This document shows, one piece after another, positions 1-64,000 of a DNA stretch of 64,000 bases. The DNA comes from Trueperella abortisuis (GTDB taxonomy: Bacteria > Actinomycetota > Actinomycetes > Actinomycetales > Actinomycetaceae): the NCBI RefSeq assembly GCF_030811095.1, contig NZ_JAUSQL010000001.1, forward strand, positions 682,001-746,000, given 5' to 3'. The translations under genes and the position numbers were made by a program. The notes beneath the pieces were generated by a model, which was given only the letters and a program-made list of their open reading frames with translations, did no database searches and was not told the origin of the DNA. Within the stretch, counting starts at the first letter, position 1, and each line of letters opens with the position of its first letter.

Positions 1-2
1 GG

Positions 3-329
3 ATCGCCACGACGAGGCTGTCCCAACAGTGGGGGTTCACGACGTCGAGCAAGTACGTCTACGAAGACTACGACGTCGCGCTGCACATGGTCGCCACCGG
101 ACTCGGCATCGCGGTCTTGCCCAAGCTCGGGCTGGGTACGCTTCCCGACGGCGTGAAGGTGCGGATGCTGACGGGCCTCGGCACCCGCCGGCTCGTCTTA
201 TGCGTCTCCGCGGCACGCTCGCGGCAGTCCGACACCATCGATCACACGTGCAAGGTACTGCGCCAGATCGCGCTCACGCAGTGGGAACAGAGGGACATGA
301 ACGCGGCCCCAACCACCACTCAGGTGTAA
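3..329 (+). CDS. LysR-type regulator, C-terminal part (truncated by window edge)
   Basis: Open from the left edge in frame 3 and closed by TAA at 327-329, giving about 108 residues. The translation contains EDYDVALHMVATGLGIAVLPKL, whose VATGLGIAVLP segment is typical of the second lobe of LysR effector-binding domains, where a bound small molecule is read out. The DNA-binding helix-turn-helix lies outside the window. The gene converges on the AbgT/M20 pair, so it could regulate that pair, but unlike most LysR regulators it is not divergent from it. The LysR assignment rests on this short C-terminal piece only. Confidence 0.6.
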   Translation: MATTRLSQQWGFTTSSKYVYEDYDVALHMVATGLGIAVLPKLGLGTLPDGVKVRMLTGLGTRRLVLCVSAARSRQSDTIDHTCKVLRQIALTQWEQRDMNAAPTTTQV

Positions 330-342
330 GTCGGGGCCGCGT
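301..342 (+). terminator. Hairpin over the stop codon of the LysR gene
   Basis: ACGCGGCCCC at 301-310 pairs perfectly with GGGGCCGCGT at 333-342, around a 22-base loop that contains the TAA stop. There is no U-tract. It lies between two converging genes and could stop transcription from both sides. Confidence 0.45.
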
Positions 343-372
343 CACCGCGTCGCCGGGTGAGAGCGCGAGGCG

Positions 373-1554
373 TTAGGCCTTGGCGAGGCGTTCGCGATTC
401 TTCACGACGTCGATGCACAGCTGCAGGGCGATCTCGAGGGCGTCCTCGTCGAAGCCGAAGCTCGGGTTGTGGTGGCCGGCGTCGAAGCCCTTCTCGGGGT
501 TTCCGGCGCCGACGAACACGTACGTGGCCGGCGCGACGCGGGAGAACTCGGCAAAGTCCTCCCCGCCCAACATGGCCTCATCCGCGATGACCTTGCCCGG
601 CCAATGCGACTCGGCGAGCTCACGCACGATCGCCGTGCGCGCCGGGTCGTTCCACGTCATGGGGTAGCCCACGAGGTAGTCAAGGTCGATGGCGAGGCCA
701 GGGTTGGCCCGTTCCATGCCCGCGCACAGGTCCTCCATGACGGAGCGCACCCGGGCCTGGACCTCGTCCTTGTGCGTGCGCACGACGCCGCCAATGCGGG
801 CCGTGGGCGGGATGACGTTGAGGGCGTCGGCGGTGCCGGCCTCCATGAAGGTGGTGGTGACGACGGCGGGCTGGCGGCCATCGACGCGGGTGGCGGCGAT
901 GGAGAGGAGCTGGTTGGCCATCGTCGTCGCTGCAATGACGGGCGAGACGGCGGACTCCGGGGTGGAGGCGTGGGCGCCCTGACCCGTGAAGGTCATCGTC
1001 CACAGGTCCGAGTTTGCCGACGCCGGCCCGTCCTTGATGTCGACGAGTCCGACGGGGACGGTGGCCCACAGGTGGAAGCCGAAAATGTAGTCGAAGTCGT
1101 TGAACTGGCCGGTGGCGACCATCTCCTTCGCGCCGCCCGGAGGGGTCTCCTCGGCGTGTTGGAAGATCCCCACGATCGTCCCGTCAAGCTCTCCTAGGTG
1201 GTCCTCCACCCACGCCATGGCGGAGAGCACGACGGACATGTGCCCGTCGTGCCCGCAGCCGTGCATGCGGTGGGGGATCTTGGAGGCGAAGTCGAGGTCG
1301 GGGCGATCCTCGTCCATGACCAGCCCGTCAATGTCCGTGCGCAGGCCGATCTTCGGCCCGGGGCGCCCGGTGTCGAACACCGCGATGAGCGATGTCGGCG
1401 TCGGGTTGGACAGTTGCGCGTGCGGGGCGCGCCGGGAGAGCACCTCGCGTAGATACCTCACGGTCTCGTGCTCCTCGAAGGAGGCCTCGGGGTGGGCGTG
1501 CAGGTGCCTGCGCCACGCGATCATGTCGTGCACATATGGTTCAGTATCACTCAT
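373..1554 (-). CDS. M20 family metallo-amidohydrolase
   Basis: 393 residues. A zinc-dependent peptidase/amidohydrolase of the M20D type, the family of aminobenzoyl-glutamate, hippurate and N-acyl-amino-acid hydrolases. Visible motifs are MHGCGHDGH (about residues 98-106, with the metal-binding Cys and His), HAEE (133-136, catalytic Glu and a ligand), GGEDFAEF and AGHHNPSF near the C-terminus. The start has GAGGA about six bases upstream. It lies 30 bases downstream of an AbgT-type transporter on the same strand, so the two probably import and then cleave a p-aminobenzoyl-glutamate-like or other N-acyl amino acid. A six-base palindrome (GATAGG-TT-CCTATC, 1566-1579) sits between them. The exact substrate cannot be read from sequence. 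Confidence 0.88.
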   Translation of the reverse strand: MSDTEPYVHDMIAWRRHLHAHPEASFEEHETVRYLREVLSRRAPHAQLSNPTPTSLIAVFDTGRPGPKIGLRTDIDGLVMDEDRPDLDFASKIPHRMHGCGHDGHMSVVLSAMAWVEDHLGELDGTIVGIFQHAEETPPGGAKEMVATGQFNDFDYIFGFHLWATVPVGLVDIKDGPASANSDLWTMTFTGQGAHASTPESAVSPVIAATTMANQLLSIAATRVDGRQPAVVTTTFMEAGTADALNVIPPTARIGGVVRTHKDEVQARVRSVMEDLCAGMERANPGLAIDLDYLVGYPMTWNDPARTAIVRELAESHWPGKVIADEAMLGGEDFAEFSRVAPATYVFVGAGNPEKGFDAGHHNPSFGFDEDALEIALQLCIDVVKNRERLAKA

Positions 1555-1584
1555 TGTTATTCCTCGATAGGTTCCTATCTGACC

Positions 1585-3120
1585 TTAGCTGAGGTAGATC
1601 GGGCCCTCCACGCCCACCGGGAAGCCGAGCAGGTACCAGACGATCATCAGCAGGGTCCACACGATCCCGAGCGCAATAGAGTAGGGCAAGAGCGTGGCGA
1701 TGAAGGTCCCCATGCCGAGCTTCTTCTGGTAGCGCTGAGCCACCGCGAGGACGAGGGCGAAGTAGGGGAACATCGGCGTGATCGGGTTCGTGATGGCGTC
1801 GCCGATGCGATAGATCATCTGGGTGAAGGCCGGGTGGTAGCCCAACACCATCATCATCGGTACGAAGATCGGGGCGAGGATGGCCCACTTGGCCGATGCC
1901 GAGCCGATGAAGATGTTGATGAAGGCCGAAATGGCGATGATGCCAATGATCAGCACCACGCCGTGTGAGCCCTGGAGGAGCTCCGCGCCCTTGATCGCCA
2001 GGATCGCGCCCATCTGGGAGGCGGTGATGTAGGAGAGCATCTGGGAGGCGAAGAAGACGATGACGATGAAGGATGCCATCTGCGCCATCGACTCGGTCAT
2101 CATGCGGGTCACGTCACGCGATTCCTTGATCGTTCCGGCGATGAGGCCGTAGACCAGGCCGGGGATGAAGAAGAAGATCGCGATGAGCAGGCCGATCCCG
2201 TTCATGAGCGGGGAGGCTGTCGTCAGGGAGCCCGTCTCGGCGTTTCGCATGAAGGAGTTGCTCGGGATGCAGATGGCGACGATGACAACGACGAAGATGA
2301 GGATCGAGATGAAGGCCCAGCGGTTGGCCTTGCGCTGCCGTTCGGTCACATCCACCGGGGCGGTGTCGATGTCGGCGCCCTCTGCGGGGTTGTAGGCGCC
2401 CAGACGCGGCATCGTGACCTTGGTGGTGATCACCCACAGGACCGGTAGCAGGACGACGACGGAGGCGGCGATGAAGTACCAGTTCATGGCAACGTTGGTC
2501 TGGATCGTCGGGTCGATGAGCTCGGCGGCGGGCTGGGTGAAGCCCTGCACGAGTGCGTCAGACATGCCGAGCATGAGGTTGGCGGCGAAGCCGCCGGTAG
2601 CGGCCGCGTAGGCGAGCGCGACGCCGGCGAGCGGGTGCCACCCCATGCCGAGGAAAATCATCGCTGACAGCGGCGGGAGGACGATCGGGGCGGCGTCGCC
2701 GGCGATGTTTCCCAGCAGCCCGAGGAAGGCGATCGTCGGGATGATGAGGACCTTCGGGGCCGAGGAGGCCGCGCGATGGAGGGCAACCTGGAACCATCCC
2801 GATCGCTCGGCGACGCCGATACCCAGCATGACGATAAGGACCACGGCCAAGGGCGCGAAGGATCCGAAGGTCTTCGCGCTATCGCCGACGACGATGCGCA
2901 TGCCGTCGACCGTGAGGAGGTTGACCGCCGTGAGGGTTTCGCCGGTGCCGGGGTGGACCGCAGACCAGCCCGTGAGGCCGGCGATGGCCGACAGGACGAG
3001 GACGGCCACGCAGAGGCTGAAGAAGATGATGATGGGATCGGGAAGGCGGTTTCCCGACCATTCGACGAAGTTGAGGAAGCGATCCATCAGCCCCTTTTTT
3101 GGCTTGGTCTGTGCACTCAT
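1585..3120 (-). CDS. AbgT family transporter (p-aminobenzoyl-glutamate type)
   Basis: 511 residues with many hydrophobic segments, the usual size for AbgT. It starts MSAQTKPKKGLMDRFLNFVEW, followed by GNRLPDPIIIFF, the characteristic entry into the first membrane helix of this family. AbgT members import p-aminobenzoyl-glutamate in E. coli; others export sulfonamides. AAAGG lies upstream of the ATG. It is the first gene of a two-gene unit with the M20 hydrolase, which supports an uptake-and-cleavage role. The 122 bases upstream, towards EcfT, contain no gene; GATAGT in that gap is a possible -10 on this strand. Confidence 0.87.
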   Translation of the reverse strand: MSAQTKPKKGLMDRFLNFVEWSGNRLPDPIIIFFSLCVAVLVLSAIAGLTGWSAVHPGTGETLTAVNLLTVDGMRIVVGDSAKTFGSFAPLAVVLIVMLGIGVAERSGWFQVALHRAASSAPKVLIIPTIAFLGLLGNIAGDAAPIVLPPLSAMIFLGMGWHPLAGVALAYAAATGGFAANLMLGMSDALVQGFTQPAAELIDPTIQTNVAMNWYFIAASVVVLLPVLWVITTKVTMPRLGAYNPAEGADIDTAPVDVTERQRKANRWAFISILIFVVVIVAICIPSNSFMRNAETGSLTTASPLMNGIGLLIAIFFFIPGLVYGLIAGTIKESRDVTRMMTESMAQMASFIVIVFFASQMLSYITASQMGAILAIKGAELLQGSHGVVLIIGIIAISAFINIFIGSASAKWAILAPIFVPMMMVLGYHPAFTQMIYRIGDAITNPITPMFPYFALVLAVAQRYQKKLGMGTFIATLLPYSIALGIVWTLLMIVWYLLGFPVGVEGPIYLS

Positions 3121-3242
3121 ATCGAGCCTTTCTCATCGGTGCCCGTGGTCTCGGCGTTCGCCGATTTCCTGACACTATCGGTCCAGCGCCCCGGTTCGTA
3201 ATATCTGGGCGAAGCTTCTCAGGATCTGGATGGGGCCGGAGG

Positions 3243-4073
3243 CTACATAAACGGATTCCAGAAACGCCCGCCGTTGATCTGAACCAGTGCGATCGCGGCG
3301 GCGACGACGCCGCCGCTGAGGGCCACGACCGCCCAGTCACCCGCCAACATGTTGCGCGCAGAGATCCACGTGCGCTTTTTCTCACGCCCGAATCCGCGCA
3401 GCTCCATCGCGGCCGCGATGGACTCGATGTGGTCGAAGGTGCCGAGGAGGAGCGGAATAAGGATGCGCGAGACGTTTCGTACGCGCGTGGTCAGGGGAAC
3501 CTTGCGCGAAATGTCGAGGCCGCGAGCCTGCTGGGCGAGGGATATGGTGGTGAACTCTCGTTGGATATCCGGGATAAAGCGCAGGGCGAGGGCAACGGCA
3601 TAGGCGAAGCGGTAGGGGACCCCGATCTTGTTGAGCGAGGCTGCGAACTCGCTCGGCGGTGTTGTGCCCACGAAGGTGAGGACCGCGGGCAGGACCGCGA
3701 AGTATTTCAGCGTGACAAGGCTCTGGTAAAAGAGTTGCTCCTGCGTGAGATCCCATCGGCCAGGGCCGTCGACGATCATGTGGGTGGTGCCGAACAACTC
3801 CGTGCCGTACATGGGCGCAAAGAGGTAGATGAGGAGGTTGTTGAGCACCATGAAGACGAAGATGAGGGTGATGACCACCCGCATGTCGCGCAACTTGAGC
3901 CGTGCCGCCACCCACATGCCGATATTGATGGCGGCCAGCGCCACGAGCAGGCGCACGTCGAACGTCACCGCTGCCGCCACGATGAGCGCGATGACGATGA
4001 GGAGCTTCGCGGTGCCGGTGAGGCGGTGGATCGGGCTGGTGCGTTCAATGTAGCCCAGGATCGAGTTAGCCAC
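3243..4073 (-). CDS. ecfT: ECF transporter transmembrane protein EcfT
   Basis: 276 residues. The membrane coupling subunit of an energy-coupling-factor vitamin/nutrient importer. The N-terminal half carries several membrane helices. The two Ala-Arg-Gly coupling motifs that contact the ATPases are visible as AQQARGLD (about residue 182) and AMELRGFG (about residue 228). The start overlaps the end of the EcfA gene by eight bases, so the two are translationally coupled. It is the last gene of the SAM hydrolase - S component - EcfA - EcfT operon. Confidence 0.9.
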   Translation of the reverse strand: MANSILGYIERTSPIHRLTGTAKLLIVIALIVAAAVTFDVRLLVALAAINIGMWVAARLKLRDMRVVITLIFVFMVLNNLLIYLFAPMYGTELFGTTHMIVDGPGRWDLTQEQLFYQSLVTLKYFAVLPAVLTFVGTTPPSEFAASLNKIGVPYRFAYAVALALRFIPDIQREFTTISLAQQARGLDISRKVPLTTRVRNVSRILIPLLLGTFDHIESIAAAMELRGFGREKKRTWISARNMLAGDWAVVALSGGVVAAAIALVQINGGRFWNPFM

Positions 4074-5859
4074 GTGCGCCTCCGTTCACGACGCCGTCGG
4101 CCCCAGCCGCGTCCTCGGCCTCGGTCGCGGCCGCTGCGGTTTTGCTACGCCGGTCGCGGTCGACCTCGATGAACTTGCGCACGAGCGCCTCGGCGTCGAG
4201 GCCGTAACGCTCGGCGAGCGTGTAGAGCCCGGTGGTGACGAGGTCGGCTCGGGCGGTGACGTCCGGGTCGGTGAGGACCACTGAGGGTGGTGCGTCGGCG
4301 ATGATCTTGCCCTCGGAGATGACGAGCGTGCGCTCGGTGTAATCGAGCGCGAGGTGCATGTCATGGGTGATGAGGATGACGGTCGTGCCAGAGTCGTTGA
4401 GCTCGGCGAGGAAGTCCATGAACTCCGTGTAATGGCGGAAATCCTGGCCGGCGGTGGGCTCGTCGAGGATGAGGATTTCCGGGCCGAGGGCGAGCATGAT
4501 AGCGATCGTCACGCGCTTCTTCTGGCCGTGCGAGAGCGCTGCGACTGGCCAGGATCTAAACGGCCACAACCCGCACACCTTGAGCGCGTGGTCGGTGCGC
4601 TTGGCGATCTCCTCCTCAGACATGCCGCGGGCGCGCAAGCCCAACTCGACCTCCTCGCGGATGAACGCGCTAGAAAGCATCTGGCCCGGCTCCTGAAGAA
4701 CGAAGCCCACGCGCTCACCGTGCTGGGCCAGCGACCACTGCGCCGCGTCCTGCCCGCCAATAAGAATGGTGCCGCCGGTCGGCTTGACGAATCCGGCGAC
4801 CGCACGGGCCAGCGTGGACTTGCCCGCACCATTCGACCCGACGATCCCAACCATCGAGCCTTCCGTAATCGTCGTGGAGAGGTTCTCGAGCACACTCACG
4901 TCAGCGAGGTCACCGCCGCGCTCGTAAGCGACACAGACGTTCGCGACGTCTATCGCATTTGGGCGTGTCTCGGCGTGAGGCTCGTCGACGGTACTAGCCG
5001 CAAATGCCGCGAGCCGGGCGACGGCGTCGGCGGAAAGAGCGGTGCGCGCGACGTTGGAGGGGTGAATCTCAGGCGTTACGTCGATTCCGGCGTACCGTAG
5101 CGCCGTGGCGTGCAAGGGTGGGCGGATACCGTTGGCCTCGAGCAGGCCGGAGGCGACCATCGCGTCGGGCGGGAGGTCGGCCACGATTTCGCCGTCGTTC
5201 ATGAGGATGATGCGGTCGACTGGGCGATGGAGCACCTCCTCCAGGCGGTGCTCGATGATGATGACGGTCGTTCCCTCGCCGTTGAGGCGGTCGATGAGCT
5301 CAATGGTGGCACGCCCGGAGGCGGGGTCGAGCATGGCGAGGGGCTCGTCGAAGAGGAGGATATCGACGTCGTCGACCAGCACGCCTGCCATCGCCACGCG
5401 CTGCTTCTGCCCGCCGGAGAGGTCCTGCGGGGCGGAGTCGAGATGCCCCTCGATACCCACGCGCGAGGCGGCCTCGAACGCGGCCGGGCCCATGAGATCT
5501 TGGGGAACCATCTGGTTCTCGAGTGAGAAGGCGATGTCCTCGGCTACGGTCAGGCCCACGAACTGCGTAGAACAGTCCTGGAGGACCGTACCGACGTGGC
5601 GTGAGACATCCACGAGGCTTGCCGACGACGGGTCAAGGCCCGCGATCGAGACCGAACCCTCGACCACGCGGCCGTCGAAATGGCTGAACGCCAAGGAATT
5701 CAGCACGTTGATGAGCGTGGACTTGCCGCACCCCGACCGCCCGACGATCGCGACTTTTTCGCCCTCCTCAATCGTCAGAGAGATCCCACGCAGGGTGGGC
5801 TCCGCCTGGCTCTTGTATTGGAAGGTCAGGTTCTTGATCTCGATGAGCGGTCGGGGCAA
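4066..5859 (-). CDS. ecfA: ECF transporter ATPase, two fused ATP-binding domains
   Basis: 597 residues holding two complete ABC ATPase domains in one chain. Domain 1 has Walker A GRSGCGKS (40-47), signature LSGGQ (147-151) and Walker B ILLFDEP (about 167-173). Domain 2 has Walker A GSNGAGKS (341-348), a signature altered to LSHGQ (442-446) and Walker B ILILDEP (about 462-468). This is the fused EcfA1-EcfA2 form that powers ECF importers. The second signature has His where Gly is usual, so the two ATP sites may not be equivalent. The gene begins four bases after the S-component stop and overlaps ecfT. An acidic, alanine-rich tail follows the second domain. Confidence 0.92.
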   Translation of the reverse strand: MPRPLIEIKNLTFQYKSQAEPTLRGISLTIEEGEKVAIVGRSGCGKSTLINVLNSLAFSHFDGRVVEGSVSIAGLDPSSASLVDVSRHVGTVLQDCSTQFVGLTVAEDIAFSLENQMVPQDLMGPAAFEAASRVGIEGHLDSAPQDLSGGQKQRVAMAGVLVDDVDILLFDEPLAMLDPASGRATIELIDRLNGEGTTVIIIEHRLEEVLHRPVDRIILMNDGEIVADLPPDAMVASGLLEANGIRPPLHATALRYAGIDVTPEIHPSNVARTALSADAVARLAAFAASTVDEPHAETRPNAIDVANVCVAYERGGDLADVSVLENLSTTITEGSMVGIVGSNGAGKSTLARAVAGFVKPTGGTILIGGQDAAQWSLAQHGERVGFVLQEPGQMLSSAFIREEVELGLRARGMSEEEIAKRTDHALKVCGLWPFRSWPVAALSHGQKKRVTIAIMLALGPEILILDEPTAGQDFRHYTEFMDFLAELNDSGTTVILITHDMHLALDYTERTLVISEGKIIADAPPSVVLTDPDVTARADLVTTGLYTLAERYGLDAEALVRKFIEVDRDRRSKTAAAATEAEDAAGADGVVNGGARG

Positions 5860-5863
5860 GGTG

Positions 5864-6421
5864 CTAGGCCTCCTGGCGCAGCGTACCCGAGCCGGTGCGG
5901 GTACGCGCGTAGATGACGAGGATGAGGGTGCCGAGCACGCAGGTGGTCACGGAGTTTGACGCGAAGGCGAAGGCGCCCTGCGTGAAAACCTTCGAGGAGG
6001 GCTCGGAGTAGATGAGGATGTCACCGATTGGTGCCACGGCCAGCCACGCGACGGCATGGGCCACGACGACTCCGAGGTTGAATCGGAGCAGGGTCTTCGA
6101 CCCGAAGTCGCCCTCGCGCACGCGGTTACCCACGAGGAAAAGACCGATAAGCAAGCCGAAGACGAGGGTGGCGAGTTCCCACGAAAGCCAGATACCCCAG
6201 GTGGCATCGATGAGCAGGTGGCCGATGAATCCGGCCAGCGCGCCGACGACCGGGCCGTACAAGACGGCGAGGACGGCGAGCACGGCGTACTGTGGCGAGA
6301 TCGTGGTGTTGGGAATCGGGGACGGGATCGCCACGAAGCGGCCCAGCACGAAGAACAGGGCGGCGCCGATGCCGATCGCCACCACCTGAACGACGGGGGA
6401 GACCTTGGTGAACTTGGACAT
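5864..6421 (-). CDS. ECF transporter S component, UPF0397-type
   Basis: 185 residues from the ATG at 6421, which is preceded by AAAGAGAA; an upstream ATG at 6469 would add a non-conserved hydrophilic leader. It is the substrate-binding membrane subunit of the ECF importer. VVAIGIGAALFFVLGRF near the start, IPNTTISPQYAVLAV, and the C-terminal AVAPIGDILIY-like and TRTGSGTLR segments recall the UPF0397 proteins of streptococci and lactobacilli, often labelled as riboflavin S components. The true ligand of that subfamily is not settled as far as I know. Its place between a SAM hydrolase-like gene and EcfA suggests a nucleoside- or methionine-related ligand instead (inference). Confidence 0.85.
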   Translation of the reverse strand: MSKFTKVSPVVQVVAIGIGAALFFVLGRFVAIPSPIPNTTISPQYAVLAVLAVLYGPVVGALAGFIGHLLIDATWGIWLSWELATLVFGLLIGLFLVGNRVREGDFGSKTLLRFNLGVVVAHAVAWLAVAPIGDILIYSEPSSKVFTQGAFAFASNSVTTCVLGTLILVIYARTRTGSGTLRQEA

Positions 6422-6472
6422 GGGAGTATTCTCTTTCGATTGGTGCCGCGAGGGTAGTCGAGGCGGCATGCC

Positions 6473-7309
6473 TTATTGCTTGGAAAGCGTGATCCGCCAC
6501 ACCGGGCCCGTGCCGATGTTGAACGCACGGGCGTAGGAGCCGCGGTTGATGGCCACTGCCATGCGGTCGAGCGAGTTGACGTAGGCGAGGGATTCGCCGA
6601 CCTCGACCGAGGCGAAGGACGGGACGTAGGTGACGTGGTTGGCGTGGACGACGCGATCGTCGTGGATGACGTGCATGCGCACGCGGTCTCCGAAGTTAAA
6701 ACCGAGCCCGAGGAACTGGGTGCGCGTAATTGAGGTCCACAGCGAACCGTAGCGGACGTCGAGTGCGTCGATGGTTCCCGTGATGGAGTCTTCGCAGATG
6801 ACTGGCTCGCTCACCGGAAGGAGGGTCAGCTGCGTCGGGTCAAGGGAGGGGCCAACCTCCGGGTATGAGATGATGCCGGCCGCCAGGCGGGCACCCGTAT
6901 AGGCGTAGACGTCGCGGCCGTGGAAGGTGTATGAGGCCTCCGAGCCGCGCAGTCGGTTCGCGGTCTCGTCGATCTCGCGCACCTCGGTGATGCCGAAGAT
7001 CGACGAAACATGGGTGAGGGTGCCGTTGTCTGGGGTCACGATGTAGTGCCCCGTGGCCGTCTTCGCCACCACGGACTTGCGCTGCGAACCCACGCCCGGA
7101 TCCACCACCGAGACGAAGACTGTGCCTTCGGGCCAGTAGTCGATGGTCTGGGCCAGGCGGTAGGAGCCCTCCCAGATGTTGTAGGGCGGGATGTTGTGGG
7201 TGAGGTTGTAAATCTGCAGGGTGGAATCGCAGGAGAGGGCGACGCCGTACATCGCGGCCACCGCGCCGTCATCCAAACCGAAATCAGACTGAATAACTAG
7301 TGCTTTCAC
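6473..7309 (-). CDS. SAM hydroxide adenosyltransferase (DUF62 / SAM hydrolase) family protein
   Basis: 278 residues from the GTG at 7309. The protein opens VKALVIQSDFGLDDGAVAAM and contains YNLTHNIPPYNI, WPEGTVFVSVVDPGVGS, VTPDNGTLTHV and FHGRDVYA, the characteristic blocks of the chlorinase/fluorinase-like family. Most bacterial members split S-adenosylmethionine to adenosine and methionine using hydroxide. The reading frame stays open far upstream, but that part lies antisense to rplM and shows no homology. No ribosome-binding site precedes the GTG; TACGAT at -12 to -7 suggests a leaderless transcript. It heads the ECF transporter operon, with 51 bases before the S component. Confidence 0.9.
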   Translation of the reverse strand: MKALVIQSDFGLDDGAVAAMYGVALSCDSTLQIYNLTHNIPPYNIWEGSYRLAQTIDYWPEGTVFVSVVDPGVGSQRKSVVAKTATGHYIVTPDNGTLTHVSSIFGITEVREIDETANRLRGSEASYTFHGRDVYAYTGARLAAGIISYPEVGPSLDPTQLTLLPVSEPVICEDSITGTIDALDVRYGSLWTSITRTQFLGLGFNFGDRVRMHVIHDDRVVHANHVTYVPSFASVEVGESLAYVNSLDRMAVAINRGSYARAFNIGTGPVWRITLSKQ

Positions 7310-7315
7310 ACGTGC

Positions 7316-7321
7316 ATCGTA
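7316..7321 (-). promoter_or_regulatory. -10 element for a leaderless DUF62-ECF operon transcript
   Basis: TACGAT on the minus strand occupies -12 to -7 relative to the GTG start at 7309, which would place transcription start on the G of the start codon. There is no Shine-Dalgarno sequence. Confidence 0.45.
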
Positions 7322-7522
7322 TATGTTGAACGTCCCCCCAAGGTGAAGCCTTCCAAGGGTCGGACACCATGAACGGGTTGCGGCGAGGACCGTGTCCGCC
7401 CTCGTCCGGCAGGTGTCATGACCATGTAGAATCTCGTTCCATATCCGAGCCTGGGCGCTATCAGATTCGAGCTTTCTGTGGCGGCGTCGTTGGTGGAACT
7501 GGCCACACAGCGCCGCGCACCT

Positions 7523-7552
7523 TTGACGCAAATCTTGTGCGCTGATTACAAT
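7523..7552 (+). promoter_or_regulatory. Promoter of rplM-rpsI
   Basis: TTGACG (7523-7528), an 18-base spacer and TACAAT (7547-7552) make a near-consensus housekeeping promoter. The predicted start near 7559 leaves a leader of about 114 bases before rplM. That leader contains AGCGG...CCGCT, a small stem that could serve ribosomal-protein feedback; this is a guess. The rest of the 7310-7672 gap holds no gene; a second -10-like TAGAAT lies at 7427-7432. Confidence 0.65.
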
Positions 7553-7672
7553 AAAAAGTCGTTGTGCCCTGATGCTTTTCCCACTCGTCTCGGCACGGCG
7601 GCGAAACTGACCATTTGGCACGTAGCGGCAAAGCCATCCGCTAGCCAAACATGAGTAGAAAAGGCTACGCAA

Positions 7673-8113
7673 GTGCGCACTTTTACACCGAAGCCCGGTG
7701 ACATCGAGAAGAAGTGGTACGTCATTGACGCCACCGATGTCGTCCTTGGCCGACTGGCAGCCCAGGTTGCCCCCTTGCTCCGTGGGAAGCATAAGCCGAC
7801 TTTTGCTCCGCACGTTGACACGGGTGACTTCGTCATCGTCATCAATGCTGACAAGGTCGCTCTGACCGGTATGAAGCATACGCAGAAGATGGCTTACCGC
7901 CACTCCGGTTTCCCGGGTGGGCTGAAGGCCACCTCGTACGCAGAGCTTCTCGAGGAGAATCCTGAGCGCGCCATCTACAAGGCCGTTGCCGGCATGCTCC
8001 CCAAGGGCACCCTCGGACGTCAGCAGCTGAGCAAGCTCAAGATCTACCGTGGCGCTGAGCACCCGCATTCCGCTCAGAAGCCCGAGGTCTACGAGCTCAA
8101 GGCTGCCAAGTAA
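7673..8113 (+). CDS. rplM: 50S ribosomal protein L13
   Basis: 146 residues, the normal size for L13. [17 protein letters not shown] near the start, [16 protein letters not shown], the [12 protein letters not shown] loop and the C-terminal [18 protein letters not shown] are all classic L13 blocks. The start is GTG with AAAGG upstream. L13 is an early-assembling protein of the large ribosomal subunit. It is cotranscribed with rpsI 21 bases downstream, an arrangement conserved across bacteria. Confidence 0.98.
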
Positions 8114-8134
8114 CCACTTTACTTAAGGAGAACC

Positions 8135-8617
8135 GTGGCACAGACCACCGAAACTGAAGAGCTCGAGGAGCTGAGCTCGTACACTACCGAGACTGCCGAG
8201 GAGCAGACCGGCCAGGGCACCTCCCTGACCGCGCCCGGCGCCGGTCTCGGCCGCCGCAAGGAAGCAGTCGCCCGCGTCCGCCTCGTCCCTGGCACCGGCC
8301 AGTGGACCATCAACGGCCGCACGCTGGAGGACTACTTCCCGAACAAGCTGCACCAGCAGCTCGTCAACGATCCGTTCACCCTGCTTGACCTCAAGGGTCG
8401 CTTCGACGTCATCGCCCGCATCCGTGGCGGCGGCACGAGCGGCCAGGCCGGCGCGCTGCGCCTTGGAATCTCGCGCGCGCTGAACGAGATCGACCGTGAG
8501 GCAAACCGTCCGGCTCTGAAGAAGGCCGGCTTCCTCACCCGCGACGCCCGCGCCGTCGAGCGCAAGAAGGCCGGCCTGAAGAAGGCACGCAAGGCCTCGC
8601 AGTTCTCGAAGCGTTAA
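8135..8617 (+). CDS. rpsI: 30S ribosomal protein S9
   Basis: 160 residues. The conserved S9 core starts at about residue 35 ([19 protein letters not shown]) and ends in the lysine/arginine tail [12 protein letters not shown] that reaches the P-site tRNA. An acidic extension of about 34 residues precedes the core, as in other actinobacterial S9 proteins. AAGGAG lies four bases before the GTG start. A strong hairpin terminator follows. Confidence 0.98.
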
Positions 8618-8631
8618 TCGCACCCTTTGTA

Positions 8632-8673
8632 TTGGCCCCGCCCGCGCCGGTTCCCCGGCACGGGCGGGGCCAA
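8632..8673 (+). terminator. Terminator after rpsI
   Basis: TTGGCCCCGCCCG (8632-8644) pairs with CGGGCGGGGCCAA (8661-8673) over 13 bp, and the loop itself holds a nested GCCGG-TTCC-CCGGC stem. There is no U-tract, as is common for high-GC actinobacterial terminators. Confidence 0.8.
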
Positions 8674-8743
8674 CCTATTCGTCGGACAAGCAGGCTATCT
8701 CACGAAAGTAGGATGCTACCTTCGCCGGCGCTGGCGGGGCGCG

Positions 8744-8752
8744 TGCGATAAT
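8744..8752 (+). promoter_or_regulatory. Extended -10 promoter of glmM
   Basis: TGCGATAAT is an extended -10 (TGN plus GATAAT). It predicts a start near 8759 and a leader of about 29 bases containing AAAGGAG before the GTG of glmM. Confidence 0.55.
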
Positions 8753-8787
8753 TAGTGGCACATACGCCCATGGTAAAGGAGTAACTC

Positions 8788-10116
8788 GTGGCTCGTTTGT
8801 TTGGTACCGACGGTGTGCGCGGTCTTGCTAATCGTGAGATCACGCCTGAATTCGCGCTACAGCTCGGTCAGGCCGCAGCGCGCGTACTGGCCGAGGAGGC
8901 CGAGGGGCGCCCCAAGGCGATCATCGGGCGCGACACGCGCCAGTCCTCCGCGATGCTTTCTCACGCCGTGGGTGCCGGCCTGGCCTCGGCGGGCGTGGAT
9001 GTGGAGCACGTGCGCGAGATCCCGACCCCGGGCATCGCCTACCTGACCGCGGCCCGCAACTACGACCTGGGCGTGATGATCTCCGCCTCCCACAACCCGA
9101 TGCCGGACAACGGGATCAAGTTCATCAATGCCAACGGCTTCAAGCTCGACGACGCGATCGAGGATCGCATCGAGGCCACCCTGTCCTCCGACTGGGAGCG
9201 GCCGGTAGGGGCCGAGGTAGGCATGATCGACGAATCGGCTGCGGTCTCGGATCGCGTCTACATGGACCACCTCGTCGCCGCGGGGGCAGACCTGACGGGT
9301 CTTTCCATCGTCCTCGACTGCGCGAACGGCGCGGCCTCCCGCGTGGCACCGAAGGTATTCCAGGAGCTGGGCGCCGACGTCGTCGTCATTAACGCCAGCC
9401 CGGACGGGCGCAACATCAACCGCAACGCCGGCTCCACCCACCCCTACCGGCTTCAGCAGATGGTTAAGGCCGCCGACGCCGACATGGGATTCGCCTTCGA
9501 CGGCGACGCCGACCGCTGCATTGCGGTGGACACGAACGGCAAGCTCGTCAACGGCGATGAGATCATGGGCCTGCTCGCGCAGTCCATGAAGGATCGGGGT
9601 GAGCTGGCGGGTAACACACTGGTCATCACCGTCATGTCGAACCTGGGGCTTCGCCTCGCGCTGGATGAGAAGGGCATCGACTACGTGATCACGGGCGTGG
9701 GAGACCGCTACGTGCTGGAGAACATGCTCGCCAACGGCTTTGTGCTCGGCGGCGAGCAGTCGGGCCACGTCATCAGCCTCAACCACGCCACCACCGGCGA
9801 CGGCACGCTGACCGCGGTCCTCGTCGCCTCCGAGGTGGCGCGCCGGCAGGAGGCGCTACACAACGCGGTGAGCTGGGTGCATGAGCTGCCTCAGCGCCTC
9901 ATCAACGTGCCCAACGTGGACAAGACCCGCACGGACGAGATCGCCTCCGAGGTGGCCGCCGCGGAGGCCGAGCTGGGCCAGACCGGCCGAGTCCTGCTGC
10001 GCGCGTCGGGTACGGAACCGCTCGTGCGCGTCATGGTGGAGGCCCAGACGCAGGAGCAGACCGACCGGGTGGCCGAGAACCTCGCGGCCGTCGTCGCCTC
10101 GCGCCTCGCGCTCTAA
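8788..10116 (+). CDS. glmM: Phosphoglucosamine mutase
   Basis: 442 residues, the usual family length. It converts glucosamine-6-phosphate to glucosamine-1-phosphate for UDP-GlcNAc and peptidoglycan synthesis. The active-site loop SASHNPMPDNG puts the phosphorylated serine at residue 101. The Mg-binding loop is FDGDADR, the sugar-recognition loop GGEQSGH and the phosphate-binding loop RASGTEPLVRVM near the C-terminus; all key residues are present. The GTG start has AAAGGAG seven bases upstream. glmS, the previous step of the pathway, lies about 1.1 kb away with coaA between them on the other strand. Confidence 0.97.
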   Translation: MARLFGTDGVRGLANREITPEFALQLGQAAARVLAEEAEGRPKAIIGRDTRQSSAMLSHAVGAGLASAGVDVEHVREIPTPGIAYLTAARNYDLGVMISASHNPMPDNGIKFINANGFKLDDAIEDRIEATLSSDWERPVGAEVGMIDESAAVSDRVYMDHLVAAGADLTGLSIVLDCANGAASRVAPKVFQELGADVVVINASPDGRNINRNAGSTHPYRLQQMVKAADADMGFAFDGDADRCIAVDTNGKLVNGDEIMGLLAQSMKDRGELAGNTLVITVMSNLGLRLALDEKGIDYVITGVGDRYVLENMLANGFVLGGEQSGHVISLNHATTGDGTLTAVLVASEVARRQEALHNAVSWVHELPQRLINVPNVDKTRTDEIASEVAAAEAELGQTGRVLLRASGTEPLVRVMVEAQTQEQTDRVAENLAAVVASRLAL

Positions 10117-10125
10117 CCGCTCAAC

Positions 10126-10160
10126 GTGGGCGCCCCGGGGAATTCCTCCGGGGCGCCCAC
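10126..10160. terminator. Bidirectional terminator between glmM and coaA
   Basis: GTGGGCGCCCCGG (10126-10138) pairs perfectly with CCGGGGCGCCCAC (10148-10160) around a nine-base loop. It lies between converging genes. Confidence 0.75.
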
Positions 10161-10199
10161 CCGCATGCTCCGCCGTCCAGGCCCGCGGCCGGGACGGCG

Positions 10200-11135
10200 C
10201 TAGATCTTGCGAAGATGGATCGCCTCGATGCGGTGGTCGCGACCCTTGGTGAGGGTGACCGTGGCGCGCGAGCGCGTGGGCGCGATGTTCTCGCGCAGGT
10301 TGGGCAGGTTGATGGAGGCCCAGATCTGGTGCGCGGTCGCGCTCGCCTCCTCGTCGGTGAGGTTGGCGTATGAGCGGAAGTAGGAATCCTTGTGTGAAAA
10401 GGCCGTGGAGCGTAGCGAACGGAACCGGGAGACGTACCACTCCTCGAGGTCGGACTCGGCCGCGTCGAGGTAGATGGAGAAGTCGAAATAGTCGGAGACG
10501 GCCAGCTGCTGGCTGGCGTCGGTGCGCGCGGGCTGGAGCACGTTCAGGCCCTCGACGATGAGGATGTCGGGCTTGTTGACCACGATCTTCTCCCCCTCGA
10601 CGATGTCGTAGACGATGTGGTCGTAGACGGGCACCTCGATCTCGGCCGCGCCGGACTTAACGCGCTGGAGAAAGTCGAGCAGCGCGCGCCGATCGTAAGA
10701 CTCGGGGAAGCCCTTGCGCCCCATGATTCCCCGCTCGGTGAGCACCGAGTTGGGGTAGAGGAAACCGTCGGTGGGCACGAGCGCGACGTTGGGGGTGTAG
10801 GGCCAGCGCGAGAGCAACTCGCGCAGGAGGCGTGCCGCGGTCGACTTGCCGACTGCGACCGAGCCCGCAATCCCCACAATCCAGGGCGTTCGCTCGGCCT
10901 GGCGCCCAAAGAAGGCGTTGGTTTCCTTCAGGAGGCGGCCGGAATAGGTGGCGTAGGTCTGCATGAGGGCGGACAGTGGCCGATAGATCGCGTCCGCCTC
11001 GGTCAGGTCGATGGGGTCGCCGAGGGAGGAGATCCGGTCGAGGTCATGCTGGGTGAGGGGCAGCGGCGCTTTGTCCGCGAGCTCCGCCCACTCGTCGTGG
11101 GTGAAGGAGACGTACGGGGAGAGGAGATCAGTCAT
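10200..11135 (-). CDS. coaA: Pantothenate kinase, type I
   Basis: 311 residues. It phosphorylates pantothenate, the first step of coenzyme A synthesis. The Walker A loop is GSVAVGKS within IVGIAGSVAVGKSTAARLL (about residues 87-103). EVPVYDHIVYDIV, DILIVEGLNVLQ and the C-terminal INLPNLRENIAPTRSRA are typical of bacterial CoaA. The only obvious ribosome-binding sequence, GAGGA, directly abuts the ATG, so initiation may be atypical. It is convergent with glmM and divergent from glmS. Confidence 0.96.
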   Translation of the reverse strand: MTDLLSPYVSFTHDEWAELADKAPLPLTQHDLDRISSLGDPIDLTEADAIYRPLSALMQTYATYSGRLLKETNAFFGRQAERTPWIVGIAGSVAVGKSTAARLLRELLSRWPYTPNVALVPTDGFLYPNSVLTERGIMGRKGFPESYDRRALLDFLQRVKSGAAEIEVPVYDHIVYDIVEGEKIVVNKPDILIVEGLNVLQPARTDASQQLAVSDYFDFSIYLDAAESDLEEWYVSRFRSLRSTAFSHKDSYFRSYANLTDEEASATAHQIWASINLPNLRENIAPTRSRATVTLTKGRDHRIEAIHLRKI

Positions 11136-11250
11136 TCCTCAAGTCTGCCTTGGCCGGGCACTTTTCGCACGCCGCGGGTGATCAACGACGCCGTCACGCC
11201 GCGCGCCCTTTTCCTCGCCCGATATCTTTTCGCGACACTTTTCTACAGTG

Positions 11251-11256
11251 TATGTT
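11251..11256 (+). promoter_or_regulatory. -10 element of a leaderless glmS transcript
   Basis: TATGTT at -13 to -8 relative to the glmS ATG, with no Shine-Dalgarno sequence in the T-rich stretch before the start. Confidence 0.45.
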
Positions 11257-11263
11257 TTTCTAC

Positions 11264-13114
11264 ATGTGTGGAATCGTTGGATATATCGGACCCGAGAGGT
11301 CTTCCCGTACACCGATCGAGGCAGTCCTTGAGGGCTTGACCCGACTCGAATACCGTGGCTACGACTCGGCTGGCATAGCGCTGGTGGGAGATGGCATCAC
11401 CACGGTGAAGAAGGCTGGCCGCGTGGCCAACCTCAAACACGAGCTTGAGGAACGGGGGATTCCCGAGGCGGTTTCCGCCATCGGCCACACCCGCTGGGCA
11501 ACCCATGGCGCTCCTTCCGACGCGAACGCCCACCCCCACGTGTCGCCCGATGGAACCATTGCCATCGTTCATAACGGCATCATTGAGAACCACAGCGCGC
11601 TACGCGCCGAACTGATCGCCGCCGGCGAGGTCTTCACCTCCGAGACCGACTCGGAGATCATCGCCCACCTTCTTGCCCCGCTCATGGCCGAACACGGTGA
11701 CCTCACCACCGCCATGCGGGAGGTCGTCGCCCGGCTGGACGGCTCGTTCGCGATCGTCGCCGTGGCGCAGGCCCAGCCGGACCGCCTGGTGGCTGCCCGA
11801 CGCAACTCCCCGCTCGTCGTCGGCATCGGGGAGGGCGAGAACTTCCTCGGCTCGGACGTGGCCGCGTTTGTTGGCCGCACGCGCACGGCGCTCGCGATCG
11901 GCCAGGACCAGATCGTGAGCGTGTGGGCGGACAAGGTGGAGGTCACGGACTTCCTCGGCGCGCCCGTGGAGAACGAGACCTACGAGGTGGATTGGAACGT
12001 AGAGACCGCCGTGACCGGCGGCTACGCCACCTTCATGGAGAAGGAGATCCACGAACAGCCGTCCGCGGTGGAGGAGACCCTGCGCGGTCGCCTCCAGGGC
12101 GGCCACCTCACCCTCGACGAGCTGCGCATCCCGGAGTCTCAGCTGCGCGCGATCGACAAGATCATCGTGGTGGCCTGTGGCACGGCGGCGTACGCGGGCC
12201 ACGTGGCCAAGTACGCCATCGAGCATTGGTGCCGCATCCCGGTGGAGGTCGAGCTCGCTCACGAGTTCCGCTATCGCGACCCGGTGGTCAACTCCAAAAC
12301 CCTTGTCATCGCGATCTCGCAGTCGGGGGAGACGATGGATACTCTGATGGCGATCCGCCACGCGGCAGAGCAGGGTTCGCGCGTGCTCTCGATCGTCAAC
12401 ACCTATGGCTCGACCATCGCGCGCGAGTCCGACGCCGTCCTCTACACTCACGCCGGCCCGGAGATTGCGGTGGCCTCGACGAAGGCATTCACCGCACAGA
12501 TCGCGGCCTGCTACCTGCTCGGCCTTTATCTGGCCGAGCTACGCGGCAACAAGTTCGCCGACGAAGTGGCCTCCTACCTCGACCAGCTGACCGCGATGCC
12601 GGCCCGCATGGAGAAGGTTCTCGAGCAGGAGGCGGAGATTAAGAAGCTGGTCCTCGAGCTCAAGGACGTGACCTCGGTTCTCTTCCTCGGCCGCCACGTT
12701 GGCTTCCCGGTGGCCCTGGAGGGGGCGCTCAAACTCAAGGAGCTGGCCTACATTCATGCTGAGGGCTTCGCCGCCGGCGAGCTCAAGCACGGCCCGATCG
12801 CGCTCCTGGACGAGGGCCTGCCGGTCTTCATTATCGTCCCCACCCCGCGCCGTGAGGTGCTCCACGCGAAGGTGATCTCCAACCTCCAGGAGGTTCAGGC
12901 GCGCGGCGCCCGCCCGATCGTCATTGCCCAGGAAGGCGATTCCTCGGTGGACGACATGGAATATGTCTTCCGCGTCCCCGCAGACACCCCGACCCTCATG
13001 ATGCCGCTGGTCTGCGTTATCCCGTTGCAGATCTTCGCGTGCGAGTTGGCGCGTCAGAAGGGCTTCGACGTCGACAAGCCGAGGAACCTGGCCAAGTCGG
13101 TGACTGTCGAGTAG
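11264..13114 (+). CDS. glmS: Glutamine--fructose-6-phosphate aminotransferase (isomerizing)
   Basis: 616 residues. It makes glucosamine-6-phosphate from fructose-6-phosphate and glutamine, the entry to amino-sugar synthesis. The start is set by MCGIVGYIG: Cys2 becomes the N-terminal nucleophile of the class II glutaminase, so the longer upstream frame is wrong. HTRWATHGAPSDANAHPH and VHNGIIENH mark the glutaminase. Two SIS sugar-binding domains follow, with VACGTAAYAGHV, ISQSGETMDT and AEGFAAGELKHGP. It ends with the family signature DKPRNLAKSVTVE. A leaderless transcript is likely. Confidence 0.97.
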   Translation: MCGIVGYIGPERSSRTPIEAVLEGLTRLEYRGYDSAGIALVGDGITTVKKAGRVANLKHELEERGIPEAVSAIGHTRWATHGAPSDANAHPHVSPDGTIAIVHNGIIENHSALRAELIAAGEVFTSETDSEIIAHLLAPLMAEHGDLTTAMREVVARLDGSFAIVAVAQAQPDRLVAARRNSPLVVGIGEGENFLGSDVAAFVGRTRTALAIGQDQIVSVWADKVEVTDFLGAPVENETYEVDWNVETAVTGGYATFMEKEIHEQPSAVEETLRGRLQGGHLTLDELRIPESQLRAIDKIIVVACGTAAYAGHVAKYAIEHWCRIPVEVELAHEFRYRDPVVNSKTLVIAISQSGETMDTLMAIRHAAEQGSRVLSIVNTYGSTIARESDAVLYTHAGPEIAVASTKAFTAQIAACYLLGLYLAELRGNKFADEVASYLDQLTAMPARMEKVLEQEAEIKKLVLELKDVTSVLFLGRHVGFPVALEGALKLKELAYIHAEGFAAGELKHGPIALLDEGLPVFIIVPTPRREVLHAKVISNLQEVQARGARPIVIAQEGDSSVDDMEYVFRVPADTPTLMMPLVCVIPLQIFACELARQKGFDVDKPRNLAKSVTVE

Positions 13115-13163
13115 GCACCGGCCCAGGCGCAACACAAGATGCGGCCAGCGGTTTCCAAGGTGC

Positions 13164-13193
13164 GGGGCGCGTTCGGGATTCCGGGCGCGCCCC
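13164..13193 (+). terminator. Hairpin between glmS and nnr
   Basis: GGGGCGCG (13164-13171) pairs with CGCGCCCC (13186-13193) around a 14-base loop. It lies 50 bases past the glmS stop. Confidence 0.5.
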
Positions 13194-13250
13194 CTGGCGT
13201 GTCCGCCCGGCCAAGCACCGGCGTAAGGTAGGTAAGGAGAAGGGGGAGCG

Positions 13251-14735
13251 ATGTACCGAGCTTACGAGGCGAAGGCCGTGCGCGCGGCGGAAGAGCTGCT
13301 GCTTGCTGCCCGCGAGCCCCTCATGGAGCATGCTGCCTACGCCCTGGCCACCCGCGTCGCCTCGCTGAGGGCGCCGGGGCGGCGCGTGCTTGCGCTCGTG
13401 GGCAAGGGAAAGAATGGCGGGGACGCGCTCTTCGCCGCCTCCTACCTCGCCCGCCGGGGCATCTTCGTCACGGCTGCTTTCGCCGGCGACGTTCACGCCG
13501 CCGGCCTGTCCGCCGCCAGCCGCGCCGGGGTGCGCATCGTCGAGATCGACCCCGACGACGTGACCACCCTGCTCGGCATCGCACGCGATTGTGGCATCTG
13601 GATCGACGGCCTCCTCGGCATTGGCGCCACCGGCGGCGCCCGTGAACCCTACGCCACCTGGATCCGCTCCCTGGCGGCCGAGCGCGAGGCGATGGTGGTC
13701 GAGCCCGTCGTCGTGGCGGTGGATGTGCCCTCGGGCATCGGGGTCGACGACGCCGACCTGCCCGGACCCGTCCTGCCCGCCGACCTGACCCTCTCCATGG
13801 GGTGCCTCAAGCCCGCCCACCTCCTGCCGCCCGCGCGCTACGCGTGCGGGCACGTCGAGGTGGTCGAGCTCGGGCTGGGCCCACACCTCGGCGAGCCAGC
13901 GGTGCGCGAGCTGAGCGACGCCGACGTGGCCGGGCTGTGGCGCGTTCCCGGCCGGGAGGATCACAAGTATCGGCGCGGCGTCGTCGGGCTGCTCACCGGC
14001 TCCCGAGACTACCCCGGCGCAGGCGTGCTGAGCGCCGCCGGCGCGCTGGGCGGCGGGCCCGGTATGGTGCGCTACCTCGGCACCAGTCCCGACGTCGTGT
14101 CCGCCCACCCGGAGGTCGTACCCGGCCCGGGGCGCGTGCAGTCCTGGGTGATGGGATCCGGGCTGATCGATCTCGCCCCCGCGCAGGAGGCCCTGACACA
14201 GGCGCTGGCAGAAGATCTGCCCGTTGTGCTCGACGCCGGGGCGATCTGTCTCGCCTACGGGCGCACGCTTTCCTCACGCGTGGTGCTCACCCCGCATGCC
14301 GGGGAGCTGGCCGCGCTGCTGGCCGCCGTCTCCTGCCGAAACTGGGACCGGGCGCGCGTGGAGGCTCAGCCCGTGCGTGCGGCACGCGAGGCCGCCGAGC
14401 TCACCGGGGCCACCGTGTTGGCCAAGTTCGCCACGTCCATCATCGCCGCGCCTGACGCACTCTTCGTCGAGGGCGGCGGGCCCGGCTGGACCGGCACGGC
14501 CGGGTCCGGCGACGTCCTGGCCGGCCTGACCGGCACGATTCTGGCTACTCACGCCGATGACCTTGCGCGCTGCCCCGAACGGACCGTGCTCTACGCGGCC
14601 GCCGCCGCCCACGTCCACGCCCGCGCCGCCGCGCGTGCCGCGGACGTATTCACCGGCCAGATTGGCCACCCCATCACCGCCACGGATATCGCCCGCGCGC
14701 TCCCGCTCACGATCGGATCGATGCTCAATGACTGA
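13251..14735 (+). CDS. nnr: Bifunctional NAD(P)HX epimerase / ADP-dependent NAD(P)HX dehydratase
   Basis: 494 residues, a fusion that repairs hydrated NAD(P)H. The N-terminal YjeF-like epimerase (about 1-215) carries the nucleotide loop GKGKNGGDAL, DGLLGIGATGG and VDVPSGI. The C-terminal ribokinase-like dehydratase (about 225-494) carries LTPHAGELA and the catalytic loop GTAGSGDVLAGLTG. GGAG precedes the ATG. The last eight bases overlap the start of alr, so the two genes are translationally coupled; this fused gene next to alr is common in actinobacteria. Confidence 0.94.
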   Translation: MYRAYEAKAVRAAEELLLAAREPLMEHAAYALATRVASLRAPGRRVLALVGKGKNGGDALFAASYLARRGIFVTAAFAGDVHAAGLSAASRAGVRIVEIDPDDVTTLLGIARDCGIWIDGLLGIGATGGAREPYATWIRSLAAEREAMVVEPVVVAVDVPSGIGVDDADLPGPVLPADLTLSMGCLKPAHLLPPARYACGHVEVVELGLGPHLGEPAVRELSDADVAGLWRVPGREDHKYRRGVVGLLTGSRDYPGAGVLSAAGALGGGPGMVRYLGTSPDVVSAHPEVVPGPGRVQSWVMGSGLIDLAPAQEALTQALAEDLPVVLDAGAICLAYGRTLSSRVVLTPHAGELAALLAAVSCRNWDRARVEAQPVRAAREAAELTGATVLAKFATSIIAAPDALFVEGGGPGWTGTAGSGDVLAGLTGTILATHADDLARCPERTVLYAAAAAHVHARAAARAADVFTGQIGHPITATDIARALPLTIGSMLND

Positions 14736-15828
14736 ATTCCCCTCCCGCGCACTCATCTCGCGCGCTGCCTTCGCCCACAACCTCGAACGCGTGCGCGCCG
14801 CGACCTCGGCGGAGGTCATGGCGATCGTCAAGGGCAACGCCTACGGTCATGGCCTGAAGCGCATCTCTCGCTGGGCATGGGAGGAGGGCGTGCGCTGGTT
14901 CGGCGTGGCCCAGCTCGCCGAGGCGCTCGAACTGCGCGGATACCTGCCCGAGGCGCGGATCCTCACCTGGATCTACACCCCCGCCGATGACCTCGCCGAA
15001 GCGCTTGACGCCGGCCTCGACCTCTCGGTCGGCTCACTGTGGGCCCTCGAGAAGCTGGCGGGTGCGCGCCACGCCCGCGCCCACATCAAGGTCGACACGG
15101 GCATGGCCCGCGGCGGGCTCAGCCTGGCCGAGCTCGAAGCCCACGCCGGGCGCATCGCGAGCCTCGAGCGTGAGGGGCGTATCGACGTCGTCGGACTGTG
15201 GTCGCACCTGGCGTGCGCGGACGAACCTGCCAACCCGGAGACGGCCCGGCAGATCGAGCGATTCGAGCGGGCGCGTCAGATCCTGCACGAGGCCGGTGTG
15301 GTTGCGCAGCGCCTACACCTGTCCGCCTCGGCCGGCACGCTGTGGCACCCGGCCGCACACTACGACATGGTCCGTCCCGGCATCGCGCTCTACGGGCTCA
15401 GCCCGAACCCGGCCGTCGCCACAGCCGCGAAGCTGGGACTTCGGGCCGTCATGCAGCTGGAGGCCGAGGTCATGACGGTGCGCGACGTCCCGGCGGGCAC
15501 CGGCGTCTCCTACAATCACAGCTACGTCACTGACGAGGGCGCCCACCTCGGCGTCGTGCCGCTCGGATACGCGGACGGCATCCCGCGCATGGCGTCCAAC
15601 ATGGCGTCCGTCACGGTGGCCGGGCGGGAATGCCCGATCCGCGGCAAGGTGTGCATGGATCAGTTCATCGTGGAGGGCGAGTTGTCCCCGGGGGATGTGG
15701 CCGTCCTGTTCGGGGACGCGGCCACCGGCGTCGCCACCGCCGACGACTGGGCGGGCCTGACTTCCACCATCGGCTACGAGATCGTCACCCGTATCGGATC
15801 CCACGTCCCCCGCGTAGACGCCCCCTAG
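14728..15828 (+). CDS. alr: Alanine racemase
   Basis: 366 residues. It interconverts L- and D-alanine for peptidoglycan. The PLP-binding lysine lies in MAIVKGNAYGHG near residue 35, and the second catalytic base tyrosine in GTGVSYNHSY. The substrate-loop sequence RGKVCMDQFIV is conserved. The chosen ATG at 14728 starts the conserved domain and overlaps the nnr stop; frame extension further upstream is antiparallel low-complexity sequence. It is followed after 36 bases by tsaE. Confidence 0.96.
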   Translation: MTEFPSRALISRAAFAHNLERVRAATSAEVMAIVKGNAYGHGLKRISRWAWEEGVRWFGVAQLAEALELRGYLPEARILTWIYTPADDLAEALDAGLDLSVGSLWALEKLAGARHARAHIKVDTGMARGGLSLAELEAHAGRIASLEREGRIDVVGLWSHLACADEPANPETARQIERFERARQILHEAGVVAQRLHLSASAGTLWHPAAHYDMVRPGIALYGLSPNPAVATAAKLGLRAVMQLEAEVMTVRDVPAGTGVSYNHSYVTDEGAHLGVVPLGYADGIPRMASNMASVTVAGRECPIRGKVCMDQFIVEGELSPGDVAVLFGDAATGVATADDWAGLTSTIGYEIVTRIGSHVPRVDAP

Positions 15829-15864
15829 GCGCCACCACGTAGAATGTGGGGAGAAAGGACAGCT

Positions 15865-16371
15865 ATGAAGCTTCACGTTCCCACTGTTGACGACATCCAC
15901 CGCGTCGGGCGCGCCATCGGCGCCCACGCCCAGCCGGGCGATCTCGTCATGCTCAACGGCCCGCTCGGCGCCGGCAAGACGACGCTGACGCAGGGGATCG
16001 CGGAAGGGCTCGGGGTCACCGACGCCGTCTCCTCACCCACGTTCGTCATCGCCCAGATCCACCCGGGCCGTTTCGACCTCGTCCACGTGGACGCCTACCG
16101 GCTCGCCTCCATGGAGGAACTCGACGCCCTCGACCTGGACGCCTCGCTCGACGAGTCGCTGACCGTGGTCGAGTGGGGAAGTGGCAAGGTGGAGACGCTC
16201 GCCGGCTCCCGCCTCGAGATCGACATCGCGCGTCCCACCGGCGCGGACGTGGCGGCGGGTGAGCTGGGCAGCGACGAGCCACGCACCCTGACCTTCCGGC
16301 CCTACGGTGAGCGTGCCGGCGAACTCGCGCAGGCCGTGGCGGTCGAGGTCGCGGACTTGGCGGTGAGCTAG
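15865..16371 (+). CDS. tsaE: tRNA t6A biosynthesis ATPase TsaE
   Basis: 168 residues. It is the ATPase that resets the TsaB-TsaD complex in formation of N6-threonylcarbamoyl-adenosine on tRNA. The P-loop is GPLGAGKTTLTQGIAEGLG, followed by SSPTFVI, LVHVDAYRL and the conserved VVEWG. The ATG at 15865 has GAAAGGA seven bases upstream; an ATG seven codons earlier lacks one. It opens the group tsaE - membrane protein - tsaB - rimI. Confidence 0.95.
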   Translation: MKLHVPTVDDIHRVGRAIGAHAQPGDLVMLNGPLGAGKTTLTQGIAEGLGVTDAVSSPTFVIAQIHPGRFDLVHVDAYRLASMEELDALDLDASLDESLTVVEWGSGKVETLAGSRLEIDIARPTGADVAAGELGSDEPRTLTFRPYGERAGELAQAVAVEVADLAVS

Positions 16372-16376
16372 TAGAC

Positions 16377-17237
16377 ATGCGCCGGCTTCTGCTCCTCCTC
16401 GCGCTCGCGCTCCCCTTCGCGCCCGCGGTGGCCACGCCGTCCGACACGAAAGACGTCCCCGAGGTCGTCACCGCCTGGTTTAACGACAAGGCGCTTGCCA
16501 CCGTTCGTTCCCACGCCGCCGAGGCCTTCCCGCACGCGAGCGCCGACGAGGTGGCCGCGATGAGGGTGGGCGCGCCGCAGAAGACGGCGGTCTTCGCCGA
16601 TCAGGCCTCCGTGTCCAACGCGATCGCAACCTCGGACCGCTGGATTGCGCCGATCATGAGCGGTTCAGACGCCGTGGGCGCCGTGTCGGTCAACTTCGCC
16701 TCCGGGGTCGCCGGGGGCGAGATCGTGCGCGGCGATGAGCGGTTGGGCGCCTCCATCGCGCGTGACGAGCCGGACGTGACCTTCGTGTGGGATCCGCGGT
16801 TGAGCGCGTGGTTCGCCATGCGCGAGTCCACCATCGAACCCGCCGATTCCGCGGGGGCCTCCGTCATCCTCGGCGCGGTTCCGCTGACCGACTTCCTCGC
16901 CCAGCGCGAGCGTATCCTCACCAGCTCCACGCCAGTGCCCGATCCGCCGTCGACCACCCCGGTAGTTCCGATCGACTCGGGGCGCAATCTGCCGGTGGTC
17001 ATCCTGGCAGTGCTCGTGGTGCTCGGCTTGCTCGTCGGCTCGCTCGTCTGGCTTCGGTCCGAGCAGATCGAGGGGGAGAAGGAGCAAGAGCCTCCCAGTG
17101 AGGACCCGGCGCTGGTCCACAAACGGCTGACGGGCATCGGCGAAACGAAGATGCGTTTCCGCGATTCGGCCAAGAAGATTAACGTGTATAAGTCACCGAA
17201 GAAGAAGGACGAAACCCGTGCACTTTCTGACGATTGA
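16377..17237 (+). CDS. Unrecognised exported single-pass membrane protein between tsaE and tsaB
   Basis: 286 residues; I do not recognise a family. A signal peptide (MRRLLLLLALALPFAPAVA, residues 1-19) leads an extracytoplasmic region of about 180 residues with no cysteines that I see, then a proline/threonine-rich linker (about 184-200). One membrane helix follows (about 206-226) and then a charged cytoplasmic tail of about 60 residues ending in lysine-rich KKINVYKSPKKKDE. It starts five bases after tsaE and its last 20 bases overlap tsaB, so it is firmly inside the operon although t6A synthesis is cytoplasmic. The function is unknown; the layout would suit a surface sensor or cell-wall protein. 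Confidence 0.8.
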   Translation: MRRLLLLLALALPFAPAVATPSDTKDVPEVVTAWFNDKALATVRSHAAEAFPHASADEVAAMRVGAPQKTAVFADQASVSNAIATSDRWIAPIMSGSDAVGAVSVNFASGVAGGEIVRGDERLGASIARDEPDVTFVWDPRLSAWFAMRESTIEPADSAGASVILGAVPLTDFLAQRERILTSSTPVPDPPSTTPVVPIDSGRNLPVVILAVLVVLGLLVGSLVWLRSEQIEGEKEQEPPSEDPALVHKRLTGIGETKMRFRDSAKKINVYKSPKKKDETRALSDD

Positions 17238-17877
17238 TTCATCGACCGGCATCGAGGTCGGTGTGTGCCGTTGCGAGCTGGGCGAGTACCGCGACATCGC
17301 CGTTGCCGCTTCCGCCTCGACCCGCGAGCACGCGGAGAAGCTTACGCCTCTGATCCAGGGCGCGCTTAGCGAGGCCGGCATCGAGCGGCCCGACGCGATC
17401 GTGGTGGGCACGGGCCCGGGCGCCTTCACCGGCTTGCGCGCCGGCCTCGTCACCGCCCGCACCCTTGCCCGTGCATGGGACGTCCCGCTGTATGGCGTGT
17501 CCACCCTGGAGATCCTCGGTCTTGCCGCCGCTGACGAGGGCGGCCAGGAGATCGTCCCGATTGTCGATGCCCGGCGCAAGGAGGTCTACGCGATGCGGGT
17601 GCGCCCCATGGGCGGCGACGACGTTGCCGTTATCGAGGCACCCGAGGTCCTCAAGCCCGCCGATTTGGCTGAGCAGCTGCGCCGTGAGCCAGCGGTCCTC
17701 GCCGCGATGTCGGCCGATCTGTACCCCGAGCTGGGCGAGCGCCTCGTGGTGGCGCCGCGTCCGTCTGTCATGGCCCGCATCGCCCAGTCGCGCCTTGCCC
17801 GGATCGAGGCGGGGGAGGAGCTCGCCCTCGGCACTGAGCCTCTCTACCTGCGCCGCCCCGACATCCACCGGGGCTAG
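17218..17877 (+). CDS. tsaB: tRNA t6A biosynthesis protein TsaB
   Basis: 219 residues. It is the inactive-fold partner that binds TsaD and TsaE in the threonylcarbamoyl-transfer complex. FLTIDSSTGIEVGVC at the start, VVGTGPGAFTGLRAGLVTAR and the PIVDARRKEVYAM block are diagnostic. The GTG start overlaps the preceding gene by 20 bases, with GAAGGAC upstream. rimI begins four bases after its stop. Confidence 0.95.
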   Translation: MHFLTIDSSTGIEVGVCRCELGEYRDIAVAASASTREHAEKLTPLIQGALSEAGIERPDAIVVGTGPGAFTGLRAGLVTARTLARAWDVPLYGVSTLEILGLAAADEGGQEIVPIVDARRKEVYAMRVRPMGGDDVAVIEAPEVLKPADLAEQLRREPAVLAAMSADLYPELGERLVVAPRPSVMARIAQSRLARIEAGEELALGTEPLYLRRPDIHRG

Positions 17878-17881
17878 CGCG

Positions 17882-18394
17882 GTGGACACGCCTGCCGGGC
17901 TCAGGCTCGTGCGCCCATCGGCGTCGTGGTGGCCCAAGGCATCCGCCTTCGACGTGGAGAATTTCGGCCCGGATGCCTGGCCCGCCTCCGTGTGGGAGGG
18001 CGAGCTTGCCGCCCCCGGACGCACCTACCTTGCCCTCGTCACCGATGTCCTTGGAGCGGGAACGCTGGTCGGGCTCGGTGGCATCTCCCACGGTCCCGAT
18101 GCCGAGGTTCTCACGATCGCCGTCGCCTCCCACATGCGCGGGCGTGGACTGGGGGCCTTCCTCCTCGACCGGTTGCTCGAGGTTGCGCGCGCTCACGGCG
18201 CCGACGCCGTCTTTCTTGAGGTGCGCGCCCACGACGCCGTGGCTCGCCGCCTGTACGAACGTGCCGGATTCTATTGCGTAGGCTTGCGCAAACGCTACTA
18301 TTCCGACGACGACGCGCTGATCATGCGCCGAGACGAGGTGGGTGGCGATGAAGGAGAAGGCTTGGCGCCGCAAGGGAAAATGGACATCGATTAA
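17882..18394 (+). CDS. rimI: Ribosomal-protein-S18-alanine N-acetyltransferase-like GNAT protein
   Basis: 170 residues from the GTG at 17882, four bases after tsaB. GNAT fold with the acetyl-CoA loop RGRGLGAFLLDRLL (about residues 83-96) and FLEVRAHDAVARRLYERAGF, typical of RimI-type N-terminal acetyltransferases. RimI acetylates the N-terminus of ribosomal protein S18 in E. coli and is very often next to tsaB. The C-terminus, after RYYSDDDALIMRR, is a short unconserved extension. The ribosome-binding site is weak, so coupling to tsaB is likely. Confidence 0.88.
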   Translation: MDTPAGLRLVRPSASWWPKASAFDVENFGPDAWPASVWEGELAAPGRTYLALVTDVLGAGTLVGLGGISHGPDAEVLTIAVASHMRGRGLGAFLLDRLLEVARAHGADAVFLEVRAHDAVARRLYERAGFYCVGLRKRYYSDDDALIMRRDEVGGDEGEGLAPQGKMDID

Positions 18395-18557
18395 CGCACT
18401 CGGATTGTCACGAAAATGGGTCTGCCGGACCAGGGAGGGCAAAAGTCGAGGTTTAGCCATGGTTGGCGCGGAAAACCGCCGGCAAAAGGGTGTGCGCCGC
18501 AGCTGAGGGGGCGGCGAATCTAGGCCGTTTGAACGATATCTAGGGCTCAATATTTGA

Positions 18558-18563
18558 TAAGTT
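18558..18563 (+). promoter_or_regulatory. Candidate -10 for sdhCAB
   Basis: TAAGTT lies at -13 to -8 relative to the GTG of sdhC and would give a leaderless message; TTGAAC at 18529-18534 is a possible -35 for a nearby alternative. CAAGAG just upstream of the GTG is a weak alternative ribosome-binding site. The rest of the 176-base gap after rimI shows nothing recognisable. Confidence 0.35.
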
Positions 18564-18570
18564 CAAGAGC

Positions 18571-19296
18571 GTGGCTACTTCAACTGTTGATTCTGTGAAG
18601 GGCCGTCGCACGACCGTCGCACTTAAGATCGCGATGGCGGTGACCGGCCTTCTTTTTGTCCTCTTCCTCCTCATGCACATGTACGGAAATCTCAAGATGT
18701 TCCTTGGGCCTGAGGCATACGACGGCTATGCGCACTGGATGCGCACGGTCCTCTACCCGCTCCTCCCGCATGAGGGCTCGCTGTGGGTCATGCGCGTTGT
18801 GCTGGCCGCGTCGATCATCATCCACGTCTGGGCGGCGCTGACGCTGTGGAATCGCGCTGGCAAGGCTCGCGGTCAGGCGTACAAGGTCAACACGGGTAAG
18901 AAGATCACCGCCATCCACTCGTACACAGGTTCGCTCATGCGCTGGGGAGGCATCGCGCTGGCCTTCTTCATCGTCTTCCACCTCCTGCAGTTCACCACCC
19001 TGCATGTCAACGCTGTGGGCGGAACCCGCGCGGACTATGTGGCGCTTGGCCCGTACTACCGCATGCTCGGTTCGTTCCAGCCGGAGAACTGGTGGGTCTA
19101 TGTCATCTACCTCATCGCGATCGCGGCGCTGTCTTTCCACATCCACCACGGCGTGTGGTCGGCGCTGGCCACCCTCGGTCTGTCGCGCTCCACCCGTGAA
19201 AAGGCGTACAAGGTTATCGCCGACGTGGTCGCCATTGCGATCTTTGTTGGCTTCATGACCACGCCGACCGCGATCCTCTTCGGCATCATTTCTTAA
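18571..19296 (+). CDS. sdhC: Succinate dehydrogenase cytochrome b subunit, type B
   Basis: 241 residues with about five membrane helices, matching the single-chain di-heme cytochrome b558 of type B succinate:menaquinone reductases. Conserved features include the haem-ligand histidines in [47 protein letters not shown] and [14 protein letters not shown]. It anchors SdhAB to the membrane and passes electrons to menaquinone. It is followed by sdhA after 14 bases with a GGAGGA ribosome-binding site. Confidence 0.95.
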
Positions 19297-19310
19297 AAGG
19301 AGGAGGAAAA

Positions 19311-21271
<1,961 letters not shown>

Positions 21272-21275
<4 letters not shown>

Positions 21276-22015
21276 AGATTAACCTTGAATTTTGGCGTCA
21301 GAATGGGCCGTCAGACGCGGGCCATTTCGACACGCACACGATCAACGACGTTGACGAGACGGCCTCCTTCCTGGAGATGCTCGATCAGCTTAACGAGGAG
21401 TTGTTTGCCGAGGGTAAGGAACCCGTGGCTTTCGACTCCGACTGCCGTGAGGGAATCTGCGGCCAGTGCGGCCTCGTTATCAACGGTGATCCGCACGGCC
21501 CGAAGGTGACCACCACCTGCCAGCTCCACATGCGCACGTTCAAGGACGGCGACACGATCACGATCGAGCCGTGGCGCTCGACCGCCTTCCCCGTCCTTAA
21601 GGACCTCGTGGTCGACCGCTCCGCGCTCGACCGCATTGTCCAGGCTGGCGGCTACATTTCGGTCAACACGGGTGCGGCCCCGGACGCGCATTCGGTGCCG
21701 GTCCCGAAGGAGAACGCGGACCGCGCGTTCGAGGCGGCGGCCTGCATCGGCTGCGGCGCCTGCGTGGCGGCCTGCCCGAACGGCTCGGCCATGCTGTTCA
21801 CTTCCGCGAAGGTCATGCACCTCGGTCTGCTGCCGCAGGGCCAGCCCGAGCGTTACGACCGCGTGGTGAAGATGCTTTCCCAGCACGACGCCGAGGGCTT
21901 CGGCGGCTGCACGAACGTCGGTGCCTGCCACGAGGCGTGCCCGAAGGAAGTGCCGCTCGAACTGATCTCGCTTCTCAACCGCGAGCTCATGAGGGCTCAG
22001 GTGCACGGCCGGTAA
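21272..22015 (+). CDS. sdhB: Succinate dehydrogenase iron-sulfur subunit
   Basis: 247 residues from the GTG that overlaps the sdhA stop. It relays electrons from FAD to the cytochrome through three clusters. [10 protein letters not shown] carries the [2Fe-2S] ligands, with a further Cys in [22 protein letters not shown] and [14 protein letters not shown] carry the [4Fe-4S] and [3Fe-4S] ligands. All expected cysteines are present. Two strong hairpins follow, so the operon ends here. Confidence 0.97.
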
Positions 22016-22030
22016 TTGAGTTCAGCCACA

Positions 22031-22067
22031 CGGAGGGTGCCTCCCCATCGCGGGGAGGCACCCTCCG
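22031..22067 (+). terminator. Terminator of sdhCAB
   Basis: A perfect 16-bp stem (CGGAGGGTGCCTCCCC at 22031-22046 with its complement at 22052-22067) around a five-base loop, 15 bases after sdhB. Confidence 0.88.
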
Positions 22068-22104
22068 TCTCATGATCGTTGCCAGTGGGCGTGCGCGAAC
22101 GCGA

Positions 22105-22145
22105 CGGGGCTGTTGTGAGCGAGGAGCCCGCTCACAACAGCCCCG
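22105..22145 (-). terminator. Second hairpin, facing the metPS unit
   Basis: CGGGGCTGTTGTGAGC (22105-22120) pairs perfectly with 22130-22145, a 16-bp stem with a nine-base loop. It sits 16 bases past the metS stop on the minus strand and backs up the sdh terminator on the plus strand. Confidence 0.82.
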
Positions 22146-22161
22146 CCAGGTTGCGTCGTCG

Positions 22162-22266
22162 TTACTTGTCGCGGTTGGCCCGCACGTGGTGGACGATCGC
22201 GAGGACAAGGCCGCCCCACACGGTGGCGAGGGCGACGATCATCATTGCGATAGCTGAGGTACCCAT
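22162..22266 (-). CDS. metS: Small subunit of NSS methionine/alanine importer (MetS-like), 34 residues
   Basis: Only 34 residues: one hydrophobic helix (AIAMMIVALATVWGGLVLAIV) followed by HHVRANRDK. AAAGGAGAA precedes the ATG at a good distance. It lies 12 bases downstream of the NSS transporter gene. In Corynebacterium glutamicum the transporter MetP needs the tiny membrane protein MetS for methionine and alanine uptake. The size, single helix with VWGG, charged tail and position all fit that role. Confidence 0.85.
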   Translation of the reverse strand: MGTSAIAMMIVALATVWGGLVLAIVHHVRANRDK

Positions 22267-22278
22267 GGGTGTTCTCCT

Positions 22279-23817
22279 TTACTTGGTGGGTGAGGCGCCG
22301 GCGTCGTGGAAGCTGACGGGATCGTAGGAATCGACGTCGGTCCGCCACGGAACGAAGGACATGATGAAGGAACCGAAGATGACGGCGACGATCATGAACC
22401 AGCCGTACTGATAGATGAAGGTCTCCGGATATCCGCCGTAGCCCTCCGTGACGAGGCTGTAGGCGGTAAGCACCAGGGTGATCGCGAGGATCGCCGGGGT
22501 GACGACGCCGACCAGCGCGTACCACCACGTGCCCAGCTTGATCGAGGAGTAGTAGTTCAGGTGCTTGCGCAGCTCTGGCAGCTTCTTGACAACGAAGGTG
22601 ACGAAGAACGTCATGACGATCGCGGCGGTGACGATGCCGAGCTCGTTGATGAACTTATCCACGACGTCGAGGGCATTAAGGCCGTTCGAGGTGGAGAAGA
22701 CGAAGACGGACGTCACGCCCGCGAGGCCGGTGGCGATGAGCGAGGCGAGCCGGCGGCGCAGGCCGAATTTCTCCTGGACCGCGGCCGAGACGACCTGAAT
22801 GAGGGAGACGAGCGAGGTGAAGCCCGCGATGGCGAGGCTGGCGAAGAAGACGACGCCGAAGATCGGGCCGCCCGGCATGAGCGAGATGATCGCGGGGAAC
22901 GTGACGAAGGATAGGATCGGGCCGGTGATGCCCTCCAGCTCGCTCACCCCCACGCCCTGCTGCGAGGCCATGTAGCCCAGGGTGGCGAACACGCCGATGC
23001 CGGCGAGGATCTCGAAGGAGGAGTTCGCCAGTCCGGTCACGAGGCCGGTGGAGGTCACGTCAGCGCGTTTGCCGAGGTAGCTCGAGTAGGTGAGCATGAT
23101 GCCGAAGGCGACCGACAGGGAGAAGAAGATTTGCGAGTAGGCCGCGATCCACACGTGCGGGTCGGCCAGCGCTGACCAGTTCGGAGTGAAGAAAGAATTC
23201 AGGCCTTCGGCGGCGCCGGGCAGGAAGAGCGCCCGAACCACGAGCGCGGCGAAGATGACGATGAGGAAGGGGATGAAGAAACGGGACAGCTTCTCCAGGC
23301 CGCGGGTCACGCCCAGGGCGATGATGATCGCGGCGGCACCCCACACGGCGACGAGCGGCCAGAAGATGCCGGGGACGACGTTCGAGCCGGCGCCCGGGTC
23401 GGACAGCTGGAGGAAGTCGCCCACGAAGAAGCTTAGCGTGTCATCGCCCCAGGCCTCGTTGACCGAGAAGAACATGTAGCGCACGGCCCAGGCCAAGATG
23501 ACGGCGTAGTACGCCATAATGACCAGGCAGATGATGACCTGGAACCAGCCGAGGGCCTCCCACTTGCGGGAAATGCGCCGGAAGACGGTGGGGGAGGATC
23601 CGCGGTAGCGGTGCCCCAGAGAGTAGTCGAGGAGCAGGATCGGGATGCCCGCCGTCAGGAGCGCGACGAGGTAGGGGATGAGGAATGCCCCTCCTCCGTT
23701 GGTGTAGGCGACCCCGGGGAATCGCCAAATGTTGCCCAGGCCGATCGCAGATCCGACGGCCGCAAGGATAAAACCGTATTGGCCCGTCCATTGCTCGCGT
23801 TTCGCAGGCGGATTCAT
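22279..23817 (-). CDS. metP: Sodium-dependent amino-acid transporter, NSS family (MetP-like)
   Basis: 512 residues from the second of two adjacent ATGs (23817, three bases after AGAGGA; 23820 would add one Met). LeuT-fold transporter: WTGQYGFILAAVGSAIGLG and NIWRFPGVAYTNGGGAFLIPY form the unwound helix 1 that binds Na+ and substrate, a near-invariant NSS signature. About 12 membrane helices are visible. The MetS-like gene downstream points to methionine and/or alanine as substrate. The divergent neighbour is tsaD. Confidence 0.9.
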   Translation of the reverse strand: MNPPAKREQWTGQYGFILAAVGSAIGLGNIWRFPGVAYTNGGGAFLIPYLVALLTAGIPILLLDYSLGHRYRGSSPTVFRRISRKWEALGWFQVIICLVIMAYYAVILAWAVRYMFFSVNEAWGDDTLSFFVGDFLQLSDPGAGSNVVPGIFWPLVAVWGAAAIIIALGVTRGLEKLSRFFIPFLIVIFAALVVRALFLPGAAEGLNSFFTPNWSALADPHVWIAAYSQIFFSLSVAFGIMLTYSSYLGKRADVTSTGLVTGLANSSFEILAGIGVFATLGYMASQQGVGVSELEGITGPILSFVTFPAIISLMPGGPIFGVVFFASLAIAGFTSLVSLIQVVSAAVQEKFGLRRRLASLIATGLAGVTSVFVFSTSNGLNALDVVDKFINELGIVTAAIVMTFFVTFVVKKLPELRKHLNYYSSIKLGTWWYALVGVVTPAILAITLVLTAYSLVTEGYGGYPETFIYQYGWFMIVAVIFGSFIMSFVPWRTDVDSYDPVSFHDAGASPTK

Positions 23818-23851
23818 CATTCCTCTATTCGTTAGCGTGGTGGATACTGTT

Positions 23852-23866
23852 GACAAAATCTTTGTC
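23852..23866. promoter_or_regulatory. Candidate operator palindrome upstream of metPS
   Basis: GACAAA-ATC-TTTGTC is a perfect palindrome of six-base arms, 35 bases upstream of the metP start and within the metP-tsaD divergent region. It could bind a dimeric repressor; no regulator is identified. The remainder of the 23818-24024 gap shows no gene. Confidence 0.3.
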
Positions 23867-24011
23867 TGTTGTGCCCGGACATGCGAGCGTGACCAGATGG
23901 TGGACGATGATCCTACCTATTGGACCTGCTGGCGTCGTCGTCGGGCCCGCACGCGGAATGCCCGCGTTATGATCCCGCGCACCCTCGTCGTGGCAGGCGA
24001 AGGCGTGGCGG

Positions 24012-24017
24012 TAGAGT
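24012..24017 (+). promoter_or_regulatory. -10 element of a leaderless tsaD transcript
   Basis: TAGAGT at -13 to -8 relative to the GTG of tsaD, with no ribosome-binding site. Confidence 0.45.
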
Positions 24018-24024
24018 AGTCGGC

Positions 24025-25068
24025 GTGAACGAATTGATTCTTGGCATTGAGACCTCCTGCGACGAGACGGGCGTGGCACTCGTGCGCGACGGCGAATTGC
24101 TGGCCGACGTCACCGCCACCTCGATGGACGAGTACGCCCGCTATGGTGGCATCATCCCGGAGATCGCCTCTCGCGCCCACCTGGAGTCCTTTGTTCCCAC
24201 CCTGGATGCCGCGCTCGCCAAGGCCGGCGTGGAGTTGGGCGACGTCGACGCGATCGCCGTCACGGCCGGACCCGGTCTGGTCGGCCCGCTCACCATCGGC
24301 GTCTCCGCCGCTAAGGCCCTCGCCCTCGCATTGGGTAAGCCGCTCTACGCCGTCAACCACATCGTTGGCCATATCGCCGTCGACCAGCTCGTCCACGGCG
24401 AGTTTCCCGAGCGTTTCATCGGGCTCGTCGTCTCCGGTGGCCACTCCCACCTGCTCAAGGTGGACTCCATCGCGGACTCCATCGAGGAGCTGGGTGGCAC
24501 GCTCGACGACGCCGCCGGAGAGGCCTTTGACAAGGTAGGACGTCTCCTCGGCTTGCCCTACCCGGGTGGTCCCCACATCGACAAGCTCTCCCAGCAGGGC
24601 GACCCGCATGCGATCGCGTTCCCGCGCGGCCTTTCGGCGGGCAAGTTCAAGGCGCGCCACCAGTACGACTACTCGTTTTCCGGGGTCAAGACGGCGGTTG
24701 CCCGCTACATCGAGGGCCTGGAGGCGCGCGGGGAGGAGCTGCCCAAGGCGGACATCGCGGCGAGCTTTTCCTTCGCCGTGTGCGACGTGCTTATTGAAAA
24801 GGCGTTCGCGGCCTGTCAGATCCACGGCTGTGACACGCTCGTGGTGGGCGGCGGCTTCTCCGCGAACTCCATGCTCCGTGCCATGGCCGAGGAACGCTCA
24901 CAGGAGTACGGGGTGAGCGTGCGCATACCGCCGATTCGCTACTGCACCGACAACGGCGCCATGATCGCCGCGCTCGGCTGGTCGGTGGTCCGCGCCGGCG
25001 GTCTGCCCTCCCCGCTCGACGTCACGGTCAACACGGGCCTACCGCGCCAGACGGTCGTGCTGCGCTAA
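24025..25068 (+). CDS. tsaD: tRNA N6-adenosine threonylcarbamoyltransferase
   Basis: 347 residues from the GTG at 24025. It transfers the threonylcarbamoyl group to A37 of tRNAs reading ANN codons. LGIETSCDETGVALV starts the ASKHA fold. The metal-binding histidines sit in NHIVGHIAVD, followed by LVVSGGHSHLLKV, LGGTLDDAAGEAFDKVGRLL and CTDNGAMIAALG. The frame is open further upstream but that part is not conserved. Its partners tsaB and tsaE are about 7 kb away in this window. Confidence 0.96.
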   Translation: MNELILGIETSCDETGVALVRDGELLADVTATSMDEYARYGGIIPEIASRAHLESFVPTLDAALAKAGVELGDVDAIAVTAGPGLVGPLTIGVSAAKALALALGKPLYAVNHIVGHIAVDQLVHGEFPERFIGLVVSGGHSHLLKVDSIADSIEELGGTLDDAAGEAFDKVGRLLGLPYPGGPHIDKLSQQGDPHAIAFPRGLSAGKFKARHQYDYSFSGVKTAVARYIEGLEARGEELPKADIAASFSFAVCDVLIEKAFAACQIHGCDTLVVGGGFSANSMLRAMAEERSQEYGVSVRIPPIRYCTDNGAMIAALGWSVVRAGGLPSPLDVTVNTGLPRQTVVLR

Positions 25069-25123
25069 ATCAGTCCAGCGCAACGATGCCGCCGGGCGCG
25101 AGCCGGGCGACGACGTCGTGGGG

Positions 25124-26311
25124 CTAACGTTCGCACAGGAAGATGCGGTGCTTACCGGCGAGCGTCGGGGCGGCGATGAGGGTGGCCTCGCCGGGGAGCT
25201 TCGGGTCGAGCTTGAGCTTCTTGCGGAAGATCTCAGGCTCGAGGTCGGTGCCGCGCTTCTTGATCTCCACCCTGCCCACGCCCAGTTTGGTCAGCGCCTT
25301 GCGTAGCGGTTTGGGTTCGACGGTGAAGGTGGCGAGCACCGTGAATGAGGTGAGGAAAGGTGAGTCGATCGGCGCGTCGCCGGTGAGGTAGGCGATCCCG
25401 GGCGCGATCGGGGCAAGGTGGTAGCGCGCGCAGATCGAGGCGATCGACCCGGAGCGGATGATCGCCGGGTCGGGCTCGAAGATGAAAGCGCCCACCGGCT
25501 CGGGGGAGAGCATGATGGGTGGCGTGTGTGGGTTGACGACGTCGGCGTCCCAGGTTGCGGACTCGGCGCCCGCGAGAATCAGTGCACGGCGGCCGGGCGA
25601 GGGTGCGGCGGTGCCGAGCCAGATGACGGCCTCCGCCAGGGAGCCATCCACCGAGATCCACTCGACCAACGCGTCCTGGGGCACCGCCGCATAGTCGATG
25701 CCGGGTGCGACCTTGATGCCAGCGGCCGGGAAAGTGCGGGCGATCTCGATTGCCTCGCTCAGGCGCGGAGCCCAATCCTCGGGGTTTTTCAGGCGCTTGC
25801 CGTCACGCCGACGGGCGGGATCGAGCCACACGGCGTCGGCGCCAAGCGAGGCGAGATCGACCTTGCGCGCGTCGGCGTGCAGGACGTTGGCCTCGGGGAA
25901 GGGGCGGAGGTTGTAGGCGGCCGCCGCCGCGGCGTCGGGGTCCATCTCGATCGACGTGGTGAGCATTCCGAGGCCGGTGAATGCGAGGGAGTCGGCGCCA
26001 ATGCCACAGCCGAGGTCGAGGATGTGTGTTGCTCCGGCGTCGCGTAGGCGGGCCGCGTGAAAGACACCGACGCTCAGTCGGGTGGCCTGCTCGAGGCCGT
26101 CGCGGGTGAAGATCATGCGGGCTGCGAACGGGCCAAACTTCTCTTCGGCGCGCTCGCGGAGCCGGCTCTGGGTGAGGGCCTCGGCTACGAGGTTCGGGTC
26201 GTAGCCCTCGCGCTGCAGACGCTCGGAGAGGGGCAGGACCTGCGAGTGATCGTACGGCGGCAGTGAGTCCAGCAGTTCGAGGCCTTCGGGGGTCAACAGG
26301 TCAGCAATCAC
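25124..26311 (-). CDS. Class I SAM-dependent methyltransferase with THUMP-like C-terminal domain
   Basis: 395 residues. The Rossmann methyltransferase loop is ILDLGCGIGADSLAF (about residues 97-111), with the acidic SAM-ribose residue in TTSIEMDPDA and a WLDPARR motif typical of a small actinobacterial group that resembles RNA methyltransferases. The C-terminal part (about 320-395, RVEIKKRGTDLEPEIFRKKLKL) matches the THUMP-like domain described for these proteins. The target is unknown, probably RNA. Convergent with tsaD, leaving 55 bases with no clear hairpin. Confidence 0.8.
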   Translation of the reverse strand: MIADLLTPEGLELLDSLPPYDHSQVLPLSERLQREGYDPNLVAEALTQSRLRERAEEKFGPFAARMIFTRDGLEQATRLSVGVFHAARLRDAGATHILDLGCGIGADSLAFTGLGMLTTSIEMDPDAAAAAAYNLRPFPEANVLHADARKVDLASLGADAVWLDPARRRDGKRLKNPEDWAPRLSEAIEIARTFPAAGIKVAPGIDYAAVPQDALVEWISVDGSLAEAVIWLGTAAPSPGRRALILAGAESATWDADVVNPHTPPIMLSPEPVGAFIFEPDPAIIRSGSIASICARYHLAPIAPGIAYLTGDAPIDSPFLTSFTVLATFTVEPKPLRKALTKLGVGRVEIKKRGTDLEPEIFRKKLKLDPKLPGEATLIAAPTLAGKHRIFLCER

Positions 26312-26350
26312 GTCTCCATCGTCTCACAGTGTTCGCGCTCAGCGCTCTTC

Positions 26351-26391
26351 TTGGCACTCTACTTGATCGAGTGCCAAAAGGGCGTTACCCT
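26351..26391 (+). promoter_or_regulatory. groES heat-shock promoter with CIRCE operator (HrcA site)
   Basis: TTGGCACTC-N9-GAGTGCCAA (26351-26377) is a CIRCE inverted repeat with perfect nine-base arms. It overlaps the -35 hexamer TTGATC (26363-26368), which stands 17 bases from the -10 TACCCT (26386-26391). HrcA bound here would block transcription until heat or misfolding releases it. Confidence 0.93.
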
Positions 26392-26483
26392 TTATGTCGG
26401 TAGCAAAAGCTACGGCCTGGTACCGGCCCCCGCGACGGCGGTTAGCCAGCGAGAAGTTTTGTGAGACAAGAAGGAGGAGCCGT

Positions 26484-26780
26484 ATGACGGTCTCCATTAA
26501 GCCGCTCGATGATCGCATCGTCATCCAGCAGGTTGAAGCTGAGGAAACCACCGCGTCTGGCCTTGTTCTGCCGGACACCGCAAAGGAAAAGCCCCAGGAG
26601 GGCAAGGTTGTGGCAGTTGGCCCCGGCCGTATCGATGACAACGGCAACCGCGTCCCGATGGAGGTCGCGGTCGGCGACACCGTGATCTACTCCAAGTACG
26701 GAGGAACCGAGGTTAAGTATGGGACCGATGAGTACATCATCCTCTCCCAGCGTGACGTGCTGGCGGTCGTGACCCGCTAG
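26484..26780 (+). CDS. groS: Co-chaperonin GroES
   Basis: 98 residues, standard length. Start at 26484 with AAGGAGGAG upstream. [37 protein letters not shown] contains the mobile loop that docks on GroEL, and [12 protein letters not shown] is conserved. The gene is followed at once by a strong U-tailed terminator, and no groEL lies in the window, so groES is transcribed alone here. Confidence 0.97.
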
Positions 26781-26794
26781 GACTCAGAGCGCGA

Positions 26795-26818
26795 CGGGCC
26801 CCGTAAGGGGCCCGTTTT
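26795..26818 (+). terminator. Intrinsic terminator after groS
   Basis: CGGGCCCC-GTAA-GGGGCCCG followed by TTTT: an eight-base GC stem with a tetraloop and a T-tract, 15 bases past the groS stop. Confidence 0.9.
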
Positions 26819-26822
26819 GCGT

Positions 26823-26888
26823 GCTCGGAGTAGCGACGGCTGTGTGAGCATCAGCGAGGCTACTGATGGTGCAAAGCCCGAGGGCGTG
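26823..26888 (+). pseudogene. Fragment of a lipoprotein gene related to 28060-28515
   Basis: These 66 bases align with 28230-28296 inside the intact lipoprotein gene, matching at about 48 of 58 ungapped positions by hand. The shared text includes TAGCGACGG, GAGCAT, ACTGAT and GTGCAAAG. The copy has lost its start and its frame. It shows that the lipoprotein unit once stood on this side too. Downstream, TAGAAT at 26928-26933 may be the -10 for the next gene; nothing else is visible up to 26981. Confidence 0.7.
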
Positions 26889-26981
26889 AATAGTCGGATA
26901 GTGTCTGTTTTTCTGATTCTTTCGAGGTAGAATAGCGGGACCGGTGGACAATCGGTGTGGCCAAGGAAGGTGGGTAATGCT

Positions 26982-27584
26982 ATGAAGGGAAAGGTTGGCG
27001 TGCTTGTCTGTGCGTGCTTCCTCTTGGGTGCGTGCGCAAGTAGCGGGGACGAGGGTATCCGTGTCCAGCAGTTAGAGGCCAGGGCCATCACCACTGACGG
27101 CGGATATGCTGCGATGGAGGACAGGTACGAGGTGACGATGGCCGGCAAGACCTACACCCTCGCTTCCGATGCGTGGCTGTCTGATGAGGAAGATGCTTTG
27201 CGTCAGTTCCGTGAAGATCATCGGGATGGTCTCGACCGGATAGGCGACATTATTGGGATCCAAGAGCTGTCGGACGCAAACGCGGAGGACTATGCAGTGA
27301 AGATCATCCCAATCGTTACAGCGACCGAGTATGAGGGTCAAGAAGTAACGGAACAAGACCGGGCGTATGCCCGAGAGATTCTTGACATGTGTTTCCTGCT
27401 CGCCGGCGATGAAAAGGCGCAAGGACTACACAATTCGCTCGAGGATACCGGCGGAATGGATCCTGCCTCGCAAAGCTTTGCTTCTCGCCTTGAGGAGCTC
27501 TCCGAGTATCTTCCGGTCCTCGTCGCCGATAACGCCCAGTTCGTGCGTGACGCACAGAATATCGCCATGCGCGCGGCCCACTGA
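26982..27584 (+). CDS. Lipoprotein of unknown function, upstream of the amidase-domain remnant
   Basis: 200 residues from the ATG at 26982 with AAGGAAGG upstream. The signal peptide ends in the lipobox LGAC, so the mature protein starts at Cys about 18 and is anchored in the membrane outer face. The body is acidic and helical (WLSDEEDALRQFREDHRDGL); I recognise no domain. It stops at TGA 27582-27584. The same frame then continues through two more stops and resumes with YLEERWAYSPNPQYVF, the usual run-in to an Amidase_6 domain, so this may be the N-terminal part of a once longer lipoprotein amidase. A second, partly deleted copy lies at 28541-28804. Confidence 0.65.
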   Translation: MKGKVGVLVCACFLLGACASSGDEGIRVQQLEARAITTDGGYAAMEDRYEVTMAGKTYTLASDAWLSDEEDALRQFREDHRDGLDRIGDIIGIQELSDANAEDYAVKIIPIVTATEYEGQEVTEQDRAYAREILDMCFLLAGDEKAQGLHNSLEDTGGMDPASQSFASRLEELSEYLPVLVADNAQFVRDAQNIAMRAAH

Positions 27585-27617
27585 TCGCCCCGACGCGGCA
27601 AAGGGTCCTTATAGTGA

Positions 27618-28063
27618 GACAAATACCTGGAGGAGCGTTGGGCGTACTCTCCAAATCCGCAATATGTCTTTTTGGGGATCGTGGTGACTGTGCAAATTTC
27701 GTCTCGCAGATCATGAACGCTGGAGGGTTCCGAGAGAACGCGGACTGGAGTTACAACGCAGGTAGGCCGACCCGTTCATGGTCGGTAGCGAATGATCTCG
27801 CCAATAGATTTGGGGTGACGAGAAAGACGACCTCGCTGTCGGTATTCACGTCCCGGGCTGTCGTCGGGCGCCCGGTGGGGGCGCACAACGGTACACGGGT
27901 TTATCATGTCGGTTATGTGATGGGGAAGGGTGGCTACGCAACTTATCGCGGCGTGTCGTATCGGGTTCTAACTATTGCTCAACATTCGAGTAACTATTAT
28001 GGTTCGATGGATGGTGGAGCGGCGAGCGGGTGGCGTAGTGAAAGCACATGGGTGACGCCATGA
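27618..28063 (+). pseudogene. Amidase_6-like domain, frameshifted and without its N-terminus
   Basis: Two frames together give a recognisable domain. Frame of the upstream lipoprotein: DKYLEERWAYSPNPQYVF (27618-27671). Then, after a one-base slip at a TTTTTGGGG run (27669-27677), the other frame reads GDRGDCANFVSQIMNAGGF, then SWSVANDL and HVGYVMGKGGY, ending at 28063. DCxNFVSQ with its catalytic Cys and the later His are the hallmarks of the Amidase_6 family of secreted amidases. An isolated GTG at 27614 could start a 149-residue protein, but that would lack the first domain strand and any signal peptide. The stop overlaps the next lipoprotein start (ATGA). Confidence 0.7.
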
Positions 28064-28515
28064 AAAAGGCTTGTGCCATTCTTTCTGCTTGTCTCGTTCT
28101 GAGTGCGTGTGCCAGTACCAGTAGCGAGGAACGGCTCCACGAGCTTTCTCAGGCAATGATCGATGGTGGCTATGCGACGTCGTTTGAAAAGATGGATCAA
28201 CGTTTCCTTGACGATCTAGAGTGGGTCGGGCTCGGCGTTAGCGACGGTTGTATGAGCATTATCGAGGTTACTGATAGTGCAAAGCTCGAATTCGTGGCGG
28301 ATACCGGTCTGCTTGCGGCCTCGCGCGTGGAGGCGCGAGTAGCGATGGTCACCCATCGGGAAATTGCTGTGAATGGCCATTTCGTCCTGGTGCGAGCCCG
28401 CAAGAGTGGCGAGTACTGCGACACGCTCTATGGCAATTTTCTGAAGGAGCTGCCTTGTTTTGGGATGGAAGAGCGCCAGAATGAGGCGGTGCGTTATTTC
28501 CGCTCAATTGAGTAG
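28060..28515 (+). CDS. Small lipoprotein of unknown function
   Basis: 151 residues. The ATG at 28060 overlaps the amidase-frame stop. The signal peptide MKKACAILSACLVLSAC ends in a lipobox with Cys17. The mature part has further cysteines (SDGCMSII, GEYCDTLY, LPCFGME) that could form disulfides, unlike the upstream lipoprotein. No family recognised. Its coupling to an amidase-type gene and the tandem fragments nearby make an inhibitor or partner role possible, but that is speculation. Confidence 0.75.
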   Translation: MKKACAILSACLVLSACASTSSEERLHELSQAMIDGGYATSFEKMDQRFLDDLEWVGLGVSDGCMSIIEVTDSAKLEFVADTGLLAASRVEARVAMVTHREIAVNGHFVLVRARKSGEYCDTLYGNFLKELPCFGMEERQNEAVRYFRSIE

Positions 28516-28540
28516 CGTGGGGCGGCTTGTGCAGGGGCGG

Positions 28541-28804
28541 AGGACAGGTATGAGGTAGCGATGGCCGGAAAGAGCTACACTCTCGCTTCCGATACGCGGC
28601 TTCTCGATGAGGAAGGTGCTTTGCGTCAGTTCCGTGAAGATCATCGGGATGGTCTCGAGCGGATAGGCGACATTATTGGGATCCAAGAGCTGTGTCGCCG
28701 ATAACGCCCAGTTCGTGGGTGACGCACAGAATATCGCCATGCGCGCGGCCCACTGATCGCCCGACGCGGCGAAGAGTCCTCATAGTGAGACAAATACCTG
28801 GAGG
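28541..28804 (+). pseudogene. Second copy of the 27118-27634 segment with a 251-base internal deletion
   Basis: 28541-28693 matches 27118-27270 at nearly every base, then the text jumps at CCAAGAGCTGT to match 27522-27634, ending at ATACCTGGAGG. The missing 27271-27521 would encode the middle of the lipoprotein. The TGA after the AAH codons is kept in both copies. No working frame remains. This fills most of the 28516-28903 gap. Confidence 0.85.
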
Positions 28805-28860
28805 GATGTCCCGATCAGCGAGATAGGATTTGCATATGCGTCTCGCCTGAGATGAAATAA

Positions 28861-28885
28861 CGACGTCGGCGCCCAGCCGACGTCG
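28861..28885 (+). promoter_or_regulatory. Perfect hairpin just upstream of purE
   Basis: CGACGTCGGC (28861-28870) pairs with GCCGACGTCG (28876-28885) around GCCCA, ending six bases before the GGGGAG ribosome-binding site. There is no T-tract, so it may act on purE translation or mark the boundary with the lipoprotein array. A -10-like TAGGAT lies upstream at 28824-28829. Confidence 0.4.
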
Positions 28886-28903
28886 CCAAGCAGGGGAGAT
28901 ACA

Positions 28904-29398
28904 GTGCTCAAGGTCGGAATCGTCATGGGAAGCGCGAGCGATCTGCCAATCGTCCGTAAGGCGGCGGACACGCTGGACACCCTGAAAGTTCCCTACGAGG
29001 TTCACGTCTTCTCGGCACACCGCACGCCCGAGCAGGCGGCGGACTTCACCCGCAACGCCCGTGAGAACGGCATCGGCGTCATCATCGCGGCCGCAGGAAT
29101 GGCAGCCCACCTGGCAGGTGCGGTCGCCGCCAACACCACCCTTCCCGTGATCGGCATCCCGCTGACCTCTTCCCACCTCGACGGCATGGATGCCCTTCTG
29201 TCCACCGTCCAAATGCCACCGGGAATGCCGGTCGCCACCGTCGCCATCAATGGGGCGAAGAATGCGGCCATCCTCGCCGCCCAGATCATCTCGCTGACCG
29301 ATCCCGAGCTTGCCGCGCGCATCGAGGCGGACCGGGAATCCACCCGGGCCTCCATCCTTGAGAAGAATGCCGAAGTAGAGGCCGAGTTTAACTCATGA
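28904..29398 (+). CDS. purE: N5-carboxyaminoimidazole ribonucleotide mutase
   Basis: 164 residues. It converts N5-CAIR to CAIR in purine synthesis. [17 protein letters not shown] binds the substrate phosphate; FSAHRTPE carries the catalytic His. [16 protein letters not shown] and [17 protein letters not shown] complete the signature of class I PurE. The GTG start has GGGGAG upstream. PurE of this class normally needs PurK, which is not in the window. Confidence 0.97.
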
Positions 29399-29481
29399 CA
29401 GACGGGAGCCGTTAGGCGCCCTCTGCCCGTTATGGCACGCGTGTGCCAACATCCATCACCCATCAAGAGAATCGCAGGAAC

Positions 29482-30192
29482 ATGTACGGTCCCCAGCTTT
29501 ACGAAGGCAAGGCTAAGAAGGTATACGCAACCGACAACCCGGAGCAGGTTGTTGTCTCCTACAAGGATGACGCCACCGCGTTCGACGGCCAGAAGAAGGG
29601 CACGATCGCGGGCAAAGGCGTGGTCAACAACCGCATGTCGAACCTGGTAATGCGCATCCTCGAAGACCGTGGCGTGCCCACCCACTACGTGGAAGAGCTG
29701 AGCGATCGTGACACGCTTGTGAAGAAGGTCGACATCGTCCCGCTCGAGGTCATCATCCGCAACGTCTCGGCCGGCTCGTTCGCCAAGCGCTACGGGGTAG
29801 AGGAGGGCATCGTCTTCGACGCGCCTACGATCGAGTTTTCGCTCAAGGATGACGCGCTCGGTGATCCGCTCATCAACTCATACCATGCGCTCGCCCTCAA
29901 GCTGGCCACCCCGGAGGAGATCGATCAGATCAAGGACTACACCTTCACGGTCAACCGCGTCCTGTCCGATTACTTCGCCACGCTCAACTTGCGCCTGGTG
30001 GACTTTAAGGTCGAGTACGGTCGCCTGGCCGACGGCACGATCGTGCTGGCGGACGAGATTTCGCCGGACACGTGCCGCCTGTGGGACATCGACACGGGTG
30101 AGAAGCTGGATAAGGATCGCTTCCGCCGCGACCTGGGCGGCGTGGAAGAGGCCTACGCCGAGGTCATGGCACGCGCCCTGGGCACCAAGTAG
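29482..30192 (+). CDS. purC: Phosphoribosylaminoimidazole-succinocarboxamide synthase
   Basis: 236 residues from the ATG at 29482, which has AGGA upstream and begins the conserved [11 protein letters not shown]. It joins aspartate to CAIR using ATP to form [34 protein letters not shown]-like [15 protein letters not shown] and [15 protein letters not shown] are typical. The 83-base gap after purE contains a GGCAC-GCGT-GTGCC stem (29434-29447). purF follows 18 bases downstream. Confidence 0.97.
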
Positions 30193-30210
30193 CGGGAGTT
30201 TTCGCCGGTT

Positions 30211-31706
30211 ATGGCACTTGAAGAGGAATGCGGAGTTTTTGGGATTTTCCGCCCCGAGGCCGGTTACGTCGCACACGATTCGTACTACGGGCTCTATGCG
30301 TTGCAACACCGTGGGCAGGAGAGCTGTGGGATCGTCGTGAACGACGACGGCGTCTTTGCCGAGCATCGCGACGTCGGGCTCGTCGGTGACGTCTTCACCG
30401 CCGATGTTCTCGCTCATCTGGGAACGGGAGAGATGGCCACGGGCCACGTACGATACGGTACGACGGGTGCGCGCGGCCGGATCAACGCCCAGCCGCTCGT
30501 GGTCAACCACATGAAGGGCACGATGGCGATCGCCCACAACGGCAACCTCGCCAACGCGACCGAGTTGCGCCGTGAGCTGGAGATGCGCGGCTCGATCTTC
30601 CAAACCAGCACCGACACCGAGGTGATCTCCTATGAGATCATCCACGAACGCCTCCGCGCCGCCTCGATCGAGGCGGCCGTCGAGTCGGCGATGAACTACC
30701 TGGTGGGGGCGTATTCGCTTGTGGTGATGTCGCCGCAGAAGCTGCTCGCGGTCCGCGACCCCCACGGATTTCGCCCGCTGTGTATCGGAACGCTCGACGA
30801 CGGCGGGGTGGTCTTCGCCTCGGAGACGTGTGCGCTCCATGCCGTGGGCGCCACCTACCTGCGCGACGTGGTGCCGGGGGAGATCGTCATCGCCGAGCGG
30901 GCTGCGGACAGCGCCCAAGCCCCAATCTCGCTGCGCTCGATCCGTACTCACTGCGGAACCAAGCCGCACACCGCCTGCGTCTTCGAATACATCTACTTCG
31001 CGCGCCCGGATTCGGACGTCGACGGGATGAGCGTTCATACCGCCCGCCAGCGTGCGGGTCGATTCCTCGCGCGCTCGCACCCGGTGGATGCGGACATCGT
31101 CGTCGGCGTGCCCGATTCGGGGCTTGACGCCGCGATGGGTTTCTCCCAGGAGTCCGGTATCCCCTACGACACGGGCTTCATCAAGAACAAGTACATCGGA
31201 CGTACCTTCATTTCCCCGGGCCAGTCCTCGCGCGAGCGCGGAGTGCGCATCAAACTCAACCCGGTCCCGGCGGTGGTGGCGGGCAAGCGGGTGGTGCTGG
31301 TGGACGATTCGATCGTGCGCGGCACCACGTGCAAGCGCATCATCGGGCTCCTGCGTGAGGCCGGGGCGACGGAGGTGCACTTCCGGGTGTCGGCACCGCC
31401 GTTCCTCAACCCGTGCTATTACGGCACGGACATCGACTCGCGTGAGAAGCTGATCGCCTGCCGGATGAGCGAGGAGGAGATCCGCCAGGACATCGACGCC
31501 GATTCCCTGGGCTACCTCAGCATTGAGGACGCGCGGCGGATGGCCGAACCGGCGAAGATCGGCGGCTTTTGCACCGCGTGCTTCGACGGCAACTATCCGA
31601 CGACGGTGAGCGACCCGGAGGTTAGCCGGTACAAGCGCACGATTAGGACGGGCGTGCTGAAGGACGAGGAGACCACGACGATGTTGCAGGTGAAGGAGGT
31701 TCGCCC

Positions 31707-31710
<4 letters not shown>
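30211..31710 (+). CDS. purF: Amidophosphoribosyltransferase
   Basis: 499 residues. It catalyses the first committed step of purine synthesis, making phosphoribosylamine from PRPP and glutamine. The N-terminus [13 protein letters not shown] shows a six-residue propeptide before the glutaminase nucleophile Cys7. [16 protein letters not shown] and the PRPP loop [13 protein letters not shown] are conserved. CysxxCys-type iron-sulfur ligands appear late ([11 protein letters not shown]), as in the Bacillus-type enzyme. The stop overlaps the purM start (GTGA). Confidence 0.97.
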
Positions 31711-32734
<1,024 letters not shown>

Positions 32735-32738
<4 letters not shown>

Positions 32739-33307
32739 GGGTGGCGGTGCTGTGCTCGGGTGGGGGGACCAACCTCCAGGCGCTCCTTGACGCCGCGGCT
32801 GCCGGCCGTCTCCCGCACGCACAGCTCGCCCTCGTGGGTGCGGACCGGGACTGCCACGCGCTCGAGCGTGCCAAGAAGGCCGGGGTTCCCGCCCTGCGAA
32901 TCGCGAAGACGGATCTGGCCGCGGTGCTCGAGGAGGCACGGATCGACGTCGTCGTGCTCGCCGGCTACCTCGCCATCGTGCCGGCCGAGGTCACCCGCGC
33001 GTACGCCGGCCGCATGATCAACATTCACCCGTCGCTGCTGCCGGCCTACGGCGGGCCGGGCATGTACGGGCTGGCCGTCCATGAGGCCGTGCTGGCCGCG
33101 GGCGAGAGCGTCACGGGCGCGACGGTTCACCTGGTCACCGACGAGGTCGACGGCGGGCCGATCCTGAGCCAGGCCGAGGTGAAGGTCGAGCCGGGCGACA
33201 CGCCGGAGACGTTGCAGGCGCGGGTGATGGAGCAGGCCGAGTGGCGCTTGCTGCCGCGCGCACTGGCGGATTTAACGCAGAAGCTGGAAGAAGGGGCTAC
33301 GCGATGA
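32735..33307 (+). CDS. purN: Phosphoribosylglycinamide formyltransferase
   Basis: 190 residues. It transfers formyl from 10-formyl-THF to [21 protein letters not shown] binds the phosphate of the substrate. [13 protein letters not shown] carries the catalytic His, with [14 protein letters not shown] supplying the catalytic Asp. Both starts and stops overlap neighbours (GTGA with purM, ATGA with purD). Confidence 0.96.
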
Positions 33308-34578
33308 AGGTAATGGTCATTGGCTCGGGTGGGCGCGAGCACGCGCTCGTCCGCAAGCTCGCGCAAAGCCCGCGGGTGAGCCAGATCGTGGTGGCGCCGG
33401 GAAACGCCGGCATCGCCCGGGAGGATGGCCGGGGCGCCGCCGTTGCGTGTGTGCCCATCGGCGCGCTCGCCATCGACGAGCTCGTCGCTTACGCCGCCTC
33501 GAACGCGGTGGACTTCGTCGTCGTTACCCCCGATGACCCGCTGGTCGCCGGCGCGGTGGACGCCTTCACCGCCGCCGGGATCCCCGCCTTCGGCCCGAAC
33601 GCGGCCGCCGCCCAGATAGAGGGCTCGAAGTCGTTCGCGAAGGCGTTCATGGCCCGCCACGGCATACCGACCGCCGGTTACGCTGTCTACGACGACGAGG
33701 CGGCGGCTCTCGCCCACGTCGCCGACTGCGCCCTGCCCGTCGTCGTCAAGGCCGACGGCCTGGCGCTGGGTAAAGGTGTGACGGTCGCGCTCACGCGTGA
33801 GGAGGCCGAGCGCGCCGTGCGCGAGGCAATGGCGGGGCGCTTCGGCGAGTCCGGCAAGCGCCTGGTCATCGAAGAGTTTCTCTCCGGCCCCGAGGTCACC
33901 GTGCTGGCCTTCACGGACGGCAGGACGATCCGGCCGATGGTTTCGGCCATGGACCACAAGCGCCTTCTCGACGGGGACAGCGGCCCAAACACAGGCGGCA
34001 TGGGCGTCATCGCCCCCAGCCCGCTTTACACCCCCGAGGTCGCCAAACGTTGTGAGCGTGAGATCCTCCGCCCCACCGTGGACGGCCTGGCCGAGGAAGG
34101 ACTGGTGTTTACCGGCTGCCTCTACTTCGGCCTTATCCTCACCGAGGACGGCCCGAAGGTCATTGAGTACAACTGCCGCTTCGGCGACCCCGAAACCCAG
34201 GTGGTTCTCCCGCTGCTCGAATCTGATCTGCTCGATATTCTTGAGGCCACCACAAACGGGACGCTGGCCGACGTCGCTGTCGACTTCTCCACCGACTGCG
34301 CCGCCTGCGTGGTCATGTCCGCCGAGGGATATCCCGCCTCGCCTCGGCGCGGCGACCCGATCGCGTTGCCCACCGAGCTCCGGGACCACGTGGTGATGGC
34401 GGGCGTGGCGGACGAGGACGGCCGGCTCGTGACCAACGGCGGGCGCGTGCTAGGCGTCCTCGGCCGGGCTGCCACCCTCGATGGCGCCCTCGACCTTGCC
34501 TACGCCCGCCTCGGGCGCATCTCCTTCCCCGGAGCCCACTACCGCACCGACATCGCCCACCAATTCCGTCACCCGTAA
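33304..34578 (+). CDS. purD: Phosphoribosylamine--glycine ligase
   Basis: 424 residues from the ATG overlapping the purN stop. ATP-grasp ligase making GAR from phosphoribosylamine and glycine. MVIGSGGREHALVRKLA is the signature N-terminus. PVVVKADGLALGKGVTVA is the ATP-grasp lysine strand; NTGGMGVIAPSP and YNCRFGDPETQVVLPLL are conserved metal and substrate segments. purL follows nine bases downstream. Confidence 0.97.
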   Translation: MKVMVIGSGGREHALVRKLAQSPRVSQIVVAPGNAGIAREDGRGAAVACVPIGALAIDELVAYAASNAVDFVVVTPDDPLVAGAVDAFTAAGIPAFGPNAAAAQIEGSKSFAKAFMARHGIPTAGYAVYDDEAAALAHVADCALPVVVKADGLALGKGVTVALTREEAERAVREAMAGRFGESGKRLVIEEFLSGPEVTVLAFTDGRTIRPMVSAMDHKRLLDGDSGPNTGGMGVIAPSPLYTPEVAKRCEREILRPTVDGLAEEGLVFTGCLYFGLILTEDGPKVIEYNCRFGDPETQVVLPLLESDLLDILEATTNGTLADVAVDFSTDCAACVVMSAEGYPASPRRGDPIALPTELRDHVVMAGVADEDGRLVTNGGRVLGVLGRAATLDGALDLAYARLGRISFPGAHYRTDIAHQFRHP

Positions 34579-34587
34579 AGGAAGATC

Positions 34588-37500
34588 ATGCACCGCATCT
34601 ACGTCGAAAAGAAGCCCAGCGAGCGCCTCGAGGCTGCGGCCCTCGCCTGCGAACTGCGCGACGTTCTTGGCCTTGACGTCGCCAGCGTGCGCGTCCTTGG
34701 CCGTTACGACGTGGACGGGCTGACCGACGACGAGTTCGCCGCAGTGGTCCCCACGATCCTGTCCGAGCCGCCCGTGGACGTGACCTTCTCCTCGCTTGAC
34801 GACGCCGCCCTGGCTGGCCACGTCTTCGCCGTCGAGCCACTGCCGGGCCAGTTCGATCAGCGCGCCGACTCGGCCGCCCAGTGCATCCAGATCCAGCTTT
34901 CGGGACAGCGCCCAACTGTCCGCGCAGCGAAGGTCTACGCCATCGAGGCGGACGCTGCCGCGCTCGCGGCGATCAAGGGCTATGTCATCAACCCGGTCGA
35001 GGCGCGGGAGGGGGACCTTGCCCGGCCCGAGAGCCTGGCGGCGGACGTGGCCGAGCCGGCCGACGTCGTGAACGTTCAGCTGGTGGGGACAAGCGACGAA
35101 CAGCTCGCCGCCCTGCGCGCCGAGCTCGGGCTGGCCATGAGCGAGGCGGACCTAGCGATGCTGCGCGATTACTTCGCCGCCGAGGGCCGCCAGCCCACGA
35201 TGACAGAGGTCAAGGTGGTCGACACCTACTGGTCGGATCACTGCCGGCACACCACGTTTAACACCGTCCTCGATGAGGTGAGCTTCGCGGACCCGCAGGT
35301 CCGCCAATCCTACCGAACCTACCTGGAGGCCCGCACCGAGGTGGGTCGAACCAAGCCCGTCACCCTCATGGACATGGGAACGATCGGCGCGAAGGTGTTG
35401 CGCTCCCGCGGCAAGCTCGCCCACGTGGAGGAGTCGGAGGAGATCAACGCGTGTACGATCCGCCGCGACGTCGTCGTGGACGGGAAGAGCGAGCCCTGGC
35501 TCGTCCTGTTCAAAAACGAAACCCATAACCACCCCACAGAAATCGAGCCCTTCGGCGGGGCGGCCACCTGCATCGGCGGGGCGATCCGCGACCCGCTCTC
35601 CGGGCGCGGCTACGTCCACGGCGCGATGCGCCTGAGCGGCTCCGGCGACCCGCGCACGCCCCTGTCGCAGACCCTCGAGGGCAAGCTGCCTCAGCGCACC
35701 ATCGCCCAGCGCGCGGCCGCGGGGTATTCCTCCTACGGCAACCAGATCGGGCTTGCCACCGGCATCGTGGACGAGATCTACCATCCCGGTTTCGTCGCCA
35801 AGCACATGGAACTCGGCGCGGTCGTCGCCGCCGTACCCGCGAGCCAGGTGCGCCGGGAGGCGCCGGCGGCGGGCGACGTCGTCGTGCTCGTGGGGGGCGC
35901 CACCGGGCGCGACGGCATCGGCGGGGCCACTGGTTCGTCGAAGACGCACACCGCCGAGTCGTTGACTACGGCCGGCGCCGAGGTGCAGAAGGGCAACGCG
36001 CCCGAGGAACGCAAGCTTCAGCGACTCTTTTCCAACCCCGCGGCCTCGCGCCTGATCAAACGCTGCAACGACTTCGGTGCGGGCGGCGTGGCTGTGGCCG
36101 TGGGCGAACTCACCGACGGACTCGACATCAATCTGGACGCCGTGCCCAAGAAGTACGCGGGGCTGGACGGCACCGAGATCGCGATCTCCGAGAGCCAGGA
36201 GCGCATGGCGGTGGTGGTCGAGGCCGCCGACGCCGAAACGTTCATTGAGCTTGCCGCCGGCGAGAACCTGCAGGCGACCATCATCGCCACCGTCACCGAC
36301 TCCGAGCGGCTGCGCATGTTCTGGCGTGGGGTCGCGATTGTCGACATCGCCCGCTCCTTCCTCGACACGAACGGTGCCGAGCAGCGCGTCCGAGCCGAGG
36401 TCGCCGCGGCGGGCGACTGGCGCGCCACCCAGTTGGGACGCTTCGGCTCGTTTGCCGAGCGCTTAGCGGATGTGGCCGGGGACCTCAACGTCGCCTCGAA
36501 GAAGGGGCTCGCTGACCGTTTCGATTCCACCGTGGGCGCCGGTACCGTGCTCATGCCTTTTGGAGGCACCCGCCAGGCCACCCCGATCCAGGCGATGGCG
36601 CACCGGCTACCGGCCTTTGCCGATACCGACGCCGTCACTGTCATGGCCTGGGGATACAACCCGTACCTGAGCGAGGCAAGCCCCTTCCACGGCGCCTACC
36701 TCGCGGTGGTCGAGTCGGTGGCAAAGCTGGTGGCAACCGGCGCCAGCGCCGACGACGTCTACCTTTCCTTCCAGGAGTACTTCGAGGGCTTGGGCCAGGA
36801 TCCCGCTCGCTGGGGTAAGCCCGTGGCCGCCCTGCTCGGCGCGCTCGAGGCCCAGATCGGGCTCGGCGCCGGGGCGATCGGCGGCAAGGACTCGATGTCC
36901 GGCTCCTTCCAAGACCTCTCCGTGCCGCCCACGCTCGTCTCCTTCGCGCTCGCCGTGGAAGAAGCTGGAAACATGGTGCCCAACCAGTTCAAGGCCGCCG
37001 GGAATAGGGTGAGCGTGCTACGCCCGCGCGTGGCGGAGGGCGGCGCGCTCGCGGGTCTGCCCGAGCCGGACTCGCTGCTCGAGGTGTTTAACCAGGTCAC
37101 CGAGCTGCTACGCAGCGGCGCCGTGGTCAGCGCCTACACGCCCGGCCGCGGCGGCATCGCCGAGGCCGTGATGAAGATGGCCGCAGGCGAGGGGCTCGGC
37201 TTCGACGTTGAAAGCGCCGACCTTGACTCGCTCTTCGACTACGCCTACGGCTCCTTCGTGCTCGAGTGGGCAGGCGGCGCCGCGGGGGCCGGCGCGGACG
37301 GCGTCGTGGGCGAGGCGCTCGGCACGGTGGCGCGCGAGGGCTTCTCCTTCGGCGGCCAGCGCGTGGCGAGCTCGGAGATCTTCGCGCTGAACGAGTCCGT
37401 GCTCGACGACGTCTACCCCCGCCACGTCGACCAGCCCGGCGAGGTGCCGGCCAACGTGGCCGCCCAGCCGCGGACCGTCGGCGCGACGGCCCCCGCGCGG

Positions 37501-38316
37501 GCCACGGCCCCCGGCCGGGCCGGCGTGCGAGCCCTCATCCCGGTGTTCCCCGGCACGAACTGCGAGTACGACACCGCGCGGGCCGTCGAGGCCGCGGGCG
37601 GGCTGGCGAACGTGTTCGTGGTGAAGAACCGCAACGAGGAGGACATCGCGCGCTCGGTGGAGGGCTTCGCCGCCGCGCTTGCCGATTCCCAGATGCTTGT
37701 GATCCCCGGTGGCTTCTCCGGCGGCGACGAGCCGGATGGCTCGGCCAAGTTCATCACCTCGTTCCTGCGCAACGAGGCTCTGGTGGAGGGCGTGGGCGCC
37801 CTGTTGGATCGCGACGGCCTCATCCTCGGCATCTGCAACGGCTTCCAGGCGCTGGTCAAGCTCGGGCTGGTGCCCTACGGCAAGATTGTTGAGCCGCGCC
37901 CCGAGGCGCCCACGCTCACCTTCAACCGGATCGGCCGCCACCAGTCGGGCATTGTGCGGGTGCGGGTGGAAAACACCTCCAGCCCATGGCTGGCCGGGGT
38001 CAAGCCGGGGGAGGTCTATTCCGTGCCGATCTCGCACGGAGAGGGCCGCTTCCAGGCGTCGGATGGCGACCTGCAAGCGATGATCGCGGGCGGGCAGATC
38101 GCCACGCGCTACGTTGACCTTGCGGGCGAGCCCACCATGGACATCGCCGCCAACCCCAACGGCTCGGTGGCCGCGATCGAGGGCATCATCTCGCCCGACG
38201 GGCACGTGTTTGGCAAGATGGGCCACGCAGAGCGCATAGGAAAGAACCTCTACCGCAACGTGCCGGGACGCTACGATATGCGGCTCTTCGAGTCGGCGGT
38301 GGCCTACCTCGGTTAA
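34588..38316 (+). CDS. purL: Phosphoribosylformylglycinamidine synthase, single long chain
   Basis: 1242 residues; ATG with AAAGGAAG upstream. It converts FGAR to FGAM using glutamine and ATP. The chain fuses the small-subunit-like N-terminus, two AIR-synthetase-like halves (FKNETHNHPTEIEPFGG in the first) and a C-terminal class I glutaminase starting near IPVFPGTNCEYDTARAVEAAGG. The nucleophile is Cys1083 in LGICNGFQAL, and SHGEGRFQA is the His/Glu region. This layout and length match the long PurL of clostridia, streptococci and bifidobacteria. Many other actinobacteria use separate PurS, PurQ and PurL. The last codons are repeated downstream at 39873. Confidence 0.96.
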   Translation: MHRIYVEKKPSERLEAAALACELRDVLGLDVASVRVLGRYDVDGLTDDEFAAVVPTILSEPPVDVTFSSLDDAALAGHVFAVEPLPGQFDQRADSAAQCIQIQLSGQRPTVRAAKVYAIEADAAALAAIKGYVINPVEAREGDLARPESLAADVAEPADVVNVQLVGTSDEQLAALRAELGLAMSEADLAMLRDYFAAEGRQPTMTEVKVVDTYWSDHCRHTTFNTVLDEVSFADPQVRQSYRTYLEARTEVGRTKPVTLMDMGTIGAKVLRSRGKLAHVEESEEINACTIRRDVVVDGKSEPWLVLFKNETHNHPTEIEPFGGAATCIGGAIRDPLSGRGYVHGAMRLSGSGDPRTPLSQTLEGKLPQRTIAQRAAAGYSSYGNQIGLATGIVDEIYHPGFVAKHMELGAVVAAVPASQVRREAPAAGDVVVLVGGATGRDGIGGATGSSKTHTAESLTTAGAEVQKGNAPEERKLQRLFSNPAASRLIKRCNDFGAGGVAVAVGELTDGLDINLDAVPKKYAGLDGTEIAISESQERMAVVVEAADAETFIELAAGENLQATIIATVTDSERLRMFWRGVAIVDIARSFLDTNGAEQRVRAEVAAAGDWRATQLGRFGSFAERLADVAGDLNVASKKGLADRFDSTVGAGTVLMPFGGTRQATPIQAMAHRLPAFADTDAVTVMAWGYNPYLSEASPFHGAYLAVVESVAKLVATGASADDVYLSFQEYFEGLGQDPARWGKPVAALLGALEAQIGLGAGAIGGKDSMSGSFQDLSVPPTLVSFALAVEEAGNMVPNQFKAAGNRVSVLRPRVAEGGALAGLPEPDSLLEVFNQVTELLRSGAVVSAYTPGRGGIAEAVMKMAAGEGLGFDVESADLDSLFDYAYGSFVLEWAGGAAGAGADGVVGEALGTVAREGFSFGGQRVASSEIFALNESVLDDVYPRHVDQPGEVPANVAAQPRTVGATAPARATAPGRAGVRALIPVFPGTNCEYDTARAVEAAGGLANVFVVKNRNEEDIARSVEGFAAALADSQMLVIPGGFSGGDEPDGSAKFITSFLRNEALVEGVGALLDRDGLILGICNGFQALVKLGLVPYGKIVEPRPEAPTLTFNRIGRHQSGIVRVRVENTSSPWLAGVKPGEVYSVPISHGEGRFQASDGDLQAMIAGGQIATRYVDLAGEPTMDIAANPNGSVAAIEGIISPDGHVFGKMGHAERIGKNLYRNVPGRYDMRLFESAVAYLG

Positions 38317-38483
38317 GCATTGGGTGGGCGGCGAGGCGTCCGGTCGGCGTCGTGACCGCGGCCGGACTGCGACGGAGCGGAGGATTCCGGGGCCATCTGC
38401 GCGCACGCGAACCCGGCGCCACAGGCCTCCGGTGGACGCCAACGGCTGTGCCTTGGCACCCGGCGGCGCTAGGAGGCGCGGCT
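38304..38483 (+). repeat. 180-bp direct repeat, copy 1 (purL end to whiB end)
   Basis: Runs from CTACCTCGGTTAAGC, which includes the purL stop, to AGGAGGCGCGGCT, which equals the last codons of the whiB-like gene. It matches 39873-40052 at a constant offset of 1569 with, by eye, two differences (38344 C against T, and one C/T in GGGG[C/T]CATC). The sequences diverge sharply on both outer sides. Confidence 0.95.
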
Positions 38484-38503
38484 AGCTAGCGGCTCCTAGC
38501 GCC
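38465..38503. terminator. Hairpin at the repeat-cassette junction
   Basis: GGCGCTAGGAG (38465-38475), inside repeat copy 1, pairs perfectly with CTCCTAGCGCC (38493-38503) in the cassette; the loop holds a nested GCTAGC. It lies four bases past the ATPase stop on the minus strand and 150 bases after purL, so it may terminate both. Confidence 0.6.
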
Positions 38504-38506
38504 ATT

Positions 38507-39733
38507 CTACTTTCGCGCTTTTCGGTTGCGTTTCTTGGGTACGACGACCTCGGGCATCTCGCGTTGCATAAAGCGGTCAAATTGAGGAACAGTGAACGCG
38601 GCGTAGCCGTGTGAAGGTGTGTAAAGCAAGCCCATATTGATGAGCTCCGACCGAGTCGGACCCAGACTTTGTGAGCCACGATGTATAACGTTAGCCACCG
38701 CGCTAGCCTTTTGGGGGTCAGGTCCAAGTTCTGCCATAGCGCGCAAATAGGCGGCTTGGAGAGGTGTAGCGCGGTCCAAGCGAACGCGGAAGAATGACTC
38801 ATCCAATCTTGATTCGAAAAGCGGGATCGCATTGTCGACATCGTGGCGGCGAAACGGGGAGCTTGGGGCGGTTCTCCAAACGGCGGAACCCAGCTCCTGA
38901 ATGAAATAGGGGTATCCCTCGGTTACAGCGATAGCGCGTTGCAGAGCGTCTTCCTCCCAAGCGACACCCTCTTGACGTGCAGGATCAGCGAAAGCTTTGC
39001 TTGCATCGGCTACGTTAAGTGAGTCAATTTTCGGAAAAGTGAACAGGCGCTCCGAATACGATTTTGCATCTCCGGCCAACTCTGCGATCTGTGGTAGGCC
39101 GGCACCCACCAAAGTGATTGGCAGGGCGCGTTGAACGGTCTTATGGATGGCCATGATGAGGGATTCAAGCTGGTTGCGATCGAGGAACTGAATCTCGTCG
39201 ATTAATAAGACCACTCCGCGCTTGTGCGCTTGGGCCGCCTCCCCGACGCTCACGAGAAGCTCGGTCAGGTCGTATTCGAGTACTTGCGAATCGGCCAGAC
39301 CAGCAAAATCGGTGATATTGAGGCTTGCGCTGATTGCGCCATCAGGATCGAAACTCATCGAGAACGAGCTGAGGACCCGCGCCGCTTTCTCAAGCCGTTC
39401 ATCCCATCTTGCTCGGGAGGAAATGCGCAACAGTGCGGTACGAAGCTTCATAGCGATCTGCTGACGGAAGCGTCCCTCGTCGTGCTTCGATGCTTCGAAC
39501 TCGACTGTGACCCAGCCCGAACGCTCGGCGCGCTCACGAAACTCATTGAGCAAGACTGTCTTGCCCACGCCTCGTAGCCCAGTGATAATCATGGACCGTG
39601 CCGGTCGGCCCTTCATGCTCCTGGCCAACAGGACTTCGAACTGATCCAGCTCATCCTCACGGCCGGCCAGAACGGTCGGCTTTGCGCCTGCATTGGGAGT
39701 GTACGGGTCGTCGATGTATTTCATGGCGTCCAC
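38507..39733 (-). CDS. AAA family ATP-binding protein (AAA_16/Orc1-like) with C-terminal winged-helix-like region
   Basis: 408 residues from GTG 39733 (ATG at 39724 is an alternative; neither has a clear ribosome-binding site). AGREDELDQFEVLLARSMKG leads to Walker A GLRGVGKT (about 51-58) and Walker B VVLLIDEIQFL (about 174-184), then VGAGLPQIAELAG as sensor region and YPYFIQELG. The last 110 residues (AVANVIHRGSQSLGPTRSELINMGLLY) look like a winged helix, and the tail is basic (KKRNRKARK), so it may bind DNA. Similar stand-alone ATPases are scattered in actinobacteria with no settled function. It is the only gene of the repeat-bounded cassette. Confidence 0.85.
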   Translation of the reverse strand: MDAMKYIDDPYTPNAGAKPTVLAGREDELDQFEVLLARSMKGRPARSMIITGLRGVGKTVLLNEFRERAERSGWVTVEFEASKHDEGRFRQQIAMKLRTALLRISSRARWDERLEKAARVLSSFSMSFDPDGAISASLNITDFAGLADSQVLEYDLTELLVSVGEAAQAHKRGVVLLIDEIQFLDRNQLESLIMAIHKTVQRALPITLVGAGLPQIAELAGDAKSYSERLFTFPKIDSLNVADASKAFADPARQEGVAWEEDALQRAIAVTEGYPYFIQELGSAVWRTAPSSPFRRHDVDNAIPLFESRLDESFFRVRLDRATPLQAAYLRAMAELGPDPQKASAVANVIHRGSQSLGPTRSELINMGLLYTPSHGYAAFTVPQFDRFMQREMPEVVVPKKRNRKARK

Positions 39734-39740
39734 ACTAGCA

Positions 39741-39801
39741 GTTTTATCGATTTATTGGCGGTTTATCTAAGGCAGATAAAACGCCAATAAATCGATAAAA
39801 C
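39741..39801. repeat. 61-bp imperfect palindrome upstream of the ATPase gene
   Basis: Outer arms GTTTTATCGATTTATTGGCG (39741-39760) and its exact complement (39782-39801); one unpaired position each side; inner arms TTTATCT (39762-39768) and AGATAAA (39774-39780) around AAGGC. TTTATC/GATAAA occurs four times. It starts eight bases upstream of the ATPase GTG and must cover its promoter, so an operator, possibly for the ATPase itself, is likely; a replication or resolution site is an alternative. The following 39802-39872 holds no gene. Confidence 0.85.
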
Positions 39802-39872
39802 TCGGCGCATGATTGAGATCCCCGCGTGCTCGCCCACGATCAACATTGCCGTCAGTGCTACGGTTCAGTGAT

Positions 39873-40052
39873 CTACCTCGGTTAAGCATTGGGTGGGCGG
39901 CGAGGCGTCCGGTTGGCGTCGTGACCGCGGCCGGACTGCGACGGAGCGGAGGATTCCGGGGTCATCTGCGCGCACGCGAACCCGGCGCCACAGGCCTCCG
40001 GTGGACGCCAACGGCTGTGCCTTGGCACCCGGCGGCGCTAGGAGGCGCGGCT
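39873..40052 (+). repeat. 180-bp direct repeat, copy 2 (reaching into the whiB 3' end)
   Basis: Matches 38304-38483 with two differences seen by eye. The first 15 bases repeat the last codons and stop of purL; the last 15 (40038-40052) are the genuine final codons and stop of the whiB-like gene. This copy therefore belongs to whiB and copy 1 belongs to purL. Confidence 0.95.
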
Positions 40053-40334
40053 GCGGCGTCGTTCCCTCGTCAAACGGTTACGCTCCTCTTCCGAGAGCCC
40101 GCCCCACACGCCGTAGGGTTCGTTGTGGGACAGCGCGTACTCGCGGCACTCGTCCAGAACGGGACATGTTTGGCAGATTCGCTTGGCACGCTCGATTCGA
40201 CGGCGACGCGGCCCGCCGCGCTCGCCTTCGGGATGGAAGAAGAATTCCGGATCCATCGTGTTGCACGATCCGAGAGCCTGCCAGTCCCAATAGTCGACCA
40301 GTGCGCCCTGCACGTCCTTGATGCGAGCTACCAC
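40038..40334 (-). CDS. WhiB family iron-sulfur transcription factor, WhiB3/WhiD-like
   Basis: 98 residues from the GTG at 40334, seven bases after GAAGGA (a GTG two codons earlier abuts the site). The four [4Fe-4S] ligands are Cys24, Cys54, Cys57 and Cys63 (GSCNTMDPE, RICQTCPVLDEC). The turn GVWGGLSEEER and a basic tail follow. YWDWQALGSCNTMDPEFFFHP closely recalls WhiB3 of mycobacteria and WhiD of Streptomyces, which sense redox state and act with the main sigma factor. Its last 15 bases are part of the direct repeat. Divergent from guaB. Confidence 0.92.
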   Translation of the reverse strand: MVARIKDVQGALVDYWDWQALGSCNTMDPEFFFHPEGERGGPRRRRIERAKRICQTCPVLDECREYALSHNEPYGVWGGLSEEERNRLTRERRRSRAS

Positions 40335-40505
40335 GTTCACTTCCTTCAGCTAGCCTTCACCGCCAAAACCGATGTTGTAACGGTCGGCGAGAATCCACCA
40401 TCGAGGTTACCCCACAAGTCCATTTTTTGGAATAGTCCAAGTTCAGCGTTGAGAAAATATCCGCACCTTGGACCGTGGCGAACGCGGCATGAACCCCCGG
40501 TGTAA

Positions 40506-42038
<1,533 letters not shown>

Positions 42039-42050
42039 AGCGATTCGGGC

Positions 42051-42067
42051 GGCGGCCGCCGGCCGCC
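42051..42067. terminator. GC hairpin between guaB and the exonuclease gene
   Basis: GGCGGCC-GCC-GGCCGCC, a seven-base stem between two convergent stops; no T-tract. Confidence 0.45.
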
Positions 42068-42080
42068 GACCCGCCGGTAG

Positions 42081-42764
42081 CTATGTGGCCACTGGCCAGC
42101 CGCGCGGCTCGGACCTCGCCGCTGGCCGGTTGCGGGTGATGAAGTCCATGAACTCGTGGTAGGCCACCCGCTGGTCGTTCATCACCACGTCGATCGGTGC
42201 CTCGGCCAGGGCGGGGTACTTGGCCAGGATCTTGTCTAGCACCCGCAGTGTCATGAGGACGTCGCCTTCGGCGTCGTGGAAGGTTTCGGGCGCCACGCCG
42301 TAGTATTCGGCGAGGTTTTCCAGGCGGCGCTTGCCTTTTCGGTAGCGATCCACGTGCCGGTCGAGGAAATACGGATCGATCACGGGGCGGACCTCGCCGC
42401 CGAGGCGCTCAGCGAGGGTGGGCAGGCCATGGCGGGCGAGTTCGGATTCGAGCAACGTGAAGTCATAGGAAGCGTTGTAGGCCACGACGGGGTTGCCGGC
42501 GGCCATGTGCCGGGCGAGCATATCCGCCACCTCGGACAGCACCTCGACCGCCGGGCGCCCCTCGGCTTGCGCGCGCTCGGTGGTGATGCCGTGGATGGCC
42601 GCCGCACTCTGCGGGATCGGTACCCCGGGATCGGCGAGCCAGGTGTAGCGTTCTTCGCGCCCGCCGCCCTGGATGACGATTGCGGCGGTGACCAGGCGAT
42701 CCTTCATCACGTCAACGCCCGTGGTTTCCGTGTCAAAACCTGCACGGGGGAGGGTGGTCCACAT
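42081..42764 (-). CDS. DnaQ-like (DEDDh) 3'-5' exonuclease
   Basis: 227 residues. Exo I motif GFDTETTGVD (residues 9-18, Asp and Glu ligands), Exo II in VAYNASYDFTLLE and Exo III in FHDAEGDVLMT with the His-Asp pair of the DEDDh class. The fold is that of the DNA polymerase III epsilon exonuclease domain, but there is no polymerase-binding tail, so it is probably a stand-alone DNA or RNA trimming enzyme. It sits between guaB and guaB3 on the opposite strand. Confidence 0.88.
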   Translation of the reverse strand: MWTTLPRAGFDTETTGVDVMKDRLVTAAIVIQGGGREERYTWLADPGVPIPQSAAAIHGITTERAQAEGRPAVEVLSEVADMLARHMAAGNPVVAYNASYDFTLLESELARHGLPTLAERLGGEVRPVIDPYFLDRHVDRYRKGKRRLENLAEYYGVAPETFHDAEGDVLMTLRVLDKILAKYPALAEAPIDVVMNDQRVAYHEFMDFITRNRPAARSEPRGWPVAT

Positions 42765-42878
42765 ATCAGCTCCTTCTGTCTACCCCCAGTCTAAACGGCG
42801 CCTCCGACAACTCCCGAACCGCCCGGGCGCCGCAGGGTCCGTGCGCGCGTGCCTCGCGCGATGGTCTAGGCTAGAGGG

Positions 42879-43994
42879 GTGAGTGAAACGGAAATTGGGC
42901 GCGGCAAGCGCGCACGTGTTGGCTATTCCTTCGACGACATCTCGATTGTCCCCTCCCGCCGCACCCGCGACGCCGCCGACGTCTCGATCACCTGGCAGCT
43001 GGACGCGGCACTACTCGAGATCCCCATCATGGCGGCACCGATGGACTCCGTGACCTCGCCCGAGACAGCGATCCGCATCGGCGAGCTGGGCGGCGTGGGC
43101 GTGCTGGATTTGGAAGGGATCTGGACCCGTTACGAGGACCCGGAGCCGATCCTCGAGCGGATCGCGCACGAACCCGCCGAGACGGCGACCGCTCTCCTTC
43201 AGGAGGTCTACCGCGAGCCGATCAAGGACGAGCTGATCGTGGAGCGCCTGGCACAAATCCGCAACGCGGGTCAAATCGTGGCGGGTGCGCTCTCCCCGCA
43301 ACGCACCCAGGAGTTTTGGCGCACCGTGACGGGTGCCGGGGTGGATCTCTTCGTTATCCGAGGCACCACCGTCTCGGCCGAACACGTTTCCTCCAACCGG
43401 GAGCCGCTTAACCTCAAGCGCTTTATCTACGAGCTCGACGTTCCGGTGATCGTGGGAGGCGCGGCCTCCTACACCGCCGCCCTCCACCTCATGCGCACCG
43501 GGGCAGCCGGCGTGCTCGCCGGTTTTGGTGGTGGGGCCACCACCGCCAACCGTCGCACGGTGGGGGTGGCCGTTCCGATGGCGACGACGGTCGCGGACGT
43601 GGCAGCCGCGCGTCGTGAATACATGGACGAGACGGGCGGGCGCTACGTCCACGTCATCGCCGACGGTCAGATCTCCACCTCGGGCGACCTCGTCAAGGCA
43701 ATCGCGTGCGGCGCCGACGGCGTCATGCTCGGCACGGCGCTGGCGAGGGCGAGTGAGGCCCCCGGCCGGGGTTATCACTGGGGTGCCGAGGTCTACCACC
43801 GTTCGCTCCCGCGTGGGGAGCGGGTCCACGTGGGCACGCGGGCGCCGTTGGAGCGGATCATCCGCGGGCCGTCGTCGTCGGCTGATGGGCTGACGAACTT
43901 CACCGGGGCGTTGCGCCACGCGATGGCGATGACCGGATACCTCGACCTCAAGGAGTTCCAACGGGTGCAGGTTTCCGTGGGGCAGATTTCCTAA
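42879..43994 (+). CDS. guaB3: GuaB3 family IMP dehydrogenase-related protein
   Basis: 371 residues, lacking the CBS domains of GuaB. The barrel start GYSFDDISIVPSRRTRDAADV and MAAPMDSVTSPETAI are conserved. Where GuaB has the catalytic GSICTTR loop this protein reads GFGGGATTANRRTVG, with no cysteine, so ordinary IMPDH chemistry is doubtful. GTG start; TAGGCT at -12 to -7 suggests a leaderless message, though GAGGGG abuts the start. GuaB3 next to guaB is an actinobacterial hallmark; its role there is not established to my knowledge. Confidence 0.93.
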   Translation: MSETEIGRGKRARVGYSFDDISIVPSRRTRDAADVSITWQLDAALLEIPIMAAPMDSVTSPETAIRIGELGGVGVLDLEGIWTRYEDPEPILERIAHEPAETATALLQEVYREPIKDELIVERLAQIRNAGQIVAGALSPQRTQEFWRTVTGAGVDLFVIRGTTVSAEHVSSNREPLNLKRFIYELDVPVIVGGAASYTAALHLMRTGAAGVLAGFGGGATTANRRTVGVAVPMATTVADVAAARREYMDETGGRYVHVIADGQISTSGDLVKAIACGADGVMLGTALARASEAPGRGYHWGAEVYHRSLPRGERVHVGTRAPLERIIRGPSSSADGLTNFTGALRHAMAMTGYLDLKEFQRVQVSVGQIS

Positions 43995-44084
43995 GGTGAT
44001 CCTAAGCTAGAAGCGCAAGGCCGTGACCGGGCCCGTCAATAGTGGGAAGATGGCCGTGTTCGCTTGAGTTCCAAAGGAGTGACC

Positions 44085-45467
44085 ATGAAGTACCGCATTG
44101 AGCACGACACGATGGGCGAAGTGAAGGTGCCTGCCGACGCCCTCTACCGTGCCCAAACACAGAGGGCCGTTGAGAACTTCCCGATTTCGGGTAAGACGCT
44201 CACGCCCGCGCATATCCACGCCCTGGCCCAGATCAAGCGCGCGGCGGCTATCGCCAACAACGAGCTCGGCGTGCTCGACGACGCGCGCAAGGACGCCATT
44301 GTGAAGGCGGCCGACGCCGTCGTCGCCGGCGAGTATGACGACCAGTTCCCGATCGACGTCTTCCAGACGGGCTCGGGTACCAGCTCGAACATGAACACCA
44401 ATGAGGTGCTCTCCACGCTAGCCTCGAGCGAGGGCCTCGAGGTCCATCCCAACGACCACGTCAACGCCTCGCAGTCCTCCAACGACGTCTTTCCCTCCTC
44501 GATTCACATCGCCGCGCTCGCTGCGATCCGCCACGATTTGTTGCCCAAGCTCACCGTCCTCGCCGAGGCCCTCGAGGCGAAGGCGGAGCAGTGGAAGGAT
44601 GTCGTCAAGTCTGGACGCACCCATCTCATGGATGCCACCCCGATTACTCTCGGCCAGGAGTTCTCCGGTTACGCCCAGCAGGTGCGCTATGGCATCGCGC
44701 GCGTTCAGGCCACGGAGGGCCGCCTTGCGCAGTTGCCACTCGGCGGCACGGCCGTCGGCACCGGCATCAACACCCCGGACGGTTTCTCGGCCCGCGTGAT
44801 CGAGCTGATCTCGGAGCACATGGATCTGCCGTTTGTGGAGGCCGAGAACCATTTCGAGGCGCAGGCTGCGCAGGATTCCCTCGTGGAGACTTCGGGCGCG
44901 CTGCGAAACGTTGCCATCTCCCTGGTCAAGATCGCCAACGACCTGCGTTGGATGGGTTCCGGCCCGCGCGCCGGGATCGGCGAGATCCATCTGCCCGACC
45001 TGCAACCGGGGTCATCCATCATGCCGGGCAAGGTCAATCCTGTGATCCCGGAGGCGACTGTGCAGGTGGCCGCCCAGGTCATCGGCAACGACGCCGCCAT
45101 CGCGTTTGCCGGCGCGCAGGGCAACTTTGATCTGCTCGTCATGTTGCCGGTGATGGCACAGAACCTGCTTGAGTCGATTAACATCCTTGGGAACGTTTCC
45201 GAGGTGCTGGCCAAGCGCACGATCGATGGGCTCGTGGCCAACGAGGCCCGCTGCCTCGAGCTGGCCGAGTCCTCACCGTCGATCGTCACCCCGCTCAACC
45301 GCCATATCGGCTATGAGAACGCGGCGAAGATCGCCAAGCACTCGGTGAAGGAAAACATCACTGTCAAGCAAGCGGCGATTGACCTCGGTTTCGTCGAGCG
45401 CGGCGAGATCGACGAAGCGACGCTCAACGCGGCCCTTGACGTAGCCACGATGGTGGGCGAGCACTGA
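44085..45467 (+). CDS. fumC: Fumarate hydratase, class II
   Basis: 460 residues from the ATG at 44085 with AAAGGAG upstream. It hydrates fumarate to malate in the TCA cycle, acting just after Sdh[27 protein letters not shown] starts the family; [36 protein letters not shown] and the signature loop [16 protein letters not shown] with the catalytic Ser are all present. Confidence 0.96.
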
Positions 45468-45518
45468 TCCGCCGAGGCGAACGCGTTCCGAGCTGAACGG
45501 GTCATCCCTAGGTCTGAG

Positions 45519-45558
45519 CCCCCTCTCGTCCATGAGTGACGGGAGGGGGTATTCTTTT
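45519..45558 (+). terminator. Terminator after fumC
   Basis: CCCCCTCTCGTC (45519-45530) pairs with GACGGGAGGGGG (45538-45549) with one G-U pair, then TATTCTTTT. Confidence 0.78.
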
Positions 45559-45569
45559 GGGCATACTAG

Positions 45570-45580
45570 TCACTGAGTGA
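45570..45580. promoter_or_regulatory. Candidate PadR operator
   Basis: TCACT-G-AGTGA is a perfect palindrome 12 bases before the padR start, next to TACTAG, a possible -10. This is the place and symmetry expected for autoregulation by a PadR repressor. Confidence 0.45.
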
Positions 45581-45591
45581 ATAGAGGGGAT

Positions 45592-46125
45592 ATGAGCACC
45601 CAGTACGCGCTCCTCGGCCTCATCGCCACGGAACCCACCTACGGATACGAGCTCAAGAAGCTGTATGACTCCCTGTTCGGGGGCGACAAGCCGATCCTGC
45701 CCGGTCAGCTCTACGCCGTCCTCGGCCGGCTCGCCCGCGACGCCGCGATCGAGAAGGTCGAGGACACGGGCACCTCTGGCGGGCCCGAGCGCACCCGCTA
45801 TGCCGTCACCGAGCTCGGCACCGAGCGCCTGCTTGCCTGGCTCGACCAGCCCGAGCAGCCCGCGCCCACCCTCCAAGCAACCCTTTACATGAAGGTCGTG
45901 CTTGCCCTCATGATTCACGGCGACGCGGCGCCCTTCCTGCGCGCCCAAAAGGCGGCACACATCGCCCGCATGCGAGAGCTCATCGCCCGGCGTCGGGAAA
46001 CAAACCTCGCCGAGCGCATTCTGCTCGACAACGCCATCTTCCACATCGAAGCCGACATCCGCTGGATGGACATGACCGCCAGCCGACTCACCCATCTGAA
46101 GGAGGAACTATGGACCGCGATGTGA
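45592..46125 (+). CDS. PadR family transcriptional regulator
   Basis: 177 residues from the ATG at 45592 with AGAGGGGA upstream. The N-terminal winged helix (TQYALLGLIATEPTYGYELKKLYDSLF, then LPGQLYAVLGRLARDAAI) is typical of PadR. The C-terminal half is a helical dimerisation arm (MRELIARRRETNLAERILL). PadR proteins commonly repress adjacent transporters. It overlaps the ABC ATPase gene by 16 bases, and a palindrome precedes it, so it probably controls the three-gene operon in response to an antimicrobial or envelope stress (inference). Confidence 0.92.
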   Translation: MSTQYALLGLIATEPTYGYELKKLYDSLFGGDKPILPGQLYAVLGRLARDAAIEKVEDTGTSGGPERTRYAVTELGTERLLAWLDQPEQPAPTLQATLYMKVVLALMIHGDAAPFLRAQKAAHIARMRELIARRRETNLAERILLDNAIFHIEADIRWMDMTASRLTHLKEELWTAM

Positions 46126-46781
46126 TCCTTGAGGGGCGCGCTCTGACGAAGAGCTTCGGGCCCACCCAGGCCATGCGAGGGATCGACCTTGACGTCCAGC
46201 GAGGAGAGGTGCTGGCCATCATGGGGCCATCCGGGTCAGGCAAATCCACGCTCCTGCACACGCTGGCCGCGATCGAGGCGCCCGATCAGGGAACGGTCAC
46301 GCTGAACGGCTCCCGCATCGACACCCTTCCCGACGCCCAACGCACCATACTGCGCCGCACAAAGTTCGGCTTCGTCTTTCAGTTCGGCCAGCTCGTGCCC
46401 GAGCTGAACGCGCTGGAGAACGTCATGGTCCCGCTCATGCTGGGCGGCGTGCACAAGAACGAGGCAGAAACCCAGGCCCGGACGTGGCTGGCGCGGGTCG
46501 GGCTGACCGACCGGGCGGACTCGCTACCCGGCCAGCTCTCCGGCGGTGAAGCCCAACGCGTGGCGATCGCCCGCGCGCTCATCACCAAGCCCGAGGTGCT
46601 GTTCGCCGACGAGCCGACCGGCGCCCTCGACTCCTTCGCCTCCGAGCAGGTGATGGAGATGATCGTGGGCCTCGCACGCGCCGAGGGGCTGACCGTCGTC
46701 ATGGTGACCCACGAGCCGATGATCGCCGCATACGCGGACCGCGAGGTCGTGGTACGCGACGGCAGGATCGAGGGCCAATGA
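46110..46781 (+). CDS. ABC transporter ATP-binding protein, MacB/LolD type
   Basis: 223 residues; AAGGAGG precedes the ATG. Walker A GPSGSGKST (about 37-45), Q-loop FVFQFGQLVPELNALENV, signature LSGGEAQRVAIARAL and Walker B VLFADEPTGALD. The LNALENV and ADEPTGALD text is the FtsE/LolD/MacB lineage, which drives mechanotransmission through FtsX-type permeases. The stop overlaps the permease start (ATGA). Confidence 0.95.
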   Translation: MDRDVILEGRALTKSFGPTQAMRGIDLDVQRGEVLAIMGPSGSGKSTLLHTLAAIEAPDQGTVTLNGSRIDTLPDAQRTILRRTKFGFVFQFGQLVPELNALENVMVPLMLGGVHKNEAETQARTWLARVGLTDRADSLPGQLSGGEAQRVAIARALITKPEVLFADEPTGALDSFASEQVMEMIVGLARAEGLTVVMVTHEPMIAAYADREVVVRDGRIEGQ

Positions 46782-48949
46782 AACTCGCCGCGCAACTGTT
46801 TAAGGCCAGCGCCGCTCGGAGCCGGGGCCGCCTCGCCCTCCTTACCGGGGCTGTCGCGTTCGGCCTGCTCGTCCTCTTTCTCTTTTCCGCCTACCACCAC
46901 GCGCTTTTCGACAACTCCTACACCGCCTGGGTGCAGGGGCACGACAGGGCTCGTCAGGCCTCCTGGTCGGGTGAAACGCTCCCCGCCGGCGATTCCGACC
47001 CCCTGTGGATGCAGCTCTCGCTAGCGAGCGCCTACGCCCTCGGCGACCATGCGACGGCGGTCATGTATGTCGCCACCGACGGCGGTCAGCCCGAGTTGCC
47101 GGCGGACCTGCCGCGTTGGCCGGAGCCGGGGGAGTTCTGGGTCTCGCCCGCGGTGGAGGAGTTCATGGAATCCACTCCCTACGATGTGGGGGCTCGGTTT
47201 GGAAGCACGAAGCTCGGGGTGCTACCCGAATCGATGGTGGCAGGCCCCGACCAGCGGGTGGTCATCATGGGGATGCGCAAGGCCGATATCCCCGACCCCG
47301 TGCCGGTCTACTCCTTCAACGACCCGGCGGTTGACATCAGCACCCAGGTGGTCGGCGCAGTCATCTACCTCGGGGTCACCATCGTTCTCTTTCCCGTCCT
47401 CATCCTCATTTCTATCGCCGCCAAACTCGGCAGCGTCCAGCGCGAGCAACGCTACGCGGCGCTACGGCTGGTGGGAGCCACGAACCGGCAGATCCTCACC
47501 ATCGTCACCTTCGAATCCCTCGTTGCGGCCGTTGGTGGCTTCGCCATCGGGACGGCCGCCTACTTCGCCGCACGTCCGGCCCTATTCGAGCTTTCCTTCG
47601 GAGGCGGGCGGCAGTGGCCCTCGCGCATCACCGTCACCCCGCTGCAATGGGTGGTGGTGGCGCTCGCGACCATCGCCCTCATCTTCCTTTCAAACGCGTG
47701 GGGGATGCGCGGACTACGGCTTTCGCCCCTCGGCGTGGCACGCCGCCAGAAACCTGAGAGGCGACCCAGTGTGGCGCGGTTAGTGCCCCTGCTTGCCGGA
47801 ATCGGTGTCTTCATTTATGTCTATCTCAGCGTCGACGAAAACCGGGGTGACGGATCCACCGTCTACCAGATTCTGGCCGCCGTGCTCGCCACGATGATCG
47901 GCCTGGTGCTGGCCGGGCCATGGTTCACCTATGCCCTTGGCGGGCTTATCCGCCGCCTCACACAGTCGGCCGACCTCTTTATCGGCTCGTCCTACGTCCG
48001 CGCCCACGCCGCCGCCGTCTCACGCTCGGTGGTCGGGGTGGTGCTCGCCCTCTTCGCGGGCAGCTTCTTCCTCACCGCCGTCTCCGATGTGCCCGCGGAC
48101 TTCTTCGACCAGCGTTCCGACAGCTTCGCGCCGGGCACGGTGAGGGTCGAAGGCGCCGATCAGGAGGAGATAGCCCAGATCGAAGGCGCCCCCTGGGCAA
48201 GCGACGTGCGCACGTATCCCCAGCTGGCTGGCGTCTATATGGTCATGCCCTGCGCCGACGCCTCCCGCTACCTCGACAATGTGAGCTGCGAAGGCGGCGT
48301 CGTGGCCGTCAACCCCTACGCTCCCGTCAGGCAGGGCGACTACTACGGTGCCGATGTCGCCGAGATCGCGCAGGAGCTAAGCGACAACCAGGGCGCATAC
48401 ATCCAGTACGACGAGGATGGCCAGCCCATCGCCGACACTGTCGCACTCGTCCAGCTGCGCGAGCAGGGCGACGTGGAGGCGCTGCGCAACATCGTGGCAC
48501 CCCGAGCGGATTCGGTGACGATCGGCGAGGGCGGTGCAACCACGGACACGACGATCCGGATGCTCACCCTCCTGACCTACGTCGGCATCGCGGTGACGCT
48601 CGTCGTTTCGGTGATCTCGCTCGTCGTCTCCACGTACGCCGGGCTGCTCGAACGACGCCGCTCGCTACTGAGCCTTCGCCTGTCGGGGATGACGTTGCGC
48701 CAGCTGGGGGTCATGGTGCTCGTGGAGTCCTTCGTGCCACTCGTCGTCATGGCAACCCTGGCCACCGCCGCCGGCATCGGTGCGGGCTTCGTGCTCATGC
48801 ACGCCGTGTCTTACACGCTCAGCGCGCGTTTCACCGGCATGTACGTGGCAGTCCTCATCGGGGCGCTCATAGCGGCCGGCTTCGCGATCGGCGCGATTTT
48901 GCCCTCGATCGGGAAGATGACGCGGCTGTCGGTGAATCGGACCGAATAG
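46778..48949 (+). CDS. FtsX-like ABC transporter permease
   Basis: 723 residues, translationally coupled to the ATPase. One N-terminal helix (about 22-41), an outer domain of about 140 residues, then a first FtsX block (about 190-310, containing QREQRYAALRLVGATNRQIL). A middle group of helices follows (about 335-435), a second outer domain of about 160 residues with two cysteines (MPCADA, NVSCEGG), and a final FtsX block (about 600-710, LLERRRSLLSLRLSGMTLRQLG). The two-block layout resembles bacitracin/antimicrobial-peptide resistance permeases. The substrate is unknown. Confidence 0.92.
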   Translation: MKLAAQLFKASAARSRGRLALLTGAVAFGLLVLFLFSAYHHALFDNSYTAWVQGHDRARQASWSGETLPAGDSDPLWMQLSLASAYALGDHATAVMYVATDGGQPELPADLPRWPEPGEFWVSPAVEEFMESTPYDVGARFGSTKLGVLPESMVAGPDQRVVIMGMRKADIPDPVPVYSFNDPAVDISTQVVGAVIYLGVTIVLFPVLILISIAAKLGSVQREQRYAALRLVGATNRQILTIVTFESLVAAVGGFAIGTAAYFAARPALFELSFGGGRQWPSRITVTPLQWVVVALATIALIFLSNAWGMRGLRLSPLGVARRQKPERRPSVARLVPLLAGIGVFIYVYLSVDENRGDGSTVYQILAAVLATMIGLVLAGPWFTYALGGLIRRLTQSADLFIGSSYVRAHAAAVSRSVVGVVLALFAGSFFLTAVSDVPADFFDQRSDSFAPGTVRVEGADQEEIAQIEGAPWASDVRTYPQLAGVYMVMPCADASRYLDNVSCEGGVVAVNPYAPVRQGDYYGADVAEIAQELSDNQGAYIQYDEDGQPIADTVALVQLREQGDVEALRNIVAPRADSVTIGEGGATTDTTIRMLTLLTYVGIAVTLVVSVISLVVSTYAGLLERRRSLLSLRLSGMTLRQLGVMVLVESFVPLVVMATLATAAGIGAGFVLMHAVSYTLSARFTGMYVAVLIGALIAAGFAIGAILPSIGKMTRLSVNRTE

Positions 48950-48969
48950 GGGTGGAGCGGCATTGTTAC

Positions 48970-49872
48970 CTAGTGGGCCTTGACCTGGCCCTGGGAAAAG
49001 ATCGTCTCGCCCGCGCCAAAGCTATCGCCGAGGAGTTCGGGGACCGTCACGAGCACGTAGCCTTGCGCCTCCAGCTTCGTGATGATGTCGGGGACGGCGG
49101 CCACCGAGGTGGGGTGGATGTCGTGCATGAGGATGATCGCGCCGGGGTGCGCTGCGCGCGTGGCCTCGGAAATGACGGACGGCGTGGACAGCGACTCCCA
49201 ATCCCTGGTATCCACCGACCACAGCACCTCGGCTAGGCCGAGCGAATCGGCGACGGCGTCGACAGTAGCGTTGCGGGCGCCGTAGGGCGGCCGGATCATG
49301 TTGGTGTGGATGCCGATGGCGTTGAGCGCGTCGACGGGGGAACCCATCTCCTCGCGCATCCCCGCCTCGGAGAGCTTGGTCAGGACGGGATGGCTCCAAC
49401 TGTGGGTGCCGATCGCGTGGCCCTCCGCCGCGGCGCGCTGGACGCTCGCCGCACCCCCCTTAATCTTATAGCCCACGAGGAAGAAGGTGGCTGGCACGCC
49501 GGCGGCCTTAAGCGTATCTAGGAGCTGGTCCGTGTAGGGGCCGGGGCCGTCGTCGAAGGTCAGTGCCGCACACTTGGCCTGCGAACAGTCCACGCGCCCG
49601 TCGGCAAGCTTGGGTGCGGCCTCACGGTTCGCGTTGGGGCCGGGAGCGAGGGGAGCGCCGCCGGGGCCGACCCCGGCCCGCCCTGCGCCGAGGGCGGGGC
49701 GCGGACCCCACGTGTTCGGCGGGGCGAACTCCGGATCGTTGTCCAGGCTGTATCCAGAGGTGGGCGCCTTGGAAAAATCGAGCGGCGCCGCCCCGGAGGA
49801 AGGCACGGAAGAAGTGCACCCGGTCAGCGCGAGTGCAAACGCTAGGACCCAACTGCCACGGCGATACCTCAT
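48970..49872 (-). CDS. Polysaccharide deacetylase lipoprotein (NodB domain)
   Basis: 300 residues. Signal peptide ends in lipobox LTGC (Cys19). After a proline/glycine-rich linker (about 45-85) comes the NodB fold: ALTFDDGPGPYT (catalytic and metal Asp), GTHSWSHP (metal histidines), IRPPYGARN, and ILMHDIHPTS. This family removes N-acetyl groups from peptidoglycan GlcNAc or MurNAc, usually giving lysozyme resistance; the exact substrate is not shown by the sequence. TAGGCT at -13 to -8 suggests a leaderless message. It converges on the ABC permease gene. Confidence 0.92.
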   Translation of the reverse strand: MRYRRGSWVLAFALALTGCTSSVPSSGAAPLDFSKAPTSGYSLDNDPEFAPPNTWGPRPALGAGRAGVGPGGAPLAPGPNANREAAPKLADGRVDCSQAKCAALTFDDGPGPYTDQLLDTLKAAGVPATFFLVGYKIKGGAASVQRAAAEGHAIGTHSWSHPVLTKLSEAGMREEMGSPVDALNAIGIHTNMIRPPYGARNATVDAVADSLGLAEVLWSVDTRDWESLSTPSVISEATRAAHPGAIILMHDIHPTSVAAVPDIITKLEAQGYVLVTVPELLGDSFGAGETIFSQGQVKAH

Positions 49873-49902
49873 GTGAATAAGCCTATTCCCACATATTTAC
49901 TC

Positions 49903-49936
49903 CGCGGCCCACCCGTAGGGGGACGGGTGGGCCGCG
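49903..49936 (-). terminator. Terminator after the GNAT gene
   Basis: CGCGGCCCACCCGT (49903-49916) pairs perfectly with 49923-49936, a 14-bp stem with a six-base loop, nine bases past the stop of the minus-strand acetyltransferase. Confidence 0.78.
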
Positions 49937-49944
49937 AAAATGCG

Positions 49945-50373
49945 CTACTTGTCGGCGTACCGATACACGTTGGTCTCGCGCGCCTCGAATCCGCACCGGC
50001 GGTAGAGGCGGTTGGCGGCCTCGCGCGAGGGGCGCGAGGTCAAATCCACGCTCTTGGCTCCTCGCGTGGTGGCGAGGTCGCAGGCGGCCTCTACGAGGGC
50101 GCGGCCAACGCCCTTGCCGCGCGCCGCGTCGTCCACCACCACGTCCTCGATCCAGGCACGGGTTCCGGTCGGGATGGTGAAGGTGACCAGGGTGAGCATA
50201 CCGAGGATCTCGCCCTCGTCCTTGTACACCATGAGATCGATGCACGGCTGGGCGAGCAACTCGCCAATCTGCTCGATGTCCATGGGGCTCGCGCTGGAGG
50301 AAAGCTGGGGAATGAGGCGGGCGAAAGCGGCTTCAAGCTGCGGGGTTGCCGAGGTGGCAAGTTCAACTGACAT
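49945..50373 (-). CDS. GNAT family N-acetyltransferase
   Basis: 142 residues; AAGGAAG precedes the ATG. The acetyl-CoA loop is RGKGVGRALVEAACDLA (about residues 89-105), followed by ANRLYRRCGFEARETNVYRY. The segment AWIEDVVVDDAARGKGVG is typical of small single-domain GNATs. The acceptor is unknown. It lies downstream of ackA on the same strand but a hairpin separates them. Confidence 0.88.
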   Translation of the reverse strand: MSVELATSATPQLEAAFARLIPQLSSSASPMDIEQIGELLAQPCIDLMVYKDEGEILGMLTLVTFTIPTGTRAWIEDVVVDDAARGKGVGRALVEAACDLATTRGAKSVDLTSRPSREAANRLYRRCGFEARETNVYRYADK

Positions 50374-50404
50374 AGGTTCTTCTTCCTTCGGAATGGAATT
50401 GGCG

Positions 50405-50455
50405 CGCGGGGCGACGGCGGCTAGACCTGCGCGATGCAGCCACCATCGCCCCGCG
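50405..50455 (-). terminator. Hairpin after ackA
   Basis: CGCGGGGCGA (50405-50414) pairs with TCGCCCCGCG (50446-50455); the loop contains a nested CTGC...GCAG stem. It lies 13 bases past the ackA stop on the minus strand. Confidence 0.55.
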
Positions 50456-50467
50456 AACGAAACCAGA

Positions 50468-51640
50468 TTAAATGATCTCCATGCACTGGCGCGCGATCGA
50501 CAGCTCCTCGTTGGTGGGAACCACGCAGATGGTCAAAGAGGAATCCGGGGCGGAGATCACGCGGGCCTCCTTCGAGCGCACGGCGTTCTTCTCCAGATCC
50601 AGTTTGACGCCGAACGGGGCGAGGCGGGCACAGACGTCGGCGCGCAGGTCGACGTCGTTCTCCCCGGCACCCGCGGTGAACGTGATCACATCCACCCCGC
50701 CCATGACGGCGGTGTAGGCGCCGATGTAGTGCAGCAGGCGGTGGACGTAAACCTCGAGGGCTTCCTTAGCGTTGGGGTCGCCGCTCTCGGCGAGGGAGCG
50801 CACCTGGCGCATGTCGTTGTCTCCGGCCAGACCCTTGAGCCCGGACTGCTTGTTGAACAGGTTGTCGATCTCGTCGGTGCTCATTCCCGCCTCGCGAGAG
50901 AGGTGGAAGACAGCTGCCGGGTCGATGTCGCCGGTGCGGGTACCCATGACAAGACCTTCGAGCGGGGTCAGACCCATGGAGGTGTCCACCGCCTTTCCGT
51001 TGACGACCGCCGACGCCGAGGCGCCATTGCCCAAGTGGAGCACGATCTGCTTGAGATCATCGCGCCCGAGCATCGTGGAGACCTCCCCCGAGACGAACTG
51101 GTGGGAGGTGCCGTGCGCGCCGTAGCGGCGAATCTGGTACTTCTCGGCAACGTCACGCTTGAGTGCGTAGGTGGCGGACTCGTTGGGCAGGGACTGGAAA
51201 AATGCGGTGTCGAAGACGGCGATGTTGGGCACGTCGAACATTTCGCGCGCCACCCGGATGCCCTTGAGGTGGGCGGGGTTGTGGAGCGGTCCGAGCGGGA
51301 TGAGATCCTCGATGATCTTCTCGACCTCGTCGGTAATGAGCGCCGCCTTGTCGAAGTACTTTCCGCCCTGAACCACGCGGTGCCCGACGGCGCGGATCCC
51401 GGCCTCCGCCAGCGAAGGCCCGTGGGAGTTGAACATGTCGATGACGAGCGACAGGCCCACGGCGTGATCCTCGATCGGCTGATCGAGCTCGAAGGTCTCC
51501 TCGCCAACCTCATGCTCGAGGTGGGAGGTGGTTTCACCGATGCGCTCCACGAGTCCCTTGGCGAGGGTTCGACCCGAGTCGGGGTCGATCAGCTGGTACT
51601 TGATGGACGACGATCCAGAGTTGATTACCAGTACGGTCAC
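50468..51640 (-). CDS. ackA: Acetate kinase
   Basis: 390 residues from a GTG with AAGGAGAA upstream. It converts acetyl-phosphate plus ADP to acetate plus ATP. VLVINSGSSSIKYQLID, HRVVQGGKYF, FDTAFFQSLP, YGAHGTSHQFV, HLGNGASASAV and FTAGAGENDVDLR are the complete acetate-kinase signature set. It lies 23 bases downstream of pta in one unit. Confidence 0.97.
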   Translation of the reverse strand: MTVLVINSGSSSIKYQLIDPDSGRTLAKGLVERIGETTSHLEHEVGEETFELDQPIEDHAVGLSLVIDMFNSHGPSLAEAGIRAVGHRVVQGGKYFDKAALITDEVEKIIEDLIPLGPLHNPAHLKGIRVAREMFDVPNIAVFDTAFFQSLPNESATYALKRDVAEKYQIRRYGAHGTSHQFVSGEVSTMLGRDDLKQIVLHLGNGASASAVVNGKAVDTSMGLTPLEGLVMGTRTGDIDPAAVFHLSREAGMSTDEIDNLFNKQSGLKGLAGDNDMRQVRSLAESGDPNAKEALEVYVHRLLHYIGAYTAVMGGVDVITFTAGAGENDVDLRADVCARLAPFGVKLDLEKNAVRSKEARVISAPDSSLTICVVPTNEELSIARQCMEII

Positions 51641-51663
51641 GGATTCTCCTTATTAGTATTGTT

Positions 51664-53295
51664 CTAGTTCTGCGCCTGGATGGCGGTGATGGCAACCGTG
51701 TTGACGATATCTTCCACGAGTGCACCGCGGGAGAGATCATTGACCGGCTTGTTCAGACCCTGCAGGACCGGACCCACGGCCACGGCACCCGCGGAACGCT
51801 GGACCGCCTTGTAGCCGATGTTGCCGGCGTTGAGGTTCGGGAAGACGAAAACGGTGGCCTGGCCCGCGACTGGCGAGCCGGGTAGCTTCGTGGCGGCGAC
51901 GCGGGCGTCGACGGCGGCGTCGTACTGGATCGGGCCCTCGATGGGGAGGTCGGGACGCTGCTCCTTGGCGATGCGGGTGGCCTCCACGACGGCGTCGACG
52001 TCCGGGCCCTTACCGGAAGTACCGGTGGAGTAGGAGAGCATGGCCACGCGGGGCTCGACGCCGAACTGGGTGGCCGTTTCGGCGGAGGAGATGGCGATGC
52101 CCGCGAGCTGCTCTGGGGTGGGGTTGGTGGTCACGGCGCAGTCGCCGTAGACGTAGACCCGGTCCTCCATGAGCATGAGGAAGCAGGAAGAGACGAGCGC
52201 CGCGCCCGGCTTGGTCTTGATGATCTGGAAGGAGGGGACGATCGTGTTCGCGGTGGTGTTGATCGCACCGGAGACCATGCCGTCGGCGTCGCCCATGTGA
52301 ACCATCATCGTGCCGAAATAGGACAGATCCCCCAGCGTCTCTACAGCCTTGTCGTATGTCACGCCCTTCTTTTCGCGCAGGCGGGCGAACTCGGTGGCGT
52401 ACTTCGCGATAAGGTCGGGGTCGGTGGGGGAGACCACGTCGGCGGCCTCGAGGTCGAGGCCGAGGCTGGCGGCGCGAGCGAGTACGTCCTCGCGTTCGCC
52501 GAGAAGCGTGATGTCGGCCACCTCGCGGCGGATGAGCTCGTCGGCGGCGCGCAGAATGCGTTCGTCGGCGGACTCGGGCAGCACGATCCGCTTGCGCTGG
52601 GCACGGGCGCGGGAGATGAGGGATGCGGTGAAGCTGAGCGGGGTGACAACGTCGGAACCGTGTTCCATCGAGGCGCGCACGATCTGCCTGTCGCCATCTG
52701 TGAGCTCAACGGCCTCGCCGTCGTAGAGGTAGATGATCGGCACGTGTGCGCCTTCGGGGCTCTGCTCCTCCTCGACGCGCCGTTCGGCGGAGGTGACGGC
52801 GACGGCCGAGATCGGCGCGTTCTCTCCCTGGATCTCCAACGAGACGAGGTGAGACAGGCTGACCACCTGCTCGGGGGTGCGCAAGGCGCCGGAGACAACC
52901 ACGAATACCGAGGTGGCGAGATTGGCGGCGGCGCGGCCGGTGCGGGCGAGTACGCCCGGGTTGACCGGGTCGCCATCGAGGAGGCCGAGAATGAGGACGG
53001 CGTCGAAGTTCTGGGCGTAGTCGGTGTAGCGCTTGACGAGGTCCGTCATCGCTGCATCTTCATTGCGCACGTACGCCTGGCGAGTGGTGCCCCACGCGAT
53101 GTCGAGGTCCGCCTCGCGCCCCACGAGCTTGAGGAGGTCTACGAACTCGTCGTCGGTGTCGATCGGACCGTTGGTGAAGGCGCGGAAGATGCCGAGCTTG
53201 GGGTAGTCCTGGGTGAGCTGTTCGATGACCGCGCGGGCGACGGGGCGGGTGCCGGAGTTCCCCTCTGCTGCGGTGAAGTAGACGCTCTTGGTCAT
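51664..53295 (-). CDS. pta: Phosphate acetyltransferase
   Basis: 543 residues from the ATG at 53295 with GAGAGGA upstream. It converts acetyl-CoA and phosphate to acetyl-phosphate. The catalytic PTA domain starts near residue 217 (SFTASLISRARAQRKRIVLPES) and ends with LQGLNKPVNDLSRGALVEDIV. The N-terminal region of about 210 residues has the dethiobiotin-synthetase-like layout but EGNSGTRPVA replaces a P-loop GKT. The chain is shorter than the roughly 700-residue Pta of E. coli or mycobacteria, because the middle DRTGG-type domain seems to be missing. Confidence 0.95.
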   Translation of the reverse strand: MTKSVYFTAAEGNSGTRPVARAVIEQLTQDYPKLGIFRAFTNGPIDTDDEFVDLLKLVGREADLDIAWGTTRQAYVRNEDAAMTDLVKRYTDYAQNFDAVLILGLLDGDPVNPGVLARTGRAAANLATSVFVVVSGALRTPEQVVSLSHLVSLEIQGENAPISAVAVTSAERRVEEEQSPEGAHVPIIYLYDGEAVELTDGDRQIVRASMEHGSDVVTPLSFTASLISRARAQRKRIVLPESADERILRAADELIRREVADITLLGEREDVLARAASLGLDLEAADVVSPTDPDLIAKYATEFARLREKKGVTYDKAVETLGDLSYFGTMMVHMGDADGMVSGAINTTANTIVPSFQIIKTKPGAALVSSCFLMLMEDRVYVYGDCAVTTNPTPEQLAGIAISSAETATQFGVEPRVAMLSYSTGTSGKGPDVDAVVEATRIAKEQRPDLPIEGPIQYDAAVDARVAATKLPGSPVAGQATVFVFPNLNAGNIGYKAVQRSAGAVAVGPVLQGLNKPVNDLSRGALVEDIVNTVAITAIQAQN

Positions 53296-53453
53296 GTCAT
53301 CCTCTCTTATAATTCTATTGCACGGCCGAGCCGTGCTCCTATCGTCCCACGTTTGGGCGCGGGATGAAGAGATTTCGGCATAATTCCGTATGAGACCACG
53401 TACGCGCAAGCCAGGACCAAAGGGCGAAAAAACGGCGGGAAAAGGAGGCTGGA

Positions 53454-54461
53454 GTGGGACGCAGGCCACGCTCACAGCGACGTTCGGCACACCGACGCGC
53501 CGTCCGCCCCGCCCTTCGCGGAGGGATCAACGCCTCGCCCGTCGTCCTTCCCCAGGCCGACTATGTCACGCTGGGAGACTGGGCGGAAGGCCGTTTTGGG
53601 GCCGAGGGCGCCGCGATCTTTGACGGTGATGTCTTCTACGACTTCTCCGCCCCCGCCCACGCCGCCGACCGCTACCGGCCAGGTACCCGCCTCCACATCT
53701 TCCGGCCCGTCCCCGACGAGCCGGACGAGCCCATTGGCCTCGATATCGCCCACCGCGCCGAACGTTTCGTGGTCGTTGACAAACCCCATGGCATCGCCAC
53801 CATCCCACGCGGCTCCTACGTGGCGCGTAGCGTGACAGTGGCGGCCCGGCGCCAGTTCGCCAACGACGACGTATGCGCAGCTCATCGACTCGACGCCGAG
53901 ACTGCCGGACTCGTTCTGCTCACGCTCGACCCGCGCTGGCGAGGTCCCTACCAGGACATGTTCGCAAACCGGAAGGTGACTAAGGTTTATTACGCGGTGG
54001 CGCCGTCAATCGATCTGGGGGCACTGGCCGGCCGGGTGGCTGGAGTCGTGGCGGTGGAGCCCGCGCAAGCCGAGGCGCTGGGTGTGAGGGTAGCGGACGG
54101 CGTCGTGAACGTGGTCCTGCACCTGAGCCGGGAGCCGGGTGAGATCGCGGTGCGAGTGGGTGAGGGTGAGCCGAATGCGAGCACGCTCGTCGTCAAGGAC
54201 CGCCAGCTGGAGGCTGGCCTGGCACTCTACGAGCTGCGGCCCGTGACGGGCAGGCTGCACCAGCTTCGCGCCACGATGAACTACCTCGGGGCGCCGATCA
54301 CCGGCGACCCGCTTTACCCGCGCGTGCTACCACTGGAAGAGGCGGCGCTGCGCCCGCTGCCGACCCAGTTGCTGGCGGCGCGCCTCGAATTCGTTGACCC
54401 AGTGGACGGGAGCGCCGTGGTGGCACGAACGCGCAGGACACTGGAGCTCCTTTCGCGGTAG
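53454..54461 (+). CDS. RNA pseudouridine synthase, RluA family
   Basis: 335 residues from a GTG with AAAGGAGG upstream. RluA-type synthases isomerise uridine in rRNA or tRNA. The catalytic Asp lies in AHRLDAETAGLVLLT; VVVDKPHGIATIP precedes it and the C-terminal RPVTGRLHQLRATMNYLGAPITGDPLYP is diagnostic. ETAG replaces the common DTSG. No S4 domain is seen. The target site is unknown. It lies nine bases upstream of guaA. Confidence 0.9.
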   Translation: MGRRPRSQRRSAHRRAVRPALRGGINASPVVLPQADYVTLGDWAEGRFGAEGAAIFDGDVFYDFSAPAHAADRYRPGTRLHIFRPVPDEPDEPIGLDIAHRAERFVVVDKPHGIATIPRGSYVARSVTVAARRQFANDDVCAAHRLDAETAGLVLLTLDPRWRGPYQDMFANRKVTKVYYAVAPSIDLGALAGRVAGVVAVEPAQAEALGVRVADGVVNVVLHLSREPGEIAVRVGEGEPNASTLVVKDRQLEAGLALYELRPVTGRLHQLRATMNYLGAPITGDPLYPRVLPLEEAALRPLPTQLLAARLEFVDPVDGSAVVARTRRTLELLSR

Positions 54462-54470
54462 TCTGGTGGG

Positions 54471-56033
54471 GTGAGTGAACTACGCCCAGTTTTGGTTATT
54501 GACAATGGAGCGCAAAACGCGCAACTGATCGCGCGCCGCGTACGCGACGCCGGTTACTACTCCGAGCTCGTTCCGCACTCCTGGAGCGCGCAGCGAGCGC
54601 TAGAGAAGCATCCGGCGGCGATCATCCTCTCAGGTGGGCCCTCCTCGGTCTACGCCGAAGGCGCCCCTCAGCTTGACCCCGCCATCCTCGAAGCCGGAAT
54701 CCCCGTGCTCGGGATCTGCTACGGCTTCCAGCAGATGACCCACGCGCTTGGCGGAACCGTGGAGAGGGCAGACAAAGAGTACGGCAACACTCCGGCGCAG
54801 ATGGTGGCCGACGGCGTCGTGACCGGACCGGCCGGCGGGACGGCGAGCGTGTGGATGAGTCACGGCGACTCGGTTACCCGCGCCCCGGAGGGCTTCACCG
54901 TGACGGCGACAACGCCGGGCGCGCAGGTGGCGGCGATGGAGAACGCGCAGCGCAGGCTGTTCGGCCTGCAGTGGCACCCCGAAGCCAAGCACTGCGAGTA
55001 CGGCCAGGAGCAGATCGAAGCCTTCCTACGCGAGGGGGCGGGACTGGAGCCGAACTGGGACTCGTCGTCGGTGATTGAGGATCAGGTGCGCAAGATTCGC
55101 GAGCAGGTGGGCGACAAGCACGCCATCTGCGCGCTGTCTGGCGGCGTGGATTCGTCGGTGGCCGCGGCCCTCGTCCACAAGGCGATCGGGGACCAACTCA
55201 CGTGCGTTTTTGTCGACCACGGGCTACTTCGCAAGGGCGAGGCCGAGCAGGTGGTGCGAGACTACGCGGGTTCGCTCGGCATCCGCGTGGTGGCGGTGGA
55301 CGAATCGGAGCGTTTCCTTTCTGCGCTCGAGGGGGTGACCGACCCGGAAACCAAGCGCAAGATCATTGGCCGCGAGTTCATCCGTTCCTTCGAGGCCGCC
55401 CAGCGCGCGCTCGTTGAGGAGGCCGGCGCCGAGGGCAAGGAGATCAAGTTCCTCGTGCAGGGCACGCTTTACCCCGACGTCGTGGAGTCCGGTGGCGGGG
55501 ATGGCACGGCGAACATCAAGTCCCATCACAACGTGGGCGGCCTTCCCGAGGACCTGGACTTCGAGCTGGTGGAACCGTTGCGTGACCTGTTCAAGGACGA
55601 GGTGCGCGCGATCGGCCTGGAGCTCGGGCTGGATGAGAAGCTCGTGTGGCGCCAGCCGTTCCCCGGGCCGGGCCTGGGCATCCGCGTGGTCGGAGCCGTC
55701 AACCGGGAGCGCCTGGATATCTTGCGCGAGGCGGATGCGATCGTGCGTGAGGAGCTGTCGGCCGCCGGCCTGGATCGCGAGATCTGGCAGTGCCCGGTGG
55801 TGTTGCTGGCCGACGTGCGCTCGGTGGGCGTGCAGGGCGACGGGCGCACCTATGGCCATCCGATCGTGTTGCGGCCTGTTTCCTCCGAGGATGCGATGAG
55901 CGCCGACTGGACCCGCATTCCCTACGACCTGCTGTCCAAGATCTCCAACCGGATTACGAACGAGGTTGAGGAGATCAACCGCGTGGTGCTAGACGTGACG
56001 AGCAAGCCGCCGGGGACCATCGAGTGGGAGTAG
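54471..56033 (+). CDS. guaA: GMP synthase (glutamine-hydrolysing)
   Basis: 520 residues from a GTG. It aminates XMP to GMP. Class I glutaminase at the N-terminus with nucleophile Cys83 ([11 protein letters not shown]) and the His/Glu pair in [12 protein letters not shown]-pyrophosphatase loop [15 protein letters not shown] (about residues 221-235). The dimerisation domain ends [23 protein letters not shown] at -12 to -7 indicates a leaderless message. The enzyme acts directly after GuaB, encoded 12 kb upstream. Confidence 0.97.
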
Positions 56034-56209
56034 GCGCTCCTGCGCGGCGACAGCCGGATTATTGGGCTTGGCCCTCGAGGCAAGTCTTGAATCTGGGGCC
56101 GGGGCTCGCACAGCGCTCGGTAGCCAGATAGGTCAGGCGTAGCGGCGGCGGGCGCGGGCGGCCAGATTGTTAAGAGGCGCGTCGGGAGTTGCGCTACGGT
56201 GAGCTCAGG

Positions 56210-56638
56210 ATGAGTGAAAGTGAGAGTGGTATGGCCACCATAGTTCGTGGCGACGAGCCGCTCGCCGACTTCTTCGAGCCCGTTCTTGCCAAGATTCCCA
56301 ATAACGCAAACCGCGCCCGCGCGATCGAGGTACTTCAGTGGGTGGAGCGCACGTACCCGCGCCTTGGCTGGCGCATTGCGTGGAACCAGCCCATGGCAAC
56401 TGATCACGGCACGTTCATCATCGGCTTTTCGTACGCAGCCAAGCACATCGCGGTTGCGGGGGAGGGTGACGTCATCGCCGACTTTGCCGAGGAGCTCGCC
56501 GCCCGCGGAATCTCTCACGGTTCTAAGATCTTCCGTTTGCCGTGGGACGAGCCGATTCCCTATGATTTCCTCGCCATGGTCATTGACCACAACATCGAGC
56601 AGAAGAAGGACGTGACCACCTTCTGGCGTGGATTTTGA
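56210..56638 (+). CDS. DUF1801 / YdhG-like protein
   Basis: 142 residues from ATG 56210 (ATG 56231 is an alternative). Small single-domain protein with WRIAWNQPMATDHGTFIIGFSYAAKHIAVA, which matches the DUF1801 (YdhG/YjhG, frataxin-like) fold. Some relatives are called intracellular iron chaperones; the function is not firmly known. TACGGT at 56195-56200 is a close -10. The preceding 176 bases after guaA contain no gene or RNA that I recognise. Confidence 0.75.
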   Translation: MSESESGMATIVRGDEPLADFFEPVLAKIPNNANRARAIEVLQWVERTYPRLGWRIAWNQPMATDHGTFIIGFSYAAKHIAVAGEGDVIADFAEELAARGISHGSKIFRLPWDEPIPYDFLAMVIDHNIEQKKDVTTFWRGF

Positions 56639-56704
56639 TTCCTTGCCCGATGCACGGGGCGCCTGGCAAGAAGTGTCGGAGGGGTCAATTAAGCTGAAGT
56701 CGTT

Positions 56705-59236
56705 ATGTCTGATGCTTATCAAAACGCCATGGATCGCCTGCGTGCCCGCGTCGCGGCAGCGCAGGAAGCCAGTGATGCCCGCCGGCCGGTAGCCGCGCCT
56801 CCCGAGCCGATGGCTTCCGCCAGCCCTGCCGAAGACTCGCTGCTTTCGGGGCTCAATTCTCGCCAGCGCGAAGCGGTGGTCCACACGGGCGGGCACCTGC
56901 TCGTCGTCGCCGGTGCGGGCTCGGGCAAGACGCGCGTGCTCACCACCCGCATCTCTCACCTCATCTCGACGGCGCGAGTACGCCCGTCGGAGATCCTGGC
57001 CATCACATTCACGAACAAGGCGGCCAAGGAAATGCGCGAGCGCCTCGAGGCGATGATCGGCCCGGCCGCCACGCGGATGTGGATCTCCACCTTCCACTCG
57101 GCGTGCGTGCGGATCCTGCGCGCGGAGCACGAAGCGCTGGGGATGCGCTCCACCTTCACGATCTATGACGCGGCCGATTCGAACCGGCTCATGACGATGG
57201 TGGCGCGCGAAGAAAACATTGACACGAAGCAATACCCGGCAAAGAAGCTGCTCCGCCAGGTCTCGGACCTGAAGAATGAGATGGTCACTGCGGGGGAGTT
57301 TGAGCGGGGTGACCTCAACCGCGACGAACGGGTCCTCGCCCAGGCCTACGCCGGCTACCAGCGCCGGCTCAAAGCCGCCAACGCGCTCGACTTCGATGAC
57401 CTCATCATGCTTACCGTCAACCTGCTCAAGGGTAATCCCGCGATTGCCGAGCACTATCGGCGGCGCTTCCGCCACATCCTCGTGGACGAATACCAGGACA
57501 CGAACGTGGCCCAGTACGAACTGATCCGGGTGCTCGTGGGCGGCGAGTCGGACGATCCGCACGGGGAGCTGACCGTGGTGGGTGATGCGGACCAGTCGAT
57601 CTACGCCTTCCGCGGCGCGACGATCCGCAACATCCAGGACTTCGAGCAGGACTTCCCGAACGCCACCTCGATCCTGCTCGAGCAGAACTACCGTTCCACC
57701 CAGAACATCCTCTCGGCAGCGAACGCCGTCATCGCCAACAATGCCGGGCGGCGGCCGAAACGGCTGTGGACGGACTCGGGTAGCGGGGAGAAGATCGTGG
57801 GCTACGTGGCCGACGCGGAGTCGGATGAGGCCTCCTTCGTCGTGGAGGAGATCGATTCGCTACGCGGCCAGGGTTTCACCTACGGGCAGGTCGCCGTGTT
57901 CTACCGCACGAACGCCCAGTCGCGCGCTTTGGAGGAGATGTTTGTCCGCTCTGGCATCCCGTACAAGGTGGTGGGTGGCACCAAGTTCTATGAGCGCAAG
58001 GAAATCAAGGACGCGATCGCCTACCTGCACGCGATAGCCAACCCGGACGATACGGTCTCCATCCGCCGCATCCTTAACGAGCCGCGGCGCGGGCTGGGTG
58101 CGAAGGCGGAGGACGCCGTTGCCGCACACGCTGCCCGCTTCGGGATCTCCTTCGGGGCCGCGCTTGCCGACGTCGCCCACCCGGAGGACGCCGTCGCCGC
58201 CGGCCGGGCGCCCGTGGAGGGCCTGCAGGCGCGGGCAGTGAACGCGATGGGGGACTTCACGCTCATGCTGGAGGAAATCCGCGCGAAAGCGGAGGCGGGT
58301 GCGGCTGCCGCCGACGTGCTCGACGAGGTCATGGACCGCTCCGGTTATCTCGCCGCGTTACAGAAATCGAACGATCCGCAGGACGAGGTCCGGGTGGAGA
58401 ACCTGGCCGAGTTCCACTCTGTTGCCTCCGATTTCTCCGTTGTCAACGACGCCGGCACGCTCGGCGATTTCCTCGACCAGGTCTCGCTCGTGGCCGACTC
58501 TGACCAGATTCCGGACGAGGGCGGCGGTGAGGGCGAAGTTGTCCTCATGACCGTCCATACGGCCAAGGGTTTGGAGTTCCCGGTCGTGTTCGTCACGGGT
58601 ATGGAGGACGGCACCTTCCCGCACATCCGGGCGATGAACTCGCCGCAGGAGCTGGAGGAGGAGCGGCGGTTGGCCTACGTGGCCTTTACTCGCGCCCGCC
58701 AACGCCTGTACGTGACCCGGGCGGGCGCACGCTCGCAATGGGGAGCCCCCCAGGAGCTACCCGCCTCGCGTTTCCTGGAGGAAATCCCCGAGGAGGTGAT
58801 CGAGTGGCGGCGGGACGAATCGGCCATGCAGACGCTACGCCAGGGCTCGGGCTGGGGAAATTCGTGGGGTGGATCGCGGCGTAGCTCGCGCTATAGAGAA
58901 TCCTTCGATGATGATTTCGCCCCCGCCATCGGCGCCGGCGACGGGCGAGCCTTCGTCCCGGGCAAGTTCGGTCAGAAGCCCGCCGCGGAGGACGCCGCGA
59001 ACGCGTTGGACGGAGCGGGCGGGCAGGCTGCGGGCTGCCCGGGGGCAGGTTCGAGCGCGGTCCCCGAAACGGGCGGGCTTGCCGTGGGCGACACGGTTCG
59101 CCACAAGTCCTTCGGCGTGGGGCGGATCATCGCCTTCGAGGGCAAGGGCAGATCCACGATCGCCAAGGTGACGTTCAAATCCGGTCCCACCAAGCGTCTC
59201 ATGTTGCGCTTTGCACCATTGGAGAAGGTCTCATGA
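56705..59236 (+). CDS. pcrA: ATP-dependent DNA helicase, UvrD/PcrA type
   Basis: 843 residues. Superfamily 1A helicase for repair and replication-restart. Q-motif LNSRQREAVVHTGGHLLVVAGAGSGKT with Walker A at 70-76; motif II ILVDEYQDTN; motif III GDADQSIYAFRGA; motif IV QNYRSTQNIL; motif V VHTAKGLEFPVVF; motif VI AYVAFTRARQRLYV. A Gly/Ser-rich linker leads to a Tudor-like C-terminal domain (VGDTVRHKSFGVGRIIAFEGKG) known to bind RNA polymerase in PcrA. No clear ribosome-binding site; TAAGCT at -15 to -10. The stop overlaps the acyltransferase start. Confidence 0.96.
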   Translation: MSDAYQNAMDRLRARVAAAQEASDARRPVAAPPEPMASASPAEDSLLSGLNSRQREAVVHTGGHLLVVAGAGSGKTRVLTTRISHLISTARVRPSEILAITFTNKAAKEMRERLEAMIGPAATRMWISTFHSACVRILRAEHEALGMRSTFTIYDAADSNRLMTMVAREENIDTKQYPAKKLLRQVSDLKNEMVTAGEFERGDLNRDERVLAQAYAGYQRRLKAANALDFDDLIMLTVNLLKGNPAIAEHYRRRFRHILVDEYQDTNVAQYELIRVLVGGESDDPHGELTVVGDADQSIYAFRGATIRNIQDFEQDFPNATSILLEQNYRSTQNILSAANAVIANNAGRRPKRLWTDSGSGEKIVGYVADAESDEASFVVEEIDSLRGQGFTYGQVAVFYRTNAQSRALEEMFVRSGIPYKVVGGTKFYERKEIKDAIAYLHAIANPDDTVSIRRILNEPRRGLGAKAEDAVAAHAARFGISFGAALADVAHPEDAVAAGRAPVEGLQARAVNAMGDFTLMLEEIRAKAEAGAAAADVLDEVMDRSGYLAALQKSNDPQDEVRVENLAEFHSVASDFSVVNDAGTLGDFLDQVSLVADSDQIPDEGGGEGEVVLMTVHTAKGLEFPVVFVTGMEDGTFPHIRAMNSPQELEEERRLAYVAFTRARQRLYVTRAGARSQWGAPQELPASRFLEEIPEEVIEWRRDESAMQTLRQGSGWGNSWGGSRRSSRYRESFDDDFAPAIGAGDGRAFVPGKFGQKPAAEDAANALDGAGGQAAGCPGAGSSAVPETGGLAVGDTVRHKSFGVGRIIAFEGKGRSTIAKVTFKSGPTKRLMLRFAPLEKVS

Positions 59237-61242
59237 GCTACGGTCTACGCACCCCGCGGCCCTCCGCCGACGCGGCAGGGGAATCCGGCTCCCGTGATCC
59301 AGGGCGGGAAACAGCGGGGCAGGAAGCGCCCGAGCGGCGCAAGATGCGTGAGCGCGGGGTGGGCCGTGCGTCGCGCGGCGAGGCCTCATCCATGGCCGAC
59401 CATGGCGGATATATCACCGGCCTGGACGGCGTGCGTGCCCTGGCCGTGACGGCGGTGATCGCCTACCACCTCTTCCCGGGCGAGGTGAAGGGCGGCTTCC
59501 TCGGCGTGGACGTCTTCTTTGTCCTATCCGGCTTCCTCATCACCACCCTGCTCCTGCGCGAGGACCGGGCGAACAACTACATCAACCTCAAGGCGTTCTG
59601 GCAAAGACGAATCCGACGCCTCATCCCGGCGCTGGTGGCGCTCATTGTGGTGGTCGTCCCCGCGGCGCTCGTGATCAATCGCGACCTGCTGGTCGGGGTG
59701 CGACGCCAGGTGCTCGGCGCGTTGACCTTCTCCACGAACTGGCTGGAGATCGCCCACGGCTCATCCTACTTCGATCAGACCACGCCAAACCTGTTCAAGA
59801 ACTTCTGGTCGCTGGCGATTGAGGAGCAGTTCTACCTCTTCTGGCCGCTGCTCATGCTCGTGGTCCTCGCTCTCCTGCCCGGGTGGCGGTCACGTCTCGG
59901 CCTTGCCAGCGTCCTCGCCATTGGCTCGGCCGGCCTCATGATGGTGCTGTACGACGGCGACAACGCCACCACCGTCTACTACGCCACCCACACTCACCTG
60001 TTCGGGATCGCGATCGGCATCGGGTTGGCCTTCCTCTGGGCGGACCGGGGTAGTTTCCTCGGGCGGGCGCATTGGCGCCAGTTCTCGGCCTGGTATGGGT
60101 GGGCTGCGCTGGCATTGCTGTGTCTGTTCATGCTCATCCTGCCGGATTCGGGGCCGTGGGCGTACGTGGGCGGGATGTTCATCGCCTCCCTGCTTGCCGC
60201 GGTGGTCATCGCCTCCATGCTCGCCCCCGGATCGGTGCTGGCCATGATGGGGCAGTGGCGCGTGCCGCGCTGGATCGGCACGCGCTCCTATGGGCTGTAC
60301 CTGTGGCACTGGCCGATTCTCGTGATGGTGGGCGTCGCCTACCCGGTGGCTTTCGGTTCCTTGGCCTACCTGATTCGCTCGCTGGTCGCGGTGGCGCTGA
60401 CCGCCGTGATCTGTGAGCTCTCCTTCCGCTACCTGGAGACCCCCGTGCGCAGGCGGGGAATCCGCGCGTCGTTGGCCTGGGCGTGGAACGCCAGGCAGAC
60501 CGCCATGGGCAAGGTGGGCGCCGGCGTCGTCGCCATAGCGCTGGTCGCCACCCTGGTCGGACTGGTGGTTGCCCCGGCGAAGAGCCAGACGCAGCTGATG
60601 ATCGAGCAAAACGAGGACACCTCAATCGGAGGCGAGTCGCCGGGCGCGCCGGCGCCGACCGCCCCTGACGAGCCCGCGCCGGGCTCGCTCTCACCGACGC
60701 TCGATACCTCGATGCCGACGTGGCCCGAAGTCACTGCGATCGGGGATTCGATGGTGGCCGCCTCCAAGACGGGCATCGAGTATGCGATGCCCGGTGTCAC
60801 TTTCCTCGCGCGGTCGAACCTGAAGTGGTCCGAGGCGCTCGGCGTCGTGAACGCGGGGCTGGCAGACGGGTCCATCGGGCGGGTGGTGATCCTTCACTAC
60901 GGCACGAACGCGGGCGTTACAAACGAAGACGTGGTGCGTGCTGTTATCCAAGCCCTCGGCCCGGATCGAATGATCCTCCTTGTCAACCTCTATTCGCCCT
61001 CCACGTTCATCGACGCCTCCAACGACAAGCTGGCCGAGGTGGCCGGGGAGTACCGCAACGTCATGCTTGTCGATTGGCACAAGGCTGCCGCTGAGAACCC
61101 GGACCTGCTTCAGGTTGACGCCACGCACACCTCAATCGAGGGGGCAAACTTCTATGGCAATCTCATGAAGGAATCCATAGAGAAGTTTTCCGTGGAGCTG
61201 ACGCTGGGGAAGGGGGCCGCGCTCTTTGCACGAGTGAAGTAG
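59233..61242 (+). CDS. Membrane acyltransferase with C-terminal SGNH domain (OafA/YrhL type)
   Basis: 669 residues. A hydrophilic, charged N-terminus (about 1-55) precedes an acyltransferase_3 membrane domain of about ten helices (GYITGLDGVRALAVTAVIAYHLFP with the catalytic His; GVDVFFVLSGFLIT; FWSLAIEEQFYLFWP). After a Ser/Pro linker comes an outward SGNH esterase-like domain with IGDSMVAAS and DATHTSIEGANFYG. Such proteins O-acetylate cell-wall or secreted glycans. The ATG overlaps the pcrA stop (ATGA), an unexpected partner. Confidence 0.92.
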   Translation: MSYGLRTPRPSADAAGESGSRDPGRETAGQEAPERRKMRERGVGRASRGEASSMADHGGYITGLDGVRALAVTAVIAYHLFPGEVKGGFLGVDVFFVLSGFLITTLLLREDRANNYINLKAFWQRRIRRLIPALVALIVVVVPAALVINRDLLVGVRRQVLGALTFSTNWLEIAHGSSYFDQTTPNLFKNFWSLAIEEQFYLFWPLLMLVVLALLPGWRSRLGLASVLAIGSAGLMMVLYDGDNATTVYYATHTHLFGIAIGIGLAFLWADRGSFLGRAHWRQFSAWYGWAALALLCLFMLILPDSGPWAYVGGMFIASLLAAVVIASMLAPGSVLAMMGQWRVPRWIGTRSYGLYLWHWPILVMVGVAYPVAFGSLAYLIRSLVAVALTAVICELSFRYLETPVRRRGIRASLAWAWNARQTAMGKVGAGVVAIALVATLVGLVVAPAKSQTQLMIEQNEDTSIGGESPGAPAPTAPDEPAPGSLSPTLDTSMPTWPEVTAIGDSMVAASKTGIEYAMPGVTFLARSNLKWSEALGVVNAGLADGSIGRVVILHYGTNAGVTNEDVVRAVIQALGPDRMILLVNLYSPSTFIDASNDKLAEVAGEYRNVMLVDWHKAAAENPDLLQVDATHTSIEGANFYGNLMKESIEKFSVELTLGKGAALFARVK

Positions 61243-61297
61243 GAAATTGCGCTAAACAGTGAGCGGCGAGCCTGATATTTCGCTATGCTCAAAGAGA

Positions 61298-61315
61298 TGT
61301 CTCGACGCCGAGACA
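61298..61315 (+). promoter_or_regulatory. Inverted repeat in the sucC leader
   Basis: TGTCTCG-ACGC-CGAGACA, a perfect seven-base hairpin or operator nine bases downstream of TATGCT (61284-61289), a candidate -10, and 33 bases before sucC. It could bind a regulator at the transcription start. Confidence 0.35.
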
Positions 61316-61348
61316 ATTGGGGACGTTAGCCAAGCGAAAGGACACTTC

Positions 61349-62521
61349 GTGGATCTCTACGAGTACCAGGCACGCGACCTTTTTGCCAAGCACGGAGTTC
61401 CCGTGCTAGCGGGCAGAGTCGCGAGCACACCGGATGAAGCATACGAAGCGGCGACGCAGCTGCTCAAGGACGGCGACCTCGTGGTCGTCAAAGCACAGGT
61501 CAAGACGGGCGGCCGCGGCAAGGCGGGCGGCGTGAAGCTCGCGCGCACCGCCGACGAAGCCCGCGAAAAGGCCGAGGCGATTCTCGGCATGGACATCAAG
61601 GGTCACACGGTTCACCGCGTCCTGATTGCGGCGGGCGCGGACATTGCCGAGGAATACTACTTCTCCATCCTCCTCGATCGCTCCGAGCGGCGTTATCTCG
61701 CCATGTGCTCGATCGAAGGCGGCATGGAAATCGAGCAGCTGGCGGCCGAGCGCCCGGAAGCGCTCGCGAAGGTACCAGTCAACCCCAACGTGGGCGTAGA
61801 TGAGGCCAAGGCCCGCGAGATCGTGGATGCGGCCGGCTTCCCGGAGGATCTCAAGGGCGCGGTTGCCGATGTCATCGTCAAACTCGGCGAGGTCTACGCG
61901 GCCGAGGATGCCACGCTCGTGGAGGTCAACCCGTTGGTCAGGACCACCGACGGCGACATCCTCGCCCTCGATGGCAAGGTCACCGTGGATGACAACGCCC
62001 GCTTCCGCCACCCCGACCACGAGAAGTTGGTAGACAAGCAGACGGAGAACCCGCTCGAGGCCAAGGCAAAGGCGCTGGGATTGAATTACGTCAAGCTGGA
62101 GGGCGGCTCCGTGGGGATCATCGGTAACGGTGCCGGGCTCGTCATGTCCACGCTCGACGTCGTCGCCTACGCGGGCGAAAAGCTAGGCGTGGGGCCAGCG
62201 AACTTCCTCGACATCGGCGGCGGCGCGGACGCCACCGTCATGTCGAACGGCCTGGACGTCATCCTGGGCGACCCGGACGTCAGGTCCGTGTTCGTCAACG
62301 TCTTCGGCGGAATCACCGCGTGTGACCAAGTTGCCGCCGGTATCGTCAAGGCGCTCGAGATCCTGGGGGAGAACGCCACCAAGCCGATCGTCGTGCGCCT
62401 GGACGGCAACAACGTCGTCGAGGGCCGGGCGATCCTGGCCGAGGCGGATCACCCGCTGGTGACGCTTGTGGACACGATGGACGGAGCCGCCGCGAAGGCG
62501 GCCGAGCTGGCAGCGAAGTAG
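61349..62521 (+). CDS. sucC: Succinyl-CoA synthetase beta subunit
   Basis: 390 residues from GTG 61349 with GAAAGGA upstream. ATP-grasp subunit that forms succinyl-CoA/succinate with nucleoside triphosphate. [19 protein letters not shown] is the family start; [28 protein letters not shown] and [16 protein letters not shown] are signatures. It is coupled to sucD nine bases downstream. Confidence 0.97.
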
Positions 62522-62530
62522 GGGAACAAC

Positions 62531-63448
62531 GTGGCTATTTTTCTTGATAAGCACGACAAGATCATCGTTCAGGGAATGACCGGCTCCGAGGGGCAGAAGC
62601 ACACGCGGCGCATGCTCGGCGCGGGCACACAGATCGTGGCCGGCACGAACCCTCGCAAGGCGGGCACGTCCGTCGACTTCGAGGTCACGCCAATCGGCTA
62701 CGGCGCCGAGGAGCGGCAGGCCGGCACGGTCTCCATCCCGGTCTACGCCACGGTCGCCGAGGCGAAGGCGGCCACGGGCGCTGAGGTATCGGTCGTCTTT
62801 GTCCCGCCGGCCTTTGCCAAGTCCGCCGTCATTGAGGCTGTCGACGCCGGTGTCCGGCTCGTCGTCATCATCACGGAAGGCATCGCGGTGAAGGATACTG
62901 CGGAGTTCTTCACCTACGCCCGCGTGCGCGGGGTGCAACTCATCGGACCGAATTGCCCCGGCATCATCACCCCCGGCCAGTCGAACGTGGGCATCACGCC
63001 CCCCGACATCACGGGTCCGGGCAGGATCGGGCTCGTGTCGAAGTCCGGCACGCTGACCTACCAGATGATGTACGAGCTGTCCGACATCGGCTTCACCACC
63101 TGTATCGGCATCGGCGGCGACCCGGTCATCGGCACCACCCACATTGACGCGCTCAAGGCATTCGAGGAAGACCCGGCCACCGAGCTGATCGTCATGATCG
63201 GCGAGATTGGCGGCGACGCCGAGGAGCGAGCCGCGGCCTACATCAAGGAGCACGTGACCAAGCCCGTGGTGGGATACGTTGCGGGCTTCACGGCCCCCGA
63301 GGGCAAGACGATGGGGCACGCAGGAGCGATCGTCTCGGGCTCGGCCGGCACCGCGCAGGCGAAGAAGGAGGCCCTCGAGGCCGTCGGCGTCAAGGTTGGC
63401 AAGACGCCCACGGAGACGGCGAACCTGGCCCGTGAGCTGCTGAGCTAA
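62531..63448 (+). CDS. sucD: Succinyl-CoA synthetase alpha subunit
   Basis: 305 residues. CoA-binding subunit with the phosphorylated histidine. [17 protein letters not shown] binds Co[13 protein letters not shown] and [14 protein letters not shown] are signatures; [18 protein letters not shown] near the end includes the active-site loop, with the phosphohistidine in GHAGAIVSG. With sucC, sdhCAB and fumC in the window, three consecutive TCA steps are encoded here. Confidence 0.97.
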
Positions 63449-63471
63449 CGGGCCAGCAGATCAGGGACGAG

Positions 63472-63505
63472 CAAGGCCGTCGGGGCACCCGCCCCGACGG
63501 CCTTG
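63472..63505 (+). terminator. Terminator of sucCD
   Basis: A perfect 15-bp stem (CAAGGCCGTCGGGGC at 63472-63486 with its complement at 63491-63505) and an ACCC loop, 23 bases after sucD. Confidence 0.9.
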
Positions 63506-63533
63506 TAGTCTTAGAATGAGTGCGGAGGTTACA

Positions 63534-63881
63534 ATGGAACTGACAAGTAAGAGCGGCAAACCACTACGCGTGGACAACAACGAGAAACTGCAACGTTTCG
63601 AGGTTTTTGCGGACGAGCAGCTGGTCGGCCTGGCCGACTATGTCCGCAACGGGGACGCGGTGGTATTCATCCACACCGAGGTATCCCCAGCGATGGGCGG
63701 GGAAGGGGTCGGTACCGCGCTCATCAAGGTAGCCCTGGACGAGGTGCGCGACAGGGGGCTGACGGCCGTGCCGATCTGCCCGTTCGTGGTGAACTACATC
63801 GACAAGCACGGGGCCGAGTATCGCGCCGGCGGCGGCAAGCTTCGCGGGGCTAACTCTTCCGATTACGCGCTCTTGAGATAG
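63534..63881 (+). CDS. Small GNAT-fold protein (YjdJ/NATD1-like)
   Basis: 115 residues from the ATG at 63534, six bases after GGAGG; an ATG six codons earlier lies inside the -10 TAGAAT (63512-63517) and is unlikely. The core GGEGVGTALIKVALDEVRDRGL is a short acetyl-CoA loop, and VPICPFVVNYIDKH at the end is typical of the minimal GNAT group related to yeast/human NATD1. These proteins are about 100 residues and their substrates are largely unknown. Confidence 0.85.
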   Translation: MELTSKSGKPLRVDNNEKLQRFEVFADEQLVGLADYVRNGDAVVFIHTEVSPAMGGEGVGTALIKVALDEVRDRGLTAVPICPFVVNYIDKHGAEYRAGGGKLRGANSSDYALLR

Positions 63882-63941
63882 TGGGCAACACGCCCGACCC
63901 ATGTGGGCGTATGTGCGCGCCGTTCGCGCCACGATGGAAGG

Positions 63942-64000
63942 GTGAAGACGATTGACCTTTCCCGCGAACTGACCGTCGCCCGTGGCGCGATCGCCCCGAT
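63942..64000 (+). CDS. Start of an unidentified gene, cut by the window edge
   Basis: GTG at 63942 with GGAAGG just upstream begins VKTIDLSRELTVARGAIAP and runs open to the last base. Nineteen residues are too few to name a family. Confidence 0.45.
   Translation, partial: MKTIDLSRELTVARGAIAP

Follow-up and report, generated by a model that had tools for sequence, protein, structure and literature searches.

A lone ATPase gene between long direct repeats in Trueperella abortisuis, a probable one-gene mobile unit

INTRODUCTION

The restriction-modification genes of Helicobacter pylori are known for a mode of entry called insertion with long target duplication (Nobusato et al. 2000, cited in PMC3031569, PMC1643837, PMC3874152 and PMC2869330). 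According to the relevant passages of these four papers, the genes are movable and unlinked to any known mobile element, and the insertions were recognised through the comparison of related genomes; those passages give no mechanism. The duplications are described there as long and variable, 'in the order of 100 bp' (PMC3874152). A second precedent comes from plants. For Arabidopsis, Woodhouse et al. (2010, PMC2869330) reported that single genes which had been transposed are flanked by genic direct repeats, some of them chimeric, and proposed that circles arise by recombination between the repeats and are re-inserted by homology.

We have analysed a stretch of 64,000 nucleotides from Trueperella abortisuis (hereafter the window), in which a lone ATPase gene lies between purL and whiB and is bracketed by direct repeats. 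From the comparison of related loci, we regard this insert as a probable one-gene mobile unit, made of an AAA+/winged-helix ATPase gene and its palindromic promoter region, that entered by 'insertion with long target duplication'.

RESULTS

The insert is confined to 38484–39872 (1389 bp) and is bracketed by two 180-bp arms, copy 1 on the purL side (38304–38483) and copy 2 on the whiB side (39873–40052). The arms have a constant offset of 1569, and just two of their 180 positions do not match (38345/39914 and 38393/39962), as an earlier note on this DNA had counted by eye. The match can be stretched to 38299–38483 and 39868–40052, which gives 185 nt with 4 differences. Each 180-bp arm consists of the end of purL, the intergenic gap and the end of whiB; copy 1 runs on into purL and copy 2 into whiB. 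The gene that we take by recognition to be purL (34588–38316, plus strand, 1242 aa in the ORF list) has its last three codons and stop within copy 1. The C-terminal 199 aa of its product found a match in 31 of 35 genomes; these matches were strong (52–100% identity) in seven, the window's own genome included, and the remaining ones were weak and may represent other amidotransferases. On the other side, whiB (40038–40340, minus strand, 100 aa; Pfam Whib, 2.1e-26) has its stop and last four codons within copy 2. We rejected chance repeats on account of the 180-bp arms with only two differences and of the repeat statistics against control genes given below.

The sole credible gene of the insert, according to the ORF list and Pfam, is the ATPase (38507–39733, minus strand, 408 aa), which starts with GTG, an ATG at 39724 being a possible alternative. 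No gene for a recombinase, transposase, nuclease or integrase was found in the insert by the same two means, in agreement with the statement of the earlier note that no recombinase is encoded, and no inverted repeat of at least 20 bp joins the two ends of the insert. A 29-bp inverted repeat, 97% complementary with a 5-nt gap, lies at 39740–39802, directly upstream of the ATPase, where it overlaps the presumed promoter. This palindrome had not been mentioned in the earlier note.

We compared the ATPase with protein families and folds. Pfam AAA_16 recognised it with an E value of 1.9e-18, while Pfam ATPase_2 (PF01637) stayed under its cut-off (27.7 vs 33.2 bits), the TniB model just under (21.2 vs 22.4 bits) and the Orc1/Cdc6 model TIGR02928 far under (28.1 vs 181.3 bits). 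No nuclease or methyltransferase family scored above cut-off in Pfam or NCBIfam, and the PADLOC rows were only weak. The predicted model has an AAA+ core followed by a winged helix and resembles the archaeal proteins SSO1545 (2fna) and PABY2304 (2qen), which have the same order of domains at 14% identity to the window's ATPase and which we take to belong to the MNS/STAND group. The predicted fold is also related to Orc1/Cdc6, to the transposition ATPases TnsC and MuB and to STAND ATPases. Unlike TnsC, MuB and TniB, the window's ATPase has no transposase beside it, its neighbours being purL and whiB. Readings of the protein as a replication initiator or as a TnsC were set aside, because they have the fold alone as their basis. 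The protein is most likely a DNA-binding, self-regulating signalling ATPase that would bind its own palindrome.

The same arrangement is present in Trueperella sp. SUG403 (locus L004), with arms that are 96.7% alike; since it is repeated in this separate assembly, an assembly artefact is unlikely. Among seven other genomes of the genus, two (G007 and G002) lack the ATPase and have purL and whiB as direct neighbours, so that the ancestral order of purL followed by whiB is probably as the earlier note had supposed. T. bernardiae carries a frameshifted ATPase at the purL–whiB site and no repeats. No empty purL–whiB site with a single copy of the 180-bp repeat was found among the Trueperella genomes, because the gap is not conserved between the species.

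Is the bracketing confined to this site? Direct repeats bracketed 10 of 68 loci of the ATPase clade, at nine sites, whereas among 202 control genes a single one was bracketed (P = 5e-6, Fisher test). The clade comprised loci with at least 50% identity, only loci with at least 400 bp on both sides were taken, and the control genes were drawn from loci L004 to L083 only. Six rows were omitted as duplicates (L003, L113, L004, L039, L086 and L088), and two weak repeats, of 20 bp at L066 and of 47 bp with 77% identity at L064, fell under the limits of the test and are uncounted. No repeats were detectable at the other 58 clade loci, nor at the ten plasmid loci examined out of 118 plasmid records. 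The bracketing repeats are 38–258 bp long, their sequence differs at every site, and often they contain the 3′ ends of conserved genes (purL, folE, ychF). The view of the earlier note that the arms are not ordinary transposon duplications was thus upheld by their length and variability, and the search that it had proposed, for the same ATPase bounded by repeats of other genes elsewhere, was successful for loci of the ATPase clade. Taken together, these comparisons indicate that the ATPase unit is recurrent and not confined to the purL–whiB site.

At L043, the repeat lies inside a gene and does not include its last codons; the simple gene-end picture therefore fails there. The rebuilt empty site of L043 was ruled out as a true ancestral site, since relatives do not have its left flank next to that gene, and the rebuilt empty site of L084 had no contiguous match in the 11 genomes searched. 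Two distant members of the family, L002 and L106, have AT-rich, iteron-like repeats that by eye are not host gene ends, and these were kept apart. MT837995, a phage record that contains a homologue, reads, by its ORFs, like a piece of bacterial chromosome.

We then asked how far similarity between units extends. In 150 of 339 pairs of loci (at least 74% DNA identity over at least 1050 bp, duplicate fetches of one locus included), it ends no more than 250 bp upstream of the gene and no more than 150 bp downstream, and in similar units with unrelated surroundings it covers little beyond the upstream palindrome and the gene. Examples are two Arthrobacter plasmids at 92% and two copies within one genome at 90%; in one close pair (L019/L021), the similarity continues for 81 bp beyond the stop. 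No common motif was visible by eye in the stretch from the stop to the downstream repeat. Units at 87–92% DNA identity sit in unrelated surroundings, which indicates that the unit has moved. Dyads are common upstream of the ATPase across the family, with a mean z of 4.3 over 74 family loci and z above 2 in 59% of them, relative to mononucleotide shuffles of the same 75 bp. In a crude count made with no phylogenetic control, pairing was kept through a double change in 384 of 991 changed pairs, and we do not propose a hairpin from this count.

The folE site of Actinomyces allowed us to look for the empty state. The joined folE flanks with one repeat found a contiguous match of 91–93% (query positions 95–590 of 590) in four Actinomyces genomes, in which the folE site is empty and holds a single copy of the repeat. 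The empty single-repeat sites that the earlier note had called for were thus found at folE, while the purL–whiB repeat itself was never found in single copy. The close ATPase clade is at folE in 10 of the 10 Actinomyces genomes where both could be placed, and the inner junction falls in two zones, 49–57 and 164–168 bp into folE. Between species of the A. oris group, the insert has 92.4–96.5% and folE 94.2–97.1% DNA identity. As the insert is about as diverged as folE, vertical inheritance fits within this group; a horizontal spread of the unit among these species has no support from the DNA identities and was withdrawn.

Finally, we counted the differences between arms. In ten loci, synonymous and non-synonymous differences stand at 31:6, two of the loci having no codon difference, whereas about 41% synonymous differences would be expected under free drift of one arm (P ∼1e-7). 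Loci within one species group are not independent, and a recount used one A. oris-group locus or none. L223, L043 and L068 with one such locus gave 21:2, 21:3, 20:3 or 16:4 depending on the locus chosen (P from 6e-7 to 4e-4), the weakest being that with L038 (16:4, P = 4e-4); the three loci without any gave 15:2 (P = 7e-5). The differences are piled up beside the insert in L032, L216, L218 and L043, and in Rathayibacter they are at the inner end. As the arm differences are mostly synonymous, they argue against free drift and for recombination between alleles; it is therefore unlikely that the target was freshly duplicated and the spare arm then drifted freely.

DISCUSSION

If the insert is a mobile unit as proposed, its arrival between purL and whiB would have left about 180 bp of the target on both sides, with both neighbours keeping intact ends. 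The arms would then behave as ordinary homologous sequence, and recombination between them could remove the unit cleanly. A molecule carrying the unit and one arm, either a single-crossover circle or DNA from another strain, could restore the unit and would swap arm alleles in doing so. We infer that excision and re-entry proceed by homologous recombination. The entry of a circle by single crossover had been put forward in the earlier note, and the synonymous bias together with the piling of differences beside the insert at four loci lends this model indirect support. A known alternative, in which insertion with long target duplication precedes recombination between alleles, matches the evidence equally well. 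Several observations weigh against the mobile-unit reading. No repeats were detectable at most clade loci (58 of 68) or at the ten plasmid loci, T. bernardiae has a filled purL–whiB site that lacks them, the repeat of L043 departs from the gene-end picture, the similarity of L019 and L021 overruns the stop by 81 bp, and the folE data of Actinomyces agree with vertical inheritance. The purL–whiB repeat did not turn up in single copy, and synonymous differences would also be expected if a clean insertion were followed by ordinary exchange between the intact arm and other alleles.

An explanation that we regard as rather unlikely is that each genus had one old insertion, inherited vertically ever since, whose arms are kept alike by gene conversion, with no current mobility. 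It overlaps the mobile-unit reading, which allows long residence, so the two probabilities are not exclusive. The constancy of the site within Actinomyces, the near-equal divergence of insert and flank in the A. oris group and the occurrence of decayed copies and remnants at the same sites are all in keeping with it. However, a spare arm should gain non-synonymous changes between conversions and little of this is seen, and the closely similar units in unrelated surroundings speak for movement.

Homology-facilitated capture, which we judge unlikely, would do without a mobile unit that has its own ends. A donor ATPase gene beside the same gene would pair by homology on one side and be joined illegitimately inside the gene end on the other, so that the repeat would be donor arm plus recipient arm. 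Such capture has been reported from competent bacteria as well as from conjugation (PMC3240628). It would account for the synonymous arm differences, and for an ATPase that stays at folE while its inner junction falls in two zones. It leaves unexplained, however, why each genus has a different target gene and why the similarity of units mostly ends near the palindrome and the stop codon, and the inner-end differences in Rathayibacter are opposite to its simplest prediction.

It is doubtful, though conceivable, that the ATPase and its palindrome array form an autonomous element of a new type, in which the AAA+ protein would assemble on the array next to its gene and, without a transposase of its own, steer host enzymes to insert the gene and leave duplications of 40–260 bp, often of gene 3′ ends, with the target kept intact. 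Very doubtful is the specific route in which ATPase subunits on the 5′ palindrome array recruit a host nuclease or replication enzyme, two distant nicks then producing long and variable duplications. Such arrays are common in the family and are placed at one end of the unit, and the relatedness of the fold to Orc1/Cdc6, TnsC, MuB and STAND ATPases would suit such a role. Against it, the window's insert encodes neither a transposase nor a nuclease, no shared motif is visible from the stop to the downstream repeat, and most clade loci (58 of 68) have no repeats. To our knowledge, no AAA+ protein inserts DNA alone.

Many islands sit at gene 3′ ends. A site-specific recombinase supplied in trans by a prophage or integrative element, with the repeats as attL and attR, would suit repeats that often hold the 3′ ends of conserved genes and arms that bear different alleles, but it is highly improbable, since none is encoded in the window's insert, the repeats are unrelated between sites and vary in length from 38 to 258 bp, and their end points vary at folE.

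Returning to the mobile-unit reading, we compared it with the systems already described. From a classical insertion sequence or transposon, the ATPase unit differs in its long, variable duplications, and the two ends of the window's insert are not joined by any inverted repeat of at least 20 bp; from a site-specific integrative element, this insert differs in carrying a single ATPase gene and no tyrosine or serine recombinase. The likeness to the Arabidopsis case lies in single genes between repeats of the target gene, and the circle proposal of its authors is the model of the earlier note; the plant genes, however, belong to several families, whereas the unit studied here comes from one bacterial gene family and its limits can be recognised. 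In the matches listed from the open-licence literature, we found no report that treats these ATPases as a mobile unit. Our results suggest that a family which is widespread and in many cases annotated merely as 'ATP-binding protein' may represent a mobile or selfish gene.

The H. pylori genes offer the nearest likeness. In both cases, the target duplications are long and variable, and the window's insert has no transposase or integrase; relatives with an empty, one-repeat site, as in the four Actinomyces genomes at folE, are likewise a shared property. The unit described here differs in that it consists of a single ATPase gene and a palindromic promoter, belongs to Actinobacteria, has many of its repeats on gene 3′ ends and has arms that carry different alleles. 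It is not a restriction-modification gene and would hence be a variant of insertion with long target duplication. The unit is compact, holds one gene within limits that can be recognised and occurs at several independent sites; one genus has both filled and empty sites, and the arm alleles record recombination. These properties make the question of mechanism testable in simple strains.

The ATPase gene at the purL–whiB junction

In the window, the convergent genes purL and whiB are separated by an insert of 1389 bp (38484–39872). The earlier note had described 180-bp direct repeats with two differences around it, and this description proved exact (38304–38483 and 39873–40052). Each copy runs from the last three codons and the stop of purL through a gap of roughly 150 bp to the stop and last four codons of whiB, so that both genes retain whole reading frames. 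The only credible gene of the insert encodes an AAA+ ATPase of 408 aa, which is transcribed towards purL, is preceded by a 29-bp inverted repeat and is 99% identical to the ATPase of Trueperella sp. SUG403 (L004). As the note had stated, the 1389 bp encode no recombinase; no tRNA genes are present in the 64-kb window.

Bracketing repeats recur at other loci

We searched the 400 bp on each side of family genes from named genomes and relatives for bracketing direct repeats. Such repeats enclosed 10 of the 68 loci (nine distinct sites) of the clade sharing 50% identity or more, compared with 1 of 202 non-overlapping control genes from loci L004–L083 (Fisher P 5e-6). Hence, members of the same ATPase clade between repeats of other genes, an arrangement which the note had proposed to look for, do occur elsewhere. 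The sole control gene with bracketing repeats was L073:1815-3167 (49 bp, 84%). The repeats differ in sequence at each site and are 38–258 bp long. They include gene ends, namely those of purL and whiB, an IspD-like gene, folE and a YchF-like gene (names recognised from translations); the stop of a small gene in L029; a terminator-like hairpin in L006; and, in L043, a segment internal to a glycosyltransferase gene (recognised likewise), at a distance of 40 bp from the stop of that gene. The repeats of L057 and L059 were assigned to no gene. In 8 of the 11 long-repeat loci the downstream copy begins 0–36 bp past the ATPase stop; in the other three the distance is 115, 155 and 236 bp. Because the repeats recur at other sites, we lean towards reading the insert as a one-gene mobile unit and not as a local accident, on the understanding that the probabilities of the competing readings overlap and are not exclusive.

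More distant ATPase members had bracketing repeats in 2 of 34 cases, both AT-rich, iteron-like and of another nature. One lies in the window's own genome (L002, G000:C1:115792-116916), with 35-bp repeats that stand 14 bp ahead of the ATPase start and 1 bp beyond its stop; L106 resembles it, with 33-bp repeats. Repeats of this type may mark binding sites at the two gene ends.

Limits of the unit and the upstream palindrome

Among the fetched loci, 339 pairs shared 74% DNA identity or more across 1050 bp or more, duplicate fetches of one locus being counted, and in 150 of these the similarity ended no further than 250 bp from the gene on its upstream side and 150 bp on its downstream side. In three of the best pairs, namely two plasmids from Arthrobacter (92%), two bins of beta-proteobacteria (92%) and the copies L017 and L020 within a single Microbacteriaceae genome (90%), it began 57–121 bp ahead of the gene, at the upstream palindrome or close to it, and ran to around the stop codon; in the L019/L021 pair (89%) it extended 81 bp beyond the stop. 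Upstream dyads exceeded mononucleotide shuffles (mean z 4.3 over 74 family loci; z >2 in 59%), with half-sites resembling GTTTA/TAAAC by eye. The dyad and the likely promoter overlap, and the simplest reading of the dyad is a predicted binding site for the ATPase's own winged helix.

In several distant subfamilies (L162, L240–L242, L248–L260, L285–L290) the upstream repeat motifs are particular to the subfamily, for instance TGATAAACTTATCA-like ones or AAAGATCTAAAAGATCTAAAA, suggesting coupled change of protein and binding site. A family ATPase is also found in L291 (MT837995.1), named Bacteriophage sp., but the ORFs of this record look like those of an actinobacterial chromosome segment, and the phage label may be wrong.

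The purL–whiB site in other Trueperella

The note had proposed searching strains for empty sites with a single repeat. Among seven other Trueperella genomes (G001–G007), purL adjoins whiB without the ATPase in G007 and G002, but the gap sequence is unconserved between species and therefore the repeat cannot be found there as a single copy. In T. bernardiae (G006, identical to L005), the site is filled by an ATPase split in two frames (87–90% identical), yet direct repeats were not found around it. Since the gap is not conserved, the near-identical arms of the window would have gained their present sequence after the T. bernardiae split, by conversion or new entry. A long hairpin, near-perfect by eye, lies between whiB and the frameshifted ATPase (L005 4740-5000).

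Neither the ATPase nor whiB follows purL within the stretch seen in G005 and G003, and G001 and G004 gave no purL match. G005 has an ATPase (L084, 74% identical) elsewhere, beside a different gene end, and this one is also bracketed by repeats (150 and 180 bp, 79%).

Filled, empty and decayed folE sites

The close ATPase clade (79–100% identity) adjoins folE in all 10 of the 49 Actinomyces genomes where both could be placed, two copies being broken; an unplaced fragment in G128 is outside this count. Repeats of 59 to 202 bp were detected at eight of the ten sites and were undetected in G094 and G120. Using the joined folE flanks with one repeat as query, we observed a contiguous match (91–93%, positions 95–590 of 590) in 4 of 41 genomes (G097, G088, G112, G109), where the ATPase is absent from the site; in the remainder the left flank was unmatched in one piece, making them uninformative on the empty site. 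A 52-bp repeat pair persists at folE in G110, where the ATPase is missing. In the A. oris group the repeat's inner end lies 164–168 bp into folE, and in the others 49–57 bp, which we take to mean at least two events. ATPase remnants adjoin folE in G122 and G095. In Rathayibacter (G080; L173, about 2081-2288), ATPase fragments lie beside the glycosyltransferase gene that is duplicated in L043. The remnants in these three genomes show decay at once filled sites.

Differences between the arms

A fresh duplication with a drifting spare arm would be expected to give many amino-acid-changing differences. Across ten loci (nine at folE and L043; two without codon difference), we observed 31 synonymous to 6 non-synonymous differences, whereas one-arm drift predicts about 41% synonymous (P about 1e-7). 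As the A. oris-group loci are related, we recounted with one or none: L223, L043 and L068 alone gave 15:2 (P 7e-5), and the one-per-site count varied with the related locus added, being 21:2 (L216), 21:3 (L032), 20:3 (L218) or 16:4 (L038), with P from 6e-7 to 4e-4. Given these mostly synonymous differences, both arms look like recent functional alleles.

The differences concentrate beside the insert in L032, L216, L218 and L043; at the other loci shown, the arms are too alike or too short to judge, or have no trend towards the insert. In three A. oris-group species (L032, L216 and L218, but not L038), the arm flanking the unit's 5' end carries a shared allele, which occurs neither in their other arms nor in the six ATPase-free sites examined. 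The arm pattern fits homologous recombination inside the arms, either through the circle entering by single crossover that the note had put forward or through exchange of alleles once the unit was in place. The shared allele would also be expected from an old insertion common to these species, had conversion not reached its inner end, and the arm pattern does not decide between these readings. The circle is a good candidate for the steps by which the unit is lost and returns.

Comparison with known systems

The ATPase unit is neither a classical insertion sequence nor an element with an integrase of its own. For restriction-modification genes, insertion with long, variable target duplication has been described (Nobusato et al. 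2000), and Woodhouse et al. (PMC2869330) arrived at the circle model from single Arabidopsis genes that lie between genic repeats. The unit works like both, and because the gene here is another one, an ATPase, it represents a variant of the long-target-duplication insertion.
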